Shown: in pieces, positions 1 through 64,000 of the stretch
Layout: each line of letters starts with the position of its first letter
How positions within the stretch are numbered: position 1 is the stretch's first letter
Assembly: GCA_027625095.1 (NCBI GenBank)
Contig: JAQBXN010000001.1
Coordinates: 1 to 64,000, forward strand
Length of the DNA: 64,000 nucleotides
DNA from: Planctomycetota bacterium
Lineage (GTDB): Bacteria; Planctomycetota; PUPC01; JACPCR01
Direction of reading: 5' to 3'
Made by a program: the position numbers and the translations under genes
Notes under the pieces: model-generated
The model's database searches: none
Seen by the model: only the letters and a program-made list of their open reading frames with translations
Told to the model about the DNA's origin: nothing

Positions 1-226
1 GGTAAAGACCAGGGTTTTCGCCTCACGGGGTTATATCGACCTATAATTTTAGGCTGGAAAGACCACTAGAGATATTCAGGTTTCAGTGTTCAAACGGGCC
101 ACCCTTGACCCCTGCCCCTGAATCCTGAAGCCTGTAGGAAGACCTTAGACCGAAGAAAGAAGACTCCCCGCGGAGCGTGGAGACCACGATTGTAGACCTC
201 TGAATCCTGAAACTTGAAACCTGAAA
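1..226. repeat. Intergenic leader with 7-nt stutter repeats
   Basis: No gene is visible in the first 226 bases. The stretch holds two runs of the TGAATCC/TTAGACC repeat family (about 96-170 and 199-226) and a palindrome-bearing segment (about 167-196, core CCGCGGAGCGTGGAGACCA) whose near copy lies in opposite orientation at 58177-58204. The second run touches the ATG of the pentapeptide gene with no spacer. A TATAAT hexamer at 42-47 has no convincing -35 partner. Confidence 0.6.
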
Positions 227-982
227 ATGGTCAAAATCATTAAGAAGAATACCTCCTGGTGGAGTGTGGGGGCTGTCCTCGCCAAAGTGGATGCTGACTC
301 ACTCGAAGACGCCGAGCTCGATGAAAAGAACCTCAGCAGGGCCTCGCTCTCCAGCGCTACCATTGCAGGGGCCAAGCTGAATCGCGCGACCCTGACTGAA
401 GCAGATCTGGATAGTGCGAACATGCGGGGTATTGAGGCGACGGAGGCTGATTTCACCAAAGCCAACATGTCAGATGCCGATCTGTGCGCGGCCAGCCTGA
501 ACTCGTCCAGGTTGGACTTTGCTGATCTCACGCGGGCGAATTTAATCAACGCCTCGCTCAGAGACGCCTCCATGGTTCATGTCCGGCTGGTAGATGCCAA
601 GCTTGATAGCGCTGACCTGAGCGGCGCAAGGCTGGAAGGAGCCAATCTCACTAATGCCAGCATGAATGCTGTGGGATTCGAAAAAGCCAATCTGCAGCAT
701 GCGGATTTGAGTAACTCTATATTAGTGGCAGCCGATTTTACCGGCGCAAACCTGCAGGAAGCAGACCTTCGTGAGTGCGATTTAAGCGGGGCTACGTTTG
801 TCGGCGCAGACCTTAGCAACGCCAAATTACAGAATGCGAAATTGGAGGGAGCGAATTACTCAGCGGATACAAAATGGCCTCCCGATTTCTCTCCCGACCA
901 ACACAGCCTCAACAAGGTTGTGACGCCCAGAAAGCCACCGCCAGGCGACGGAAAGGATGCCTGGGGCATCAGTGATTTTTGA
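227..982 (+). CDS. Pentapeptide repeat protein
   Basis: A 251-residue protein built almost entirely of A(D/N)LXX pentapeptides from about residue 28 to 215, which in this family fold into a right-handed quadrilateral beta-helix. The N-terminus (MVKIIKKNTSWW) has no signal peptide or membrane segment, so it is probably cytoplasmic. The C-terminal 30 residues are polar and outside the repeat. The family includes DNA-mimic gyrase protectors (Qnr, MfpA) and many proteins of unknown role; nothing here identifies a partner. The start is the first ATG after an intergenic repeat run and no good Shine-Dalgarno site is visible. The stop overlaps a TTG codon in the frame of the next gene, so the two may be cotranscribed. 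Confidence 0.9.
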   Translation: MVKIIKKNTSWWSVGAVLAKVDADSLEDAELDEKNLSRASLSSATIAGAKLNRATLTEADLDSANMRGIEATEADFTKANMSDADLCAASLNSSRLDFADLTRANLINASLRDASMVHVRLVDAKLDSADLSGARLEGANLTNASMNAVGFEKANLQHADLSNSILVAADFTGANLQEADLRECDLSGATFVGADLSNAKLQNAKLEGANYSADTKWPPDFSPDQHSLNKVVTPRKPPPGDGKDAWGISDF

Positions 983-1011
983 TCGCATACCTTAACGACA
1001 AAGACCCAACA

Positions 1012-2208
1012 ATGAGATTGATATCGCAAATCAGGGATGGAATCCCTGAGGACCTGACCGTGCACGTTGGACAGCATGACGAAACCATCTGCGGCAAGAC
1101 CGACCGGGCACTCCAGGCAGGGCTGGACTACCTGGCCCGCCTCGGCGGGGGCACGCTCAAGATCGGGCCGGGTGTCTATACGATGCGGAACAGCATCCAC
1201 CTTCAGAGCAAAATCCGTATTGTCGGTGCAGGCGATGCAACGGTGCTGAAAAAGGGTCCAAGCGTCCGGACAAAGCTGGCTGAGGACTCAGACTGGTATT
1301 ATCAATCGGTAAAGGTGGAGTCACCCGAGACCTTTGCAATCGGCGATGGGCTTGTCCTGCAGGCGAAGCCTCCGAACAGCAACTTTCAGTGCCGCCGTTT
1401 CACGATCATCGGAATCGATGGGCAGACCCTGTTTCTGGACAAACAACTCGTGGACAACTTCTGGGTCGGCCAGGAGGCCACCTGCGCTTCTCTGTTTCCA
1501 GTCATCTGCGGCGAAAAGGTGACGGATATCGAAATTCGGGACCTGGTAATCGAAGGAAACAGGGAAGAAAACGAAAACATCAACGGCAACTATGCCGGTG
1601 GCATCTTCATGCAGAACTGTGACCGCATAAACATCGATTCCATTGCAGTGCAGAATTACAACGGCGACGGCATCAGTTGGCAGATCGTTCACGACCTCTC
1701 AGTCACAAATACACGCAGTATCAACAACGCCGGGCTTGGTCTGCATCCCGGCAGCGGAAGTCAGCGTCCGCAGATGAGAGGTAATCAGATCGAGCGGTGC
1801 CACCTCGGTATCTTCTTTTGCTGGGGCGTGAAACATGGAATTGCAGAACAGAACAAGATTCGCGACTGCGACGTCGGCGTATCCATCGGTCACCGAGACA
1901 CGGATAACGTCGTACGTGAAAATGTCATCAGTGGCAGCAGCAAGCACGGTTTACTGTTCCGAAAGGAATCCTATGACCGCAATGGCCACCGATGCCGCAT
2001 AGAAAGGAACCAGTTCAGGGACTGTGGTGCACCAGAGGATGGCTGCGTCATTTATATAGCTGGACCTACGGACGACATTACTCTCAAAGACAATCAGTTC
2101 GAAGAGACTCGCAAAGGCGCAAAGGTGAAAGCCATCGTAACGGCCGCGGAGACAAATGGATTATTGGTAGAAGGTAATCAGTACTCAGGATTGGAAGGGC
2201 CGGATTGA
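1012..2208 (+). CDS. Right-handed beta-helix (pectate-lyase-fold) protein
   Basis: About 398 residues from the ATG at 1012. An in-frame TTG at 979 would overlap the previous gene and is less likely. Residues about 45-90 resemble the entry strand of pectate-lyase-like proteins (GGTLKIGPGVYTMRNSIHLQ, then IRIVGAGDATVL). From about residue 170 onward there are regular N-rich parallel beta-helix turns (VIEGNREENENINGN, NGDGISWQ, IERCHLGIFF, ENVISGSSKHG). No signal peptide is visible. The fold is shared by polysaccharide lyases, epimerases and glycosidases, but no catalytic set can be assigned by eye. It follows the pentapeptide gene closely, so two beta-helix proteins may share a transcript. Confidence 0.85.
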   Translation: MRLISQIRDGIPEDLTVHVGQHDETICGKTDRALQAGLDYLARLGGGTLKIGPGVYTMRNSIHLQSKIRIVGAGDATVLKKGPSVRTKLAEDSDWYYQSVKVESPETFAIGDGLVLQAKPPNSNFQCRRFTIIGIDGQTLFLDKQLVDNFWVGQEATCASLFPVICGEKVTDIEIRDLVIEGNREENENINGNYAGGIFMQNCDRINIDSIAVQNYNGDGISWQIVHDLSVTNTRSINNAGLGLHPGSGSQRPQMRGNQIERCHLGIFFCWGVKHGIAEQNKIRDCDVGVSIGHRDTDNVVRENVISGSSKHGLLFRKESYDRNGHRCRIERNQFRDCGAPEDGCVIYIAGPTDDITLKDNQFEETRKGAKVKAIVTAAETNGLLVEGNQYSGLEGPD

Positions 2209-2332
2209 GCCCTGTTCCGGCTCATGGCTCCAAGTATGGAAGAGCTATTGCATTTGGTGGCCTCCATTTGCAGAATGGCCTGAAATTAAGAGCAGCCGGT
2301 ACCGTCACAGAAACACAACAACAGGAGATCGA

Positions 2333-3292
2333 ATGTACAAGAGGGTCTGTCGCGCATTGGTGATGTCATTTGCCTTTTCAGCGTTAGTCACTTCTGGCCT
2401 CCTTGCCCAGGCATCGAAAAAGGATCGATTGCTCGAGCCGTTTCGATATGGCGGCAACGATGTTTTAAACATCCTGACTCTCATTCCAAAGATGGAGTCC
2501 GCCATCACTATGGGCAAGGGCGAGTTCCGAACAAAACTGTCCATTGAATTTGTGGAAAACAATGCGACCGATCAGTCCACCGGCTCACAGATTGATTTCT
2601 CAGGCGGGGCCACCGAGTTCAATGCCTACTTCGCATACGGTCTCGCAGATTTCCTCGATTTGCAGGTGGAGATCCCCTTTACCTCGTTCGGAGGCTCCCC
2701 GCTGGCGATTGTAAATGGTGAATCTCTGTTTGCGCTTCAGCAGGGGGCTAACAATATCTCCATTGATAATGAGATCGGCGACCCGATTATTTCGACAAAA
2801 TTTCAGTTATGGGGTGGGGATCAATCCGGCTCCGGGATGGCGCTCAGATTACAGGTGAAGCTGCCCCTTGGAGATGAAAGGGACCTTCATTCCAGCGGCG
2901 GGCTCGATTTTGGCTTCGGAGTTCTTTCGACAACCGAGCTGGACTGGGGTGTCTGGCACTTCAATCTGGACTACACGCATATCGGTTCCGTAAGTGCATT
3001 CAGACCTGAGGCGAGAATTGAACTTGAAGACACCTTAAGCGTGGGAGTGGGGTATATGTTCGAGGTCATCGAAGACGAGCTTTCCATTGGCGCCCAGCTC
3101 TTTGGTTACCTGAATCCATACCGGGCCACACCAGCTAACCTCGAAGGCATGGACGGAATCCCAGTCAGCCTCACCCTCGGCGCCCGCTGGGCACCATGGG
3201 ACAGCGTGTCCTTCGAATTGGGGGCCGGGCCCGGCATCACCAAGGACGCCGCGGCATTTACTCTCTTCTTTGGTTTCTCATTCCAACTCTAG
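2333..3292 (+). CDS. Predicted outer-membrane beta-barrel protein
   Basis: A 319-residue secreted protein with a clear signal peptide (residues 1 to about 26, MYKRVCRALVMSFAF..LLAQA). The rest is rich in alternating amphipathic strands with aromatic girdles, ending in FTLFFGFSFQL, as expected for a C-terminal barrel strand. The pattern (a FRYGGNDVLN start, YGLADFLDLQVEIPF, LGARWAPWDSVSFELGAGPGI) resembles the family annotated as MetA-pathway of phenol degradation or transporter-like outer-membrane proteins (PF13557), though this match is from memory of the pattern. Likely a passive channel or structural barrel. It stands alone, 124 nt after the beta-helix gene. Confidence 0.7.
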   Translation: MYKRVCRALVMSFAFSALVTSGLLAQASKKDRLLEPFRYGGNDVLNILTLIPKMESAITMGKGEFRTKLSIEFVENNATDQSTGSQIDFSGGATEFNAYFAYGLADFLDLQVEIPFTSFGGSPLAIVNGESLFALQQGANNISIDNEIGDPIISTKFQLWGGDQSGSGMALRLQVKLPLGDERDLHSSGGLDFGFGVLSTTELDWGVWHFNLDYTHIGSVSAFRPEARIELEDTLSVGVGYMFEVIEDELSIGAQLFGYLNPYRATPANLEGMDGIPVSLTLGARWAPWDSVSFELGAGPGITKDAAAFTLFFGFSFQL

Positions 3293-3301
3293 GCAGAATC
3301 T

Positions 3302-3655
3302 ATGCTGAAGAGAGCCATCCGGAACGGGCCGAATGCCGGCCACGTCTACGTCGTTTACACCGATGATCGGACAGACGAAAGTAATGATACCGACATCCTC
3401 ATTCGCTCCTCTGCGAATACAGGCGCAGCCTGGTCAGATGCGGTTCAGGTAAACGATGCCGGCAGCAATTTGCAGTTTCATGGCCGACTTGCCGTCGATT
3501 CCTCAACCGGAGCTATCGTTATCGCCTGGTATGACGCTCGAAATGCGCAGGCATCAATTATCCGGATAGGTAGGCCGCGCAATTCAAGGGTTGCTCGAAG
3601 CGCTTTGAAAGGTGGCGATCGGGGAGACGGGCCGGAATTCCTTTTGACCCTCTGA
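3302..3655 (+). pseudogene. Sialidase/BNR-type propeller remnant
   Basis: The 117-residue reading frame contains one and a half blades of a BNR/sialidase-like propeller: HVYVVYTDDRTDESNDTDIL, IRSSANTGAAWSDAVQVNDA and IVIAWYDARNAQ are typical of secreted exo-sialidase-like repeat proteins hundreds of residues long. Here there is no signal peptide, and similarity ends abruptly after AWYDARNAQ, followed by a basic tail that looks non-coding. It is most likely an internal fragment of a larger, lost gene. A short expressed peptide cannot be excluded. Confidence 0.6.
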
Positions 3656-3670
3656 GCAGCTTCAACCGCG

Positions 3671-5047
3671 ATGCTCTCATTACTTCATCTTGCCCTTCAT
3701 CTTATGACGCAGACAGCAGTCGCCGAATTGCCCTCCGTAGACCTCCCCGAATTTCAAAAGGAAGAGATCCCAAACGGGCTCACTCTGTTGGCTGCCAGAC
3801 ACACGGAGCAGCCGGTGATCTTCTTCTCGCTGCTGGTCAGGGCCGGAGCTCTCAATGAGCCGGAGGAAATGAAAGGGCTGGCCGGCGTCATGGCCGACAT
3901 GATGCAGGAGGGAACCGAAAATTACGATTCAAGCGCACTCGCCAGAGCCCTCGATGAACTTGGCGGTAGCCTCGGAGCATCGGCTGGACGAGAAACGACC
4001 GTGCTATCCGGCCAGACACTTTCAAGGAATGCGGATCGGGCACTGGAACTGCTGGCCGAGATGGCGCTCCGGCCGACTTTCCCCAACAACTCCCTGAGAA
4101 GGATAAAGCAGCAGAATAAGACGATGCTGGTTGCCAGCTACGTCGACCAGGATTTCATCGGCTCACGGCACTTGTCTGCACTGCTCTACGGCCAATCTGC
4201 TTTCGGCCGTTTTCCCACAGAAGAGACGATTTCAAAAATAGCACGTGGAAACGTAACCAGTTTCTACCACCGTCACTTTCAACCCAAAGGCGCCATTCTC
4301 TGTGTGTTGGGGGATTTCGATCCACCGGAAATGCTCGCAAAGTTGAAGGAGACTTTCGGCGGCTGGGAAAAAGGTGAAGTTTCGCAAGCCAGTGGCCTTC
4401 CGGACAATTTTTCCTACCCAAAGGGAAGACGTCTGGCGATCAAGAGGGACAAGACCCAGGCGACCATTCTTATCGGAGGCCGCGGCGTTCCGGCAAATTC
4501 GGAGCTGTCAGAATCGTTCGGCCTGGCCAATCACATTCTCGGGGCGAGCGGCTTTTCTTCTCGATTGATGAACGCGGTCAGGAGCGAAGAAGGCAAGACC
4601 TACGGAGTCCACAGCAGTAATATCAGCAGCCGCGGTGTGGGCACATTTGTAGCCCAAACCTTCACCCGCAATAACAATGTGAAGGAGACTATCAACATTA
4701 TGCTTGAGGTCATCGGTGATGCAGTAAAGGATGGCCTCACCCAGGACGAACTAGCAAAGGCAAAGACCGCGCGCATCGGCCAATTCCCATTACGCTTCGA
4801 GAATCCGGGGAGTTGGGTAGGCGGCGCAGTGAATGATTTATTCTTCGGCAGGCCCTTGAGCTATACCTATGAAACAAGAGAACGCATCGCGAAAATCACG
4901 CTGGATGAAGTAAATGATGCGCTCCGCAGAACCATAAACGTGGAAGAACTGAGCATCATCGTCGTCGGTGACCCCGATGAACTGACGAACCAGCTCAGGG
5001 AATTCGGTGATTTCGAGGTGAGACGCGAAAAGAACGATTGGTGGTAA
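3671..5047 (+). CDS. M16 (insulinase/processing-peptidase) family protein, zinc site lost
   Basis: A 458-residue protein of M16 peptidase layout: N-terminal M16 domain (about 25-175), a second domain (about 185-370) with the typical MNAVRSEEGKTYGVHSS segment, and a C-terminal tail. The N-terminus looks like a signal peptide (MLSLLHLALHLMTQTAVAEL), so it is probably periplasmic. Where active members carry HxxEH (usually in GLAHFLEHM), this protein reads GLAGVMADMMQEG, with both zinc-binding histidines and the catalytic Glu gone. Such non-catalytic members usually pair with an active M16 subunit, but no active partner lies in this window. It probably binds peptides or acts as an accessory subunit. 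Confidence 0.9.
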   Translation: MLSLLHLALHLMTQTAVAELPSVDLPEFQKEEIPNGLTLLAARHTEQPVIFFSLLVRAGALNEPEEMKGLAGVMADMMQEGTENYDSSALARALDELGGSLGASAGRETTVLSGQTLSRNADRALELLAEMALRPTFPNNSLRRIKQQNKTMLVASYVDQDFIGSRHLSALLYGQSAFGRFPTEETISKIARGNVTSFYHRHFQPKGAILCVLGDFDPPEMLAKLKETFGGWEKGEVSQASGLPDNFSYPKGRRLAIKRDKTQATILIGGRGVPANSELSESFGLANHILGASGFSSRLMNAVRSEEGKTYGVHSSNISSRGVGTFVAQTFTRNNNVKETINIMLEVIGDAVKDGLTQDELAKAKTARIGQFPLRFENPGSWVGGAVNDLFFGRPLSYTYETRERIAKITLDEVNDALRRTINVEELSIIVVGDPDELTNQLREFGDFEVRREKNDWW

Positions 5048-5220
5048 TTCCATGATTCTGACTTCTGTCCGTTTCTGACTCTCTACCTGCTCACATTTCT
5101 TCAAGCAGAAAATGTCCCTCTCGGGCCGCATCTCCTGAAGATCTCCTTGATCGGCGGCGAAGTTTCGCGGGTGGTGAAGAAGAATGGACGTGGAGTTTTG
5201 GGAAACGAAGTCAGATCGTC

Positions 5221-6030
5221 TTACAAAACCGCTGTCGGCGGCGGCAGTAGTTTCCAATGGCCTGACACGTCTCCCCCGCAGCAGAGCACCGGCTCGTGTC
5301 TTGCCTTGGGATGGTCGTGGGGACGCTTTTGGGCTGATGCGTAAGTCAGCGTCAGGGCCGGACGATTGCGATTGGCAGACTTATTGGGTGGTGAGATGTG
5401 AAGAAGCAGATCTGAGAAAATGACCATCCGGCCGGCTTTCAAGGGAATGGGGATCTTGCCCAGGCGATTCACTGCAGCTTCCAACTCGCTCTCAACCACA
5501 TTCAGATCGCCGGCCGGATTGCGGACCGGAAGGCCGCCCAGCAGATGCGAGCCTGGCACAAACCACAAGCAGCCGTTCTCTTCATCCGCTTCCCCGAGCG
5601 CGATCCAGAGGTTGACCGAGCCCGCGTCAACGGCGAAGTAGCTCGAATCCTGGTGGCCCTCAACGGAAGTCTTGCTTCCGGGCTTTTTGTCGATGAACTG
5701 ACTGATGAAACAGACGATATTCTCGCCGAGAAGATCCTGCAGGCAGGCCAGTACCCGCTCGTTTTCCGCAATCTCCCAAACCCAATCAATGCGAGTATGG
5801 GGATTCAGTTTTGCACCCTCTCCGCCGCACTGGTCAAAGCGCCTGGAAAGTGCGGCAGCTTCATCTTCGCTGAACAGGTCAAGGTTTGTCAGATAGCCCT
5901 CGGCATTGAATTGGGCAATCTGCTCCAATGTGAACGCGTTTGGCGAATCACACCGGACGGGATGATAGCTGAGGTCTAAACCAAGTTCGGGGTAGCGTGT
6001 ATTCATTAGCGTGGCGAAGGAATGCAACAT
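5221..6030 (-). CDS. Phytanoyl-CoA dioxygenase (PhyH) family oxygenase
   Basis: An Fe(II)/2-oxoglutarate-dependent dioxygenase of the PhyH superfamily. The jelly-roll core shows the H-x-D iron ligand pair in EGHQDSSYFAVD, the ENGCLWFVPGSH strand, and the distal His/Arg pair in LLLHISPPNKSANRNRPALT. The frame is open up to 6264, but the extra N-terminal residues translate an intergenic palindrome (STGLQAGVSF). The real start is therefore more likely the ATG at 6030 or the one at 6006, giving 262-270 residues. Substrate unknown; the family hydroxylates many small molecules. It is convergent with the M16 gene and divergent from the Gfo/Idh/MocA gene. Confidence 0.85.
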   Translation of the reverse strand: MLHSFATLMNTRYPELGLDLSYHPVRCDSPNAFTLEQIAQFNAEGYLTNLDLFSEDEAAALSRRFDQCGGEGAKLNPHTRIDWVWEIAENERVLACLQDLLGENIVCFISQFIDKKPGSKTSVEGHQDSSYFAVDAGSVNLWIALGEADEENGCLWFVPGSHLLGGLPVRNPAGDLNVVESELEAAVNRLGKIPIPLKAGRMVIFSDLLLHISPPNKSANRNRPALTLTYASAQKRPHDHPKARHEPVLCCGGDVSGHWKLLPPPTAVL

Positions 6031-6130
6031 GTTTCCAAACCGAATCGTAGCCACCAGTGCCAGCTTGCAGGCCAGCACAGCGCTGCCCTTCAGGCCAACG
6101 TATTCGAAAGCCGAAAGCGCGAAGAATGAA

Positions 6131-6296
6131 ACTCCGGCCTGGAGGCCAGTGCTACGTCGCCCTCCAACTGGGAGCATGTGGCTACGATATTCCCTGGATT
6201 GGCGTTTGAAAACTGGCTCTACAGACGAAATAGTGCTGGACTGGTCTTTCGTTACCCCAACCAAAAGCCAGTACCCTCGCGCAGCGAGGGCATCAC
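6131..6296. repeat. REP-like intergenic palindromes
   Basis: Two palindromic units lie upstream of the PhyH gene: CCGGCCTGGAGGCCAG at about 6134-6149 and ACCCTCGCGCAGCGAGGG at about 6273-6290. The first has a relative at 29595-29620 (CTCCGGCCTCCAGGCAGGAG) after mdh. Short complementary arms around a few loop bases are typical of dispersed REP-type elements. No coding role is likely. Confidence 0.5.
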
Positions 6297-6416
6297 GATA
6301 AAGCAGTTACTCCGACTCAGTTTCTGCCTTCCCTGAACAGTTACCCTTTTCATTCAAAGAAGCCTTCCGCTATCATGCGCGGACATTCAGTTATCACCAA
6401 CCATTGAGAAACACCC

Positions 6417-7475
6417 ATGTCAGACAAATTGAAAATCGGGATTATCGGCTGCGGTATGATAGGCAAAGCACACCTCAGGGCCTATTCGAAGATTGATGAG
6501 GCCGAAGTCATTGCAATCGCTGATGTGAACGAAGAGGAAGCGAAGAAGGTCGGTGAGGAATTCGGAGTTCCTAAAGTTCTTGCCGACTATAAGGAATTGC
6601 TGGCCATCGATGAGATCGAGAGCGTCGACGTCTGCCTGCCGAATTTTCTGCACAGCCCGGTTTCTGTGGAAGCGCTCAATGCCGGTAAGCACGTCTTCTG
6701 CGAAAAGCCGATGGCTCGAAATTACGAGGAAGCATCCGCCATGATGGATGCGGCGAGAGCCAACGACCGTGAACTTGGCGTCCAGGTGGGGACGATATTC
6801 AACGCCGATGCACGCGGGGCCAAGCGAATCATTGATGCGGGAGGGCTTGGCCACATTTATTTTGCCAAGCTCTCGAACTACCGTCGCAAGGGCCGGCCGT
6901 GGGTCGATGGCTACGGCACACCTCATTTTGTGTCGAAGGAAAAGGCCGGGGGCGGCACCCTCATCGACACGGGCGTTTATCACTTCAATCGCTTCCTCTG
7001 GCTGATGAATAATCCGCAGCCGGTCACGGTCAGCGGGGCTGCATTTCAGGAGATGGATGTTTACGAAGGACGCAGGGACGATATCGATGTGGAAGAGATG
7101 GCCGTGGGCCTGATCCGGTTTGATACCGGCCTGGTCTTGTTTGTTGAGGACGCGTGGTCCGCACACATGAACCAATCCGGAGGAGATGTAATCCTGGGCT
7201 CTAAAGGCGGACTCAAAGTAGATCCGCTTTCGTTTCACTCAGACATGTTCGGTATCGAATCTAACACGACCTTTGAACTGGGACTGGCCGAATATCATCT
7301 GAATCAGTACGACGAGAATCGCAAGGGCTACGCATCCCCGCACCATCACTGGGTGTATTCGTTGCTTGGAAAGCTTCCCAAGATCCCGACCGGGGAAATT
7401 GCCCTCAACACCGTCCGAATCTCGGATGCCATTTATCGGTCCGCGGCAAAGGGTGAAGAAGTGAAGCTGGCGTGA
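6417..7475 (+). CDS. Gfo/Idh/MocA family NAD(P)-dependent oxidoreductase
   Basis: A 352-residue protein with an N-terminal Rossmann domain (IGIIGCGMIGKAHLRAY, residues 7-23), the family lysine in HVFCEKPMA (about residues 94-102), and the C-terminal alpha/beta domain with GGGTLIDTGVYHFNRFLWLM (about residues 180-199). Length is usual for the family. Members oxidise or reduce sugars, inositols and sugar nucleotides; the substrate cannot be read from sequence. No signal peptide, so cytosolic. Its stop overlaps the start of the following DUF3592 gene by 4 nt, so the two are translationally coupled. Confidence 0.95.
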   Translation: MSDKLKIGIIGCGMIGKAHLRAYSKIDEAEVIAIADVNEEEAKKVGEEFGVPKVLADYKELLAIDEIESVDVCLPNFLHSPVSVEALNAGKHVFCEKPMARNYEEASAMMDAARANDRELGVQVGTIFNADARGAKRIIDAGGLGHIYFAKLSNYRRKGRPWVDGYGTPHFVSKEKAGGGTLIDTGVYHFNRFLWLMNNPQPVTVSGAAFQEMDVYEGRRDDIDVEEMAVGLIRFDTGLVLFVEDAWSAHMNQSGGDVILGSKGGLKVDPLSFHSDMFGIESNTTFELGLAEYHLNQYDENRKGYASPHHHWVYSLLGKLPKIPTGEIALNTVRISDAIYRSAAKGEEVKLA

Positions 7476-8353
7476 TGAGCCAAGAAAATTCACATGGGTT
7501 TAGGCTTCCGGCACGAGCCGTTATCGATCTGCTCTTGCCATGGTCTGTGACGTTCATTGCCGTAGTTCTTGGATTGGGAATGGCACTCGTCTGGTTGTTC
7601 GTCCTGAAGACATCACCGATTGAAGACTCAGCACTCGACAAGGCCGCTTCAAAAGTGCAGGGCCGAATCCTGCCACCAGTCAAAGATATGGGCTGGTCGG
7701 TAGGTGGCAGAGTGAAGGAAGGTGGTACGCAAATATACCGATATCGATTTTCATACGAGGTGGGCAACAGGCAGTATGAAACGATTTCATACACCACCGG
7801 CCAGCAGCATGAGGAGGGAAAGGTCGAGATCGAATACCTGCCGACGAAACCACAGACGGCCAGGATCGTCGGTACACGCCGCGGCATGATGGATCGCCGG
7901 GTGGTATGGCTGAGTGCGATACCCGCGGTCGCCTTCCTCTTGATGCTGGCGCTCGTCTACCGTGGTGTAAAGGCAGTCCTGTATCTAAAGCGCGGCCAGC
8001 TCGTCGAGGGCAAAATCATCCAGGCAATTGTCGCTCGCTCGACGAATGCGGGTAGCCCGGACACCTGGTTCGTAAAGTTTGAATTCGAAGATGCCGACGG
8101 AAACACTTGTTCCGGTCAGGACACCTCATCCCTCCTGTCAGAGCCGAAACCCGGCGATTGCGTTGATCTGATTTATCCCGGCAATCGGCCTCACAAAGCC
8201 CGTTACCTGGGCGGTATCGTCAGCCGGCTTGAATTCGAAGATACGGGTGGATTCCAATCCCAGTTTTCTGCTTCCACACTCGCGAGATTAGCAATTACCG
8301 ATATCAGCCTCGGAGCCAATCTGCTCTACGGCATTTGGCTGATATTCCGGTGA
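7472..8353 (+). CDS. DUF3592-like membrane protein
   Basis: A 293-residue protein with a transmembrane segment near residues 20-45 (WSVTFIAVVLGLGMALVWLF), a second at about 140-162 (VVWLSAIPAVAFLLMLALVY) and a hydrophobic C-terminus. Two extramembrane beta-rich modules (YRYRFSYEVGNRQYETISY with IEYLPTKPQTARIVG; WFVKFEFEDADGNTCSGQDT with VDLIYPGNRPHKARYLG) match the DUF3592 pattern of a converted ypsilon-type sheet ending in a V-x-Y-x-P motif. Function unknown. The start overlaps the end of the Gfo/Idh/MocA gene, suggesting one transcript. Confidence 0.8.
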   Translation: MMSQENSHGFRLPARAVIDLLLPWSVTFIAVVLGLGMALVWLFVLKTSPIEDSALDKAASKVQGRILPPVKDMGWSVGGRVKEGGTQIYRYRFSYEVGNRQYETISYTTGQQHEEGKVEIEYLPTKPQTARIVGTRRGMMDRRVVWLSAIPAVAFLLMLALVYRGVKAVLYLKRGQLVEGKIIQAIVARSTNAGSPDTWFVKFEFEDADGNTCSGQDTSSLLSEPKPGDCVDLIYPGNRPHKARYLGGIVSRLEFEDTGGFQSQFSASTLARLAITDISLGANLLYGIWLIFR

Positions 8354-8502
8354 CCGTCTTCCGGCCGCAACCAAAGAATTTAAGTAACTGTTCAGGGCCG
8401 AATCTTTCTTACTTTTAATCTTGACTCTAATCTCCCTTTCTGCGCTTTCTTGTGGCATGAGAAGGCAGCGGCGTGGAATGGAGATTCTCGCAGAGCAGGA
8501 TT

Positions 8503-10713
8503 CTACCCCCTGCTTCCTATCATCAAGAGCGGGCAGTCCGTCTCTCGCGCGATGTGCAGAGCAAAGCTGCCGAATACTTTACGTTTCTGCGCGAGCTGCT
8601 GGATACCCAGAATGATCAGATCTGTTTCGGCGGCGGCTTTGACGACTTCAATGGCAGGCTCGGAACTGCGAATCAGGCGGATTTCGGTTTCTCCGTGAGC
8701 CTCGTTGCGAGCCAGGATCAGCAAACGGTTGCGAGCCTGCCCGTAGGCTTCATCGGAAGCATCTTCCGGCAGGATGCGCATGAAGGTGACTTGCTTCGGG
8801 CCGCCGCGCCAGAGGCTGCCGAGCAGACGGGCACGGAGAATGTGGTGGCCGGACGCACCACCAACCGGCACAAGTATTTTTTCCACGTTCGAGAGCTTCC
8901 AACCCGGGCGGGCACGCAGCACAGCCACGTCGCTTTTCACTCCGCTGATCAGGTGTTCCAAATCCGTGGCCAGCATTTTCTCTGTCAGGTTGCTGAAGCC
9001 AAGCAGCAGGCTTTCGCAACGGTGGATGCGGGCCACCCGGATAATCTCCTCCCAGGGCCGGGGGGCGATAGTGGTCAGGGCTTCGGGAGCAAATCCTTCA
9101 TGGAACGAAACGGTCAACGCCTCACGCAGCACCTCCTGTGAAGCGACGAGTTGAGGCGGCGGGTCGTCTCCTTCCAATGCTTCAGTAGGAGCCTTCACGA
9201 CATTCAGCAAAAGTACGCGGCCTACCGCAGGTGGGGCCATCGCATGAGCGAAGGTAACCATCGCCCCAACATTTGAAGGATTCGCGACCGGGACGAGAAC
9301 AAGCGGGCTTCGGCCGCGGAGCTGAACCAGTGACGGATCGCGTGCCTCAGCCGACGCATCGAACATGCTGGCCCGTAGTGAAAGGAACCGCAGGTAGAGT
9401 ATGAGCCCAATGAATATCCAGATGGCGCCGATGATACCTGCCTTCGGCACTGCAATGCCCTGGAAGAGGGCCAGAGCCAGGCAGGCTGCCCCGCCCAGGA
9501 TTGGCACGAGAGGGAATAGTGGAGTCCGGAAATGCTTTGGAGATTCGCTGCTCCGCTTGCGGGCCAGGTATCCGGTCCAGTGCGCCAGGGCAAACAACAC
9601 GAGGAAGATCAGACTGGAGACGGCCCCGGCAACCGCAACATTTCGGATCAGCAGCAGCAGCAGCAGCACCGCGACCGAGCTGGCCACGATGGCTGCGATG
9701 GGTGTCCGGCGGACCTCGTGAACCTGTTCCAGCATGCTAGGCAGTGTGCGGTCGCGAGCCATGGCCTGAGCGACTCGCGACGCGGCCATCAGATTCGCCT
9801 GGAGCGCTGAGAGCATCGAGAGCACGGCGGCGACCATCACCAGCCAGAAACCAGCCCTGCCCAGGTAGTGCCCCGCGGCTACGGCCACGATGGTCTCCGG
9901 ATTCTCTGCGCTCAATGTGGCAACGGACTTCCCCGCAGGCACACCGACGGTCGCAATAAGGAAAAGCAGCGGAAGGTAAATGGCCAATGCGATAGCGAGA
10001 GACAAAAGCATCGAACGCGGGATATTCTTTTCAGGATCGCGCACTTCACCGGCCACGGCAGCAATCAGATCGAAGCCCTGGAGAGCAATGAAGGTGTATC
10101 CCATCGCCTGGAACAGGCCGGAAACGCCGCCACTGAAGAAAGGGCTCAGATACGCGGTCGTGGCTGAGAGTGGCTGTCGAGAAAGCGACCAGGCCCCCCC
10201 AAGGATCAGCACGCAAAAGACCACCACTTTGCCTATCGTGACGAACTCCCCGCCTCCGCCCGCTTTTCGCATCAGCCCGATTGAGTAGAAGGCGGTAGCG
10301 CCCATGGCCAGCAGCGTGATGTACGCCGGGTGAAGAGGCTCGCTGCCCCCTCGGAACTGCGACAGAATCTCCACTGCAAATGTGGCAAAACCGACCGAAT
10401 AGAGCACCGCTGCCACAATCGAAGCGAACCATACGATCCACCCGATCGTGAAGGCTGCCCGCACGTTCAATACTTTTTTCGCAAAAGTATAAGTGCCTCC
10501 CGACTCTGGAAACGCTGCCGACATCTCCGCAAAGCTCAGTGCAGTCAGCACTGCGATCACGCCATTAAGCGCGAAGGCAACTATGGCGCCTGGCCCGGTC
10601 GCCGCGTAGGCAACACCCGCCAGCGCCAGTATCCCGCCGCCGACTATGGCGCCTACCCCGACACCAGTCGCGCCCCAGAGCCCCATTGTTCTTTCAGAGC
10701 TTTCTCGCTGAAT
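8503..10713 (-). CDS. APC-family amino acid permease with C-terminal UspA domains
   Basis: About 736 residues if translation starts at the ATT at 10713, or 727 from the ATG at 10686. Residues about 10-430 form the 12-helix amino acid/polyamine/organocation transporter core with the GVGVGAIVGGGI loop and ALSFAEMSAAFPESGGTYTF. From about residue 450 to the end lie two universal-stress-protein-like domains (LVPVANPSNVGAMVTFAHA; ILVPVGGASGHHILRARLL, ending DCPLLMIGSRG). Such fusions are known and the cytosolic UspA part is thought to be regulatory. It is last in a minus-strand run with MscS and MgtE genes. The nine codons before the ATG keep the family-like SERTMGLWGATG context, which favours the ATT start. 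Confidence 0.9.
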   Translation of the reverse strand: MQRESSERTMGLWGATGVGVGAIVGGGILALAGVAYAATGPGAIVAFALNGVIAVLTALSFAEMSAAFPESGGTYTFAKKVLNVRAAFTIGWIVWFASIVAAVLYSVGFATFAVEILSQFRGGSEPLHPAYITLLAMGATAFYSIGLMRKAGGGGEFVTIGKVVVFCVLILGGAWSLSRQPLSATTAYLSPFFSGGVSGLFQAMGYTFIALQGFDLIAAVAGEVRDPEKNIPRSMLLSLAIALAIYLPLLFLIATVGVPAGKSVATLSAENPETIVAVAAGHYLGRAGFWLVMVAAVLSMLSALQANLMAASRVAQAMARDRTLPSMLEQVHEVRRTPIAAIVASSVAVLLLLLLIRNVAVAGAVSSLIFLVLFALAHWTGYLARKRSSESPKHFRTPLFPLVPILGGAACLALALFQGIAVPKAGIIGAIWIFIGLILYLRFLSLRASMFDASAEARDPSLVQLRGRSPLVLVPVANPSNVGAMVTFAHAMAPPAVGRVLLLNVVKAPTEALEGDDPPPQLVASQEVLREALTVSFHEGFAPEALTTIAPRPWEEIIRVARIHRCESLLLGFSNLTEKMLATDLEHLISGVKSDVAVLRARPGWKLSNVEKILVPVGGASGHHILRARLLGSLWRGGPKQVTFMRILPEDASDEAYGQARNRLLILARNEAHGETEIRLIRSSEPAIEVVKAAAETDLIILGIQQLAQKRKVFGSFALHIARETDCPLLMIGSRG

Positions 10714-10720
10714 GATCCCT

Positions 10721-10726
10721 CTCCTT
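10721..10726 (-). promoter_or_regulatory. Shine-Dalgarno site favouring an ATT start codon
   Basis: On the minus strand AAGGAG sits 7 nt before an ATT codon (10711-10713) that is in frame with the permease. The annotated-style ATG at 10686 is about 34 nt from it and has no site of its own. No ATG, GTG or TTG lies between them in frame. Confidence 0.45.
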
Positions 10727-10804
10727 GTTTCTCATTACTCAGTTCCCCAAGTCTTGGGCTCTTCCGGCCGCTCAGAGGCGGGCCATTTCCGCAGCCTGGT
10801 CTAA

Positions 10805-12106
10805 TCAACCTGCCGGTAACATACCTGACATCAAAGTAGCCAGACCGAGAAAGGCCGTAAAGCCCGCAACATCTGTCACAGTAGTCAGAATGATGGACGA
10901 CGATTGGGCGGGGTCCTGGTCGCAGGATGTCAGCAGGACGGGGATGATAGCTCCGGAGAAACTGGCGGCGATCAGGGAAATGATCATGGCGATGCCAATG
11001 ACCGATGCGAGCCCCACTGAGCCGCTCCAGAAATAGACGCCGATGAATGTGACGGTGGCAATGGCAATGCCGTTGAGGCATCCGACTGCGAGTTCCTTCC
11101 ACACCACGCGATACCAGTCGCGAATATAGATCTCGCGCAGTGCCAGCCCGCGGATGGTTACGGCCAGGGCCTGCGCTCCGGTGTTGCCGGACTGGCCGGC
11201 CACGACCGGCAGCAGTACCGCAAGGACAGGGAACTTTGCGATGGTCTCCTCAAACAACCCCACTACAGCCGCGGCCAAAAAAGCGGTAAGAAGATTGATA
11301 TTCAGCCAGGGGAGCCGTTTGCTGACTGCAAAGGACACGCTGGAAAGAGCACGCTCTTCGGGGCTTACGCCGACCATCGACTGAATGTCGGCGGTGGCGT
11401 CGTACTGGGCAGCAGAGACGAGTGAGTCGTAGCGCAAGACTCCAAGCAGTCTGCCGTGAAAATCGGCGACGGGGATGGTGGCGAGCTTGTGCTGTTCGAG
11501 GAGGTGGACCACTTCTTGTCGTGGTGCGAGGGCCTGGACGCTGAAGAGTTGGCTCTTGGGCAGTGAGCCGAGGAGCTCGTGGGGCTCAGCCAGGGCAAGC
11601 TCGCGCAGGGAGACGGTGCTGAGGAGCTTCCCCTCATCGTCCGTCAGGTAGGCATCGAGGAGCTTTCGGCCAGGGTACGTCCGGATTTTCTCCAGTGCTT
11701 CCCCCACTGTTTCGTTACTGCGGAAGAAGGTCACCCTTGGATCCATCATGTAGCCGGCGGTATCCGGAGGATACTTCATCAGGTCACGTAGTTCCTTGGC
11801 TGAAGTGGCCGGCAGATTGTCGAGCAATCCATTCTGCTCCTCTTCACTCAGGCGCGCGAGAATAGAGGTAGCGCAGACCGGTTCGAGGGCCGGGAGGATT
11901 TGGGAGACTGCGTCGGTCTTCATTCGTCTGATGACGCTTGCCGAATAATCCGGATCGAGCCACCCAAAGACCTTTGCGGATCGCACTGCCGACTCTCCCG
12001 AAAGGATGCCGGCCGACTCTTCCGGCGGCAGTGCTTCAAGAGCGCGAGCGGAATCAATCGGATGAAGCTCAAGGAATCCCTGAAGAAGCGCAGAGGTGGC
12101 AGTCAT
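10805..12106 (-). CDS. mgtE: Magnesium transporter MgtE
   Basis: A 433-residue protein with the full MgtE order: N-terminal superhelical MgtE_N domain (about 5-105, with YPPDTAGYMMDP closing it), tandem CBS domains (about 115-235, YDSLVSAAQYDATADIQ marking the linker to the plug helix), and the transmembrane domain (about 250-433) with PVVAGQSGNTGAQALAVTIR, the pore signature. MgtE is a Mg2+-gated magnesium channel in the inner membrane. It starts 34 nt after the end of a second MgtE-like half gene. An 8-nt repeat run directly precedes the ATG. Length and motifs look intact. Confidence 0.95.
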   Translation of the reverse strand: MTATSALLQGFLELHPIDSARALEALPPEESAGILSGESAVRSAKVFGWLDPDYSASVIRRMKTDAVSQILPALEPVCATSILARLSEEEQNGLLDNLPATSAKELRDLMKYPPDTAGYMMDPRVTFFRSNETVGEALEKIRTYPGRKLLDAYLTDDEGKLLSTVSLRELALAEPHELLGSLPKSQLFSVQALAPRQEVVHLLEQHKLATIPVADFHGRLLGVLRYDSLVSAAQYDATADIQSMVGVSPEERALSSVSFAVSKRLPWLNINLLTAFLAAAVVGLFEETIAKFPVLAVLLPVVAGQSGNTGAQALAVTIRGLALREIYIRDWYRVVWKELAVGCLNGIAIATVTFIGVYFWSGSVGLASVIGIAMIISLIAASFSGAIIPVLLTSCDQDPAQSSSIILTTVTDVAGFTAFLGLATLMSGMLPAG

Positions 12107-12153
12107 TGGAAGTGTTGGAGGGTTGGTCTGAGGTCTAAGGTCAGAGGTCTAAG
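12107..12153. repeat. 7/8-nt stutter repeat between the two mgtE-like genes
   Basis: The plus strand reads GGAAGTGTT, GGAGGGTT, GGTCTGAG and then GTCTAAG/GTCAGAG/GTCTAAG units, joining the 8-nt and 7-nt repeat families. On the minus strand it reaches from the last codons and stop of the upstream half-mgtE gene to the base before the ATG of mgtE. Confidence 0.65.
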
Positions 12154-12992
12154 TTTCTCTTCGTAATGGATGCTGCCAGGCCCTCGACCAGGCCGGTCAG
12201 GCCGACCCAATAGAGTTCTCCGAGGGCAGCTCCAGCACCATCAGAAATGGCTTGTGTCCCGGAGTTTTCCTCAAGGTTGCGGAGCGTTTCGTAACGGACC
12301 GCGCCGAGGAAGACGCCACCGTTGTCCACAACGGGCATGGTGTGAAACCTCTTCCAGGCGGGGTGATTCAAGATGGCAGCACGAGGTGCGTGGGCAGAAA
12401 GGCTGCGCATATTCGGCCGCATGATGGAGGAGAGCAGGGCGGCAGGATCTGCGAGCATCAGCTCGCGGACGTTTAAGACACCGATCAGCTTCTGTTCCCG
12501 GTCAACGACGTAAAGATAGGAGGTGGTGTGCTTCGGCGAGTTCCGGATTTGTTCCAGAGAGGCGACGACGGTGAGGTCGTGAGGCAATGCGAGGACAAGT
12601 GGGTCCATCAGTGCTCCGGCCGAGTCTTTAGAATATCGTAACAGACTTCTGAGCGGTTCGTTGTCTTCTTTGGCAAATGCGTTCAAGACCGCTTTACGTG
12701 TTTGTTCCTGCAACCGCCGAATCAGTCCCGCTGAAGCATCCAGGGGAATCTGGGAGAGGGCCAGTGCCGCATGATCCGGTTGCATATTCTCGAGGACCTT
12801 TGACGCGAATGCCCCCGTCAATCGGCGAAGCACCTCACCGGCTGCTTTTACCGGGGCGCCACCCAGATATTCGGCCACAACTGTGGCATCCAAATTTTCG
12901 AGAACTCTGGCTGCGTCCTCGGGATGGGCTTCCAGGAATCGGTAAGTCAGTTCGCTGGCGGTATCATTATTTTGGGTCATCGGTCCCCCCAA
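12141..12992 (-). CDS. MgtE-like regulatory half protein (no transmembrane domain)
   Basis: A 283-residue protein with an MgtE_N domain (about 5-110, FLEAHPEDAARVLENLD, AGEVLRRL, RYSKDSAGALMDPL) and a CBS pair (about 120-230, LYVVDREQKLIGVLNVRELM, MPVVDNGGVFLGAVRYETL). In place of the five-helix channel it has one weakly hydrophobic stretch (LGELYWVGLTGLVEGLAASI) and then stops. The last codons (NLDL and the stop) fall inside an intergenic repeat, so the 3' end may have been cut by that repeat, although stand-alone MgtE_N-CBS proteins also exist. It overlaps the MscS gene by 26 nt and precedes full-length mgtE by 34 nt, so a Mg2+-sensing partner role is a reasonable inference. Confidence 0.85.
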   Translation of the reverse strand: MGGPMTQNNDTASELTYRFLEAHPEDAARVLENLDATVVAEYLGGAPVKAAGEVLRRLTGAFASKVLENMQPDHAALALSQIPLDASAGLIRRLQEQTRKAVLNAFAKEDNEPLRSLLRYSKDSAGALMDPLVLALPHDLTVVASLEQIRNSPKHTTSYLYVVDREQKLIGVLNVRELMLADPAALLSSIMRPNMRSLSAHAPRAAILNHPAWKRFHTMPVVDNGGVFLGAVRYETLRNLEENSGTQAISDGAGAALGELYWVGLTGLVEGLAASITKRNLDL

Positions 12993-13818
12993 CTCCAGTC
13001 GTTTCTATCAGCATGGAAGTTTCTTCACTGAACTTCTGAGCCGGGACGTGAAACCATCCCTGACCATTCTCGACCACCACCGCAGTCGGCGTGATACTTG
13101 CGATGGTGCCTTCCTGCCCGTCTACACGAATCGTCTGTCCGACTCGATAGACTTTTTGGATGTAGTGGCAGGCCAGGATATTAGCCACTGTGCTGCGCGA
13201 ACCTATCCCAAAGGCCAGTGCGGCGCCCCCGAGTGCTGCAGCCAGGACAACCATTGTTAGGTTGGTGAGGAACGAGACGTCGACGCCGATCTGATGAATA
13301 CCAACAACGCCTGATACCACCCAGATTAGAACCTGGCTCAAACGCCCCATGGCCTCGGCGTAGGAGAATTCCGCCGCTTCGGCTGCGGTTCTGACAGCCT
13401 CTTTTGCCAGCCGCCCGGTGACGAGACCGGCGAAACCAATCAGTACTGCGGCCAGCAACTTCGGCAGGTAGACCGTCAGGCCACTGAGCCAGGCGCTGAT
13501 GACCGGTAGACCAAGCGCTTCTGTCGCCGCGGTTACAAAAAACAGAATTAGAATCCAGAAGGCGATCGAACTGATCAATTCTGCCGCGGGCGTACTCATC
13601 CTTGCCCGCCGAAGTTCTGCCTGGACGCCTTTATGGGTTACCATCCGATCCAGCCCCTTCACGAGTCTGGAGACAAGCGACTTCATCAATCGGGCGACAA
13701 CCAGTCCCACAAGTAACAAGACGATCGCGATGATCACGTTGGGCAGCCCTTCGAGCGCTTTCAGCTTCAGGGATTCCATCGACTTTCCAAGAATTTCGAT
13801 TAATGCGGTGGTATTCAT
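12967..13818 (-). CDS. Small mechanosensitive channel (MscS) family protein
   Basis: A 283-residue membrane protein. Hydrophobic segments lie at about 25-45, 80-105, 115-135 (conserved TM-helix repeats, PKLLAAVLIGFAGLVTGRLA) and 190-215. The last is the pore-helix-like VLAAALGGAALAFGIGSRST, followed by a short MscS beta domain (YRVGQTIRVDGQEGTIASIT). It lacks the large C-terminal cage of E. coli MscS and ends soon after the beta domain. Likely an inner-membrane channel that releases osmolytes or ions. It is the first gene of a minus-strand run MscS, half-MgtE, MgtE, APC-UspA, and its 3' end overlaps the next gene by 26 nt. Confidence 0.88.
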   Translation of the reverse strand: MNTTALIEILGKSMESLKLKALEGLPNVIIAIVLLLVGLVVARLMKSLVSRLVKGLDRMVTHKGVQAELRRARMSTPAAELISSIAFWILILFFVTAATEALGLPVISAWLSGLTVYLPKLLAAVLIGFAGLVTGRLAKEAVRTAAEAAEFSYAEAMGRLSQVLIWVVSGVVGIHQIGVDVSFLTNLTMVVLAAALGGAALAFGIGSRSTVANILACHYIQKVYRVGQTIRVDGQEGTIASITPTAVVVENGQGWFHVPAQKFSEETSMLIETTGVGGTDDPK

Positions 13819-14394
13819 TATGAATCAGGTTTCAAGTCCAGTGGAGTGGCAACCTCAGGCGTTCTTTTGATTGACGGCGCGCCGGAGGATCTGCTCATGA
13901 AGATTGGTACAGATGTCAGGCGTCCTCCAAGATGAAAAAGAATCCACCGCCATAAACGGCACATCCCGAAATGGCTCCGTCAAATATCAGGCCGCCCCCT
14001 GATCGCACGTTTGGTGCCTTAGTGAAAATGTCCTCCCAAATGCGGATTTCGGCTGATTCAGGCCATATATGCTGCAATCAGGCCAGATGGCCGCCTGAAC
14101 AGCGCTCGACTGGCGCGCCATATTGACGGGGCAATCAGAACATTTGCTGCTCTTTGGGGTGGCAGTTCTGTTAATGCGTGTAGGACTGGCGTGTCCCGAT
14201 GAATCGTGCTCCCAGACTCAGCAGTGTGGCGAGAGCGAGGCCCACGGCGGACAGATGAAGACCAGCCGGGCAAAGGTAACCGGTCGCGACGATAGTAATC
14301 AATGGAGCAAAACCCAGCAGATGACCACCCAGATGGCGCGTCAAATTTTTATATCAGCGTTGGCAGCCTCTAGCCGCGTTTGGTTGTGGCAAGA

Positions 14395-14503
14395 TGCCAC
14401 CATTTACTCGTGAAAGTTTGCGCGTAGCGCATGTACTCATGGTCGGGCCAACGGATAAAGAACAGGATCCAAAATTCATTCGCTGGAACCAAGTCACTTC
14501 GAC
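14395..14503 (-). repeat. Dispersed 110-nt repeat, copy A
   Basis: Read on the minus strand, this segment aligns with 59476-59585 (plus). Shared blocks include GATCCTGTTCTT, ATCCGT and GCGCTACGCGCA in the same order. Copy A lacks about 20 nt in the middle. Neither copy is clearly coding. Confidence 0.55.
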
Positions 14504-14531
14504 CATGACCCCAAAACTATGGGGATTCTAT

Positions 14532-14684
14532 TCAGGCAGGGATGCCGCGTCGGGGCAGAATGGAGTGGCATTCGGGAAGGCAGTGTGCATTGAAATGAGT
14601 GTTGTTCCGCTGATCCCAAACGTGCAGGATAGCGGTGAGCCCGAGGGTCATGTCCTCAATGAATCTTCTCCGTAACAGTGTCAT
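14532..14684 (-). pseudogene. IS91-like element remnant (integrase start fused to transposase piece)
   Basis: A 50-codon frame preceded by a strong ribosome site (AGAAAGGAGAACTGCC). Its first 13 residues, MTLLRRRFIEDMT, look like the usual start of tyrosine integrases that accompany IS91-type elements. The next part (LTAILHVWDQRNNTHFNAHC) resembles the HUH-region lead-in of IS91 transposases (typically LHTWxQ..xHxHxHC) with some residues changed. The join suggests an internal deletion that fused the start of the integrase to the middle of the transposase. Recognition is by pattern only. Confidence 0.5.
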
Positions 14685-15173
14685 GGCAGTTCTCCTTTCT
14701 GCTTCAAGAGCCAGATAAGCTAGACGATCAACGTCCGAAAACGCTCAAGCACTCGCTCGCCTCGATAAACCCTTGAGCAGAATTCGTACAAGAATGCAAA
14801 TCCCTGGATAGAAAGTTTCACGCTACGAAGATCCCATCTTCGGCCTCGTAGAAAACAACGTCCAGATCCTGCTCGCTATAACGAACTCACCGACTCGAAG
14901 AGACTCCCAGGCCAAAAAACATCAGGCACAGTTGCTTGCCGTTGCAGCGGCCAACAAGAACTCACTCGAATTGATTTAGTTCAACGTCCAGGCTGGCGGG
15001 CTTGCATGAGCCATGCCCGACAAAGAGAAAGAACGGCGGCCGCCTCAACTCTCCGTTGCTTACATCATTCTTCATCGCTGGTGCTACGCCCTTATCCTTG
15101 ACGCTCAGCTACCAACTCGTTAGATTTTCAGCCTGACAGAGCTGCGGACTCACTTGGCCAAAGGGATATTTAC

Positions 15174-15566
15174 ATGGGAAAAACGGAGCACGAAAGGCGA
15201 GATTTTGAGCGTGTCAGAGGCGCTCTTACCGTGCATTACAGACTTGAAAGTGTTTCCGAATTAGGGGTCGCCGATGAGTCGCTCCAGGGCGTGACCGAGG
15301 ACATAAATCCCCGTGGTATTCTTCTCAGAGGCAGCCTGCCTTCACTCGACCTTGTTGTTCCCCTGTTGACCCAAAAGGTACTCCTTACTATTGAGATTGC
15401 GATCCCGAGACCACGAACGGTAGTCAAAGCTCTGGCCGCGGTCCGCTGGGTGGAAGAGGTGGAGGAGGAAGGCAATCAATGCGCCATGGGACTGTACTTC
15501 AACGAAATCGGCGCGAATGACCGGCAGAAGATCTTCGAATTTCTTGTCTGGCAGCGAACAAGATAA
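15174..15566 (+). CDS. PilZ domain protein
   Basis: A 130-residue single-domain protein. It shows the PilZ start RRDFERVRGALTVHYRL (RxxxR-type c-di-GMP contact near residues 8-14), the ITPRG-equivalent VTEDINPRGILLRGSLP (D/NxSxxG-type motif, here DINPRG), and the closing KALAAVRWVEE..CAMGLYFNEI strands. PilZ domains bind cyclic di-GMP and control motility, envelope or exopolysaccharide output. The second motif is not the canonical (D/N)xSxxG because Pro replaces Ser, so binding is not assured. It stands alone, upstream of a repeat element. Confidence 0.8.
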   Translation: MGKTEHERRDFERVRGALTVHYRLESVSELGVADESLQGVTEDINPRGILLRGSLPSLDLVVPLLTQKVLLTIEIAIPRPRTVVKALAAVRWVEEVEEEGNQCAMGLYFNEIGANDRQKIFEFLVWQRTR

Positions 15567-15573
15567 AGTCGGG

Positions 15574-15630
15574 TGCGCGAACCGTTGGCGGGGTCTTAAT
15601 GCTTGTATCTTTGCCCCGAAGCAGAACTCC
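15574..15630 (+). repeat. GGGTC..TTTGCCCC hairpin element, copy 1
   Basis: This segment shares a core with 25079-25136: GCGCGAAC at the left end, then a GGGTC half, CTTGNATCTTTGCCCC on the right, and similar spacing. The arms in this copy are less perfect than in copy 2. It lies directly after the PilZ gene. The rest of the 357-nt gap to corA shows nothing recognisable. Confidence 0.5.
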
Positions 15631-15923
15631 GGAGCTCAACCCGTTCGAATCACAATTAACATGAGCATCGGTTTGATGTAAGCAATTGCTTATAAGTGAT
15701 TTTTGGGAAAGAGTTTATATCAATTCGTCTCGCCTTTTGCTGCTCTTGGGAGCCTTGATGGGGCTAAAGATGCCCTGTCGTCTGTTCGCTGCCGCGGAGA
15801 CTAATGAAGTTTTCTCTTCCTGATCTGATTGCTGAAACCACCGGCTGTTTACCCATGCCCCTCCGGGGCGAAAGAATGTGGGTAATGCTCAGATTAATGA
15901 CCGCGCCTTGCTATTCCCGACGG

Positions 15924-17105
15924 CTACCACCACTTCTTCTTCTTGAAATACACCGTCAGACCAATGCCAAAGGTAGCCATCACAGCGAGCGTGATGTAGT
16001 AGCCGTTTTCCAATTCAAGCTCTGGCATGTACTTAAAATTCATCCCATAGATACCTGCGATGAAGGTGAGCGGAATAAAAATTGTGCCCACCAGTGCTAA
16101 AACCTGCATGACGGAATTCATGCGATTGCTGATGGAGGACAAGTAGAGGTCGAACATACCAGACAACATGTCGCGGAACGTTTCGAGGGTCTCTATGACT
16201 TCAATCGTGTGGTCATACGCGTCGCGAATGTAGCGACGGGTATCTTTGAGAATGAGCTTCGACTCGCTGCGTTCCAGTGATCCGACGACCTCTCGCAGCG
16301 GGTATACGGAACGGCGGAGGATGGCCATCTCTCGTTTCATAAGGTGCAGTTGGGCAACGAGTTTCGTCGAAGGATTCTCCAGCAAATCGGCTTCTATTTG
16401 TTCAATGGCCTCGCCGAATTTCTCAAGGATGATGAAGTAGTAGTCTACAACGGTATCAATGAGGGAATACGCGAGGTAATCCGCCCCACGGTTTCGGATG
16501 CGGCCGGCGCCGTTACGGATTCTCTCACGAATGACGTCAAAGAGGTCTCCTTCAACTCCTTCCTGAAAGGTTAACAGGAAGTTGTGGCCGAGGATGAGGC
16601 TCACCTGTTCGCGAACGATGACCTGCGCCTTTTCATCATAATTCAGCATCTGGAGCACAATATAAATGTGCCCTTCATGATCTTCTGTCTTGGGCCGCTG
16701 ACCCGTGCTGACAATATCCTCCATGACCAGAGGGTGCAGGCCGAAGTGCTCGCCAAGCTGCTTCACCAGATCGGTATCGTGAAGTCCTTCCACGTTGATC
16801 CACGTAACAGTGGTTGAATCCCTGAGCGGGAAGCATTCATCAATGTTTTTTATGGCCTTTTCAGTCAGCACCTCGGCGGCGTAATCAATGACCTCGACCG
16901 TAACAGTTTCGATCCTGCGTTTGCCGGTATAGACGACTTCGCCAGGCAACTTGCCGACTTTGTGTGACTTCTTTGGGACGAGCTCGGTATTTAAAAAACC
17001 GGTGACTTCGCGCAACAGGCCGGGGATGTGACCTATCGTTCTGGAATAAGCCACATCCAGCGTCTCACGGACAGCGGAAGTTAAAATGTGCTTTGGATCG
17101 GGCAT
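15924..17105 (-). CDS. corA: Magnesium/cobalt transporter CorA
   Basis: A 393-residue protein. A cytosolic alpha/beta funnel domain (about 60-230, TVTWINVEGLHDTDLVKQLG, HPLVMEDIVSTGQRPK) is followed by long helices (about 240-325) and two C-terminal membrane helices. The signature YGMNF follows the first membrane helix (GMN at 354-356), and a basic tail (FKKKKWW) ends the protein. Family members conduct Mg2+, Co2+ or Ni2+ across the inner membrane as pentamers. The length and the basic N-terminal extension are usual for the longer CorA subgroup. With mgtE nearby, the region holds two unrelated magnesium transporters. Confidence 0.96.
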   Translation of the reverse strand: MPDPKHILTSAVRETLDVAYSRTIGHIPGLLREVTGFLNTELVPKKSHKVGKLPGEVVYTGKRRIETVTVEVIDYAAEVLTEKAIKNIDECFPLRDSTTVTWINVEGLHDTDLVKQLGEHFGLHPLVMEDIVSTGQRPKTEDHEGHIYIVLQMLNYDEKAQVIVREQVSLILGHNFLLTFQEGVEGDLFDVIRERIRNGAGRIRNRGADYLAYSLIDTVVDYYFIILEKFGEAIEQIEADLLENPSTKLVAQLHLMKREMAILRRSVYPLREVVGSLERSESKLILKDTRRYIRDAYDHTIEVIETLETFRDMLSGMFDLYLSSISNRMNSVMQVLALVGTIFIPLTFIAGIYGMNFKYMPELELENGYYITLAVMATFGIGLTVYFKKKKWW

Positions 17106-17240
17106 AACTCAGTGGCTCGGTAGGAGAGAAGATTGGGAATTCAAACTTATAGAGGCCAAAGTTCCAAATTCCTAGTTCTACAGCGTTAGATTTTGCTTTA
17201 GCAGGGGTGGGTTTGGCCACTTTCTTCGTCGCTACGGGCC

Positions 17241-17345
17241 GGAGTGTTGGAGTGTTGGAGTGTTGGAATACTGCGGAATGGCGGCCTCTCGCCGTATTTG
17301 ACGGCCCCCAGAACTCCAGAACTCCAGAACTCCAACACTCCCAGA
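17241..17345. repeat. Inverted 8-nt repeat array
   Basis: Three GGAGTGTT units plus GGAATACT face, across about 45 nt, an array of CCAGAACT units ending in CCAACACT. The outermost arms (GGAGTGTTGG and CCAACACTCC) pair perfectly over 10 bp. The array fills most of the 363-nt gap between corA and the ATP-grasp gene; no gene is visible there. Confidence 0.75.
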
Positions 17346-17468
17346 CGCCATCGCTGGTCATATGTCTCTCCTTACAGGGTAGTTATGAGAAAAGCTGGCG
17401 CTGTAGTACTAGATAAGCACCAGGAGCCTGCCTCAGGTCGGAGCGTCCATTGGGTCAATATCATCAAA

Positions 17469-18503
17469 CTACAAGCACGCCATCTCCACATTACTGAAAC
17501 GCCTTTTGTAGGCACGCATCATATGCACTTTGCGTTCGAGCGCGTCAAGAACGGCTCGGTTGAAGTTGACCTTCTCGAACATCTGGGCGCTCCCGAATCC
17601 GCCGGGGCTGAAGACGTTTATTTCCATTAATTTGTCGCCAACGATATCGAGTCCTACCAGGAACATTCCGTCTTCGACCAGCCGTGGCCGCACTATCTCG
17701 GCGAGTTTGAAGTGGATTTCACCAAGTTTGGCGCGGCGAAGCTTGCCGCCCGCATGTACGTTGCTTCGCATGTCACCACCTACGCGGACCCGACGGAACG
17801 CACAGTATTTTCCTTTATATTGCAGAGGCCGGCCGTTCATGATGAAGAATCGGGTGTCTCCTTCGGCCGCCGCCGGCAGGTACTCCTGCGCGATGACGAA
17901 TCCGTCTGCCGAAACGGCCCTGAACATTGCCTCGAAATGGCGATCGTCTTCGGGCCGGATTATGAATACGTTCTTGCCCCCCGATCCCTGCAACGGTTTG
18001 ATAACAATGGTGCCCTCCTTTTCATAAAACTCTCGTACTCGGTTCTCACTGCGCGAGATAACTGTTCGAGGCCGGACATCTTTAGGAAATGTCTGAAGGT
18101 ACAGCTTGTTCATGGCCTTTGATAAACCGTTGGGATCGTTTAACACGATAACGCCGTGCCGGGTGGCGATTCGTCCGAAATTGATCCCTGCCCATTGCGT
18201 CCATGGACTTTGCACGGACGGGTTATTGCGCAGGAGCAGCACATCCAGATCTTCAAGTGCAATCCATTGTGCGCTGGCCTTAGTCTCCTTCAAAGCCGCA
18301 AGGTACGCCTCCGAGGTCGGGTAGTTTCCCTGGGGCACAAAGCAAGCCAGAGCCCTGACTTTATCGTCGTCTTCATACGAAAAATCGTTAGAAGGGATAA
18401 TGAAGACTTCGTGCCCACGGGTGGTGGCCTCGGCCGCCAGGCGGTAGGTGGTCTGGCCGGTTTGCTCGACTAAAGCGGTGTTGACAACGATGCCTAGTCT
18501 CAT
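17469..18503 (-). CDS. GshB-like ATP-grasp ligase (copy 1, intact)
   Basis: A 344-residue ATP-grasp protein resembling glutathione synthetase (GshB). It has an N-terminal pre-ATP-grasp domain (MRLGIVVNTALVEQTGQTTY), the GVIVLNDPNGLSKAMNKLYL stretch (118-136, like NDP..L..NEK in GshB), the ATP-grasp lysine and glycine loop KPLQGSGGKNVF (169-180), and the metal-binding EINVFSPGG (294-302). Family chemistry is ATP-driven joining of a carboxylate to an amine through an acyl phosphate. No gshA lies nearby, so glutathione is not the obvious product. It is the last gene of the minus-strand cluster and starts 119 nt after the DUF1704 peptidase. A frameshifted paralogue lies on the other side of that peptidase. 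Confidence 0.9.
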   Translation of the reverse strand: MRLGIVVNTALVEQTGQTTYRLAAEATTRGHEVFIIPSNDFSYEDDDKVRALACFVPQGNYPTSEAYLAALKETKASAQWIALEDLDVLLLRNNPSVQSPWTQWAGINFGRIATRHGVIVLNDPNGLSKAMNKLYLQTFPKDVRPRTVISRSENRVREFYEKEGTIVIKPLQGSGGKNVFIIRPEDDRHFEAMFRAVSADGFVIAQEYLPAAAEGDTRFFIMNGRPLQYKGKYCAFRRVRVGGDMRSNVHAGGKLRRAKLGEIHFKLAEIVRPRLVEDGMFLVGLDIVGDKLMEINVFSPGGFGSAQMFEKVNFNRAVLDALERKVHMMRAYKRRFSNVEMACL

Positions 18504-18622
18504 GGGTACAGAAGGGATTGAGTGGTTGAGGTATCTAATATGGAAGATGGAGTCGCTGAATTTCTAATGCTCGGATTGGATGCAAAATTCATGTTCCTGG
18601 CTTGCTGGTTTGGCCGGCGTCC

Positions 18623-20476
18623 TCAAATCAAGTCGAGCACCGTCAATCCATCCCGAAGTTCTTTTAGTTTGTCAGGAGCTGTTTCCAGATAGCGCGGCTT
18701 GAGCGGCGGGCGCTTGATAACGCCTCTCCAGATGAGTTCTTCGATAATGGGGGCCTGGTCGAGAGCAATGCGGCCGGAGTAGAGCGGATCGAGATCGCCG
18801 TCGTCTTTGAGGTACTTCAAAATTGAGATCAGGCCCTTGAGATAGGTGGCGTCTTTGGTCATGCCACCCCCTCGCCAGACGCGCATGGTGATAGTGAAAG
18901 CGCTGTAAGGTTTGAATTTCCATTCATCTATCAACTCTCCGAAAATGTCCTCAAAGGATGCATGCTCGGTGAGCCGGCGGACCGCCAGGACTCTCGCAGC
19001 CAGTACCCGCATTCGCGACAGGCTCAGGCCGCCAGACAGGTATTCGGCAAGGACCGCCATCCCCTCCTGGGTCTCTTCGTATCCGGACATGCCGCTGCGG
19101 ACCAGATTGAGTGGCTGTGTGAGACTGTTGTAGTGGATGATCAGGTGTGTGCCGATTTCATGCTGGAATAGCGCCTCGACCCGAGAGGACGGCACCTCTA
19201 TGTTTCTGCCTATGAGCAGATTTCCGCCGGAGACGATGAGACCGTTGAGGTCTTTGCGTATTCGAACCTTGGGTGTGAATCCGGGATAGATGGAAGAGTA
19301 ACGGGCGATTTCAGCTCTTGCGCGTTTGGCCAGGGCGATGGCTCCGAGCCGGGGGCCGTCATCCCGGGATTCTTTGGGAATGCTTGCAAGCAGACTTACA
19401 GCGGTGTTAAGCAGATCGTCCTCTACCAGTCCGAAGAGCTGAATGCTTTCGTAGAGAAAGTTGGGTGTGCTCCGATCCTGGAGCATCGTGATTCTGCGAT
19501 CCGTTGCGATGCGTTTCCCCTCGTAAAGGTCGGAAAGTGTCGGGTCTTCAATTCGGTGGACGGGGATCTCGTAGAGTTTGCGTTTCAGGTCCGCCGGGCG
19601 CTCAGGGATGGGGCGATACAAGAACTCCGGTTCGCCTCGAAATCCTGCAGCCTTGAATTTGCTCCACGCCCGGCCTGGATTGGCCGGCGTGACGAGCAGC
19701 ATGAAATTGAGAAGACTAACGACCTGTGAAAACCTGCGGTCTACATCTTTCACCGCGCGCACGATGGCCTGGCGACCAAGGGTGTGGAAATGTGGCGGCT
19801 TATCCGTCGTGTGGTGTGAGGCAAACTCGAAGAAAGTTTGGCGTAAGGCAAGCGAGAGGCCCCGATGAACAGCACGCCTGACGTCGGGAAATTGCTTGCC
19901 TGTCTTCAGGTTACGAAAAATCGGAGCGACCTCGATCCCGATGCAAAGTGTCGAGTCTGAATGCTCCGTGAGTGCAGGCAGCCCCATCGGCCAGGGCTGC
20001 GCCGTCTTCAAATGCCGAACCCGTGCACTCTTTTGCAGAACGCGTATCTCGCCCAGCTTTTCCTTCAGTACCTGGAGCAGCGACGGCGGAGTTTCCGGCG
20101 TATGGTGAATCCGAAACACCGGCCGGGCTGCTGCAGATCGGCTAGTGGAGGTGTCTTTGGATGTCCAGACCTCCACAATCAGAAAGGCCCCAAATGCCGG
20201 CTGCAGTGTGGAGCGCGCCGCTTCGACGATTTCGATCGTCTGTTGATGTTGATCCGCCAATGCCTTGAGGTACGAAGCTTCACCAACGATAAGCCGATCA
20301 GCCTGCGGGTCTTCTCTATCGGCAGGTCGCCGATAGACCACAAGGAATGGCAACTGGCGGTCTATGTGCAGCCGCCCCCAGGGCCGCAAACTGCGGCGAA
20401 CCAGTTTGTTCTTCTGGAGACGGCAAGTGATGGACTGCAAGTCGAGCATTCTGTGGTCTTTAGTCCATAGTCTCAC
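18623..20476 (-). CDS. DUF1704 / QEGLA-motif metallocarboxypeptidase-like protein
   Basis: A 617-residue protein of the family annotated as flavohemoglobin expression-modulating QEGLA-motif protein (DUF1704). The zinc motif HEIGTH (HExxxH, residues 439-444) is followed by SGMSGYEETQEGMAVLAEYL (461-480) carrying QEGMA at 470-474, the conserved QEGLA box that supplies a further Glu ligand. DUF1704 is the family of the eukaryotic tubulin carboxypeptidases MATCAP/TMCP, which remove C-terminal residues; bacterial substrates are unknown. No signal peptide. The GTG start overlaps the stop of the preceding ATP-grasp gene by 4 nt (GTGA), showing translational coupling; an ATG nine codons downstream is the alternative. 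A short remnant of a second copy lies at 21512-21703. Confidence 0.92.
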   Translation of the reverse strand: MRLWTKDHRMLDLQSITCRLQKNKLVRRSLRPWGRLHIDRQLPFLVVYRRPADREDPQADRLIVGEASYLKALADQHQQTIEIVEAARSTLQPAFGAFLIVEVWTSKDTSTSRSAAARPVFRIHHTPETPPSLLQVLKEKLGEIRVLQKSARVRHLKTAQPWPMGLPALTEHSDSTLCIGIEVAPIFRNLKTGKQFPDVRRAVHRGLSLALRQTFFEFASHHTTDKPPHFHTLGRQAIVRAVKDVDRRFSQVVSLLNFMLLVTPANPGRAWSKFKAAGFRGEPEFLYRPIPERPADLKRKLYEIPVHRIEDPTLSDLYEGKRIATDRRITMLQDRSTPNFLYESIQLFGLVEDDLLNTAVSLLASIPKESRDDGPRLGAIALAKRARAEIARYSSIYPGFTPKVRIRKDLNGLIVSGGNLLIGRNIEVPSSRVEALFQHEIGTHLIIHYNSLTQPLNLVRSGMSGYEETQEGMAVLAEYLSGGLSLSRMRVLAARVLAVRRLTEHASFEDIFGELIDEWKFKPYSAFTITMRVWRGGGMTKDATYLKGLISILKYLKDDGDLDPLYSGRIALDQAPIIEELIWRGVIKRPPLKPRYLETAPDKLKELRDGLTVLDLI

Positions 20477-21515
20477 AACATCGCCATATCTACGTTGTTG
20501 AAGCTCCTGTCGTAGTAGCTCATGTATCGGGTCTTCGCTTCCATCGCCTGGATAACGGCGTGCGTGAAATTGACCTTCTCAAACTTCTGTGCGCTACCTA
20601 GTCCGCCGGGGCTGAAGACATTTATTTCCATCAGTTTATCGCCGACTATGTCCAGGCCAACGAGGAACATGCCATCCTCGACAAGTTTGGGACGTACGAT
20701 TTCTGCGAGACGTAATTCGACCTCTCCGATTTCCGCCTTTGCCAGCGAGCCGCCTGCATGAATATTACTGCGCATATCGCCTCACGCCGAATACGGCGGA
20801 ACGCCGCATACTTACCTTTATAACGGAGTGGCATACCGTTCATCACAAACAGACGAGTGTCGCCTTTCTCTGCATCTTTCAGGTATTCCTGGCAAATGAC
20901 GTAACCACTTCGGCTGACGGCATCGATCATCTGGTTGAGATTGGGAATGTCTTCTGGACGCACCATAAAGACGCTTTCGCCGCCAGAGCCCTGGAGCGGC
21001 TTGATGACGATGTTCTGGTATTCGCGGGCAAACGATTTTATTTCTTCACGGTCGCGGGTAATAAGCGTGTTTGGACGCACTTCCTCTGGAAAGTGCTGGA
21101 AATACATCTTGTTCTGGGCTTTCGCCAAGCCGTTCGGGTCGTTCAGCACGATGACGCCGTGACGCATGGCGGTGCGGCCAAAGATGATACCGGCGCCCTG
21201 AGCCCAGGTGCGATTCGCAGCATCCGAAGAAGGATCGTTTCGCAACATCAGTACATCGAGGTCATCGACGGTGATGCGTTCCACTTTGGCGCCCTTGCCC
21301 TTTAGCTCTTTCAGGTAGGTTTCGGATGACTTGTAACTGGCCTTGGGTGCGTGCCGGGCACGTGCCTTTATTTTTTCGTCGGGGTCGTAGGCGAAGTCAC
21401 CGGCACCAATCACCCACGCTTCGTGTCCAAGATTAATGGCAGCCATGGCCAGACGGGTGGTGGTGTAGCCGGTCTCCTCGGTGTTGATGTCATTTACTAC
21501 TAGTCCAATTTTCAT
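20473..21515 (-). pseudogene. GshB-like ATP-grasp ligase (copy 2), single-base frameshift
   Basis: Two overlapping frames together give a protein collinear with copy 1. 20646-21515 encodes the N-terminal domain, the NDPNGLAKAQNKMYF stretch and KPLQGSGGESVF, and stays in register to FRRIRR. 20473-20775 continues with MRSNIHAGG to EINVFSPGG and a matching C-terminus. Copy 1 reads FRRVRVGGDMRSN; restoring one C on the plus strand near 20783 (one G on the coding strand) gives FRRIRRGGDMRSN and a full-length protein of about 347 residues. The cause is either a real mutation or a sequencing error. Both gene junctions are preserved: the start overlaps the upstream remnant (ATGA) and the stop overlaps the DUF1704 start (GTGA), which argues for recent or only apparent damage. 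Confidence 0.85.
20783..20784 (-). other. Frameshift position in ATP-grasp copy 2
   Basis: The plus strand reads GCCTCACGCC. A second C after CCTC (coding strand GTGGAGG instead of GTGAGG) would rejoin the two frames and restore the RGGDMRSN block seen in copy 1. Confidence 0.75.
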
Positions 21516-21703
21516 TTGTTGATCTTTTCGATGAGGTAAAGCAGGCTGAAGCCGTTTCGAACGCGTTCCAGTCGCTTTAGTGTTTCAGGCCTATCAAAAT
21601 AAAGCGGACGAAGAGGTGCGGCCTTTAGCACCTTTCGCCACTGAAGTCCTTCGATAAGGACGATATGTTCGGATGAATCGTTGATGGCCGCGGCATCCAC
21701 CAT
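21512..21703 (-). pseudogene. C-terminal remnant of a second DUF1704 peptidase
   Basis: The 63-residue frame is homologous to the last 50 residues of the complete DUF1704 protein. Here EHIVLIEGLQWRKVLKAAPL and RPLYFDRPETLKRLERVRNG with FSLLYLI match APIIEELIWRGVIKRPPLKP, RYLETAPDKLKELRDGL and TVLDLI at 18623-18770. About 560 N-terminal residues, including the zinc motif, are missing. It begins 15 nt after the amidohydrolase gene and its TGA overlaps the ATG of ATP-grasp copy 2. The simplest reading is an in-place deletion in an older DUF1704/ATP-grasp gene pair. A short peptide could still be made because the start codon and coupling persist. Confidence 0.75.
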
Positions 21704-21718
21704 TCACGTCCGCTATCT

Positions 21719-22510
21719 TCAGCCTCCGCCTTTCAGAGTTCCAAGCCCTTCCATCAGGCCGGGTAACGTCGATCTCAAGGCTTTCCAAATAAGGTTTACC
21801 TGCTCAGTATTTTTTTCGCCAGTCCACTCGTCCATGAAAAACTTCTTGAACTCGACGGCGAGTGAACAGCCTTTGCCTGGAAAAGTTTCGTGAATCCAGC
21901 GTGAAAAATTCCCTCCCTTGAATTTCACGTTTTCACGCACGTCGAGGTGTCGTCCGTTAAAGTCAAAGCCGCTCAGATCGCTTCTGAAACGCTGCACCAG
22001 ACCGCTCCAGACAGATTTGTCTATGGATTCGGTGCCGAGGTTGACCTCTGGATGAGTATCGGGATCGGCCGGCTCGGCGTTGGGGCCTGCTCGCCGGTGG
22101 TTGTAGGTATGAAGGTCGAGGACTACGAAGTAACCGTGCCGGCTCACGGTGTCCTTCAGCAGGGCCTTTACTATGGCGTAAAAGCGGTCGTATTCACTTA
22201 GCGATTCCTCCACCGCATGTGCTGGGAGTTCGCTCCAGACATCCAGACCCCACGCGTCTTCGGGCTTACGATAAACCGCTTTGTCTCTGGGACGGTTCAG
22301 ATCAACCTCGAAACGCGAGCGCAGTCCGATTATTCGGTTGTCAGAAACGCTTGCCCAGTAGGCTGTGTGAGGGTCTTCTTCAATGAGGCGGCTGTCGCTG
22401 CCCAGCTTGAAGAGCAGTTCGAGTTCTGGGCGAACATCGTGTCCATCATGGATGGCAGCGGCGATGATTGGGCTGTTGCCAACCTGGATCTCAAATAGGG
22501 GCATAGACAT
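21719..22510 (-). CDS. N-formylglutamate amidohydrolase family protein
   Basis: A 263-residue protein of the N-formylglutamate amidohydrolase (FGase) family. SRFEVDLNRPR (65-75) and VVLDLHTYNHRR (129-140) are the usual metal and substrate motifs, with an early histidine pair in AAIHDGHDVRPE (19-30). Family members cleave N-formyl-glutamate in histidine degradation or act on related acyl-glutamates. No hut genes are present here, so the role is probably different. It is the first gene of the minus-strand cluster with the ATP-grasp and DUF1704 genes, which suggests that glutamate- or aspartate-containing small peptides or conjugates are the shared chemistry. The start has a competing ATG two codons downstream. 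Confidence 0.9.
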   Translation of the reverse strand: MSMPLFEIQVGNSPIIAAAIHDGHDVRPELELLFKLGSDSRLIEEDPHTAYWASVSDNRIIGLRSRFEVDLNRPRDKAVYRKPEDAWGLDVWSELPAHAVEESLSEYDRFYAIVKALLKDTVSRHGYFVVLDLHTYNHRRAGPNAEPADPDTHPEVNLGTESIDKSVWSGLVQRFRSDLSGFDFNGRHLDVRENVKFKGGNFSRWIHETFPGKGCSLAVEFKKFFMDEWTGEKNTEQVNLIWKALRSTLPGLMEGLGTLKGGG

Positions 22511-23107
22511 GTTATCTTCTCTATGACCTTGGGGCGCGGCAATCCCTTCGGCCAGAGGTAGGTAAATATGAAATAGTTGAGCCCAGAGCCGATAAGTGGC
22601 TATAAGCCGGTGAACTCTAATCTTGTTTTACGGTATTTGTCTTTCTGGTGCGAACCTGGGGAGGATGGGGCGCGTCGCTCGCGTCATCCATATCGAGGTC
22701 GTCCAGCCATCCCAGTAATTCCTTCGTGCTAGGCTTTCGTCCCTGCGAGCGTTGGTCGCGCAATTTTATGCCTTTGGTGTCATCCAACACTGATCGGTCT
22801 CTGAAGGTGTGACCCATCTCACTTTATCTCACTGACAGGTGGGCTCGCCGAACGGAACGGTTGGCGTTAACAATCGGCCTTAAATGCCGTTCACAGAAAG
22901 CTCTGATACGAACCACGCAAGATTAAGCATGGATAGTGCCAAACGCGGAAAATCCGTTAAAGGGGACATCAAGGGCAGTCGGCAGTGTCAGATAGGCGCA
23001 CCTGCGAGTGTCGCAGAGCGTTGTTGCGTCAATTTGGCGTGACGAGGCCGCACGTAAAAGGATTCTCCCAGATATCCGCTTTGGTCCATTCCCTGGCAGT
23101 ATGTCAC
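22511..23107. other. About 600-nt gap with one doubtful small frame
   Basis: Apart from the small frame at 22617-22817 I see no gene, repeat or clear hairpin in this gap between the amidohydrolase cluster (upstream end) and the UspA gene. Confidence 0.4.
22617..22817 (-). pseudogene. Possible C-terminal fragment of a MoxR-type ATPase
   Basis: A 66-residue frame whose middle reads QGRKPSTKELLGWLDDL. That resembles the RKPSTSELLDWL segment common near the C-terminus of MoxR/AAA-type ATPases, followed by an acidic and then a Lys/Arg-rich tail. No ATPase core is present. It may be a remnant or chance similarity. Confidence 0.25.
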
Positions 23108-23932
23108 TTAGGCTAGAAACACCGGCCGGTCCGCTTCACGAACCACGTGGAGCACGCTCTCACCGAGAATGCGCCTGGTCCAAGTGCTTTCGGCGTTGTT
23201 GCCGAGCGCGATGAGGTCAGCATTCCAGGCTTGTGCCAGGGCTACCAGGCTGTTGGAGGCCATTCTGTGGACGTATTCGACTTCCGGCTCATAACCGTGC
23301 GACCTGCAATATCTGACGGTATCGCTTAATGATTCTTTGGCTTCTTTCTCTGGCATCTGGAAAGCCACAATTTTGAGCTTCATATCCGGCCACATCTGCA
23401 AAGAGACGAGTTTGCGGAGGGTAGAGGCGGAATCTACAGATCCGTTGAACAGCATCATGGCTCGCTCGACCGTTCGATACTGCTCCGATACGGCGAGTAT
23501 CGGGCTTACGCCAGCACGGACGAGACGGGCGAATTCTTCTTCGGGCTCTTCCACCAGCTCGTAATCAAAGATGGCACGCAGGCCAACTACCGTAAGGTCG
23601 TGGTAGTGGGCTTCTGAAATCAGCCTGCGGAATGGGCTGCCTTTCTCGCGCAGGATGCGGAATGGGATGTTCGCCTCGGTGCAGGTTAGCTCAAAGTCTT
23701 TAACCGTACGTTCCAGCCGCTCGCTTGCTTCACCGCTCTGAATCTGATCGTGCACCGCCAATTGATGACTCGATCTATAGAAACGTGAGCCGACTTTCTC
23801 AATATCTTCCTCGCTGAGCACTGAAACTGCAGTAATTTCCGCCTTATGAGCCAGGGCCAGCTTGATAGCTCGCCTCGTGGCCGTATACGAAAAGGGCGTC
23901 CCTCCGAGCCCCACAAGGATTCGCTTTACCAT
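23108..23932 (-). CDS. Tandem universal stress protein (UspA) domains
   Basis: A 274-residue protein when started at the ATG at 23932 (MVKRILVGLGGTPFSYTATR). The frame stays open to 24157 but the extra 75 residues do not resemble the family. Domain 1 (1 to about 148) begins with the usual KRILVGLGG strand and ends VRAGVSPILAVSE. Domain 2 (about 155-274) ends WTRRILGESVLHVVREADRP, where GNNAESTWTRRILGES is the G-2x-G-9x-G(S/T)-like nucleotide loop in altered form. Such tandem Usp proteins respond to starvation and energy stress. The gene is divergent from a zinc-binding small protein gene. Confidence 0.85.
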   Translation of the reverse strand: MVKRILVGLGGTPFSYTATRRAIKLALAHKAEITAVSVLSEEDIEKVGSRFYRSSHQLAVHDQIQSGEASERLERTVKDFELTCTEANIPFRILREKGSPFRRLISEAHYHDLTVVGLRAIFDYELVEEPEEEFARLVRAGVSPILAVSEQYRTVERAMMLFNGSVDSASTLRKLVSLQMWPDMKLKIVAFQMPEKEAKESLSDTVRYCRSHGYEPEVEYVHRMASNSLVALAQAWNADLIALGNNAESTWTRRILGESVLHVVREADRPVFLA

Positions 23933-24276
23933 CGTCTTCTTTCCAAATCGGGTGTGGAATGGGATCAAACGGAACCTGGAATGACGGATCAGGTATTTGG
24001 AGTCATCCTCAGTTACGAGTCCTGAGCTGAGCAATGCTGGTGCCATTCCTTTGCTACATACAAGCACGCCATGATGGCCTGAATCTATGGCCAAATTTGC
24101 GGCTCTAGCCTTCACTAACGCGCCAATGTGACGCAGCAGGATGACTGCAAATTTCAAAAAGCCAGACGGATAACTTGAGAAAAAAGGGGAAACAGCCTCA
24201 TTTCGGTGAAACGGTACAACTAATGCTTCCCGAACTTAACTTCGTGACTCTTGCACACCAGGGGAGGAAAGCTCAA

Positions 24277-24486
24277 ATGAAAATTCAAGAAGAACTCAGG
24301 GCCGATGCTGCTACGGCTCGAAACCTGAATCTCGAACGGAAGGAGATGCAATGCCTGGGCTGCGGCAAGATTATTAGGACCGATCGCTGTCACCGATTCT
24401 GTCGCATCTGCACTAGACGGAATCGAAGAAGTCAGTTCTATGAAGCGCCGCGTTATAGTGTGGACAGCATCTCATCCCAAAATTAA
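24277..24486 (+). CDS. Small cysteine-rich (zinc-ribbon-like) protein
   Basis: About 69 residues from the ATG at 24277, chosen because GGGAGG lies 9 nt upstream; the frame opens further upstream at a TTG (24175). The core CLGCGKIIRTDRCHRFCRIC has CxxC and CxxxCxxC spacing suited to a zinc ribbon or treble-clef finger, followed by TRRNRR, which could touch nucleic acid. No family is recognised. It lies 15 nt before a CBS-domain gene, so the two are probably cotranscribed, and its upstream region faces the UspA gene. Confidence 0.6.
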   Translation: MKIQEELRADAATARNLNLERKEMQCLGCGKIIRTDRCHRFCRICTRRNRRSQFYEAPRYSVDSISSQN

Positions 24487-24500
24487 GCACGGAGGCCAGA

Positions 24501-24902
24501 ATGGTTACGGAAGAGAAGCATACGGTAGCGCAGCATATGCGACCCTCCCGAACTGCCAATGCCGATGATCTTGTAGCCAAAGTTTACCGTCGTATGCAGA
24601 GGGAAAACCTTGCCTTCATGATCGTCAAAACAGAAGACGGTCAACTCGCAGGCACCCTGGCCAAATCGGTTGTTGGAACGCTCCTGAATGAAAATGGAGC
24701 TCTTGTGGAATTCACAGAATTGCTGGAAGTCAAAGACTTCATCGATTCGAGAGTCGTTCATATAGGCCCTGAGGCATCGCTGAATGAGGCTGTCCGGACA
24801 ATGAAGGAGAATCAGATCCAATGCCTGATTGTGCAATCCGGCAATCAGTTACTGGGCATCCTGAGTCTGTTCGACGCGTTGCCCGGCGATCCTGAATCTT
24901 GA
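24501..24902 (+). CDS. CBS-domain pair protein
   Basis: A 133-residue protein made of two CBS motifs: residues about 8-60 (VAQHMRPSRTANADDLVAKV, FMIVKTEDGQLAGTLAK) and about 78-128 (SRVVHIGPEASLNEAVRTMK, QIQCLIVQSGNQLLGILSLF). CBS pairs bind adenosine nucleotides and act as energy or stress sensors, often as separate subunits. No catalytic domain is attached. The neighbours are a zinc-ribbon protein, a UspA protein and sensor kinases, so a stress-response role is inferred. Confidence 0.9.
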   Translation: MVTEEKHTVAQHMRPSRTANADDLVAKVYRRMQRENLAFMIVKTEDGQLAGTLAKSVVGTLLNENGALVEFTELLEVKDFIDSRVVHIGPEASLNEAVRTMKENQIQCLIVQSGNQLLGILSLFDALPGDPES

Positions 24903-25220
24903 AAAGAATCCCCTCAGGATGGCTCCGCAGCCTGTGATGAGGTGTTTAGCCTAAAATCGGGTGCAATTTTCAAATTTTTCCCTCTGAATCTGTGACAAGA
25001 TTCGATGCCAGCTACGCGAATCCCAATCTGGAATTGAGGAGATGATGGCGAGGATGACAGATTAGGGGTGAGTCAGGCGCGCGAACTGTTTGCAGGGTCA
25101 AAAAGCTTGCATCTTTGCCCCGCAAACAGTTCGTGCACCCGAGTGAGATCAAGATGGAGAACTTGTTGCAGCCTGTGAGGTTGCCTCAGGAGGGCGGCTG
25201 AGGTAGTGAGAGCAGAGCCT
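24903..25220. other. Convergent gap holding a hairpin element
   Basis: The 318 nt between the CBS gene and the convergent sensor kinase contain the perfect-armed hairpin element at 25079-25136. No gene or promoter is visible in the rest. Confidence 0.6.
25079..25136 (+). repeat. GGGTC..TTTGCCCC hairpin element, copy 2
   Basis: CGAACTGTTTGC (25082-25093) and GCAAACAGTTCG (25122-25133) form a perfect 12-bp stem. Inside it GGGTCAAA and TTTGCCC can pair with one bulge, leaving an AAGCTTGCATC-type loop. Copy 1 at 15574-15630 shares the core. With no T-run after it, a simple terminator is less likely than a mobile palindrome or RNA motif. Confidence 0.7.
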
Positions 25221-26492
25221 TCAAGTTTTGGTATCGAGTTCCTGCCGCAGTTCCCTGCCCTTTATCAGAACGCGGAATTTTGACCCCTTTCCCACTTGAC
25301 TCTGCACATCAAGTTCAAAGCCCAGTAATTGACATAGTGACTTCGAGATGGCGAGGCCGAGGCCAGTTCCGCCGAATTTGTTAGTCGTGGCGAGGTCCGC
25401 CTGTTGAAATGCCTCGAATATGGCGTCGAGCATCTCCTTGGGTATGCCGATACCGGTGTCTTCCACATCGATGGACTCAGGTTTCCCATCGTCCCCCCTG
25501 AGCAACGAAATCCTGACCAAACCTTTTTCGGTGAATTTCAGTGCGTTGCCGACCAGGTTGATGATTACCTGTTTCAATTTAGACGGGTCGGATTCGATCG
25601 GAACCGGGGAATCAGGTAACTCGCAGAGGATCTCGACGTCTGGATTCTTGCTGCCTTCAATCTGTTCGAGGGTTCCTTTGATCAGTGCAACGATATCGAA
25701 GGTTTCACTGTCAAGTTCAAGTCTTCCCGCCTCAATTTTTGACAGGTCGAGGATGTCGTTGATGAGTTCCAACAGGTGCTTGCAATTCTCCCGGATTCGC
25801 TGAAGCGAATGAAGATCCCGTTCCAAAAGATTCTCCTGCTTGTTTTTCTGCATCAGGATAGTGAAGCCTGAGATCGCGTTCAGTGGTGTGCGGAGCTCGT
25901 GGCTCATCTTTGCGAGAAATTCGCTCTTGGCCTGGCTGGCGTGCTCGGCCTCTTCTCGTGCTCGGGTAAGGGCCGCGAGAGTCTTTGCGAGTTCCTTGTT
26001 TTGTCGCTGAAGTTCTTCGAGCGCGGACTTGGGGGCTGACTGGTTGAGCACTCCCGCCCATGCCTCTGCCACCTCGCCTGTTACTTCCCCCGTCTCGGAT
26101 GGGATGGCCTTCTCAAGTCTCACTTCTGTACCCTGGCCTGGCCCGGTCGAGATATGGAACTTGTCTACAAGTTTTCTAACGGCGCGTAGACCGTGTGAAC
26201 TCGTCCTTCCCTTTCGGGGGGGAGCCAAGAGCTGCTGCAGATTCGGAATTCCCGGGCCGCTGTCTCGAACAACCACCCGGAGAAACTGTGTCGTTTCATG
26301 CTTTACAACACTTACGTCCATTTCGCCCCCATCTGCATGGATCAGACTATTCCTCGCAATCTCTGATGTGGCTGTCGAAAGACTGAGCTGGCCCTGTTCC
26401 GGGATACCTGCCAATTGCGCCAACTCTCGGATGTACAGTCGAACAAAGGCTAAATCTTCTTCGCGATGTATGGAGTATTGAATGATGCGCAC
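25221..26492 (-). CDS. Hybrid RsbT-like / histidine kinase sensor protein
   Basis: A 423-residue soluble kinase with two ATP-binding modules. Residues about 1-130 form an RsbT/SpoIIAB-like HATPase ([43 protein letters not shown]). A linker and coiled coil follow (about 155-190), then HisKA with the phospho-acceptor His198 in [11 protein letters not shown], and HATPase_c with N-box [15 protein letters not shown] and the G-boxes DTGIGIP and [10 protein letters not shown]. There is no membrane segment. The first module suggests partner-switching control; the second is a standard two-component kinase. It follows a second kinase gene by 43 nt on the same strand, and a response regulator is divergent. 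Confidence 0.92.
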
Positions 26493-26535
26493 GATAAATC
26501 CGGTTCTGAAGATTGATTGTTAACGCGTGACAGTC

Positions 26536-27198
26536 TCAACCAACTGTTCTTCCCAGGGCAACAGTCTCCATCAGCATTTCTATCACCAGGATGCTGCGGC
26601 TGTCTCCACTTTCGATGGCGACGCGTCCTCCCTGCCGACTGATCAGGTTCCTGGCAAGCATTGGTAGAAAGGACTGGCTGGCCTTTGAAAGGGGATGCAA
26701 AATGTCACTCGTGAAATGAGCACCTTTACGTGACATCGAGATCCGAAGTTTGGAGGATCGTTCGGCAGTAAGAGAAATCGGGCCTTTCCCATCGGGCAGA
26801 CACGCCAACCATTGCAGGAACGATTTCACAGCCAATGTTGTGTGCTGACGGTCAAGAGTGACCGATCCAATGTGCGCACCATCGCACTCGACACCCACTT
26901 TCACGTCCTCAACAAACTCATTCACAATTTCAGAGATCATTCGATCAAAATTCTCAGGCCCTGCTCTCACCTTTGGTGCGGACCGCTCAACATAGCCCGA
27001 CAGAATTTCATTCATTCGCTCAAGCTGCCGCAGAATGGATGAGAATTCTTCTTCATAATCGTCCTCCTCCTTCGCCAGGCTTCTCCTTAACATGGATACC
27101 TTCATACCGAGGACGTTTAACGGGTTCTTCAGGTCGTGGGCCACTTCGGACAAGATGGCGTGGACGAACTGTTTCTCGTGTTGTGATGGCATGGGCAA
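26536..27198 (-). CDS. Histidine-kinase-like protein with degenerate ATPase domain
   Basis: A 220-residue protein starting with a HisKA-type dimerisation helix pair: SEVAHDLKNPLNVLGMKVSM places the phospho-acceptor-like His21 in an HDLKNPLN box. The second half (about 95-210) has the length and strand pattern of HATPase_c but no DxGxG or GxGxG boxes. It may therefore be a phosphotransfer or scaffold protein (compare ChpT, HPt-like) rather than an active kinase. It is divergent from the response regulator (67 nt between starts) and upstream of the hybrid kinase. Two alternative ATGs lie two codons apart at the N-terminus. Confidence 0.8.
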   Translation of the reverse strand: MPMPSQHEKQFVHAILSEVAHDLKNPLNVLGMKVSMLRRSLAKEEDDYEEEFSSILRQLERMNEILSGYVERSAPKVRAGPENFDRMISEIVNEFVEDVKVGVECDGAHIGSVTLDRQHTTLAVKSFLQWLACLPDGKGPISLTAERSSKLRISMSRKGAHFTSDILHPLSKASQSFLPMLARNLISRQGGRVAIESGDSRSILVIEMLMETVALGRTVG

Positions 27199-27264
27199 TC
27201 TTGAAAAGAGTCTTCCATATTGTTATCTCTCCCGAACATCCTCCTGAGATACTACTGGATTGCA

Positions 27265-27630
27265 ATGAAGAAGATCGCCATCGTAGAAGACTATGTCGAC
27301 AACCTCGAAGTCCTCGAAGGGATGCTCGAAGGCAATTACGAAGTCTGTACTTACGTCTGTGGCCAAGACGCACTTGGTGGTATCTCACGAGATCAGCCCG
27401 ATCTGATTATCATGGATATCGGTCTGCCGGATATCGAGGGCGACCAAGTGCTGCAGGGCCTGCGTCAACGGAAGGTTTTCACCCCAGCTATCGCCCTTAC
27501 GGCCCACGCCATGAAGGGAGAAGAAGACCGCCTGCTGGCGGCCGGTTTTGCTGCCTATCTGACCAAACCGATTCTTGACGACACCCTTCTGATCCATGCC
27601 ATCGAACGTTGTCTATCGGCGTCAGACTAA
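27265..27630 (+). CDS. Single-domain response regulator (CheY-like)
   Basis: About 121 residues from the ATG at 27265 (MKKIAIVEDYVDNLEVLEGM). The acidic pair (E8, D9), phospho-acceptor Asp in LIIMDIGLPDIEG, the Thr-type switch residue in AIALTAHAMKGEEDR and the Lys in AYLTKPI are all present. There is no output domain, so it acts by protein contact or phosphorelay. It is divergent from two kinase-like genes that are its likely partners. The frame is open upstream to 27220, but the REC fold begins at 27265. Confidence 0.93.
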   Translation: MKKIAIVEDYVDNLEVLEGMLEGNYEVCTYVCGQDALGGISRDQPDLIIMDIGLPDIEGDQVLQGLRQRKVFTPAIALTAHAMKGEEDRLLAAGFAAYLTKPILDDTLLIHAIERCLSASD

Positions 27631-28066
27631 CCCGCCAGACTCACGCCCTTTGCGGCCATTTGAATTCTCAATACGCCTTTTTGACGCTCTGAAACAGCCG
27701 TTTTCGAGCTATTGAGATTTGGCACACCTTTGGCGTTATGGCGTTGTACTTAGCATAACTACAAAGCCTGCCGCAAGGGCAGTCATCTTTTTAAAGTCAA
27801 TCCTTCGCCGGCTCGGCGGAGCGCCCTTCCGTAGGAGTCTGCACTCTGCTTAGAAGGATTCGGGCCATTCTCCGAGTGCAGACGGTTATCGGAGATGATG
27901 CCTGCCGCCGAGCCGAGGGATGATTTGAGACCTGAGCCAGAGACTCAAAACAGTGGATAGCTCTCCGGCATTTCAAACCTTTCATTTCTCTACCACTCAA
28001 CTTTTGAATGGATTTGTGCAAGGTGTTGCAGCAACGCATATTGCACTTAGGTAGAGCTAGGTCAGT
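27631..28066. other. Intergenic region with nested inverted repeats
   Basis: The 436 nt after the response regulator hold no convincing gene. The main structure is a nested inverted repeat at 27809-27915. Confidence 0.55.
27809..27915. repeat. Nested inverted repeat
   Basis: Outer arms CGGCTCGGCGG (27809-27819) and CCGCCGAGCCG (27905-27915) and inner arms GTCTGCACTC (27837-27846) and GAGTGCAGAC (27874-27883) are perfectly complementary, giving a two-tier foldback of 107 nt beside a transposase remnant. It could be a small mobile-element relic or a structured RNA. Confidence 0.6.
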
Positions 28067-28399
28067 TCAACCGAAGTGTCTCTCGAATGCCAGCCAAGGT
28101 TCAACCGTTAGGAAGGTTATCTTTCTGTTTTTAAATGACTTAAATAAGAGCGCGACTTCCAAGAAGCGGGTCTGCTTGAATTCTTTCTGCTCCAGTTCCC
28201 GGGTCTTGCGGAACGCTTCTTGTAAGTCTTTGCGATTGCCGCCCCGCGCCATGCCGAGGATGTATTCGTAGCGGCTGGCCTCGAGGAACTCCAGATTCTC
28301 ATCGCTGAGGAGACCCGCGTCCGAGACCCAGATGCGCCGTTTGATGGAAAACCGTTTCCGGAGGTCTTGAACCATTTCATCCAGGGTCTCAAGGTCTAA
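28067..28399 (-). pseudogene. DDE transposase C-terminal fragment (IS1634/IS4-like)
   Basis: The reading frame (102 codons from an internal ATG at 28375, open back to a stop at 28400-28402) contains RRIWVSDAGLLSDENLEFLE and ASRYEYILGMARGGN. That matches the second Asp region and following helix of IS1634-type transposases (usual form VADRGMLSxENL..L...GYEYI). The N-terminal two thirds and the end with the catalytic Glu are absent. No terminal inverted repeats of an IS were found. Confidence 0.65.
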
Positions 28400-28537
28400 T
28401 TACCTCAGGAAGCACAAAATCCACGGCCTAACTGTCGATCCTGAGATAACCAAGCATGGGATCCTTTCACGGTATCCCGCAGCCTTCGTCATTGGCAGCT
28501 GCATTGGGGCTAAACCGGACAATTTACTTCCGCCCTT

Positions 28538-28566
28538 TTGATTACCCGGAAACGGCCACATAGAAT
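28538..28566 (+). promoter_or_regulatory. Candidate sigma70-type promoter of mdh
   Basis: TTGATT (28538-28543) and TAGAAT (28561-28566) are separated by 17 nt, a near-consensus pair. The mdh start is 60 nt downstream of the -10 box, with AAGGAG 8 nt before the ATG. Confidence 0.55.
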
Positions 28567-28625
28567 CCCGTCTCCCTCGCGGGCAGACAAAAAACTTACT
28601 CAATTTATTCAAGGAGACAGATCTC

Positions 28626-29549
28626 ATGGCCAAAGTAAGCATAATTGGCGCCGGTAATGTCGGTGCTTCAGCGGCACTTTTTCTCGCTCAGCGAGATGTT
28701 GCGGACATCATTTTGGTGGACATTGTGGATGGCCTTCCGGCCGGCAAAGCGCTCGATATGGTTCAAGCTGCACCGGTTCAGTCGTTTAGTGTAAGTGTCA
28801 CCGGATCGACGAAGGATTATTCGCCGGTAGCGGGTTCCGACGTGGTCATCATTACCTCCGGCCTTCCCCGTAAACCGGGCATGACCCGCGAGGATTTGCT
28901 CAAGACCAACGCGGGCATCGTAAAATCGGTCACAGAGTCCGTCGTGTCGCAGGCACCGGATTGCATCCTGCTCATGCTTACCAATCCTCTCGATCTCATG
29001 ACCTATCAGGCATGGAAGGTCTCAGGCTTTCCGGCGAACCGTGTGGTGGGCCAGTCCGGGGTGCTTGATTCAGCGCGATTCAGCTATTTCGTTGCCGAGG
29101 CTCTCGGCGTATCGCCGGCTGATGTCACGGCCATGGTACTCGGCGGACACGGTGACACGATGGTGCCGGTACCGCAGTACACCACCGTGAGCGGAATTCC
29201 CGTGACACAGCTTCTGCCTAAAGAAAAAATTGATGAGATCTCTCAGCGAACTCGCGATGGTGGAGCTGAGATTGTAAACCTGATGGGCGTCAGCGGTTAT
29301 TACGCGGCAGGTGCATCGCTCGCCAAGATGGCAGAGGCTATCGTGCGGGATCAGAAACGCATTCTTCCGGCTTCCGCTCTGCTGACAGGTCAGTACGGAC
29401 TTGACGATCTTTATATCGGCGTACCCATAAAGCTCGGTGCAGGAGGTGTTGAGGAGATTTACGAAATTGAACTCGACGAGGAATCCCGGACTGAGCTCAA
29501 TAAGTCAGCGGCGTTCTATAAAGAACAATTACAGGTGTTGGGCTACTAA
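28626..29549 (+). CDS. mdh: Malate dehydrogenase
   Basis: A 307-residue LDH-type malate dehydrogenase. It shows the NAD-binding GAGNVG loop (8-13), the malate-specific Arg pair in LPRKPGMTRED (R82, R88), Asn120, Asp148 and Arg151 in GQSGVLDSARF, and the catalytic His175 in GGHGDTMV. It converts malate and oxaloacetate with NAD in the TCA cycle. The ribosome site AAGGAG and a good promoter precede it, and it looks monocistronic. The protein length equals that of bacterial LDH-like Mdh, which distinguishes it from lactate dehydrogenase, where residue 82 is Gln. Confidence 0.97.
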   Translation: MAKVSIIGAGNVGASAALFLAQRDVADIILVDIVDGLPAGKALDMVQAAPVQSFSVSVTGSTKDYSPVAGSDVVIITSGLPRKPGMTREDLLKTNAGIVKSVTESVVSQAPDCILLMLTNPLDLMTYQAWKVSGFPANRVVGQSGVLDSARFSYFVAEALGVSPADVTAMVLGGHGDTMVPVPQYTTVSGIPVTQLLPKEKIDEISQRTRDGGAEIVNLMGVSGYYAAGASLAKMAEAIVRDQKRILPASALLTGQYGLDDLYIGVPIKLGAGGVEEIYEIELDEESRTELNKSAAFYKEQLQVLGY

Positions 29550-29594
29550 AACTCAGGAAGTAGCTCACGCTGGAATAACTCCTCTTGCGCCGTT

Positions 29595-29620
29595 GTAGCT
29601 CCGGCCTCCAGGCAGGAGTG
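29595..29620. repeat. REP-like palindrome
   Basis: CTCCGGCCTCCAGGCAGGAG after mdh is related to the palindrome at 6131-6152, read in the opposite orientation. Confidence 0.45.
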
Positions 29621-29657
29621 GATTTCCTTGTAAGCCTTCGTCACGACGTGGAGAGCG

Positions 29658-30881
29658 TTATTGCATGATGCAGTAGAGCGCTTTACTCGATCTCAGAAAT
29701 AAACGTCCATCGATCGGCGAAATCGCCGCCCGGAAAGTCTCTTCCGAGCTTAATCCCAGGTTGTTACGTGAGACGATGTCCAGTGTTTTGCCCGGACGGA
29801 CCACTACCGTTTCGCCTGCCTCGGAAAGCAGATAGGCCAATCCGTTTGCGACCATCGGGGATGCGGAAAAACTACCTCCCAACCTCTCAGAATAATAAAT
29901 CTCGCCATCGAGCGCGTTGTAGGTAGTGGCTATACCGCTCAGGCTGACGACGAACAAGTAATTGCCCACTACAACCGGCGACGGCAGATCACGGCCGCCA
30001 ACGCGCTTGGCATGATAGGCCATGTGGGTGTCAGTGACGTCACCCTCCCCGCCGGGCTTGACTACATAAAGATCGCCGGGCTGGCCGTTGACTACGTAAA
30101 CCAGGTTGTTGGCGAAGAATGGGACGGGCGAGCCGCGGCCATTGAAAGACTTGCAGAACCAGTAGTCTTTACCGGTCTCGGGATCGTATGCCTGCACGCC
30201 GAACTCACCGTTCAGAACGAGTTCCTTTCGTTTGCCGGTATCTATAAGTATGGGAGTGCTCCATCCTCCTTTTGGGGTTGATTTACGTGGCGTAATCCAA
30301 ACAGTCTCTCCAGTCTTTTTATCGACTGCGAGCAGATACGAATTGCCCTCCGCATCGCAGTTCTGGATTACTTTTCCATCCAGAATCAGCGGAGACGCGG
30401 CGATTCCCCAATTGCCTGGGAATGAACCCAGATCGATACGTGACCAAAGCGGTTTGCCATCGAGATCAAAACAGTGAAGGCCACCCTTTCCGAAGAAAGC
30501 CACCACGCGTTCACCATCTGTCGCACAGGAAGGGGTGGCCCAGCTATTCATTTTGTGCGACTGTTCCGGGGCATCTACTTCGATGGTTTTCTTCCACAAA
30601 ACCTTCCCGTTGCTGGCATCGAGACACAGGACAAGCCGCGTCAGGCCGTTGTCTTTCGCACTCGTAAGAAAAATCTTGTTGCCCCAATTCACCGCGGAGG
30701 ATTGTCCCGATCCCTCAATCTCGGCTCTCCATGCAATGGATTTTTCGTTCCACTTGGTGGGCAGGCTCTGTGAGGAGAGGCCGGTACCGAGCGGGCCACG
30801 GAAGCTTGACCATGTCTCTGCTGTTGTCCGGCTGAGCAGGGAGCATGAAAGTGCGATGGCAAAGAGGTTGATTTGTTTCAT
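29658..30881 (-). CDS. Secreted PQQ-like beta-propeller protein
   Basis: A 407-residue protein with a signal peptide (MKQINLFAIALSCSLLSRTTAE, about 1-22) followed by WSSFRGPLGTGLSSQ, the usual WP.FRGP.G.G opening of planctomycete/verrucomicrobial PQQ-like propellers. About seven blades follow, with repeated D-G-K/T-G-E-type turns (LDASNGKVLWKKTI, FDLDGKPLWSRIDLG, DKKTGETVWITPR). The propeller need not bind PQQ; the catalytic residues of PQQ dehydrogenases are not evident. Probably periplasmic or extracellular. A second member of the family lies at 60426-61631. Confidence 0.9.
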   Translation of the reverse strand: MKQINLFAIALSCSLLSRTTAETWSSFRGPLGTGLSSQSLPTKWNEKSIAWRAEIEGSGQSSAVNWGNKIFLTSAKDNGLTRLVLCLDASNGKVLWKKTIEVDAPEQSHKMNSWATPSCATDGERVVAFFGKGGLHCFDLDGKPLWSRIDLGSFPGNWGIAASPLILDGKVIQNCDAEGNSYLLAVDKKTGETVWITPRKSTPKGGWSTPILIDTGKRKELVLNGEFGVQAYDPETGKDYWFCKSFNGRGSPVPFFANNLVYVVNGQPGDLYVVKPGGEGDVTDTHMAYHAKRVGGRDLPSPVVVGNYLFVVSLSGIATTYNALDGEIYYSERLGGSFSASPMVANGLAYLLSEAGETVVVRPGKTLDIVSRNNLGLSSEETFRAAISPIDGRLFLRSSKALYCIMQ

Positions 30882-31004
30882 CAGGGTTCGTTGGGTTGGA
30901 GTGTAGATTCAGGTAGGTAGGAATCCGCGCACGAAGGAGATCTTCTGCAGACCTCTGCCGGGTCTGCAGCATTGACCCGAAGTCCGGTCTTCTTTCTTTC
31001 TTTT

Positions 31005-31046
31005 TCTTCCATCTTCAGTCTTCAGTCTAAGGTCTAAGCTCTAAGA
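31005..31046. repeat. 7-nt stutter repeat overlapping a gene end
   Basis: TCTTCAG and TCTAAGG/TCTAAGC units in tandem. On the minus strand they read CTTAGAGCTTAGACCTTAGA and supply the last codons and TAG stop of the PhyH gene. The same phrase occurs at 139-165 and 12128-12153. Confidence 0.65.
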
Positions 31047-31741
31047 TTGAAAAGACGTCTGCTCTCAGGGGTTTTGCAGACAGACGCGGCGGCTTCAAAC
31101 CGATCGGATGGTTCCAGCGCTTGGTTTCGATTCTCATAAATGAGAATAATCGAGCGCCTCGGTGTGCCGGAAATGTTTTCCATGGCGGCGTGCCATCCGA
31201 GCGCATTGAACATCACAGCCGTGCCTGCTTTTCCCGCAAGAGCCTTGTGGCCCGGCATGCTCCGAAGCCGGTGAACATAGGGCATGGAATAATGCTTCGG
31301 TTTATGGCTGCCTGGGATAAATCCGAACGCGCCGTCATCCACGTCATTGACATAGATCTGCACTTTCACGTGAAGGGGCCTTTCGGGGCTGGTATCCGGG
31401 TGCCAGCTTGTATAGCTGACAGGCCAGTTCGGAACCGTCCGAACCTGAGGGCCAAGGAAGACCGGGTCTTCCATGAACGTCTTCATCAGATCGTACCAAC
31501 TCGGGTGAGCCACGAGCTCGGCAAAAACGAGGTCCTTCCCGAAAGGATCGGGAACATCGAAATAGGTCGCTGAAGTAGCCGCGGCCTCAACTTGTTCCAG
31601 CCAATCACCTTTGCATTGTTCGGACCAGTATTCATGTGCGGCCTGTACCCTCTTGAGGAGGTCGCCCGTGACCGCATCTTCAATCACGATGTAGCCTTTT
31701 TCATCCCAGTGGCGCTGTTGTTCTACTGCTGACAGGTTCAT
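31034..31741 (-). CDS. Phytanoyl-CoA dioxygenase (PhyH) family oxygenase
   Basis: A 235-residue Fe(II)/2-oxoglutarate dioxygenase. The iron ligands are the H-x-D pair in SYTSWHPDTSPERP and the distal His in NALGWHAAMENISG, and the 2-oxoglutarate arginine follows in TPRRSIILIYENRN. The GAFGFIPGSHKPKH loop is typical of the superfamily. The product is probably a hydroxylated small molecule; the substrate is unknown. The C-terminal codons LRA and the stop lie inside a stutter repeat. It differs clearly from the PhyH protein at 5221-6030. No operon partner is evident. Confidence 0.9.
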   Translation of the reverse strand: MNLSAVEQQRHWDEKGYIVIEDAVTGDLLKRVQAAHEYWSEQCKGDWLEQVEAAATSATYFDVPDPFGKDLVFAELVAHPSWYDLMKTFMEDPVFLGPQVRTVPNWPVSYTSWHPDTSPERPLHVKVQIYVNDVDDGAFGFIPGSHKPKHYSMPYVHRLRSMPGHKALAGKAGTAVMFNALGWHAAMENISGTPRRSIILIYENRNQALEPSDRFEAAASVCKTPESRRLFNLRA

Positions 31742-31812
31742 TTCAATCCTCTCTTGAGAAGTTCAATCGCATCCTACCATGCTACCGGGGCGCAGAGCAA
31801 GGATGGGTGGTG

Positions 31813-31908
31813 GAAGAGTGGAGTGCTGGAGTATTGGAATGTTTAAGATCGAGGAGATCGAAACTCCACTCTTCCATTTCTCCATTTCTCCACCACTCCA
31901 ATCCCCTT
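31813..31908. repeat. Inverted 8-nt repeat array
   Basis: GGAAGAGT, GGAGTGCT, GGAGTATT and GGAATGTT in tandem face CTCCACTC, TTCCATTT, CTCCATTT, CTCCACCA and CTCCAATC across about 20 nt, the same layout as at 17241-17345. It lies between the divergent PhyH gene and the pheA promoter. Confidence 0.75.
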
Positions 31909-31932
31909 GCTATCCCTCAAAACACCCCTGCG

Positions 31933-31960
31933 TTGCTTACCCGGTACCCAGTGTTACAAT
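31933..31960 (+). promoter_or_regulatory. Candidate promoter of the pheA-gyrA operon
   Basis: TTGCTT (31933-31938) and TACAAT (31955-31960) are 16 nt apart, about 170 nt upstream of pheA, leaving a leader of roughly 165 nt. Confidence 0.45.
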
Positions 31961-32030
31961 ACCGCCCTTCTTGCGCGGAGATTGCCGTAAACCATTGAAA
32001 TCACAGAATTTCGGTGCAGACCGAGAGGTT

Positions 32031-32086
32031 CAGGGACGACTAACATTCGATGCGGGTTGGCTGCGAAAGTTCGCCGTCCCTGTTTT
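32031..32086 (+). promoter_or_regulatory. Leader hairpin before pheA
   Basis: CAGGGACG (32031-32038) pairs perfectly with CGTCCCTG (32075-32082), followed by TTTT, about 47 nt before the pheA ATG. It may be an attenuator or a weak terminator. A 14-codon frame inside it (from 32050) ends in Phe-Tyr-Glu, too weak a Phe signal to claim attenuation. Confidence 0.3.
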
Positions 32087-32132
32087 ATGAATAACTGGCC
32101 CTGCGGGGTGAGAATCGCAGCCACACAGACGT

Positions 32133-33230
32133 ATGTCACTAGATGAATTTCGTGCCCAAATCGACTCCCATGACCGGGAAATCATCCGGCTGCTGAATGA
32201 GCGGGCAAAAGTAGTTCAGCAGGTAGGAGATTACAAGCGCGCGCACAATCAGAAAGTATTCGATCCAGCCCGAGAGCGTCATATCTTTGATCGATTGAAA
32301 GAGCTCAACTCGGGCCCGATCACCGACACCTGCCTGGTGGCCGTTTACCGTGAGATTATTTCCGGTTCATACGAGCTCGAACGCAAGTTCAGGGTCTCAT
32401 ACCTCGGCCCCGAGGGCACCTTTTCTCATTTGGCGGCGCATGCCAATTTTGGTTCGAGCGTGGAGTACATTACCGAATCGGATATCCGCTCCGTTTTCAT
32501 GTCGGTAGCCAAGGGCAATACGGACTACGGTGTCGTACCGGTCCAGAATGCACTGGATGGAGGCATTACCGATTCCCTCGATTGCTTTGTCGAAGTGGAT
32601 ATCACCATCATTTCCGAACTGAATCTGCCGATCAGTCAGTGCCTGTTATCGAATTATCCCCGTGAAGAGATCCGACGCGTTTACTCCAAGCCCCAGGCAT
32701 TGGCACAGTGCAGGCGTTTTCTGCGTGAGAATCTGCCAAACGCCGAGCTCGTGGATGAAGCGAGCACTGCCAGGGCAGCACAGCGAGCAGCTTCTGAAGA
32801 AGGTGCCGCCGCGGTCGCAAATAAAATGGCCGCCCGCATTTACGGATTGCAGGTGGTCGAGCATGCCATCGAAGACGGGCCGATTAATCTCACCCGTTTT
32901 GTGGTCCTCGGAAACGATCAGACCCGGCCGAGTGGGAAGGACAAGACGGCCATCCTTTTTGTAGCTCATAATGAGCCGGGCGCGCTCTGCGACATGCTGC
33001 TGCCGCTCAAGGAACGAGGTCTCAACATCCTCTGGCTGGATTACAGACCATCAAAAGAACATCAATGGGAGTACGTCTTCTTCCTCGATGTTGAAGGGCA
33101 TAAAGATGACCCCAAGGTGAACGAGGCGCTCCAGGTATTGACCAGGCAGGCGAGTTACCTCCGCGTCCTTGGCTCATTTCCAACAGCCGAAAGCCGGGGT
33201 GTCCTGGCCGAGATTAAACAAGATATTTAG
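32133..33230 (+). CDS. pheA: Bifunctional chorismate mutase/prephenate dehydratase
   Basis: A 365-residue P-protein with a chorismate mutase domain (about 1-85, DEFRAQIDSHDREIIRLLNE), a prephenate dehydratase domain (about 88-262, SYLGPEGTFSHLAA, PVQNALDGGITDSLD, TRF at 254-256) and an ACT regulatory domain (about 272-350, with GAL at 283-285). It makes phenylpyruvate from chorismate for phenylalanine synthesis. The usual ESRP phenylalanine-binding motif reads LDYRPSKEHQWEYVFF, a small departure that may alter feedback inhibition. It heads a run of plus-strand genes ending with a kinase at 39824; tpiA follows after 13 nt. Confidence 0.97.
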   Translation: MSLDEFRAQIDSHDREIIRLLNERAKVVQQVGDYKRAHNQKVFDPARERHIFDRLKELNSGPITDTCLVAVYREIISGSYELERKFRVSYLGPEGTFSHLAAHANFGSSVEYITESDIRSVFMSVAKGNTDYGVVPVQNALDGGITDSLDCFVEVDITIISELNLPISQCLLSNYPREEIRRVYSKPQALAQCRRFLRENLPNAELVDEASTARAAQRAASEEGAAAVANKMAARIYGLQVVEHAIEDGPINLTRFVVLGNDQTRPSGKDKTAILFVAHNEPGALCDMLLPLKERGLNILWLDYRPSKEHQWEYVFFLDVEGHKDDPKVNEALQVLTRQASYLRVLGSFPTAESRGVLAEIKQDI

Positions 33231-33243
33231 ACAGGAGAAATAG

Positions 33244-33999
33244 ATGCGAATACCACTTGCAGCAGGCAACTGGAAAATGAATTTAAGCCGCGACGAGGCC
33301 ATCGCCCTCGCGCAGGCCATCAAGGAGCAAGCCTCCGATTCACAGCGCGTGGACGTCCTCCTCTGCCCGCCCGCAGTTTATCTGGATGCCGTGTGCAAAA
33401 TTGTTGAAGACACGCTGATCGGTGTCGGTTCCCAGGATGTTTTCTGGCAGCCTGAGGGCGCCTACACCGGCGAAATCTCCGCTCCGATGGTCCGGGGTAT
33501 GGGGTGTTCATACAGCATCGTTGGGCATTCCGAACGCCGCCATCTTTTTGGTGAGACGGACGAAGAAGTGAACTGGAAGGTCAAAGCCGCCCAGCAGAAC
33601 GATCTCACCCCAATTCTCTGTGTCGGAGAGCTTCTGGAAGAGAGACAGGCAAAGCAGACTGATAAAGTAATCACCCGTCAAGTGGAGGCCGGTCTCGAGG
33701 ATCTGGATGCCGACGACGTTCTCAATCTGATCATTGCTTACGAGCCGGTCTGGGCCATAGGCACGGGAGAGGTCGCCAGGCCGGACCAGGCGAATGAGGT
33801 GCACGGGCTCATTCGATCCATACTTCAAGATAGATACGACACCTCCATCTCCAATGGTATGCGAATCATCTACGGGGGAAGCGTGAAGCCGGACAACATC
33901 GCAGGCCTGATAGCCCAATCGGAAATTGACGGCGCCCTCGTCGGAGGCGCCAGTCTGAAAGCTGATTCATTTCTTGAAATCATTGAGGGCTGTGCGTAG
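33244..33999 (+). CDS. tpiA: Triosephosphate isomerase
   Basis: A 251-residue TIM barrel with Lys11 (GNWKMN), His95 (SIVGHSERR) and Glu167 (AYEPVWAIGTG), the phosphate loop IIYGGSVKPDN and ALVGGASL. It interconverts dihydroxyacetone phosphate and glyceraldehyde 3-phosphate in glycolysis. AGGAGA precedes the start. The pheA-tpiA-secG order is found in several bacterial phyla, the tpiA-secG link being especially common. Confidence 0.98.
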   Translation: MRIPLAAGNWKMNLSRDEAIALAQAIKEQASDSQRVDVLLCPPAVYLDAVCKIVEDTLIGVGSQDVFWQPEGAYTGEISAPMVRGMGCSYSIVGHSERRHLFGETDEEVNWKVKAAQQNDLTPILCVGELLEERQAKQTDKVITRQVEAGLEDLDADDVLNLIIAYEPVWAIGTGEVARPDQANEVHGLIRSILQDRYDTSISNGMRIIYGGSVKPDNIAGLIAQSEIDGALVGGASLKADSFLEIIEGCA

Positions 34000-34060
34000 C
34001 AACACACCGCTCTTCAGTATTCCAATCTTTCACTATTGACCCTTTAGAGAGGCTCGAACA

Positions 34061-34618
34061 ATGGGTTTCATCATCGGATTAGTTTACTTCATCCTGATTC
34101 TTGCATGTTTCATGCTGATCCTGCTGGTGCTTGTGCAATCAGGCAGCGGCGGCGGCCTGGCCAGCGCGTTTGGCGGGGGGGGCGAAGAGTCACTTCTCGG
34201 AGGCCGCGGCAGTCAGACCCTTCAGCATTGGACTACCGGAGCAGCAGTCGCCTTCTTCGTGAGCTGCTGCCTCATCGCCTATCTCGAAAGCCACCGCAGC
34301 TCCGACCTGACGCAGGATCTGCCGTCCGTGCAACCTAAGGCCGTTGACCTGAATACCCCTGCCGGCAAGGATGGAGAAGAGGGTGGAATCGGCGGCAAAC
34401 TGTTCCCCGGTGGCAGCGGTAAGGAAGGGGGAGGGGGCCTCAAGCTTGAGCCCAACCCGGCAAATGATGGTGAAGTGGAAGAACCGAACGACCCCGAAGA
34501 ACAAACAGAAACGCTGCCGAATGAAAAGAAGGAAGCACCCGAAGATGACGCCAAAGAAGCGCCCGCAGATGGTGCTGGAGGCGCTGAAAAGCCTGCTGCA
34601 GAACCGACCGAAAGATAA
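34061..34618 (+). CDS. secG: Preprotein translocase subunit SecG with long acidic tail
   Basis: A 185-residue protein. Residues 1-75 are canonical SecG: helix 1 (GLVYFILILACFMLILLVLV), the QSGSGGGLASAFGGGG loop, and helix 2 (TGAAVAFFVSCCLIAYLES). About 110 further residues are Glu/Pro/Gly-rich and strongly acidic (PNPANDGEVEEPNDPEEQTE). SecG stabilises SecYE and aids SecA cycling. Ordinary SecG is about 75-120 residues, so the tail is unusual, though acidic or low-complexity tails do occur in some phyla. An 8-nt-type pyrimidine stutter (34010-34040) lies in the gap before it. Confidence 0.95.
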   Translation: MGFIIGLVYFILILACFMLILLVLVQSGSGGGLASAFGGGGEESLLGGRGSQTLQHWTTGAAVAFFVSCCLIAYLESHRSSDLTQDLPSVQPKAVDLNTPAGKDGEEGGIGGKLFPGGSGKEGGGGLKLEPNPANDGEVEEPNDPEEQTETLPNEKKEAPEDDAKEAPADGAGGAEKPAAEPTER

Positions 34619-34627
34619 GAGACAAGC

Positions 34628-35518
34628 ATGATAAAGAGTATGACCGGGTTTGGATCGCATCGTCGCACCGATGACGATTATGTCGTCGATGTGGATCTGC
34701 GATCAGTCAACAACAAGTTTTTGAAGGTCGGCCTTAAAGCGCCTGAAGCCCTCAGCCGTAACAAAATGCTGTTCGAGGACCTCATCAAGGCCAGGATCAG
34801 CCGCGGCACTGTCGATATCACCCTCAAGCTGCAGCGCAACGAGGGGGGAAGCAACTACAACATCCGGGAAAGTGTGGTCGAGAGCTACATCACGCAGCTC
34901 GAAGCCCTGAAAGAAAAAACCGGAGTTGCGGGTGAGATAAATCTGCACCTGCTTTTATCCTTGCCTGGATCGGTCGAGGGTTCCATCAGCGTTGACGACG
35001 AAGAACTGGGGGCCCGGCTTCGCGATCTGGCAGCAGCTACTGTTAGCGAGGCTCTCGATCAACTCACTGAAATGCGCATCAAAGAAGGGGAAGCCCTCTT
35101 CGGCGAATTAAGTGGAATCCTTGATGTCCTTGAAGAAAACGCTTCCAGGGTCGAGGCACGCCGCCCTGAATTGTTGAAGGATTATCGGGACCGCCTGTTC
35201 AGCCGCGTCCAGGAGCTCCTGCAGGATAGTGGCGCCAACCTGGCCGAGGATGCCTTACTCCGGGAAGTCTCCGTCTTTGCCGAACGTAGCGATGTGGCCG
35301 AAGAGCTGCAGCGTCTGCGCAGCCATCTTGTTCAGTTCCGCGAGACCTGTGGGCGAGGTGAATCCGTAGGCCGCCGTCTCGAATTTATCGTTCAGGAGAT
35401 GCACCGCGAGGTCAATACCATGGGGTCAAAATCCAACGACTCTTCCATCGCTGCTCTTGTACTCGATATGAAAGGGTTGGTGGATCGTCTTCGTGAGCAG
35501 TGCCTGAATATCGAATAA
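34628..35518 (+). CDS. yicC: YicC family endoribonuclease
   Basis: A 296-residue protein with the family start MIKSMTGFG and RSVNNKFLKVGLKAPEAL, and the C-terminal DUF1732 part VQEMHREVNTMGSKSNDSSI. YicC proteins are RNases; E. coli YicC has been linked to decay of the small RNA RyhB. No signal peptide. It sits between secG (9-nt gap) and rluB (3-nt gap), so it is cotranscribed with both. Length is normal for the family. Confidence 0.96.
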   Translation: MIKSMTGFGSHRRTDDDYVVDVDLRSVNNKFLKVGLKAPEALSRNKMLFEDLIKARISRGTVDITLKLQRNEGGSNYNIRESVVESYITQLEALKEKTGVAGEINLHLLLSLPGSVEGSISVDDEELGARLRDLAAATVSEALDQLTEMRIKEGEALFGELSGILDVLEENASRVEARRPELLKDYRDRLFSRVQELLQDSGANLAEDALLREVSVFAERSDVAEELQRLRSHLVQFRETCGRGESVGRRLEFIVQEMHREVNTMGSKSNDSSIAALVLDMKGLVDRLREQCLNIE

Positions 35519-35521
35519 GCC

Positions 35522-36331
35522 ATGGAACGCCTCCAAAAAACTCTTGCTCAAGCCGGGATTGGTTCACGCCGGCAATGCGAGCGAATTATCGCTGAGGGCC
35601 GTGTGACTGTGAACGACAGCCAGGTCACTGAAATGGGTGTTCAGGTCGATGCCGGCACAGACGTCATCCGCGTGGATGGTGCGCGTATAAAGATGGCAAG
35701 ACACAAGGTTTACTATCTATTGAATAAGCCCCGCGATTATATCTGCAGCCAGGCGGATGAATTCGGCCGCAGGCGAGCCGTCGACCTGCTCGGAGGGGTA
35801 AAGGAAAAAGTTTATCCGGTCGGAAGGTTGGACAAAGAATCACAGGGCCTGATCCTGTTCACTAACGATGGCGAGTTTACCAACCGGATGACGCACCCTC
35901 GATTTGGCGTTCCCAAGACTTACATCGTTCTTGTCAAAGGCATTGTTAAACCATCCGACATGGCGCTCATGACCAAGGGCATGTACTTCTCCGATGGCAA
36001 GATGAAGGCAGAAAATGCTCGGATCGTCCGGATCTCATATTCCGAGACTGCTATTCAGATTACGCTTCGTGAGGGCCGCAATCGTGAAATCCGCCGCATG
36101 CTTGCTGCACTGAATTACCGTGTGAAACGCCTGAAACGAGTCCGCATCGGCCAGTTGACCGACAGGAACCTCGGCGTCGGACAATATCGCGAAGTGACCG
36201 CCCTGGAAATTAAAGCACTGCTTGGCGGTGAATTTGAAGGAACCAGCAGGAAACCAAAATCCAAGGCCGCAGAAGAGAAGATAAAGCAGAAGCCAAAGAC
36301 GAAGAAGAGGGAGACCAACATCAAGCGCTAA
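35522..36331 (+). CDS. rluB: 23S rRNA pseudouridine synthase RluB-like (RsuA family)
   Basis: A 269-residue protein: S4 RNA-binding domain (about 1-60, ERLQKTLAQAGIGSRRQCER) and a pseudouridine synthase domain with the catalytic Asp in VGRLDKESQGLILFTNDG, MTHPRFGVPKTYIV and LREGRNREIRRMLAAL. The RsuA/RluB/E/F group modifies specific uridines of rRNA; RluB is the best guess because of size and the S4 domain. The C-terminus is a lysine-rich tail (about 240-269). A three-nt gap to yicC indicates cotranscription. Confidence 0.93.
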   Translation: MERLQKTLAQAGIGSRRQCERIIAEGRVTVNDSQVTEMGVQVDAGTDVIRVDGARIKMARHKVYYLLNKPRDYICSQADEFGRRRAVDLLGGVKEKVYPVGRLDKESQGLILFTNDGEFTNRMTHPRFGVPKTYIVLVKGIVKPSDMALMTKGMYFSDGKMKAENARIVRISYSETAIQITLREGRNREIRRMLAALNYRVKRLKRVRIGQLTDRNLGVGQYREVTALEIKALLGGEFEGTSRKPKSKAAEEKIKQKPKTKKRETNIKR

Positions 36332-36338
36332 GTCCGCA

Positions 36339-36374
36339 ACTCCAACATTCATTCACTCCAGTATTCCATCCAAT
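36339..36374 (+). repeat. 8-nt stutter repeat before gyrA
   Basis: CTCCAACA, TTCATTCA, CTCCAGTA and TTCCATCC in tandem occupy most of the 50-nt rluB-gyrA gap, immediately upstream of the gyrA start codon region. No Shine-Dalgarno site is visible there. Confidence 0.6.
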
Positions 36375-36381
36375 TACCTAG

Positions 36382-38832
36382 ATGTCCGAACATAAAGAAA
36401 ACATTAAAGACATGTTGATTGAGGAAGGGGTCAAAGACTCCTACCTCCAATATGCCATGAGCGTCATCACCGACCGGGCCTTGCCAGATGTACGCGATGG
36501 GCTAAAGCCGGTCCAGCGGCGCATCATTTACACCATGCAGGATCTCAACCTCACCCCTACCGGCAGTTACATCAAAACTGCCCGTATCGTTGGGCATTGC
36601 ATGGGCCATTATCATCCGCACGGCGACTCCGCGATCTATGACACTCTTGTCCGCATGGCCCGTGACTGGAACCTGCGATACACGCTCGTTCAGGGCCAGG
36701 GCAATTTTGGATCGATGGATGGGGACCGGCCGGCGGCCATGCGTTACACCGAGGCGCGCAGCACACAGGTCACCGTCGACATGCTGGCGGATATTCGCCA
36801 GGACACAGTTGATTTCAAGGACAACTACGATGGCAAGAACAGCGAGCCGTCCGTCCTCCCGAGCCGTTTCCCCAATCTCCTTTGCAATGGTTCGCTCGGC
36901 ATCGCCGTTGGCATGGCCTGCAGCATCCCGCCGCACAACCTTTGCGAAGTCGTCGACGCGCTATTCAAGGTAATCGACGAGCCGGAGGTCTCCCCAGCCG
37001 AGCTGCTGACCATTATTCAAGGGCCCGATTTCCCCACCGGGGGCAAGCTGCTCGCATCAGAAAGCCTGACCAGAGGCTACCTCGAAGGCCGCGGGACCGC
37101 AGTTATTCAGGCCAGGTATCACATTGAGGAAAATAAGAACAAGGAATGGCTTGTCTTTACCGAGCTTCCGTTTCAGGTACGCCGCGATACCGTCAAAGAA
37201 AGCATCGCCCGCCTGGTGAATGACGGCACATTAAAGGGCATCTCGGATGTTCGAGACGAATCAGGCCGAGATGGCCAGCGTCTGGTGGTCGAGCTCAAGC
37301 GAGGTGAAAATGCGGATGTGGTTCTTAACAACCTCTACCAGTTCACACCACTCCAAAGCACGTTCAGCATCATCATGATCGCGCTGGTCCACGGCCGGCC
37401 GATGACCCTGAACATCAAGCAATTTCTTGAGCACTTTCGCGACCACCGCATCGACGTCATTCGACGCCGCACCATTTTTCAGTTGCGTAAGGCTGAAGAG
37501 CGGGCACACGAGTTGGAAGGTTTGCGCATCGCACTGGCTAACCTCGATGAAGTCATAAAAACCATCCGTAATTCCGAGAGCCCAGACTCGGCAAAGGTCA
37601 CTCTCAAGTCTCGTTTCGAGCTGTCAGAAAAACAGGCAGTGGCCATCCTTGGCATGCGTCTGCAGCAATTGACGAATCTCGAAGTCGAGAAGCTCGAGCA
37701 GGAATATCGCCAGCTCATAGAGACCATAGCAGGGCTGAAATCTATTCTCGAAAATCCTCGGCTCGTGCTCAATATGATCAAGGAAGACCTCGCCAGCCTG
37801 CGGGAAAAATACGGCGATGCTCGCCGGACTGAAATCTCCGGGGAATATGCCCAGTTCCTGCCTGAAGATCTGATCCCGGACGAAGACGTTGCCGTCGTCA
37901 TCTCCAACCAGGGCTACATAAAGCGCATGCTTCTCAACACCTACCGCCAGCAGCACCGCGGCGGCGTCGGAGTGACCGGTGGGGATATGAAGGACGACGA
38001 TTTTGTAAGCAACTTTTTCGTCGCATCCACGCACGATTACATCTTGTTCTTCTCAGACAAGGGCAAGGTCTACTGGCTCAAGGTCTACGACATCCCTCAG
38101 ATGAGCCGGACCGCCCGGGGCCGGGCCCTGCCCAATCTTATTGAGCTTGAGCCCGATGAAAACTTTACCTCCATGCTGCGGGTGAATAATTTTGACGATC
38201 GGAATGTTTTTTTTGCCACGGCCAACGGCAAAGTGAAACGAACCCCGCTTGAAAGTTTCAGTCGGCCCATGAAACGAGGCATCCGTGCCCTCACTCTGGA
38301 AGAAAACGACACCCTCATCGGTGTCGAGCTCACATCTGGTGATAACGAGGTCATGCTCGCAAAGGCCAACGGCCGATCTATTCGTTTCAACGAACTCGAC
38401 ATTCGCAGCATGGGCCGCTCGGCCCGAGGGGTGCGCGGCGTGCGCCTGCGTGACAAGGGAGACAAAGTTATCGCCCTGCTAGTTGTGGACGAAGCTCACA
38501 CCGTGTTGACCTTGAGCGAAAATGGTTACGGCAAGAAAACTTCGTTCAGCGAGTTCCCGGTCAAAGCCCGGGGAGGCCTTGGCGTCATCAATATGAAGAC
38601 CTCTGAACGCAATGGCAAGATCGTCGGCATGATGTCCGTGTCGGAAGACGAAGATTTGATGATGATTACCCACACCGGTATGATCGTTCGCTCTCCCATC
38701 AGCGGCATCAGCACCATTGGCCGTAACACTCAGGGTGTCCGCCTGATACGACTGAAAGAGGGGGACAGGCTCGTATCGGTTGCCAGGGCACCTCATGAAG
38801 AATTGGAAGAAACCGAGGAAGAAGCAACATAA
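36382..38832 (+). CDS. gyrA: DNA gyrase subunit A
   Basis: An 816-residue type IIA topoisomerase A subunit. The catalytic tyrosine is Tyr122 in [11 protein letters not shown]. The quinolone-contact segment [12 protein letters not shown] places Ser83 and Asp87 exactly as in E. coli GyrA, both wild-type. Residues about 500-800 form the six-bladed C-terminal propeller with imperfect repeats ([53 protein letters not shown]). The GyrA-box, usually QRRGG(K/R)G, reads QHRGGVG. It introduces negative supercoils with GyrB, which is not in this window. The ParC alternative is possible but the six-blade tail and box remnant favour GyrA. Confidence 0.95.
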
Positions 38833-38843
38833 GGAGATTCACG

Positions 38844-39824
38844 GTGGCCAGTGAAACAGCTACGCTGCAAAGCAGTAAAGTCGTCGAGTTTGAATACATC
38901 AGCCGTTGCCGCATTCTGAAAAAAATTGCCACCGGAGGCATGGGAACGGTCTATCTGGCCGAGCAACTCGGCGCTGACGCGTTCAACAAAACCGTCGCTA
39001 TCAAGATGTTGAAGCCGGATCTTCTGCAGAAGAAACGCAACCTTGACCTCTTCATCGGTGAAGCCAAGCTCGTTGCCGACCTCATTCACGAGAACATTCT
39101 GCAGGTCTACCAGCTCGAGCGTTACAAAGGCCAGTACTTCATCGTGATGGAGTATGTGAACGGAAAGAATCTCGCACAGTTCCTCCAGCGGCAGAAAAAA
39201 CGTGGGGCCATCATGGACCCTGACATGGCTGCATTCATGATGAGCCGCGTCTGCCGGGCACTCGAATACGCCCACCACAAGAGAGACCGTACCGGCAAGC
39301 CACTCGGTATCGTTCACCGCGACGTCACCCCTTCCAACGTTATTATTGACTGGGGTGGCGTGGTTAAGTTGATGGACTTCGGTATCGCCAAGGCCATCTC
39401 CATGGCTACCCCTGATGAGAGCGAAGTGCTCATGGGGAAGTGGCCATACATGTCACCCGAGCAGGTGAAATTCGAAGGCACTGATGGCCGCTCGGACATC
39501 TTTACTCTCGGGTTGGTCATGTATGAAATCCTCACCGGCACACGCGTCTACAACGTAGAGTCGCGCGAGGAACTCATGGATCGGATGTTCAACTACCGTA
39601 TCAAAGACGTCCGAGCCCTCCGGCCGGACATGCCCGAAGAATTGGGCGCTATCTGCATGAAGGCCCTCAACATGGGCCAGGGAGACCGTTTCCAGCGAGC
39701 CGGTGAAATGGGCAAAGCGCTCGAACTCTACATGTATCGAGACCGTTACGGCCCCACCAATGAAAAGCTCTCTACCTACATCGCCGAACTGTTCCCGGAA
39801 GTGGATCAGAATGCGGTCTTATAG
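38844..39824 (+). CDS. Soluble Ser/Thr protein kinase
   Basis: A 326-residue Hanks-type kinase starting at a GTG preceded by AAGGAG. Glycine loop IATGGMGTVY (28-37), Lys54 in VAIKML, catalytic loop HRDVTPSN (Asp160) and DFG at 178-180 are all present. The usual HRDxKxxN Lys is Thr here, as in many kinases of complex bacteria. The activation segment and APE equivalent (MSPEQVKFEG) are complete. There is no membrane segment or sensor domain. It begins 11 nt after gyrA, so it belongs to the same operon. It may report on cell state or act on neighbouring proteins, but no target can be named. Confidence 0.95.
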   Translation: MASETATLQSSKVVEFEYISRCRILKKIATGGMGTVYLAEQLGADAFNKTVAIKMLKPDLLQKKRNLDLFIGEAKLVADLIHENILQVYQLERYKGQYFIVMEYVNGKNLAQFLQRQKKRGAIMDPDMAAFMMSRVCRALEYAHHKRDRTGKPLGIVHRDVTPSNVIIDWGGVVKLMDFGIAKAISMATPDESEVLMGKWPYMSPEQVKFEGTDGRSDIFTLGLVMYEILTGTRVYNVESREELMDRMFNYRIKDVRALRPDMPEELGAICMKALNMGQGDRFQRAGEMGKALELYMYRDRYGPTNEKLSTYIAELFPEVDQNAVL

Positions 39825-40341
39825 AGTCAGTTACCGCCTCTCGTCTGCTAGCCCCCAATACTGTTCGGTTAACCCTGTCGGAACTGTTCGGGCGATGTTG
39901 GAGTGAGCGCACCAGCGCTTGCCTCGGAAGGCCTGAAGGCCTGACTTCAACATCCTGCCCAACTGTGGAGTGGCTTAACTGAACAGCATTCAGACAAGTC
40001 GGAGCACTCCAAAGTACGCACCTTTGGAGAGCGGTGGCTTGCCACCGCCAGCTTGCCGGCCAGTGAACCAGATCTCCGACGCTAAAGAAGTCCAACCAGC
40101 ACGAAAGAGACCCCTCGCCAGCTTGCTGGCAGGTGAATCAGATCTCCCAGGCTAAGAAGAGCAGCATGCGGAATCATCACAAGAGGCCAGTTTGCCTGGG
40201 GCTTTCGGACTTTCATCGGGGTGGACGTTTCAGGAGTCATGCCTGAAGATAAAGCACTCGCGATACTGCTCACCAGGGGATATGTCTTCAGCAGCATTTT
40301 GGTGATGCTCTCTCTGCACCGGACTGAAAGAAAACACAACG
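39825..40341. other. 517-nt gap with palindromes and direct repeats
   Basis: No gene is visible. It holds a palindrome GCGGTGGCTTGCCACCGC (40031-40048) and two copies of a 45-nt element (40046-40090 and 40116-40159). Confidence 0.65.
40046..40159 (+). repeat. 45-nt palindromic element, two direct copies
   Basis: Copies begin CGCCAGCTTGC(C/T)GGC, share CAGATCTCC, and end GCTAA(A)GAAG, 70 nt apart start to start. A third, more diverged copy lies at 51655-51699. The GCCAGC..GCTGGC core is a hairpin. Confidence 0.65.
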
Positions 40342-43300
40342 ATGATTAGCGACTCAGCACACAGATCCTCTACTGCGATTCTCTCCTTACTTCTGCTTGT
40401 GTTGAGCGTTCACCAGTCACGCAGCGTGGCTGGGCCGCTCACTGAACAACAACTCCAGGCCGAACTCGAGGCATTGCGTCAGGTTCGGAGCGGGCATTTC
40501 ATGGAGAATTCATCGAGTGTCCTCGGCACACTTCCCAGCCCGGCCGAACAGGCGGAAACGCAGGTGGATTTTCGAAAGCAATTCATGGGCGAAGCGCCGC
40601 GCTCGCTGAGTGATGCGGAGAAGAAGCGAGTGCTTGACCAATTTGGGTATGTGACTTTCCACCTTCCCACTCGTTCCGGCCGGGCGACCTTTCCCCTGGG
40701 AATTACTGGCGCTCACTTGAGGGAGATGCGTGGGGAGAGCGCAACCACAGTAGAAACAATTGAAGCGGAATCTCCGGCAGCCGGCGCGTTGGAGGTGGGC
40801 GACATCATCATCGGTGCTTACGGCCACTTTTTTCCGGACGACGACGATCCTCGAATCCCGCTGGGCTACGCGCTTGCGGATGCACAGACCGAGACGAGGA
40901 ACGGCATACTGACTCTTAATACGGTTCGCTCGGGCAAACTGATCGAGGCCAAAATCAAAGTGGGCGTGCAGGGCAATTACAGCTCTACCTGGCCTTACGA
41001 CTGCAACAAATCCAGCGCTGTTGCCGATGCGGCCGCAAGCTACATTCTGAACAACATCGAAGCCGAAAGGCTGGACGTGTTCTACGACACGTTATTCCTT
41101 CTTGGGACGGGCCGTCCTGATGCGCTGGAGGCCGTTCGCCGCCGCCTCTACAAAATGATCGATCAGGAGAACCTCGGATTTGGAGGACTGAATTCCTGGG
41201 GGAACGGGTACTCGTTGGTGTCCCTTTCCGAGTATTACCTCCTGACCGGCGATTCTGCGGTCGTCCCGCCGATCAAGAAGCTGGTCAAAGTCCTTTCCGA
41301 TGGCCAGATGTCCTGCGGAAGCTGGAGCCACTCGTGTCCGCCCGGCGGTTACGGAGCGGTGAACAACGTCGGGCTGGTCTGCTTCATGGGTCTTGTGCTT
41401 GCTCGTGAAGCCGGTATTGAGGTGGAATCTGAGGTAATGCTGCGTTCCATCCGCTTCTTTGGTCGCGGTATCGGAACCTTCACGCCTTACGGTGACCACA
41501 CCTATTTCTCGCCCCGCCTGTGGAGGTATCTGCCGGCCAGCGACAACGGTTCGTCATCCATGAGCGCACTGGACTTCTATCTCCTCGGCGCGCCCGACCT
41601 GGCACGCCGGACTGCCAGGCAGCCGTGTTATCAGTATCGCACCCGCCTCTCCGGGCACGCGGCCAGAATCTTCACCATCGGTTGGGGCCCGGCGGGGGCG
41701 GCGTTGGCGCCGAAGGAAGAGTTCCACATGTTCATGAACAACCTCATCTGGTATTTCGAGCTGGCACGGCAGCGCAATGGATCGATGACGCCCCTCGCTG
41801 GTGGATGGTGTCCCGGCACAGGAGCGATTGCCTTGAACTTGACGCTGCCGCGCAAAAAACTCCGCGTGCTCGGCGCGGAGAAAAGTGTCTTTGCTACGCC
41901 GCCGCCGGAAGAATTGAAACAGGTGAGACAACTTTATGCGGACAAGAACTGGCCTGAATTCAAGAAATCCGTGGAAGAGTTCCTGGCCAAACCAGGCCAG
42001 CCGAACACCGCTTACGCTCGCGCACTGCTCGCCGCCTATCAGGAAACCGAGACCAACGCCACTGCTACTCTCGACCTGATTCGCGCTGCCATCGAAAAGA
42101 AAGATAAAGACACAGCGGAAAGGCAGCTCGCTGCGCTCAGGATTCTGGTGGGAGGGGAACGCTCCGAATGGAAAGCTCTGGCCTCGCAAATTGAAAAGAC
42201 TCAGCAAGTCCAGCCGCAGCCTCCAGCACAACAGGCATTCGTGACGCAAAAAAAAGTGTCGCTCAATCTCCCGGAGAAATGGGACATCCTCCTGAACGCG
42301 GGGAACGATGCACGGGACGAATACCTTCATGGCGAGTTTACGGATGAGGAGGTCGCCTCTCTGGGAGCATGGTATTCAGGAAGCAACCTCTCGCCCAGGG
42401 GCATGAAACTCAGAAGCGGCAGCCAGCGGGCAGATGGCAGGAAGCAACATCTCATTCGGCGGACATTCGAGATGGACGATTTCTATACATCATTGCGGAT
42501 CACCACGGAGGAGGGACTGGAAGGAGAGATCTATGTGAACGGCAAACGCGTGGCCCTGTTCGGTTCTGCAAAATCCGGTGGTCGTCGCACACTCGATCTC
42601 GGTGAGAAGGGCGGCGAACTGCTTGTAGTCGGTTCCAACACCATCGCCGCCCGCATCTTCCGGGGTGGCGAGATTCTGTTCGAGGTAGCCGCAGGCCCCG
42701 GGGCACGTGATAAGAAATCATTGCGTGACTATTCGCCTTCGTTTTCCCCTCCTGGTTACACCAACGGCTGGGGGCCTTCGAGAGATCGCGTGGCCAGAAA
42801 TACTTCATGGTCATTCAAAGATAAGTCACCACGAGAAATTGCGCGCTTTCTGGCTTCACCCGATTGTGGGGTCTGTGATGCCACTGCAACTGAACTGGCA
42901 TCGAAGGGCAAAGAGGCCATCCCTCTCCTCAAGCAGTTGGTGAACGATACCCACCCGGGTATCCGCACTGGCGCCTGGGACGCGGTCGTGGCTTTGCACA
43001 AACAGGGAGACCTCGCCAACATTAAAGATCAGGAGGCGTTCCTGAAGGTCGCCGGAGATCGCGCGAGTGAGGAGGACTCATGGGTTCAGCAATCCCTCAT
43101 CCGAGCCATCGAGACGTTTGAGGCTGAGAATGCAGACGTGCACAAAGTGCTGGTCAGCATGGCCCACAGCAAGGATCCCGGCACACGCCTCAAGGCACTC
43201 AACCTGTTCGAACCAAGATCGGGCAAACTGAAAAACAGCGACCCGGCTGTCGCGGTCAAAGTCGCCACGGCTGTCGCCGGGGCCATTGAGGGCGCAGATG

Positions 43301-44418
43301 CCGGCTACTGGGGCACTCCATGGAGCATCCTCAGAAATCATAAGGAAACGGCCGAGGCCCGCGCCGCCGCCCCGGTGATCGCACTGGTGCTGGACCAAGT
43401 TTCGCACGGCCTGCGCGGGATGTTTTCAAACGGAGTTATGGACGGCGCCATCCCGGTCATCGATTACCACATCGATGCGGAACTCGAGAAAACGCCCGGC
43501 CTCATCTCCGGCATCAGCAAGTGCTACATCAAAGGCCCGAAGATCGACTGGACCGGTTGGTGGATCGCCCGCTACAAGCTCAAACATGTGCTCTACAAAC
43601 TGAGCCCTGCGGCCGCACCGGAGTTGCGCCGGGTGGCCGCAGGCCAACGCGCCTGGCTCAATGCCGCCACAGAGCAGGAAGTAAGTTTCCTCGCCAATGC
43701 GCCCAGAGAGATCGTCGAGGACGACATCAAAGAACTCGAAGCCTGGGCCGACGCGCTCGAAAATCTGGACGGAAAAAATGACTACCAGGAACTCGAAGAA
43801 CTTGCCCGCAGTGACGACCCCGTCAAACGCAACGTCGCCGTGTCCGCCGTCTGGGCTGACCGACTGCAAGATCCCGCTCAGGCTGTAAAGATTGCCACTC
43901 TTGTTGCGTCCAACACGAAGACCAACACCTCGCGTCACTGGCATCTGGCCTGGGAAACGATTGATCGTCACAAGAAGCTTCAAGAGGCCAAAGAGGCCAT
44001 CCCGGTTATCGCCAAAGTTCTGGACGAAGTAGCTCACGACAGGCGCGGCTGGTTATCCATGCACGTAATCGAATACGCAGCTCCGATTCTGGAACACCAC
44101 TGGTCTGCTGAAATCGAGGAGACTCCCGGCCTCGTTTCCGGCCTGTGCAAATGCCTGGCAAAATCAGCCGCCGACGGCTATTGGGGTGGCGCCAACAAAA
44201 ATCTGCGGCAAGTGACCTCCAGGCTGACTCCACAATCCCACGCCATCGCCAAAGCAACTCACGAGTCCATGACTGAATGGTTGTCAAAGGCCCCCAACAC
44301 AGAAATAGAACGGCTGGTGGCCCACCACCATTACCGGGGCGGCAAAGCCCGCCAGCATCTCGAAAAAAACGTTGGCGAGTTAGGCGCCCTCGTTCAAAGG
44401 CTTGGAATAGGCAAGTAG
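40342..44418 (+). CDS. Large secreted DUF6288-type protein with HEAT-like repeats
   Basis: A 1358-residue protein. A signal peptide (MISDSAHRSSTAILSLLLLV, about 1-30) is followed by a PDZ-like segment (about 140-220, AAGALEVGDIIIGAYGHFFP). An alpha/alpha-toroid-like region (about 225-510) follows with GFGGLNSWGNGYSLVSLSEY, MSCGSWSHSCPPGGYGAVNN and SGHAARIFTIGWGPAGAAL, the DUF6288 pattern. The C-terminal part (about 620-1358) has HEAT-type repeats (AIPLLKQLVNDTHPGIRTGA) including two long near-duplicate units (PWSILRNHKETAEARAAAPV; AWETIDRHKKLQEAKEAIPV). Function unknown; the toroid recalls glycan lyases and GlxA-like enzymes. It is typical of Verrucomicrobia and Planctomycetes. Two hydrolase genes follow. 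Confidence 0.85.
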   Translation: MISDSAHRSSTAILSLLLLVLSVHQSRSVAGPLTEQQLQAELEALRQVRSGHFMENSSSVLGTLPSPAEQAETQVDFRKQFMGEAPRSLSDAEKKRVLDQFGYVTFHLPTRSGRATFPLGITGAHLREMRGESATTVETIEAESPAAGALEVGDIIIGAYGHFFPDDDDPRIPLGYALADAQTETRNGILTLNTVRSGKLIEAKIKVGVQGNYSSTWPYDCNKSSAVADAAASYILNNIEAERLDVFYDTLFLLGTGRPDALEAVRRRLYKMIDQENLGFGGLNSWGNGYSLVSLSEYYLLTGDSAVVPPIKKLVKVLSDGQMSCGSWSHSCPPGGYGAVNNVGLVCFMGLVLAREAGIEVESEVMLRSIRFFGRGIGTFTPYGDHTYFSPRLWRYLPASDNGSSSMSALDFYLLGAPDLARRTARQPCYQYRTRLSGHAARIFTIGWGPAGAALAPKEEFHMFMNNLIWYFELARQRNGSMTPLAGGWCPGTGAIALNLTLPRKKLRVLGAEKSVFATPPPEELKQVRQLYADKNWPEFKKSVEEFLAKPGQPNTAYARALLAAYQETETNATATLDLIRAAIEKKDKDTAERQLAALRILVGGERSEWKALASQIEKTQQVQPQPPAQQAFVTQKKVSLNLPEKWDILLNAGNDARDEYLHGEFTDEEVASLGAWYSGSNLSPRGMKLRSGSQRADGRKQHLIRRTFEMDDFYTSLRITTEEGLEGEIYVNGKRVALFGSAKSGGRRTLDLGEKGGELLVVGSNTIAARIFRGGEILFEVAAGPGARDKKSLRDYSPSFSPPGYTNGWGPSRDRVARNTSWSFKDKSPREIARFLASPDCGVCDATATELASKGKEAIPLLKQLVNDTHPGIRTGAWDAVVALHKQGDLANIKDQEAFLKVAGDRASEEDSWVQQSLIRAIETFEAENADVHKVLVSMAHSKDPGTRLKALNLFEPRSGKLKNSDPAVAVKVATAVAGAIEGADAGYWGTPWSILRNHKETAEARAAAPVIALVLDQVSHGLRGMFSNGVMDGAIPVIDYHIDAELEKTPGLISGISKCYIKGPKIDWTGWWIARYKLKHVLYKLSPAAAPELRRVAAGQRAWLNAATEQEVSFLANAPREIVEDDIKELEAWADALENLDGKNDYQELEELARSDDPVKRNVAVSAVWADRLQDPAQAVKIATLVASNTKTNTSRHWHLAWETIDRHKKLQEAKEAIPVIAKVLDEVAHDRRGWLSMHVIEYAAPILEHHWSAEIEETPGLVSGLCKCLAKSAADGYWGGANKNLRQVTSRLTPQSHAIAKATHESMTEWLSKAPNTEIERLVAHHHYRGGKARQHLEKNVGELGALVQRLGIGK

Positions 44419-44442
44419 GGCAACCGAACAAACAAGTATGCC

Positions 44443-46314
44443 ATGAACTCACCAGCAGATTTGCCGAAGCGAGAACCCGGATTTGAAGAAGTCCTCGTGC
44501 GGCCCGGGGTGCGTGTCATCATGCGCGATGGTGTTGAGCTGGCCACGGACATCTACCTGCCGGCGAGCGGGGGAAAAGTGTTGGATGTACCCACGCCGTC
44601 GCTACTGCTTCGGACGCCCTACAACAAACAGCCAGGCAATTCGGTTTCGGCCATGCGGCTGGCAAGACACGGTTACATGGTGGCCACGCAGGACGTGCGC
44701 GGGAGGTACGAATCAGACGGCGAGTTTAACCCGATCGCTCAGGAAGCCGAAGATGGCTACGACGCGATCGAATGGCTGGCCGCCCAGCCGGAGTGCGACG
44801 GGCGTGTAGGAACTATGGGCGGTTCGTACATCGCCTACGCCCAGGGAGCCGCCGCAACTCAGATGCCGCCGCACCTTGCTGCCATGTGTCACTATTTTGG
44901 CTATCCGCACGGTTACCACACTGCACGGCAGGGAGGAGCACTCGATCTGTTCTGGTTGTCCTACTTCGTCATGATGGCCGCGGATGGCAAAGAAGCGCAG
45001 AAGGATCCGGCGGTGAGGGAAGCATTGTTGCAGATGCGTTTCGAGGAGTGGCTTCACCGATGGCCCATTCGCCAGGGACAGTCACCGCTCGCACTTGCGC
45101 CGTCCTACGAACGCGCTTTTTTCAATTTTCTGCGCCACGAATGCCTCGACGATTTCTGGCGCCAGCCGGGAATGAGCCCGGCCGAGCATCTGGAACTCTG
45201 GCCCGATGTGCCTGCGCTCTGGGTCTGCGGGTGGCTCGACCACTACCCTTACTGCCACCCGGATACACTCGCTTTCTCACGCCTTACCCGGCTTGGCCAC
45301 CCCAATCACTTTGTTGTCTTCGGCCCCTGGACTCATGGAGACGTGGGAAAGAAGATCGGCGAGACGACGTTCGGGGAATCATCCACAAGAGATGCAGTTC
45401 TCCCTGATTACGAACTCCGCTGGTTCGACCGCTGGTTCAAAGGAATCGACGACGAGGGTGTCTTCGCAACTCCGGCAAAGTATTTCATTATGGGCGGCGG
45501 AGACGGATCCAGAGACTCCGACGGTCTTCTTCAGCATGGTGGCCAATGGAGAACGAGCCAAGCCTGGCCGCCGGAAGAAGTCGAGACAGTGCCTTACTAT
45601 CTCCACGCGCAGATTCTGCTTTCAACGGAGGTACCTCACCTTGGCCAGGCCGCGACGACCTTCCGGTGCGATCCCGCTGACCCGGCCCCGAGCAGCACTG
45701 GCGTCTGTTACACAGTAACTCGTCTTGCGGGAGGCGGAACAAAGCGCATCAACACCAACGGAGCCTGGGACCAGCGTGAGGGAACCCATCTCTGGGCAGC
45801 GAAGGATCCAAAACTTCCCCTGATGGCACGCCAGGACATTGTCGTGTTCCAAACGGAGCCGCTTCTGGAAGACATGGAAATCACCGGCCATCCTGTTGTG
45901 GAATTATGGTTCTCGACGGACGCAGCCGATGCTGATTTTGTCGCCAAGCTTGTGGATGTGTATCCACCGTCTGCCGCTGACCCGGACGGTTTTGCCCTCG
46001 CCGTTTCGGAAGGCATTCAACGAGCAAAATTCCGTGACGGATTTGAGAGCCCATCACTTCTGACCCCTGGACAGATTTATCAACTGAGGATTGAGATGCG
46101 GCCACTCTCAAATCTATTCAAGAAGGGGCATCGCCTGCGCGTCGATATCACTGGAAGCAGCTTCCCGCACTTCGACGTGAACACACACACCGGGCGCAAT
46201 CCGTCCGAAGACCACGAGAAGCGAGTCGCACACCACACGATACTTCACCAATCGGAACACCCGTCGCGAATCCTGCTGCCGGTCATACCGTCATGCTCCC
46301 CGCCTGAGTCTTAA
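44443..46314 (+). CDS. CocE/NonD family serine hydrolase (X-Pro dipeptidyl-peptidase fold)
   Basis: A 623-residue hydrolase. An alpha/beta-hydrolase domain (about 20-330) has the nucleophile Ser128 in GTMGGSYIAYAQ, the GRYESDGEF strand, and the catalytic-His region FGPWTHGDVGKK. A C-terminal jelly-roll (about 390-600, MEITGHPVVELWFSTDAADA, RLRVDITGSSFPHFDVN) is typical of the S15/CocE group. The family hydrolyses esters or amides (cocaine esterase, glutaryl-7-ACA acylase, X-Pro peptidase). There is no signal peptide, so it is cytosolic. It begins 24 nt after the DUF6288 gene, so they are probably cotranscribed; the substrate is unknown. Confidence 0.93.
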   Translation: MNSPADLPKREPGFEEVLVRPGVRVIMRDGVELATDIYLPASGGKVLDVPTPSLLLRTPYNKQPGNSVSAMRLARHGYMVATQDVRGRYESDGEFNPIAQEAEDGYDAIEWLAAQPECDGRVGTMGGSYIAYAQGAAATQMPPHLAAMCHYFGYPHGYHTARQGGALDLFWLSYFVMMAADGKEAQKDPAVREALLQMRFEEWLHRWPIRQGQSPLALAPSYERAFFNFLRHECLDDFWRQPGMSPAEHLELWPDVPALWVCGWLDHYPYCHPDTLAFSRLTRLGHPNHFVVFGPWTHGDVGKKIGETTFGESSTRDAVLPDYELRWFDRWFKGIDDEGVFATPAKYFIMGGGDGSRDSDGLLQHGGQWRTSQAWPPEEVETVPYYLHAQILLSTEVPHLGQAATTFRCDPADPAPSSTGVCYTVTRLAGGGTKRINTNGAWDQREGTHLWAAKDPKLPLMARQDIVVFQTEPLLEDMEITGHPVVELWFSTDAADADFVAKLVDVYPPSAADPDGFALAVSEGIQRAKFRDGFESPSLLTPGQIYQLRIEMRPLSNLFKKGHRLRVDITGSSFPHFDVNTHTGRNPSEDHEKRVAHHTILHQSEHPSRILLPVIPSCSPPES

Positions 46315-46449
46315 CTGAACGCTACCACGTACCTGTGGGTGGGTAACACTTCCCTGCCTTGACAGGCAGTGCCGATTCATCCAATCTTCGTACCCCTATC
46401 GAAAAATACGCGTCTTCACTCTCATCTCACACCTTCACTCTTTTGGCCA

Positions 46450-47757
46450 ATGTCCAGCGAACTCGCCCGATTCATCCAACAGACTCCGCTCGTCGATTCC
46501 CACGAACACCTTGGCAAGGAGCAGGATTATCTCGACAACCCACCGGATATTCTGCAGAACCTTTTCGCTAACTACGTCACGGCTGATCTGGTCGTCGGTG
46601 GCGCAAAGCCCGAGGCGGTGAACGCACTGACTAATTCGAAGGATCCGGATATCAGGACACGCTTCGAAGGGGTTCGAAAAGCGTGGGAAGCGTCCAAACA
46701 CACCGGCTACGGCGAAGCAGTGCGATATATAGCCAGCCATCTCTATCAGATGGACGAGATAACGCCGGACTCCCTCGAGGCAGCGCAGAAACTCCACCAG
46801 CAATGGCTTGGAGAAGGGAAGCGGTACAGCATCCTGCGCGAGATGGGCAACCTGGATCATGTGCAGACGGATGACTTTTGCTGGCCATGCTTGCCTGATG
46901 AATCCGGGCCTGAGTTCTTTTTCTATGACCTGTCATGGGCGTCGTTCTGTGGAGGAAAACCTGATTTCAAAGCCCTGGCCGGTGAGACCGGGATCGAAGT
47001 GGCCGATCTGAAAACGCTGAGAGACGCGATGGGCGTTCTCTTCGACAAATACGCGGACTGCGCCATCGCCATCAAGTCACAGCATGCGTACAACCGAACG
47101 CTCCAGTGGCATGAACGCAGCGACACTCAGGCCGAAAGCGCGCTGAATACATATCTATCTAATCCCGGTGAGCAGAGTGAAGAAGACCGGCTCTGTCTTG
47201 GCGATTGGTGCTGGGCCCGTGGGATCGAACTCGGCATCGATCACGATCTTGCTTTCAAGATCCACACCGGCTATTACGCCGGCCACAGCCGCATGCCGGT
47301 GGACTACATCCGAAGCGGCAACATGTGCAAGCTGCTCGCCAGGTACATCGACGCCCGATTTGTACTGATGCACATTTCGTATCCCTACAACGACGAACTG
47401 GTGGCTATTGCCAAGCATTACCCGAACGTTTATCCCGACCTCTGTTGGGCCTGGAGCATTGACCCATATTCATCATCTGATTTTGTTCGCCGTTTCATTC
47501 ACGCCGTTCCGTCCAACAAACTTCTTATATTCGGCGGTGATACGAGGCATCCCTCCTCTTCCATCGCATACGCATGGCAGGCTCGCAAATGGCTCACATA
47601 CGCCCTGGAGAGCGAGGTCAACGAATGCCTGTTGACCGAGAAAGAAGCCATCGCACTTGCCGGACGCTTCATGCGCGAAAACCAGTACGAGTGTTTTCGT
47701 GTGGAAGAGAAGCGCAGACTTGTTGCAGAGGCGAGAGCGGAAGCGGCTGCCGGTTAA
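46450..47757 (+). CDS. Amidohydrolase superfamily (TIM-barrel) hydrolase
   Basis: About 435 residues from the ATG at 46450 (MSSELARFIQQTPLVDSHEH). The open frame extends to 46369, but that part has no family resemblance. Metal motif HEH (D-S-H-E-H, residues about 18-20), a barrel His in FKIHTGYYAGHS, FVLMHISYPYNDELV and the late Asp in LLIFGGDTRHPSS fit the amidohydrolase_2 family (decarboxylases and hydrolases of the metal-dependent superfamily). Substrate unknown. It follows the CocE-type hydrolase by about 135 nt and precedes the SprT-like gene by 27 nt. Confidence 0.88.
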   Translation: MSSELARFIQQTPLVDSHEHLGKEQDYLDNPPDILQNLFANYVTADLVVGGAKPEAVNALTNSKDPDIRTRFEGVRKAWEASKHTGYGEAVRYIASHLYQMDEITPDSLEAAQKLHQQWLGEGKRYSILREMGNLDHVQTDDFCWPCLPDESGPEFFFYDLSWASFCGGKPDFKALAGETGIEVADLKTLRDAMGVLFDKYADCAIAIKSQHAYNRTLQWHERSDTQAESALNTYLSNPGEQSEEDRLCLGDWCWARGIELGIDHDLAFKIHTGYYAGHSRMPVDYIRSGNMCKLLARYIDARFVLMHISYPYNDELVAIAKHYPNVYPDLCWAWSIDPYSSSDFVRRFIHAVPSNKLLIFGGDTRHPSSSIAYAWQARKWLTYALESEVNECLLTEKEAIALAGRFMRENQYECFRVEEKRRLVAEARAEAAAG

Positions 47758-47784
47758 TTTTAATTTTTCGAGGTTCAGAAGTTC

Positions 47785-48972
47785 ATGCCTACCATCCAGA
47801 TCAAAGGCCTCGTACGTCTTGCCAGCACGGTGAAGGAACAGCTCCAGCAGGGCATCCCGGACAACCGTATCGAGGAATTCAGACGGCGGGTGGCGGATGC
47901 CGTCCATCAAGTCGAAACCATTTGCTCGTCAGGGGGCCTGACACCCGATCACCTGCCTGTGCCTTCCCGCCGTGCTTACTACGGACTTAAGGATATCGAT
48001 TTCGAAAATTTACCGACGAGACTGGCGCCGGTGAAGCCGGAGACACTCAAGATCCGCAATGGAGTGCACAACCTCAAGGTCTTCCACCATTTCGTAAACA
48101 AATACGTAGCGCTGAACGCGGTCGACCGCGCGGTCGATGTGATCAAACCGAAACTGCAAAACTGGGTCGAACAGTTCGAGGCGATTCTGGATAGACGCAA
48201 CGCAGGCCCGCATAACCTCGAGGCCCGTACCGGCCGAGCCTATGCCTTCTTCAAGCTGCTTGCGACGGACGGCCGGCTGCGCTGCCACATTGATACAGTT
48301 CATCGCTTCTACCTGCTCACCAAGGATTCATCGCTGTCCCCGATGAAGTGTGAGTCATTCATTGAGCTTTCCTATCTCAACTATCTCTACATGGCGGAGG
48401 TAAGAAAAGGGAAACGTGTCTATCAAATGGACGTGGGTTTCCTTGGTGCTGACGATGAAGTTCTCAGAGACCTGATGCGCTGCATTCATCAAAGCGACAG
48501 TGAGGTGAAACGGCGAGTCAATGACTTCCAGATCCATGAAAGCTACAAGGCCGTCCTTTCTCAATTAGCGATGATTCTCGGGCCCTCAGAGGGGAATGCG
48601 AAGGGCCGTGAATTCGACATGGATGAGATTTTTGAAACGGTGAACAACACCTATTTCAACGGCAGTATGGAACGGCCGCGACTGCGATGGAGTCAGAAAG
48701 AGACCTTCAGAAAATTCGGTCACTACTCATTCATCAAAGACGAGGTCATGCTCTCTTCCACGCTTGACCATCCGGACGTGCCTCGATTCACGGTGGAGTT
48801 TGTGATGTATCACGAACTCCTGCACAAGAAACACGGCCTGCGAATCGTAGGCGAAAAAAAATTCGCCCATACGGCCGCTTTCAAGGCCGATGAAAAGCGT
48901 TTCGCACACTATCAGGAAGCAGAAAAGGTGATCAGCAAATTGGCAGAGGAGCGGCGACGGGCAATGTTTTGA
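47785..48972 (+). CDS. SprT-like zinc metalloprotein with unknown N-terminal domain
   Basis: A 395-residue protein. The C-terminal SprT/M48-like part (about 275-395) reads EIFETVNNTYFNGSMERPRL, GHYSFIKDEVMLSS, VEFVMYHELLHKKHG with the zinc motif HELLH at 343-347, then a later His/Glu. This layout is that of minigluzincins related to SprT/DUF45. The N-terminal 270 residues (VKPETLKIRNGVHNLKVFHH; YLLTKDSSLSPMKCESFIEL) match nothing I recognise and may be helical. No signal peptide. The C-terminal module suggests a DNA-protein or protein protease, but the usual zinc ribbon of SprT is absent. It directly follows the amidohydrolase gene. Confidence 0.8.
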   Translation: MPTIQIKGLVRLASTVKEQLQQGIPDNRIEEFRRRVADAVHQVETICSSGGLTPDHLPVPSRRAYYGLKDIDFENLPTRLAPVKPETLKIRNGVHNLKVFHHFVNKYVALNAVDRAVDVIKPKLQNWVEQFEAILDRRNAGPHNLEARTGRAYAFFKLLATDGRLRCHIDTVHRFYLLTKDSSLSPMKCESFIELSYLNYLYMAEVRKGKRVYQMDVGFLGADDEVLRDLMRCIHQSDSEVKRRVNDFQIHESYKAVLSQLAMILGPSEGNAKGREFDMDEIFETVNNTYFNGSMERPRLRWSQKETFRKFGHYSFIKDEVMLSSTLDHPDVPRFTVEFVMYHELLHKKHGLRIVGEKKFAHTAAFKADEKRFAHYQEAEKVISKLAEERRRAMF

Positions 48973-49143
48973 CTCACGGGTTCATGTTGCCTGATAGCAG
49001 GAACCAAAATGGTTTCATCGATTAGTGATCGAGGGTATCCACAACGCAGGTAAGCCTGATCGCCTCGGTGTCTTTATAAGCCCGTCGCTCGCGCTCAAAG
49101 GTAGTTTCGGATACCGAACGGCGGCAGTTTGAGGATTACATGA

Positions 49144-50790
49144 ATGAGAGAATCGAAGCCACTTTTTCATTTACTGTCTGCAACAATTGTTATGAAACTC
49201 AAGTCAAACACGCATTCCGCTGAGCCACCTGTGAAACGCAGGTCCTATCTTTTCACCGTTATCCTCACTGTTGTTTACCTCGGTGGAGAACCCATCTTTT
49301 CCGAAGCCCCACGCCCAAACATCCTCTTTGTTTTTACCGACGACCACGCTGCCCACGCCATCAGTGCCTACGGCTCAAAGGTCAATAAGACGCCCAACAT
49401 GGACCGGTTGGCGAATGAAGGCATGCTCTTCCGAAATTGCTACGTCACCAACTCTATCTGCGGCCCAAGCCGCGCGGTCATCCTTACGGGCAAGCACAGC
49501 CATCTGAACGGTTTCATTCACAACGGAAATACCTTCAATGGCGAACAGCAGACCTTCCCGAAGCTCCTTCGGAATGCTGGTTACCAGACGGCCATCGTCG
49601 GCAAGTGGCATCTCGGGAGCACTCCGACCGGTTTTGATTATTTCGATGTTCTTATCGGCCAGGGCCCTTACTACAACCCGCCAATGAAGACCATCGTGGA
49701 CGGCAAAGTCGTCGTTCAAAAGAACACCGGCTACACGACGGATGTCATCACTGATAAGACGCTCGCCTGGCTCAAAGATCAGCGCGACCCAAACAAGCCG
49801 TTCATGCTCATGTACCAGCACAAAGCACCACACCGAAATTGGCAGCCCGGCCCTCAATATCTGACGCTGTTCGACGACGTAACCATCCCTGAGCCGGCGA
49901 CACTCTGGGATGATTACAAGGGCCGAACGTCTTCCGCCTCTGAACAGGCGATGACCATCCGCAATCATCTCAGCCCCAATGACCTGAAGCTGAACGCCGG
50001 CCCGGGCAATCTTACACCCGAGCAGAAAAAGCTTTGGGATGCAGCATATGGCCCCAAGAACAAAGCCTTCCAGGAAGCGAAGCTCGAAGGCGACGACCTT
50101 GTCCGCTGGAAGTATCAGCGCTACGCCAAGGATTACCTCCGCTGCATACAATCCGTCGATGACAACCTCGGACGAGTGCTCGACTATCTCGATGAAACCG
50201 GGCTCTCGAAAAATACCGTTGTCATCTACTCATCCGATCAGGGCTGGTATCTCGGCGATCACGGCTGGTACGACAAGCGCTGGATGTACCAGGAATCACT
50301 CATCATGCCTCTGATAATCCGCTGGCCCCAAGCCGTTAAGCCGGGTTCCGTGAATGAGAGCATCGTTTCCAATCTAGATTTTGCCGAGACCTTCCTCGAC
50401 CTCGCCGGTGTAGAAATTCCATCGGACATGCAGGGCCGAAGCATCGTTCCGTTGATGAAAGGACAGAAGCCTGCCGACTGGAGAGAAAGCTTCTACTACC
50501 ACTACTACGAATTCCCCGGCGCTCACAACGTGAACCGCCACTACGGTGTAACCAACGGCAAACACAAGCTCATAAACTTTTATCACAAGAAGGAGTGGGA
50601 ACTGTTTGACCTGTCAAAAGATCCAAACGAGCTGATGAGCGTTTACGCCAACCCCGAATATGCAGAGGTGAAAAAGTCCCTCGAAACCGAACTGGCACGC
50701 CTGCGTAAACAGTTTCAGTTGCCCGAAGATGAGCCCGCGCCCCGAAAGCCACCCCCGGCAAAGCAGGAAAAGAAGAAGCCTGAAGCTTAA
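49144..50790 (+). CDS. Sulfatase (arylsulfatase/S1 family)
   Basis: A 548-residue enzyme with the metal-site [16 protein letters not shown] (58-72) and the formylglycine-generating motif CGPSR (Cys106 to Arg110), the standard C-x-P-S-R type. [15 protein letters not shown] and [20 protein letters not shown] are further family blocks. An N-terminal hydrophobic segment (about 33-50) followed by FSEA suggests export. The substrate is probably a sulfated polysaccharide or small sulfate ester. The Cys type needs a formylglycine-generating enzyme, which is not in this window. The tail is Pro/Lys-rich. The start could also be the ATG at 49192. Confidence 0.95.
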
Positions 50791-50890
50791 TAGGTACCTC
50801 TAATCGTTCCTGAATGTTCCACTGCCACCGCTGATGTGTAGAAGCTCGCTCTCTAAATTCGATGGATTCTTATGCTTCCGAAGCCTTGGG

Positions 50891-50918
50891 TAGACAACCC
50901 ACCTACCCCCGTTATAAT
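50891..50918 (+). promoter_or_regulatory. Candidate promoter of tRNA-Phe
   Basis: TAGACA (50891-50896) and TATAAT (50913-50918) are 16 nt apart; the tRNA starts 50 nt after the -10 box. Confidence 0.45.
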
Positions 50919-50967
50919 TCCCGCCTTCAATTTTGGGGCTGGTCCTCAAGCTTGAAAAGACACGGTA

Positions 50968-51040
<73 letters not shown>

Positions 51041-51050
51041 CTTCACTAAA

Positions 51051-51088
51051 AGCCGCTGAAAGCGCCCAAACAGGGCGTTTCAGCGGCT
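51051..51088 (+). terminator. Hairpin terminator after tRNA-Phe
   Basis: AGCCGCTGAAAGCGCCC pairs with GGGCGTTTCAGCGGCT across AAACA, with one bulged G, followed by TGTTGTTTGTT. It sits 10 nt after the tRNA. Confidence 0.75.
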
Positions 51089-51309
51089 GTTGTTTGTTCT
51101 GGGAAAGATCGCCTTCACTGGCGTCTGATGACATCAAACGGCCCGAATTGCCTGGATTCTGCAACCGGCGCCCATCCTTGTGGCTTAGGTACCAGAAAAG
51201 GATGCTCATTGTGGCCTGTTCAACCCGGTTCCTCTCTGATTCTGCCTATCCTGACTGCCATTCATGCAGGAGGAGGCGGGCTCATCACTGGGGTCTTGAG
51301 GCAGTACTG

Positions 51310-51487
51310 TCATGACCCGCGCCGACCAGAAATTGGAGTCTCTATCGCGTTCAGTCTTGTGGAATTGAATCCCTGGATTGGCTGGAATCACCTGGAGGTC
51401 GAAGGCAGTCGTCTTCACAACCTTTTGTTCAGCGTTGGTCAGCCTTGCGAGGCTATCGGTGAAGGTGTCAGCGATTAGGAATTCCAT
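51310..51487 (-). pseudogene. N-terminal remnant of a UvrD-type helicase with RelE-like domain
   Basis: The frame begins MEFLIADTFTDSLARLTNAE, then KVVKTTAFDLQVIPANPGIQ and FHKTERDRDSNFWSARV. This closely resembles the RelE-like N-terminal domain of a family of superfamily I (UvrD-like) helicases. Similarity stops after SARV, where those proteins continue with RDIRLIV. The helicase body is absent, so this is a truncated 5' end. The region downstream on the minus strand runs into the tRNA locus. Confidence 0.6.
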
Positions 51488-51914
51488 GCTGGGGCTTGGT
51501 CTGGATTTCGTAATTCAGGCTTCCAGCGTGAACAATTGATTCCACCTGAACAGGTTGGGAAGCAAATTCTACGAATGAATAGCGCTGACTTGAGCGCAGC
51601 CATAGCCGCAAGCTGCTGGCAGCCTTGTCGTTACCCAGATCGCGTAGGCTCCCCCTGCCAGCTCGTCTGGCAGGAGAGCATAGATCTGTTGGCTAGAAGG
51701 CCAGGAACGGTTGAATTCGACCCCTGCCAGCAAACAAGGGCTGTATCTCATTTGGGGGGCGCTTTTAGCTTAGAGATCTCATTCACCCGTAAGTAAGCTC
51801 AAAGGGGGTCTCGGACGCTGCACGCGATCTGGGTAATGACAAGGCAGGACGCCTGTCCTACAAAGAATTCGTTCACACCGCCTTTCAAACAACACCGGCA
51901 CCCTTACTCCCTAC
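51488..51914. other. 427-nt gap with REP-like palindromes
   Basis: No gene is visible. It contains the third copy of the 45-nt element (51655-51699) and a palindrome GGCAGGACGCCTGTCC (about 51843-51858). Confidence 0.55.
51655..51699 (+). repeat. 45-nt palindromic element, third copy
   Basis: CTGCCAGCTCGTCTGGCAGG, then AGATCT and GGCTAGAAG, align in order with the two copies at 40046-40159. Confidence 0.5.
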
Positions 51915-52244
51915 TCATCGCCTTGGTCTACGTCGCCGATTGGGTCGTTCTTGTTTCTTGTTGTTTTTCTCGCCCACGCCACCTGGTGGCTCACAACAGC
52001 CTTCTATTTCGAAATCCTCGTATGGTTCATCCTGGCCGGTGATGCATTTGAAACAGGCGATCCCCGCCAGAGCTGCGCCTGCTACCCATATTTCCTCACC
52101 GCAATCGCAGCGCTTGCCTTTTTTGTATTCGCTCTTGGCATAAAGGATCTCTTCCACGATCTCCGCCCTGTTCAGGTCTGGACACTCCTCAAAGATGAAA
52201 TCTGCGAATTCATCCGGCCGAATTGGAATGAAGCCTTTTTTCAT
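51915..52244 (-). CDS. Hypothetical cysteine-rich (zinc-binding-like) protein
   Basis: About 109 residues from the ATG at 52244 (MKKGFIPIRPDEFADFIFEE); the open frame extends to 52280. The middle has KRCDCGEEIWVAGAALAG, then IACFKCITGQDEPYEDFEIE and GCCEPPGG, giving a CxC..CxxC cysteine set that could bind zinc. The first 50 residues are helical and acidic; the last 20 are Arg/Lys-rich. An opposite-strand frame at 51951-52289 overlaps, but its composition looks less protein-like. No family recognised. Confidence 0.6.
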   Translation of the reverse strand: MKKGFIPIRPDEFADFIFEECPDLNRAEIVEEILYAKSEYKKGKRCDCGEEIWVAGAALAGIACFKCITGQDEPYEDFEIEGCCEPPGGVGEKNNKKQERPNRRRRPRR

Positions 52245-52374
52245 GGGGTGGGATTCTACTTTTCCGTCCGAAGTCCACAAAGGGGCTGACAGAGGCCATC
52301 AACTGTTTTACCGCTTTCGTTCGACTCGATAGCATCCGGGCAATCCGCCGAGGCTGCCGAACCGTAACCGGCTC

Positions 52375-52619
52375 AAGATTCAGGGAGCAGGATTCAGGAT
52401 TCAGTGAGGCCATACCTCTGGGAAGGCACACGTCTCGCTGGCATTAGAGTGAGCTATCGCTCGCCTTGAGGGCGAGCGGGGCACCTGTGTTCCCAGCGGC
52501 GAACCTGACGGAGTGTTGGATCCTCCTAAGTTAAGTTACAGTCCCGAAAGTGAGCTTCGATTAGATATTGGAGTAACGGCTGCCTGCCGCCTGAATCCTT
52601 AATCCTGAATCCTGAACCA
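52375..52619. repeat. Leader of the site-2 protease gene with 7-nt repeats
   Basis: Between the Cys-rich gene and the protease lie GGATTCAGGATTCAG (about 52390), a palindrome CGCTCGCCTTGAGGGCGAGCG (52458-52478, given as arms CGCTCGCC and GGCGAGCG), and a final AATCCTTAATCCTGAATCC run (about 52595-52615) that ends four bases before the ATG. Confidence 0.6.
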
Positions 52620-53309
52620 ATGGAATTTATCACCCACGGGCTAGTCTGGTACATCAATCTGCTTCTGGCGGTCACGCTGCACGAGGCCGCACATGCGTTT
52701 GCTGCGCACCTGCTTGGTGATTCAACCGCGTACGAAGGGGGGCAGGTCTCACTCGATCCCAGGCCGCACCTGAAGCGTGAGCCCTTCGGCACGATTTGGT
52801 TTCCGATCATTTCGTTTATCCTGCAGGGGGGGCAATTCATGATGGGCTGGGCAAGCGCGCCCTATGACCCCCACTGGGCTCTGCGATATCCCAGGCGGGC
52901 TGCATGGATGGCTGCGGCAGGCCCGGCTTCGAACCTGGTGATCACGATTTTTGCGTTCGTCTTGTTGAAGGTAGGTTTGAGCAACGGTTTCTTTCTCTTG
53001 CCGAACAAGATGTCACTCACCACTGTGGTGACCGGCGGTGCAGGCATGGCTGCTTCCGCAGGGCTGATGTTAAGTGTGATGTTCTCACTCAATCTGATCC
53101 TGTTCCTTTTTAATCTCCTTCCCGTGCCCCCGCTCGACGGCAGTTCGATCCTGGTTCTTTTTCTGCCAGAAGAGTTGGCCGAGCGATACACAGAAGCCCT
53201 CATGAGATCGCCGTTCCTTTCCATTATCGGACTCATCCTCGCCTGGAATTTCGCTGGCTATCTGATCGGGCCGGTATTTCAGTGGGCGGTCAGAATGCTT
53301 TACTCGTGA
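52620..53309 (+). CDS. Site-2 protease family (M50) membrane metalloprotease
   Basis: A 229-residue integral membrane protein with the zinc motif HEAAH (21-25) in helix 1, the GPASNLVITIFAFVLL helix (about 100-115), and the third-ligand motif NLLPVPPLDGS in a later helix (about 166-176). It is the minimal Rv-type/SpoIVFB-less M50 group without PDZ or CBS. Such proteases cut substrates within the membrane, often in signalling; the substrate is unknown. It begins right after an intergenic repeat and is followed after 31 nt by a large kinase gene, so the two are likely cotranscribed. Confidence 0.93.
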   Translation: MEFITHGLVWYINLLLAVTLHEAAHAFAAHLLGDSTAYEGGQVSLDPRPHLKREPFGTIWFPIISFILQGGQFMMGWASAPYDPHWALRYPRRAAWMAAAGPASNLVITIFAFVLLKVGLSNGFFLLPNKMSLTTVVTGGAGMAASAGLMLSVMFSLNLILFLFNLLPVPPLDGSSILVLFLPEELAERYTEALMRSPFLSIIGLILAWNFAGYLIGPVFQWAVRMLYS

Positions 53310-53340
53310 AATCCAGGGGCATTCATTCGCCTCCAGGTGT

Positions 53341-56300
53341 GTGCCCGGCATAATTGCAGCCCCCCTAACTGCACAACCGATTCTTCAGCCTGTGACTTAT
53401 TCGGACAGCCAATTCGCCAAGCTTGTCATCAAGAGCAAGCTCGTTTCCAGGAACAAGGTGGAAGAGTGCCTGCGAACCGCGCAGGAAATGGCCGCTGAGG
53501 GTGAACCGACTTCCGTGAAAGAGCTGTTGATGCAGTACGGTTATCTCAGCCCCGGCCGGGCCGCGTGGATCGAACAGTCCGTCGAATCCGGCGAGGGCAA
53601 TGAGAAGAAGGTGACTTTTGGCAACTACGAGCTTGTCGCTCATCTTGGAGCGGGCGGGATGGCGAACGTCTACCTCGCCAACAAAGGCGATATTCAGAAT
53701 CTGGTGGCGCTCAAAATTCTGCACAAGGAGATTTCCGCAAAACAGGAAATCATCGAACGCCTCGGCCGCGAGCGCCGGGCCCTTTTCATGATGGATCATC
53801 CAAACATCGTGAAGGGTTTCGAGTTTGGAAATGTTGACGGTCAGTATTACCTGGAGATGGAATACGTCGATGGCGTCACGCTCAAGGCTTTCGCCAAGAA
53901 GAACAGAAGGTTGGAAGAAGAGAAAGCCCTTGGCTGGATAGAGCAGATCGCCTACGCTCTCGAATACGCGCATGGCAAGGGCTTCGTGCATCGTGACATC
54001 AAGCCGCGCAATCTTGTCCTCCGTAGCGATGGAGTGGTCAAGATTCTCGATTTCGGCCTTTCCAAATTTGATGACGACAACCAGGAACTCACCCAGGACG
54101 GCCAGCTTCTGGGAACGGTGCTCTACGCCGCGCCCGAACAACTCCGGGGCGCAAAAGAGGTGGATTCCAGGGCGGACATGTATTCGCTTGGAGTAACGCT
54201 CTACTACATCCTCACCGGCGAAGTGCCTTTTCGGGGGGAGACAACGACTGCGACGGCAGCCATGATTTTTGAAAAGCCGTTCCCGGATATCAGGGCCAGG
54301 CGGCCTGATCTTTCGGATGGCATCTGCAAGATCATCGAGCGTATGACCCGCAAATCAGCGGACGAGCGATATCAAACTCCGTCGCAGCTCGTAGCCGACA
54401 TTCACCTCTTAATAAAAGAGGGCAAAGTGTTCCCTGATGAGCCGGGGATTGCCGAACCGCGAAAATCGCAGTCAAGTTCGGCTATCGCACTGCTGTTAAG
54501 TGCGGCCGCAGGCCTCGCTCTTGCCGGGCTTCTGGTGTTTGCCTCGTTCCGCATGGTCAAGCCCAAGCCAGAAGATGCATCCATTGGAAAGCTCCCTTTG
54601 ACCACCTCGACGACCACAAGCATCAGGCCAGAGCCCGCCACCACGATTGCCAAATCGAGAGCGCCGTCTGAATTTCAAAACCTTCGAGAAGCCGCTGCTG
54701 CGCACTTGACTACAGATAATTTCCTTGCTGCGCTTGAGACCGTCAGAGATCCAGAGATGGAACTCTCAAAGAGTGAACGTGAGGACCTGGAATCCGAGGT
54801 TTTGGTCACAGCGTCCAGATACCTGGATGCCCAAAAAGCTGAATGGAAGGAAGTGATTGCCAAGGGCGACAAATCGGCTGTCTTCGTGGCTATAGCGGAA
54901 CAGAGGAACCAACTGCCCGTTGAGTTCCACCAAGAGCTCGATAATTTCCGCGACGCCATGCTGAATGCCTCCAATCCACCTGCGGTTGATGAGAAGCCTG
55001 AGAATACAAAAGCGCCGAATGAAGCAGGAATACCCGCCGAGGTGAAGCCAGCGCCGAAGATGGTCGCTGTATCTCCACCCATCCCAGCCAAGTCCCCTGA
55101 AAAGCCCGCAGAACCAGCGGGCCCAACCCCTGAAGAGATCCAGCAGGAACAAGAGGCCGGCGGTCTTTTGAAACAGGCCGCGGCCGCCAGTGTGTCCAAA
55201 GACTGGAAGTCAGCCCTTGACCTCTTACAGCGACTGCAAAAGCTCTATCCGAACGCAGAGGTCGTCACAAAGAACCAGCTCGGTATCGTTGAGCTTGAAA
55301 TCAAGGCTGCGACCGAGACGGTGGATCCGAAAACATTCTTCAGAGGCAAAGTCGAAAGGCTTGAAGACAACATCGTTGAGGTTTCGTATGACTTCACCGA
55401 CCCGTCGCAGCTCGAAGACTGGATTATCACCAGTGGCCGCTGGCAAACGGGGCCGAAAGGACTGACTCGCCTCGAAGGCGGCCAGAGCGAGGCGATCTGG
55501 TGGAGGCATCCGCACACCAAAAAAGTCAAATTCAACTACGAGGCCAGAGGCCTCACTTATCTGAGCTGTGTACTTGGAGGCAACGGCCTGTTTGCCGATC
55601 GGGGGACTGGTTTCGTTTGCGGCCTCGGGCATGCCGGCGGGAACAAGGCTGCGATTCGATCCTGGGCCAAGACCGATCTTAAAGAGCAGATGTATCAAAT
55701 AGATGATCGTAGTACCTACAGCGTCGAGGTTGTTGGGGATGGCAGAAAAATGGAATTTCGTGCTAAGGAGCAGGACAAACTGAAAGTAAGGCTTACGCAG
55801 CCACTGCGAAGAGAGTGGAGCGGCCCAAGGCTGGGCTCACGGCTTCGTCTGGGTTTTTTCGGTTGGGGCGACCACCAGACTCGGTACTCCGGGGTGCGTA
55901 TCCTGACGGAGCTCCCGCCCGATTGGCTCGAGCTGGAAAAAGCCTCTCTGGGGGCCCGGCTCAAAGCAAAGAACAACATTCTCAAAGCCGATTATGCCCT
56001 CTCGTTCGATGGTAAAGACAGCTATGCGATTATCTCGCAGCCGGATCAATCACTGGTGAAACCGCCGTTTACGATAGAGCTCCGTTTTAAACTTCTTGCA
56101 GCCGATGAACCGGCGACTCTGCTATCACTTGGTGTAGATGAGGAACGATTGATTCTGGGAGCGGTGCCGATCTCGGATAAAGAAACAACTATCACCTTTC
56201 AGTTGGGCACGACAAAGGATCATGAACTCGTTGAGGTGGGGCCTGGATGGAGGCATCTGGCAGTCAGTTTCGATGGTGAGTATGGCGTCATCCACCTTGA

Positions 56301-56619
56301 CGGCCGCAGGTTGTTCCTGCCAAGAGTGGCCACCGAGGCAGCGAAGGGCCGTTTTCCGGTGCGCGTTTTCGAGTCTCATACCGCGCCGATCATAATTGGT
56401 TATGGCAATGAGAAGAGTTCCAGGGTCCTGATCGACGACGTTCGCTTTTCGAATGTCGCACGATATGAAAATACGTTTGTGCCATCCCCGGTAACGGAGA
56501 AGGACGACAAGACCAGCTTACTGCTGAATTTCAATGAGGGCGCAGGAAACACCGCCCTGGACACGGTTGGAGGCAACCACTGCTACCTGTTCGACGCTGT
56601 GTTTGAGAAAAAAGAATAA
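53341..56619 (+). CDS. Membrane Ser/Thr kinase with N-terminal regulatory and C-terminal LamG-like domains
   Basis: A 1092-residue protein starting at a GTG. Residues about 20-82 form a small helical domain (SQFAKLVIKSKLVSRNKVEE, LLMQYGYLSPGRAAWIEQ) of the kind found before planctomycete-type kinases. A kinase domain follows (about 95-360) with GAGGMA (103-108), Lys125, HRDIKPRN (Asp219) and DFG (237-239). A membrane helix follows (about 380-402, IALLLSAAAGLALAGLLVFA), then a Pro/Ala-rich region with helical repeats (about 440-665). The C-terminus is extracytoplasmic: a beta-sandwich region (about 670-860) and a LamG/concanavalin-like domain (about 880-1090, YALSFDGKDSYAIISQPD, GWRHLAVSFDGEYGVIHLDG). 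It probably senses an external ligand, inferred from topology. Confidence 0.9.
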   Translation: MPGIIAAPLTAQPILQPVTYSDSQFAKLVIKSKLVSRNKVEECLRTAQEMAAEGEPTSVKELLMQYGYLSPGRAAWIEQSVESGEGNEKKVTFGNYELVAHLGAGGMANVYLANKGDIQNLVALKILHKEISAKQEIIERLGRERRALFMMDHPNIVKGFEFGNVDGQYYLEMEYVDGVTLKAFAKKNRRLEEEKALGWIEQIAYALEYAHGKGFVHRDIKPRNLVLRSDGVVKILDFGLSKFDDDNQELTQDGQLLGTVLYAAPEQLRGAKEVDSRADMYSLGVTLYYILTGEVPFRGETTTATAAMIFEKPFPDIRARRPDLSDGICKIIERMTRKSADERYQTPSQLVADIHLLIKEGKVFPDEPGIAEPRKSQSSSAIALLLSAAAGLALAGLLVFASFRMVKPKPEDASIGKLPLTTSTTTSIRPEPATTIAKSRAPSEFQNLREAAAAHLTTDNFLAALETVRDPEMELSKSEREDLESEVLVTASRYLDAQKAEWKEVIAKGDKSAVFVAIAEQRNQLPVEFHQELDNFRDAMLNASNPPAVDEKPENTKAPNEAGIPAEVKPAPKMVAVSPPIPAKSPEKPAEPAGPTPEEIQQEQEAGGLLKQAAAASVSKDWKSALDLLQRLQKLYPNAEVVTKNQLGIVELEIKAATETVDPKTFFRGKVERLEDNIVEVSYDFTDPSQLEDWIITSGRWQTGPKGLTRLEGGQSEAIWWRHPHTKKVKFNYEARGLTYLSCVLGGNGLFADRGTGFVCGLGHAGGNKAAIRSWAKTDLKEQMYQIDDRSTYSVEVVGDGRKMEFRAKEQDKLKVRLTQPLRREWSGPRLGSRLRLGFFGWGDHQTRYSGVRILTELPPDWLELEKASLGARLKAKNNILKADYALSFDGKDSYAIISQPDQSLVKPPFTIELRFKLLAADEPATLLSLGVDEERLILGAVPISDKETTITFQLGTTKDHELVEVGPGWRHLAVSFDGEYGVIHLDGRRLFLPRVATEAAKGRFPVRVFESHTAPIIIGYGNEKSSRVLIDDVRFSNVARYENTFVPSPVTEKDDKTSLLLNFNEGAGNTALDTVGGNHCYLFDAVFEKKE

Positions 56620-56882
56620 TGGCGAAACGACCAAAATGTGGCTGAACCCCATTCAGGATTCAGGCTTGCCTCTAACGCAATTCTTGACAGTCCCTGGAGT
56701 GCTCCAAATTGTCGAAGCTTTTCTGGTTCTCGAGCGTGTGAAGAAAGCGAAAGCGGTGGCAAATGCCCTGCCTCCAGAGTGGCGGATAGTCAGTTCACAT
56801 GACCACTTCACAGTTCAAAACATCAGTATCCTGAATCCCGTATCCCGCAGCTTTTGCCGCGAGCGGCGATGAATGGGTAGGA
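56620..56882. other. 263-nt gap with TGAATCC repeats
   Basis: Contains CATTCAGGATTCAGGCTTGC (about 56649) and ATCCTGAATCCCGTATCCCG (about 56826). No gene is visible. Confidence 0.5.
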
Positions 56883-57986
56883 TCAATACAAATAATCCAT
56901 CAGCCCCTCATAAATCGCCTCTGCCAGCTTATTCCGGTAGGCCGCCATTTTCATCTTTCCTTCGGTGCCGGGATTTGAAAGAAAGCCAAGTTCGACCAGT
57001 GCGGAGGGGGACTGCGACCACCGGACTACAAAAAATTGACGCTGCTTAACACCGCGATTTTTCTCTGTCGGAATGGCTTCCATCAACGCGTTCTGAATAC
57101 AGTACGCCAGGCGCTGGCTCTCTAAATGAAACTCATTGAAGTAGAGGTCGTACACAAATTCTCGTGTCCACTTGGATGGCTGGTTCTTTTTCTCATCGGT
57201 GCGTTTGCTCAGATCGCCAGGGTGAGGCCCAGCGCCCACGCCTGAGTTAAGCGACATCGGTTTTTCTCCAAAAAATGTCTCAATACCGGTGACTGTGGTA
57301 TCGGCGGCAGCATTGGCGTGGATGCTCAGGAACAGGTGCGGCTGAACTCTCTGGACGAGATCGGTGCGTTGATCGAGCGAGGGATATTGGTCCACCGAGC
57401 GGGTGAGAATGACTTTGTGACCTTTGAGTTGCAGCAGTTTCTGGAGTCTTTGAGTCACATCCAGCGCTACATTCTTTTCCATCAGTCCGGTCGGCCCGCT
57501 TGCGCCCGGATCTTTACCTCCGTGCCCCGCGTCCAGCACGATTGTTCGCGGCTGGAACTCTTTTGGATCGAGCCTCTTTACCGTTGTGTGTGGTGTTGTG
57601 CTCTTCACCGACGGCAGCGGGACCTGCCTTTGGAGCAACGAGGCGAAATCGGTGGGCACCATTATTTGCCCGTCCATAAGCACGACCGGAATATCGAATT
57701 CCTCGAACGTGCCATTGATCATAAACCGGGTCATCCCAGGACAGAGCACCGCATTAACCTTCGGCCCCTGAACGCGAAGGATGCCGCTGACCGGATCAGC
57801 GGTGACAGCCAGCCTGAATGCAGCCTGCACCTCTGTCAGTTGAACGTATTCATGCAGCGAGACCGCCTGTTGCCCCGGCTTGTACTGGCCAACACCGATA
57901 CGGCGAACACCAGGTACACTCTCGCTGAAACCGGGTGCGGAAAAACTGAGCAGCAAGGTCAAAATCGATATTAAACGAAAACTCAA
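56883..57986 (-). CDS. N-acetylmuramoyl-L-alanine amidase
   Basis: A 367-residue cell-wall amidase with a signal peptide (MSFRLISILTLLLSFSAPGF, about 1-21), an N-terminal copper-amine-oxidase-like/AMIN-like domain (about 25-125), and an Amidase_3 domain (about 147-367). The zinc set is His155 (LDAGHGGKDPGA), Glu170 (LMEKNVAL), His223 (SIHANA) and the catalytic Glu332 (ALVELGFLSNPG). It cleaves the bond between muramic acid and the stem peptide in peptidoglycan. It lies alone on the minus strand. Confidence 0.95.
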   Translation of the reverse strand: MSFRLISILTLLLSFSAPGFSESVPGVRRIGVGQYKPGQQAVSLHEYVQLTEVQAAFRLAVTADPVSGILRVQGPKVNAVLCPGMTRFMINGTFEEFDIPVVLMDGQIMVPTDFASLLQRQVPLPSVKSTTPHTTVKRLDPKEFQPRTIVLDAGHGGKDPGASGPTGLMEKNVALDVTQRLQKLLQLKGHKVILTRSVDQYPSLDQRTDLVQRVQPHLFLSIHANAAADTTVTGIETFFGEKPMSLNSGVGAGPHPGDLSKRTDEKKNQPSKWTREFVYDLYFNEFHLESQRLAYCIQNALMEAIPTEKNRGVKQRQFFVVRWSQSPSALVELGFLSNPGTEGKMKMAAYRNKLAEAIYEGLMDYLY

Positions 57987-58395
57987 AATGCCTCCGATGG
58001 CTATCTGATTAATGCGGTTTGAATTGGGCAGGTGAGTGCGAATGGGTGTCGGATTCTACCAGAGGCTTTGCGCGGCCTCACTGCGATCCAGTTTGAAGGC
58101 ACGCCCTCCTGCTCTATGACTGACGCAGAAATCTTGACCCAATTGCTACGGATAACACTCACTTCCCAGAAACGATCTGGTCTCCACGCTCCGCGGGAGT
58201 ATTCAGAGCCCACGCGGAGCGAGGGCACCACGTAGTTTCTGACATCTATAAACTGCCCGGCCGGTTGGGTGCTCAAAATAAAATACTCAGATTGCGGACT
58301 TAACATTCTGATCATTTCCATGTAACCTCTGGTCGATTTCCGTCGACGCTGAATCATTAGTACCATTAACCCTGAGATTTAAACGGGAGCCAAAA
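57987..58395. other. 409-nt divergent gap
   Basis: No reliable gene. It contains a palindrome-bearing segment (58177-58204) that copies the one at 167-196 and a run of CGCGGAGCG. The upstream control regions of the divergent amidase and MoxR genes must lie here, but no clear promoter is seen. Confidence 0.45.
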
Positions 58396-59379
58396 GTGCC
58401 AAACTCAAAGGTCCAGGAATTTCAAGAAGCGTTTGCCGCCATCCGCGAGGAGATGAAAAAATCCATCGTCGGGTATGAGTCCATTATCGATGACGTGCTT
58501 ACTTGTTTCTTTGCCGGCGGAAACTGCCTGCTGGAAAGCGCGCCGGGACTCGGCAAGACGCTCATCGCACGCACTCTGTCCGAAGTTCTCGAACTCGATC
58601 ACAAACGAATTCAGTTTACGCCCGACCTGATGCCATCCGATATCATCGGAACAACGATCGTCTCTGAGACGGAAGACGGAAAACGATACTTTGACTTTCA
58701 GCGCGGCCCGATCTTTACCAACATCCTCCTCGCAGACGAAATTACCCGATCCACACCAAAGACTCAGTCCGCGCTTCTCGAGGCGATGCAGGAAAGGATG
58801 GTTTCCGTCGGCGGCACTTCATATAAGCTCGACCATCCGTATTTCGTCATCGCTACCATGAGCCAGGAAGAAGAAAGCGAGGGCACCTACCATCTGCCCG
58901 AAGCACAGCTCGACCGATTCTTCTTCAAGCTTAATCTGCCAAAGCCAGATCTGGACGCTCTTCAGACCATCGGACAAAGGACCACCGGTGGTCACAAAAC
59001 CGAACTGCAGAAGGCACTGACCGGCGACAAGGCCGCGGAACTGATTACAACCGTTCGAGAGGTTGAAGTTCCTGAGGCCAGCGAGAGGCATGCAGTGAAT
59101 ATCGTTATGGGTACTCATCCCGAAAGCGAAGAAGGCTCTTCCACAGCGAAGAGATTTGTCCGCTACGGCAGCAGCCCTCGTGGGGTCCAGGCCCTGGTCC
59201 TCGGAGGAAAGGTCCGCGCACTGCTGGACGGTAAATTTGTTGTGGAGCCCCAGCACATCGATCAGGTCGCGATCCAGGCATTAAATCATCGCCTGCTCCT
59301 GAACTTTGAAGGACAGGCCGAAGGCGTAAGCTCGCAGGAAATCATCGGAGAAGTCTTACAGGAAATCCGGGCAGCATGA
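58396..59379 (+). CDS. MoxR family AAA+ ATPase
   Basis: A 327-residue ATPase with Walker A APGLGKT (49-55), Walker B ILLADEITRS (Asp114, Glu115), sensor region VIATMSQEEESEGTYHLPEA and the LDRFFFKLNL tail typical of MoxR/AAA_3. It starts with a GTG. MoxR proteins are chaperone-like and usually sit beside a DUF58 and von Willebrand-domain gene. Here nothing of that kind follows; the next 250 nt hold a dispersed repeat. So it is an orphan MoxR in this window. Confidence 0.93.
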   Translation: MPNSKVQEFQEAFAAIREEMKKSIVGYESIIDDVLTCFFAGGNCLLESAPGLGKTLIARTLSEVLELDHKRIQFTPDLMPSDIIGTTIVSETEDGKRYFDFQRGPIFTNILLADEITRSTPKTQSALLEAMQERMVSVGGTSYKLDHPYFVIATMSQEEESEGTYHLPEAQLDRFFFKLNLPKPDLDALQTIGQRTTGGHKTELQKALTGDKAAELITTVREVEVPEASERHAVNIVMGTHPESEEGSSTAKRFVRYGSSPRGVQALVLGGKVRALLDGKFVVEPQHIDQVAIQALNHRLLLNFEGQAEGVSSQEIIGEVLQEIRAA

Positions 59380-59629
59380 TTCGAAGTCGCTCGCAGATGA
59401 AGTTTTGTCGGGTGCTCGTATCGCGTCTGTCGATCCTGCCGCGGCACATGGCCGCAACCCAAAATCTGGATAGTTCCAACGGATGGATTTTAGATCCTGT
59501 TCTTCATCCGTCGTATCGGTTTGCCATAGGTTGGCCTAACCAAGTGTGCACGCGCTACGCGCAGAATTTCCAAAGTAATTCATTGCTCAGGGTAAAAGTA
59601 AGAACTTGCCCTTCTTAAGGGTTGCTCCA
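59380..59629. repeat. Gap with dispersed 110-nt repeat, copy B
   Basis: 59476-59585 aligns with the minus strand of 14395-14503 (GATCCTGTTCTT, GCGCTACGCGCA in order). No gene follows the MoxR gene here. Confidence 0.5.
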
Positions 59630-60349
59630 TTACTTTCCCAACACCCTGAGCTCCACATCATCGATGAGAAGTTTGTCGCCATCATTGTATTGATCGATGC
59701 CCGCCGCGTGTGACCAGACGAATTTGAATGCCTCAGGGTTTTCGTTGTTGATGCAGTTCACAAACGCCTGAACGTTTGAAGCCTTCGAGAGCGGTTTTCG
59801 GAAGACCTGCCATTCCTTCTCCGCTGTGAACCTGCCGAAATCTGCCCGGCGAGGCCAACTGTCTTTCACATCCGGCTCGAATCGAAAGTTAAGAGTCAGT
59901 CCTGACTTTCTTGGCGACTTGTCCTCTGCTGCCTTGTATTTGAAAGAAATGTACGCACGTTCCATATCCTGCATGGTCGTTTTGCCGCGTTCCCAGACCG
60001 GCATCTTGATCCTGCCAGGTACCGGGCTGCCGAGATATGAAAATCCAAAGTAGTCCGTATGAGTCGAACGGCTGATTATTTCAAAACTGAAGACACCACA
60101 TTTGCCATCCGGCCCCTTCACCTGACCCTCTTCTTTAATGGCCATCACGAGCTCGCCGCCGGCATGATCCGGAAGACCGGCGTAGGTGTAGCCAGAGCTC
60201 TGGAGTTCCCCGTCAGTGGCGGTTGTATCACCTCCATTCACTTGCGAACGGGCAGCGCCCGACGCATGTGAAAATTCTTCGATAAAAACAAAGGGCTCCG
60301 CCAATACAGGCAAGAGTAGAATGGTGAGGAGCATGTTTGTGAACGTCAT
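59630..60349 (-). CDS. Secreted protein of unknown function
   Basis: About 239 residues from the ATG at 60349; the frame extends to 60469 without family support. It has a signal peptide (MTFTNMLLTILLLPVLAEP). The mature part is rich in beta strands (DYFGFSYLGSPVPGRIKMPV, KSGLTLNFRFEPDVKD, DGDKLLIDDVELRVLGK), which recalls carbohydrate-binding or galactose-binding-like sandwich domains. It is divergent from a PQQ-like protein with only 76 nt between starts, so the two may share control. Function unknown. Confidence 0.7.
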   Translation of the reverse strand: MTFTNMLLTILLLPVLAEPFVFIEEFSHASGAARSQVNGGDTTATDGELQSSGYTYAGLPDHAGGELVMAIKEEGQVKGPDGKCGVFSFEIISRSTHTDYFGFSYLGSPVPGRIKMPVWERGKTTMQDMERAYISFKYKAAEDKSPRKSGLTLNFRFEPDVKDSWPRRADFGRFTAEKEWQVFRKPLSKASNVQAFVNCINNENPEAFKFVWSHAAGIDQYNDGDKLLIDDVELRVLGK

Positions 60350-60425
60350 TGATGGAAACCAAGCTGGGTATATTATCCGTGGCCAAGCCCCGTCGCCTCC
60401 CTTGCAAATTGAGAAAGGAATCAAG

Positions 60426-61631
60426 ATGAACCACGCCTCAAGAATTGCCTTCTGTGCAACAGCCCTCACAGCCCTTTGCAGTCAGAATGTGCCCGCCGAT
60501 GACTGGCCATTCTTCCGCGGGCCTTCTTTCACCGGTGCTTCGAAAGAGACGGGGTGGAACCCACAAAACCTGAAAGAAGCATGGAGCAAAGACATCGGTG
60601 CCGGGGCATCGAGTTTTACTGTTGCAGGCAACAAGGTCCTTACCTCCGCAAATAAGCAGGACAAGGATATTGTGTACTGCTTCAACGCAGACGATGGCAA
60701 AGAAATCTGGACGTACGAATATCCTTGTAAATTTGATAAACGAATGTTCGACGGCGGAACTGCTTCGACACCGACTATTGATGGACAATACGTCTACAAT
60801 CTCAGCTTTGATGGTCAGGCTCAGTGCCTCAAGCTTGCTGATGGAAAACCGGTGTGGACGAAGAACGTAATCACAGAATTCGGGGGCAAGCTGTCTCAAT
60901 GGAAATATGCGGGCTCGCCGCTGGTGCTCGGCAACTTCGTCATTTTGGATATCGGCGGCGGCCCGAACTCAACCCTGGCTCTCGATAAGCGCTCTGGGAA
61001 AAAAGTCTGGGGCAGTGGGAGCGAGGCCGCAGGTTACGCGACACCGATTCCATTCAAGCAGGGCCAGACCGAAGGAGTCATCGTCTTCAAGGCCAAAGCT
61101 CTTGTGGCCTACGCGACTGCAAATGGGCGTGAGCTCTGGCGGATTCCTTTTCAAACCAAGTATGACGTCAATGCCTCCACACCGATCGTGTTTGGAAAAA
61201 CGTTCTTCGCCTCTGCGGGATACGAAACCGGCCGTGGTGTCCTGTATGAGATCACCTCGTCCGTACCGAAACAGCTTTGGAGGAACAATGATCTTCAGAC
61301 CAAGATGAACACCGCTGTTTCGCATAATGGCTACATCTATGGAATCAGTCTCAAGGGCGGATTAATCTGCCTGGATATGAAAACCGGCAACACGCTCTGG
61401 CAGGACGGCTCTTCGGGGAGAGAGGGAACGCTCACGCTGGCCGACGACAAACTCATCATTCTCAGCGACCGCGGTGAACTCATCATAGCGGAAGCGAATC
61501 CTGAAGGGTTCAAACCCATCACCCGCAAACGCGTGCTGAACGGCCGTTGCTGGGTAGTACCAGTGCTCGCCAACGGGCGGATATTTTGCAAGACGAATCA
61601 GGGCCAAATGGTCTGTCTGGATGTCAGGTAA
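60426..61631 (+). CDS. Secreted PQQ-like beta-propeller protein
   Basis: About 401 residues from the ATG at 60426, which has GAAAGGA upstream; an open frame to 60216 is not supported. A signal peptide (MNHASRIAFCATALTALCSQ) leads to DDWPFFRGPSFTGASKETG, the usual W-P-x-F-R-G-P opening. Blades show D-x-x-D-G-K-E-I-W type repeats (FNADDGKEIWTYEYP, LKLADGKPVWTKNVI, LDKRSGKKVWGS, LDMKTGNTLWQD). Probably periplasmic. Its opening motif matches the protein at 29658-30881, so the two are paralogues. It is divergent from a secreted unknown. Confidence 0.9.
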   Translation: MNHASRIAFCATALTALCSQNVPADDWPFFRGPSFTGASKETGWNPQNLKEAWSKDIGAGASSFTVAGNKVLTSANKQDKDIVYCFNADDGKEIWTYEYPCKFDKRMFDGGTASTPTIDGQYVYNLSFDGQAQCLKLADGKPVWTKNVITEFGGKLSQWKYAGSPLVLGNFVILDIGGGPNSTLALDKRSGKKVWGSGSEAAGYATPIPFKQGQTEGVIVFKAKALVAYATANGRELWRIPFQTKYDVNASTPIVFGKTFFASAGYETGRGVLYEITSSVPKQLWRNNDLQTKMNTAVSHNGYIYGISLKGGLICLDMKTGNTLWQDGSSGREGTLTLADDKLIILSDRGELIIAEANPEGFKPITRKRVLNGRCWVVPVLANGRIFCKTNQGQMVCLDVR

Positions 61632-61639
61632 AGGAAGAA

Positions 61640-61775
61640 TGGAGTGTTGGAATGAGGCAACCCCGAACATCCCCAGCCCACAACCAGTCAGAGTCTTGTC
61701 CAGAATTCCACAAATTCAGGCTTCCGATCCGCCATTCCGGTTTTCAAATGCTCCACCATTCCAGCGCTCCCTCCC
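61640..61775. repeat. 8-nt repeat array between PQQ-like gene and xerD
   Basis: GGAGTGTT and GGAATGAG at 61641 face CTCCACCA, TTCCAGCG and CTCC at 61751, with ATTCAGGCTTCC between. It fills most of the convergent gap before the recombinase gene end. Confidence 0.6.
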
Positions 61776-61826
61776 TCACGAGAGAAACCAGCGTTCAGAC
61801 AGCACCGTTCTCGATGTTGTCCCTTC

Positions 61827-62765
61827 CTACTTTCCCCGTGGATGGAATTCCCTATGAACGGCCTTCAGTCGATCACGTTCCACGTGCGTGTAAATCTGAG
61901 TCGTAACGATACTTACATGGCCTAATAACTCCTGAACCGCTCGAAGATCGGCCCCGTTCTCCAGCAGATGCGTAGCAAAAGAATGCCTTAAAGTGTGCGG
62001 TGATACATTCTTTCGAATACGGGCCTCCTCGACGTAATGTTTGACCAATGCCCACAGAGTATTGCGGTGCATGCCGCGCCCGCGTTTGTTCAGGAAGAGT
62101 TGATTGCTTTCGCTGGCCCGTGCCAGGTCGGGCCGGACAGTTTCCAGATAAAATCGTATCCATTGGGCGGCCGGACGGCCGAGTGGCACGATGCGTTCCT
62201 TTGATCCCTTGCCGTAGCACTTTACGTATCTCATCTCCAATTGGACGCTGTCCACGGTGAGCGAGGCGACCTCTGACACCCTGGCGCCGCAGGCATAGAA
62301 TGTCTCCAGAATCGCCCTGTCGCGAATCCCGATCGGAGTGTTGATATCGGGCGCGTTCAGCAGGCGATCAATTTCCTCCTCGGTGAGGTAATTGGGTAGC
62401 CGCTTCCAGAGCTTCGGTGATTCAATGACCGAAGCCACGTTTTCTGTGATCTCGCCTTCTGCCATCATGAACTTAAAAAACATCCTCACTGCCACCAGAT
62501 TGCGGGCTGAAGAGTTTGCAGCCAGGCCTCCGTCGCGCAGACTCATCAGATAGTTCATCAGGTGACGGGTGGTGATCCTCCGGGGACTTCTGATCTCCTG
62601 TTCATCCATACACGCACAGAACTTTTTCAAATCACGGGCGTAAGCAAAAATGGTATTTCTTGCAAGGCCGCACTCCACAGTCATATAGTCCAGAAACGCG
62701 GCAACGATATCCTGGTAAGGGCTTTTGTCTGGTGGCAGTGGCGGGGTGGCGGGCGTTTGTCGCAT
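61827..62765 (-). CDS. xerD: Tyrosine recombinase XerC/XerD
   Basis: A 312-residue integrase-family recombinase. N-terminal SAM-like core-binding domain (about 15-105) and catalytic domain with Arg162 (GARVSEV), Lys186 (YGKGSKER), His257 and Arg260 (SPHTLRHSFATHLLENGA), His283 (LLGHVS) and Tyr292 (TQIYTHV). Spacing equals that of XerD. It resolves chromosome dimers at dif during division. XerC and XerD are hard to tell apart by eye; only one is in this window. No attachment site or prophage genes flank it, so a housekeeping role is likely. Confidence 0.93.
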   Translation of the reverse strand: MRQTPATPPLPPDKSPYQDIVAAFLDYMTVECGLARNTIFAYARDLKKFCACMDEQEIRSPRRITTRHLMNYLMSLRDGGLAANSSARNLVAVRMFFKFMMAEGEITENVASVIESPKLWKRLPNYLTEEEIDRLLNAPDINTPIGIRDRAILETFYACGARVSEVASLTVDSVQLEMRYVKCYGKGSKERIVPLGRPAAQWIRFYLETVRPDLARASESNQLFLNKRGRGMHRNTLWALVKHYVEEARIRKNVSPHTLRHSFATHLLENGADLRAVQELLGHVSIVTTQIYTHVERDRLKAVHREFHPRGK

Positions 62766-62959
62766 GGATTGATTCGCTACTGATGTTCTTTGAAATGGGG
62801 ATTCAAGAAGACCCGATCACTCACACAGAGCTTCATCCTTCGAACTAAATCTTCACTGAGCTATACTGGGCGGTTTCCACTCGCAATCGTGCAAGAAGGT
62901 AGTTATACACCAAGCCGCGTTCACGATCTGATTCGATAATCACGGGCTCGAAAACACTC

Positions 62960-63910
62960 ATGCCAAGAACAGTCATCACTGGAGGATCTGGATTCCTCGG
63001 CTCACACCTTTGTGATTTATTTCTTGAAAAAGGGCACGAAGTCATTTGCATCGACAACCTGCTTACCGGCAATACGGACAACATCGCACACCACGCAGGC
63101 AAGGATAACTTCACCTTCATCCATCACGACGTAACCAACTACATCTACATTGAAGGCCCGGTCGATAACATCCTGCACTTTGCATCACCGGCCAGTCCTA
63201 CCGATTACCTCAAATATCCAATACAGACACTGAAGGTCGGTTCGCTCGGAACTCATAAAGCGTTGGGACTGGCCAAAGCCAAGGGGGCTCGTTTCCTTAT
63301 CGCCTCCACTTCCGAGGTCTACGGCGATCCCCTCATCCACCCTCAACGGGAAGATTACTGGGGCAACGTAAATCCGGTGGGGCATCGCGGTTGCTATGAC
63401 GAGGCCAAGCGATTCGCCGAAGCCATGACCATGGCCTATCACCGCCATCACGGCATTCAGACCCGAATCGTTCGCATCTTTAATACCTACGGCCCGCGCA
63501 TGAGACTCGATGACGGCAGGGCCCTGCCAAACTTCCTCCATCAGGCCCTCCACGGACAGGACATCACCGTTTACGGCGACGGCTCTCAAACTCGCAGTTT
63601 CTGCTTTGTCAAAGACACCGCACGTGGTATCGCAGCGCTTCTCGAATCCGATGAAAACATGCCGGTGAACGTGGGCAATCCGGTTGAAATAACCATAGCG
63701 GAATTTGCGAAGGAAGTGGTCAAACTCACCGGTAGCCGGAGCAAGATAACGTTCCAGCCTCTGCCCGAAGGCTATGGAGACGACCCCAAAATCAGAAAGC
63801 CGGATATCACTCGTGCCCGGGAGATCCTCGGGTGGGAACCACAAGTCGAGCGTCGGGACGGACTGTTAAAAACGATTCAGTACTTCAAGGAACAGTTGGG
63901 GCAGGTGTGA
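62960..63910 (+). CDS. UDP-glucuronate decarboxylase (UDP-xylose synthase-like)
   Basis: A 316-residue extended SDR with the nucleotide loop [12 protein letters not shown] (G8-G14) and the UXS-typical [20 protein letters not shown] followed by KVGSLGT. The catalytic set is STSEVYGDP with Glu119 and the Y146-xxx-K150 pair in [16 protein letters not shown] oxidises UDP-glucuronate, decarboxylates and reduces it to UDP-xylose, a precursor of surface polysaccharides. [14 protein letters not shown] and [20 protein letters not shown] are normal. No glycosyltransferase lies beside it in the window, and no sensible operon partner precedes it. Confidence 0.92.
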
Positions 63911-64000
63911 AACTTCTTTCACACTCTTTTACCTGCCAACATTTTCCATGTGACAAAATAGCGCGCAGATCAGAGACACCTGATCTGGACTCCAAATGGC
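63911..64000. other. Window end
   Basis: The last 90 nt after the UXS gene contain no start codon with a recognisable gene, repeat or terminator. Confidence 0.4.

Follow-up and report, generated by a model that had tools for sequence, protein, structure and literature searches.

Cluster organization

What might a relative of the tubulin carboxypeptidases be doing in a bacterium, beside ATP-grasp ligases and a zinc amidohydrolase? The question is raised by a cluster in the window (the whole stretch of 64,000 nucleotides of planctomycete DNA that was analysed). All four genes of the cluster lie on the minus strand, and Pfam and NCBIfam matches bear out the gene content that a sequence-only reading of this DNA had given. 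The features of the cluster are as follows.

21719..22510 (-): stand-alone FGase-like (PF05013) zinc amidohydrolase, 263 aa; PF05013 E 8.7e-16, M14-like fold, catalytic motifs intact
20473..21515 (-): ATP-grasp ligase A, GshB-like and NF009110/PRK12458-like; a frameshift divides it into ORFs 21515-20646 and 20775-20473
19772..20476 (-): N-terminal ~235 residues of the MATCAP protein, a degenerate FGase-derived domain by profile match, fold, fusions and motif census
18623..19771 (-): MATCAP/DUF1704 zincin domain; PF08014 E 5e-78, whole gene 20476-18623
17469..18503 (-): ATP-grasp ligase B, GshB-like; PF02955 E 3e-48, NF009110 413 bits vs cut-off 408

The overlapping start and stop codons described earlier are found at a single junction of the window, where the stop of ATP-grasp A ends at 20473 and the MATCAP gene starts with GTG at 20476; the other junctions are gaps of 203 bp (FGase/ATP-grasp A) and 119 bp (MATCAP/ATP-grasp B). 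The GTG start is uncertain, residues 1-9 having a pLDDT below 50 in the AlphaFold2 model. Both ligase copies are present, ligase A with a one-base frameshift near 20770 that interrupts its reading frame.

Conservation of the three-gene unit

Co-occurrence, on which the sequence-only reading had staked its proposal, is very strong. Among the 80 nearest relatives, which span at least 13 phyla, an FGase gene is located within 3 kb in 68, a ligase gene in 74, and both in 64; the FMG (FGase, MATCAP, GshB-like ligase) gene order alone accounts for 53. Spacing does not exceed 30 bp between F and M in 54/59 loci, nor between M and G in 51/59. With all three genes overlapping or abutting in most loci, the operon is unlikely to contain a conserved small gene for a substrate. 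The Mantel correlation between the three proteins is 0.71-0.78, with 0/2000 permutations as high. In a survey of 392 Planctomycetota genomes, the cluster-type FGase was present in 17, all 17 of which also encode MATCAP (Fisher 1.3e-16), and of the 27 strong ligases, 22 adjoin MATCAP. The gene arrangement is far beyond chance, and FGase, MATCAP and ATP-grasp form a strongly conserved, co-inherited unit. In rhizobia the cluster sits on plasmids such as pSymB.

In locus L151 the FGase is replaced by another zinc deacylase, AstE/AspA, and in L169 and L065 a short MATCAP is accompanied by AstE/AspA and an ATP-grasp gene. This substitution, like the junction with rlo genes described below, is known from one to three loci. 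The automatic names of the three products are 'N-formylglutamate amidohydrolase', 'flavohemoglobin expression-modulating QEGLA motif protein' and 'glutathione synthase'; the flavohemoglobin name, that of TIGR02421, was found in a single open-access paper, which uses it as an annotation.

ATP-grasp ligases

Ligase B scores 413.3 bits with NF009110/PRK12458, above the cut-off of 408, and the frameshift-split pieces of ligase A score 315.7 and 137.3 bits. An intact type-A ligase is encoded at a second locus of the same genome (G000:C233, L038). The ligase B clade is separate from that of ligase A, and its nearest relatives are mostly the extra copies of loci that have at least two ligases (L121, L083, L100, L040, L042, L148). 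The RimK subfamily cut-off (TIGR00768) is missed, at 68.1 vs 143.4 bits. Most ligases carry 'RSNxHAGG', a motif that resembles RimK more than GshB. No TTL family is among the Pfam matches of either window ligase, and membership in TTL/TTLL was rejected.

The ligase might be taken to make glutathione or a related gamma-glutamyl tripeptide, with the hydrolases recycling the product or its conjugates. This would agree with the automatic name 'glutathione synthase', with E. coli GshB as the best solved relative (1gsa, E 8.9e-39), with gshA-like genes (PF04107) in some other operon-bearing genomes, and with bacillithiol BshC genes near two loci. However, both glutathione-synthase equivalog cut-offs are missed (TIGR01380, 208.4 vs 299.05 bits; NF003573, 216.7 vs 272 bits). 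The absence of gshA noted earlier is confirmed in the organism's own genome assembly (G000, ~95% complete), which contains neither GCS2 (PF04107) nor Glu_cys_ligase (PF04262); the single-contig operon-bearing genome G129 likewise lacks PF04107 and PF04262, and gshA is missing from several further operon-bearing genomes. Ordinary glutathione synthesis by the cluster ligase is unlikely, as had been proposed, because the ligase fails the glutathione-synthase cut-offs and gshA was not found. A role in thiol metabolism more broadly would also leave the ion and osmotic neighbourhood unexplained, and is considered quite unlikely.

FGase-like protein

The FGase-like protein was correctly recognized as an amidohydrolase from its sequence. 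In addition to the PF05013 match, its zinc-site motifs are invariant over 39 relatives (H21, E44-E45-D46-P47, D132-x-H134, E220), and its AlphaFold2 model (pLDDT 95.9) is closest to the FGase folds 2q7s (E 1.3e-11) and 2odf, followed by the phage poly-gamma-glutamate hydrolase 3a9l and then by carboxypeptidases.

Family membership of this enzyme with the deformylases of histidine degradation might suggest breakdown or salvage, in which FGase and MATCAP would break down a peptide or N-acyl amino acid taken up from outside, the ATP-grasp enzyme would re-use or detoxify the product, and the osmotic link would be incidental. An amino-acid permease is encoded in the window and near other loci. Against this, the window protein has no match in NCBIfam, including the HutG equivalog TIGR02017, with which a relative scores 24 bits vs a cut-off of 278.75, and neither hut nor other catabolic genes recur among the listed neighbour families of the cluster loci. 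Histidine degradation of the HutG type is unlikely on these grounds. The cluster FGase is its own subfamily, tied to MATCAP, and salvage in general is held to be improbable.

MATCAP/DUF1704 protein

The catalytic domain of the MATCAP protein matches PF08014 with 263 bits vs a cut-off of 27, and the protein also matches TIGR02421 ('QEGLA'). The two motifs reported earlier were located at residues 439-444 (HEIGTH, nt 19162-19145) and 470-474 (QEGMA, nt 19069-19055). A motif census of the long MATCAP relatives found HExxxH in 104/104 and QEG in 103/104. In a profile comparison, the domain matches the human KIAA0895L/MATCAP1 structure 7z5g (E 6.6e-11), the alignment pairing HExxxH, E-G-L-A and KDxxYLxG with the bacterial protein. 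The AlphaFold2 model of the full-length protein has a pLDDT of 92.8, and its top 50 Foldseek matches are zinc enzymes, FGase-like ones among them. MATCAP1 (7z5g) is not in that top 50, and the assignment to MATCAP therefore relies on sequence profiles. By homology and conserved motifs, the protein is a putative carboxypeptidase. The parallel with the tubulin tyrosination cycle drawn in the sequence-only reading stands on the side of the peptidase and falls on that of the ligase, which is GshB-like.

That reading had also missed the origin of the N-terminal ~235 residues. These have no Pfam match, although the profile comparison with the FGase alignment gives E 2e-5 (probability 77%), and FGase 2q7s is among the fold matches of the protein model. 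Intact FGase-MATCAP fusions occur in L043, L044 and L045, and the FGase catalytic motifs are lost in the window protein, as recorded in the census of 104 proteins. The N-terminal domain is a degenerate FGase domain.

Short MATCAP proteins are mostly 400-590 aa long; 17 of their loci have no conserved neighbour save for the AstE-RimK case L065, and the short forms were for that reason set aside. Most have neither a ligase nor an FGase partner, and MATCAP therefore does not need the partnership. The viral contigs searched gave no relative of the MATCAP protein, and phage records gave one weak partial match.

Ionic and osmotic neighbourhood

The cluster is flanked by genes of ion transport and stress response, as follows.

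23108..24157 (-): two-domain universal stress protein, upstream of the cluster; PF00582 in two stretches
15924..17105 (-): CorA Mg2+/Co2+ transporter, directly downstream of the cluster; TIGR00383 E 2.2e-95
12967..13818 (-): mechanosensitive-channel TM-helix protein; PF05552
12992-12141 (-): MgtE_N-CBS protein, context gene
12106-10805 (-): MgtE Mg2+ transporter, context gene
8503..10686 (-): amino-acid permease fused to a universal-stress domain; PF00324 and PF00582

The ion-channel and Mg2+-transporter genes, which continue on the same strand to ~8.5 kb, had been overlooked before, and an ionic or osmotic role had not been considered. CorA is found in 7/102 long-MATCAP loci, the window included. 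A mechanosensitive-channel TM-helix gene followed by MgtE_N-CBS and MgtE stands after the ligase in L107 and L148 and upstream in L130. MgtE recurs as well, and in the first neighbour set no family is commoner than MscS; ~25 strong MscS genes were counted in 1.35 Mb of flank vs a background of 0.70-1.09 per Mb, an enrichment of ~17-fold. The osmotic link is a statistical one, because MscS lies near fewer than 1/4 of the loci and the remaining neighbours are diverse.

In L147, the MATCAP, ligase, RloA-like, RloB-like and RloC-like genes are consecutive, with MscS nearby. The window cluster itself is not an Rlo operon: RloA-like and RloB-like genes are absent from it and, among the loci searched, adjoin MATCAP in L147 alone. 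The rloABC genes govern hypo-osmotic tolerance (PMC12239564). In Photobacterium at 1% vs 3% NaCl, a QEGLA gene was reported to be up 27.5-fold and the next-numbered 'GshB' gene up 38.4-fold (PMC10308900); this 'GshB' is known by its annotation and is a putative cluster-type ligase. Vibrio sp. HDW18 has a QEGLA gene without an adjoining ligase. Taken together, MscS, CorA, MgtE, the rlo genes and the published induction at low salinity point to ionic or osmotic physiology.

Relation to known systems

An ATP-grasp ligase and a peptidase acting on the same product have working precedents in RimK/RimB (PMC11957791) and, genetically, in Rlo (PMC12239564). The cluster is read, tentatively, as working like these two, but with hydrolases of the MATCAP and FGase types. 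The RimK ligase extends a C-terminus and makes free poly-alpha-glutamate, and a balancing protease is encoded in the same operon (PMC11957791). In the cluster, a GshB/PRK12458-like ligase is accompanied by two hydrolases, a MATCAP zincin and an FGase/M14-like enzyme, in place of the retropepsin RimB. The Rlo operon encodes the retropepsin RloA, the inactive transglutaminase-7TM protein RloB and the ATP-grasp protein RloC (PMC12239564). It shares with the cluster the ATP-grasp/peptidase pairing, which in Rlo is genetically tied to hypo-osmotic tolerance, and in L147 the MATCAP and ligase genes lead directly into an rlo-type operon. The Rlo protease is secreted and aspartic, whereas the MATCAP-FGase-ligase core has no membrane protein or, by eye, evident signal peptide. 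The NAGGN operon (asnO-ngg-peptidase) is likewise small and links a peptidase to the non-ribosomal synthesis of peptide bonds in osmotic adaptation, but it has another enzyme set and its genes respond to high, not low, osmolarity (PMC8070244). E. coli GshB is the closest solved structure of the cluster ligase, which falls under the GshB equivalog cut-offs in a genome without the gshA partner.

The tubulin carboxypeptidases MATCAP/TMCP (KIAA0895L, 7z5g; PMC10499314) share PF08014, HExxxH, E/Q-E-G and KDxxYLxG with the bacterial protein. The similarity is a distant one between profiles, and tubulin is not expected as a bacterial substrate; the bacterial long form differs from these enzymes in its degenerate FGase domain and in sharing an operon with an ATP-grasp ligase.

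A rival reading is reversible tagging of a protein: the ligases would extend a protein C-terminus or side-chain carboxylate, as RimK does on ribosomal protein S6, and the MATCAP homologue would trim it, in a bacterial counterpart to tubulin tyrosination and detyrosination. TMCP1/MATCAP1 shortens tubulin C-termini by single residues (PMC10499314), and in RimK/RimB bacteria have a proven pair that glutamylates and trims (PMC11957791). The bacterial MATCAP protein retains the metal-binding motifs, most ligases carry 'RSNxHAGG', and the RimK beside the short MATCAP and AstE/AspA of L065 scores 325.8 bits, near the S6-ligase cut-off of 331. However, no substrate protein came to light, the ligase is nearer to glutathione synthetase (NF009110) than to RimK and has no TTL family match, and the FGase partner fits a small-molecule amide. 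Protein tagging is regarded as doubtful. The earlier pairing of a ligase with a peptidase agrees with the co-occurrence, the conserved motifs and the RimK/RimB and Rlo precedents; a protein as the tagged substrate finds no support here. A narrower form, a protein ligate-and-trim cycle in which ionic strength or membrane tension would set the activity of a target, for instance a co-encoded mechanosensitive channel or Mg2+ transporter, appears unlikely.

Proposed function

The reading favoured here, tentatively but as a real prospect, is that of a conserved module that builds and trims a small peptide for ionic or osmotic adaptation, particularly at low osmolarity. The peptide would most likely be a short glutamate-type free pool, possibly a protein C-terminus, and the evidence does not separate a free peptide well from a protein tag. 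ATP-grasp ligases of the GshB/RimK type, one or two of them, would drive the addition of amino acids to a peptide carboxylate with ATP, and the ligase A and B clades may differ in the residue that they add. The HExxxH zincin of MATCAP type would take off C-terminal residues of this shared substrate, and the FGase-like M14-fold enzyme may hydrolyze an amide at the acyl or gamma-glutamyl end or cleave the finished peptide. The FGase-derived domain of MATCAP, its motifs lost, probably serves in substrate binding or in docking of a partner enzyme. No substrate gene or metabolite was identified for the cluster, and the frameshift in one of the window ligases was counted against the small-peptide reading.

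No experimental studies of bacterial MATCAP homologues were found in the open-access literature. Iyer et al. (2009, Mol BioSyst, on amidoligases) reportedly examined the gene neighbourhoods of ATP-grasp enzymes and may touch on part of the cluster context. The automatic names hide a coherent three-enzyme system of at least 13 phyla, tractable rhizobia included. If a peptide is built and trimmed, the system would be a metallopeptidase-based branch of ATP-grasp/protease modules of the RimK/RimB and Rlo kind. It would also place the family of a recently discovered tubulin carboxypeptidase in a bacterial setting and give a testable tie to osmotic and Mg2+ stress. If a protein cycle were true instead, the peptidase half of the tubulin tyrosination logic would exist in bacteria, across those same phyla.

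Gene cluster and genome of origin

The FGase-like gene, the two ATP-grasp ligase genes and the MATCAP/DUF1704 gene described in the sequence-only reading were all recovered on one strand by six-frame ORFs and profile searches:

22510-21719, minus strand, FGase-like
21515-20473, minus strand, ATP-grasp ligase A
20476-18623, minus strand, MATCAP/DUF1704
18503-17469, minus strand, ATP-grasp ligase B

The HEIGTH and QEGMA motifs of the DUF1704 protein were both found. Overlapping start and stop codons, which had been ascribed to the cluster, occur at the ligase A/MATCAP junction but at no other cluster junction. The reported absence of gshA agrees with profile searches of the source assembly (8.95 Mb, 262 contigs, about 95% complete), in which both gshA families are missing. 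A one-base frameshift near 20770, in the middle of the ATP-grasp A gene, splits this gene in the six-frame ORFs and is either a real pseudogene mutation or an assembly error. The same genome carries a second, intact ligase-MATCAP pair on contig C233 (locus L038) and a third ligase at C120:12546-13589 (L162:8547-9590); the latter has a short MATCAP remnant upstream and is apparently a decayed cluster.

Conservation of the three-gene unit

The unit recurs widely in a neighbourhood survey of the kind proposed in the sequence-only reading. Relatives of the long MATCAP form were selected by similarity from genome contigs, and the best 80 are distributed over Bacteroidota (24), Pseudomonadota (17), Planctomycetota (13), Acidobacteriota (5), Actinomycetota (5) and eight more phyla. 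Within 3 kb of MATCAP, 68 of these 80 loci have an FGase, 74 a ligase and 64 both; the order FGase-MATCAP-ligase with no additional cluster gene is found in 53. Gaps of 30 bp or less separate FGase from MATCAP in 54/59 cases and MATCAP from ligase in 51/59. Pairwise distances of the three proteins are correlated (r 0.71-0.78, versus permutation maxima of about 0.2). Because similarity to long MATCAP was the criterion by which these loci entered the set, a survey of 392 Planctomycetota genomes carries separate weight: the cluster-type FGase is present in 17, all 17 of which have MATCAP (Fisher p 1.3e-16, a value that treats related genomes as independent draws, which they are not), and 22 of 27 strong ligases adjoin MATCAP. 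The short MATCAP form mostly occurs without FGase or ligase partners. In the planctomycetal loci L083, L121 and L084 the cluster is doubled and contains two copies of MATCAP together with several consecutive ligases (FMGGMG or MGGMG, where F, M and G are FGase, MATCAP and ligase).

Partner exchange was also observed. At locus L151 (Magnetococcales) the place expected for FGase is taken by an AstE/AspA deacylase, whose gene overlaps the start of MATCAP. In L169 the genes after a short MATCAP encode AstE/AspA and a PRK12458-like ligase; in L065 (L065:7643-11554) they encode AstE/AspA and a RimK that carries a TrkA_C domain, an arrangement that possibly links an S6-type ligase to MATCAP. AstE/AspA, FGase and M14 carboxypeptidases share the zinc-exopeptidase fold. 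In another magnetococcal locus (L147:248-5679), MATCAP and ligase are followed directly, on the same strand, by RloA-, RloB- and RloC-like genes forming a complete rloABC-type operon, with an MscS gene farther along.

Protein features

The catalytic residues of the FGase are invariant, and its nearest solved folds are FGases, followed by phage poly-gamma-glutamate hydrolase and carboxypeptidases. The MATCAP domain matches human KIAA0895L (7z5g) in profile comparison (E 6.6e-11) with HExxxH, E-G-L-A and KDxxYLxG aligned. Both ligases are GshB-like and fall in two separate clades, the B copy mostly being the extra ligase of loci with two or more. Ligase B scores above the NF009110 cut-off; it is below both equivalog cut-offs for glutathione synthase and below the RimK subfamily cut-off.

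The N-terminal ~235 residues of long MATCAP gave no match in a Pfam search, and profile comparison aligned them with FGase (E 2e-5, probability 77%); the confidently predicted protein model (pLDDT 92.8) has FGase 2q7s as one of its fold matches. In loci L043, L044 and L045 an FGase domain with most or all motifs is fused N-terminally to MATCAP, and these loci showed no additional strong FGase gene. The three fusions are the only ones of 104 long MATCAP proteins that keep at least three of the four FGase motifs. Because of the profile match, the fold match, the intact fusions and this census, the usual long MATCAP protein is read as an active-looking zincin preceded by a degenerate copy of FGase, with the intact FGase encoded separately.

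Osmotic and ionic neighbourhood

About 25 strong MscS matches, counted by the report author from the search output, flank long-MATCAP clusters in 1.354 Mb, over at least nine phyla; none was found in 19 short-MATCAP loci. The background is 0.70 per Mb in operon-bearing Planctomycetota (55 in 78.4 Mb) and 1.09 per Mb in other operon-bearing genomes (133 in about 121.5 Mb, author's sum). MscS genes are therefore about 17 to 26 times as frequent in the flanks as in the background, and the Poisson p is far below 1e-10 whether a rate of 0.70 or of 1.52 per Mb is assumed. MgtE and CorA are also recurrent neighbours. In the window, CorA adjoins ligase B, and beyond it lie:

8503-13818, same strand as the cluster, MS-channel TM-helix protein, MgtE_N-CBS, MgtE and amino-acid permease-Usp fusion

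The MS-TM/MgtE_N/MgtE trio recurs next to clusters from three other phyla: it comes after the ligase in L107 and in L148, and is found upstream in L130. Two ligase genes that have no MATCAP close by, in two other genomes (G263:C310 and G136:C20), also have an MscS gene no more than about 0.4 kb and 4.7 kb away. In Photobacterium damselae at 1% versus 3% NaCl, a QEGLA gene was up 27.5-fold and the next-numbered 'GshB' 38.4-fold (PMC10308900); on this basis the operon is predicted to be induced when osmolarity is low. Hypo-osmotic tolerance of Pseudomonas aeruginosa is under rloABC control (PMC12239564).

Proposed function

The best-supported reading of the cluster is a ligate-and-trim peptide module, for which RimK/RimB is a working precedent (PMC11957791). 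The ATP-grasp ligase or ligases would lengthen a peptide at its carboxylate, MATCAP would remove residues from the peptide C-terminus, and FGase would cleave another amide; the degenerate FGase domain would probably serve in binding or docking. Three features favour a free glutamate-type peptide over tagging of a protein, namely an FGase partner suited to small molecules, the likeness of the ligase to GshB and the neighbouring genes for ion transport, but this is a leaning only, as the evidence does not separate the two well. Membership of the Rim, Rlo, GshB or TTL families was rejected by the tests made. A MATCAP gene is present on over 100 plasmid records, most of them from rhizobia (Sinorhizobium, Ensifer, Shinella, Rhizobium), and the rhizobial plasmids offer a tractable test system; in Sinorhizobium meliloti and Pararhizobium the operon is plasmid-borne. 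Among pairings of an ATP-grasp ligase with a protease, a known kind of system, the cluster stands as a variant whose probable trimming enzyme comes from the bacterial branch of the MATCAP family.
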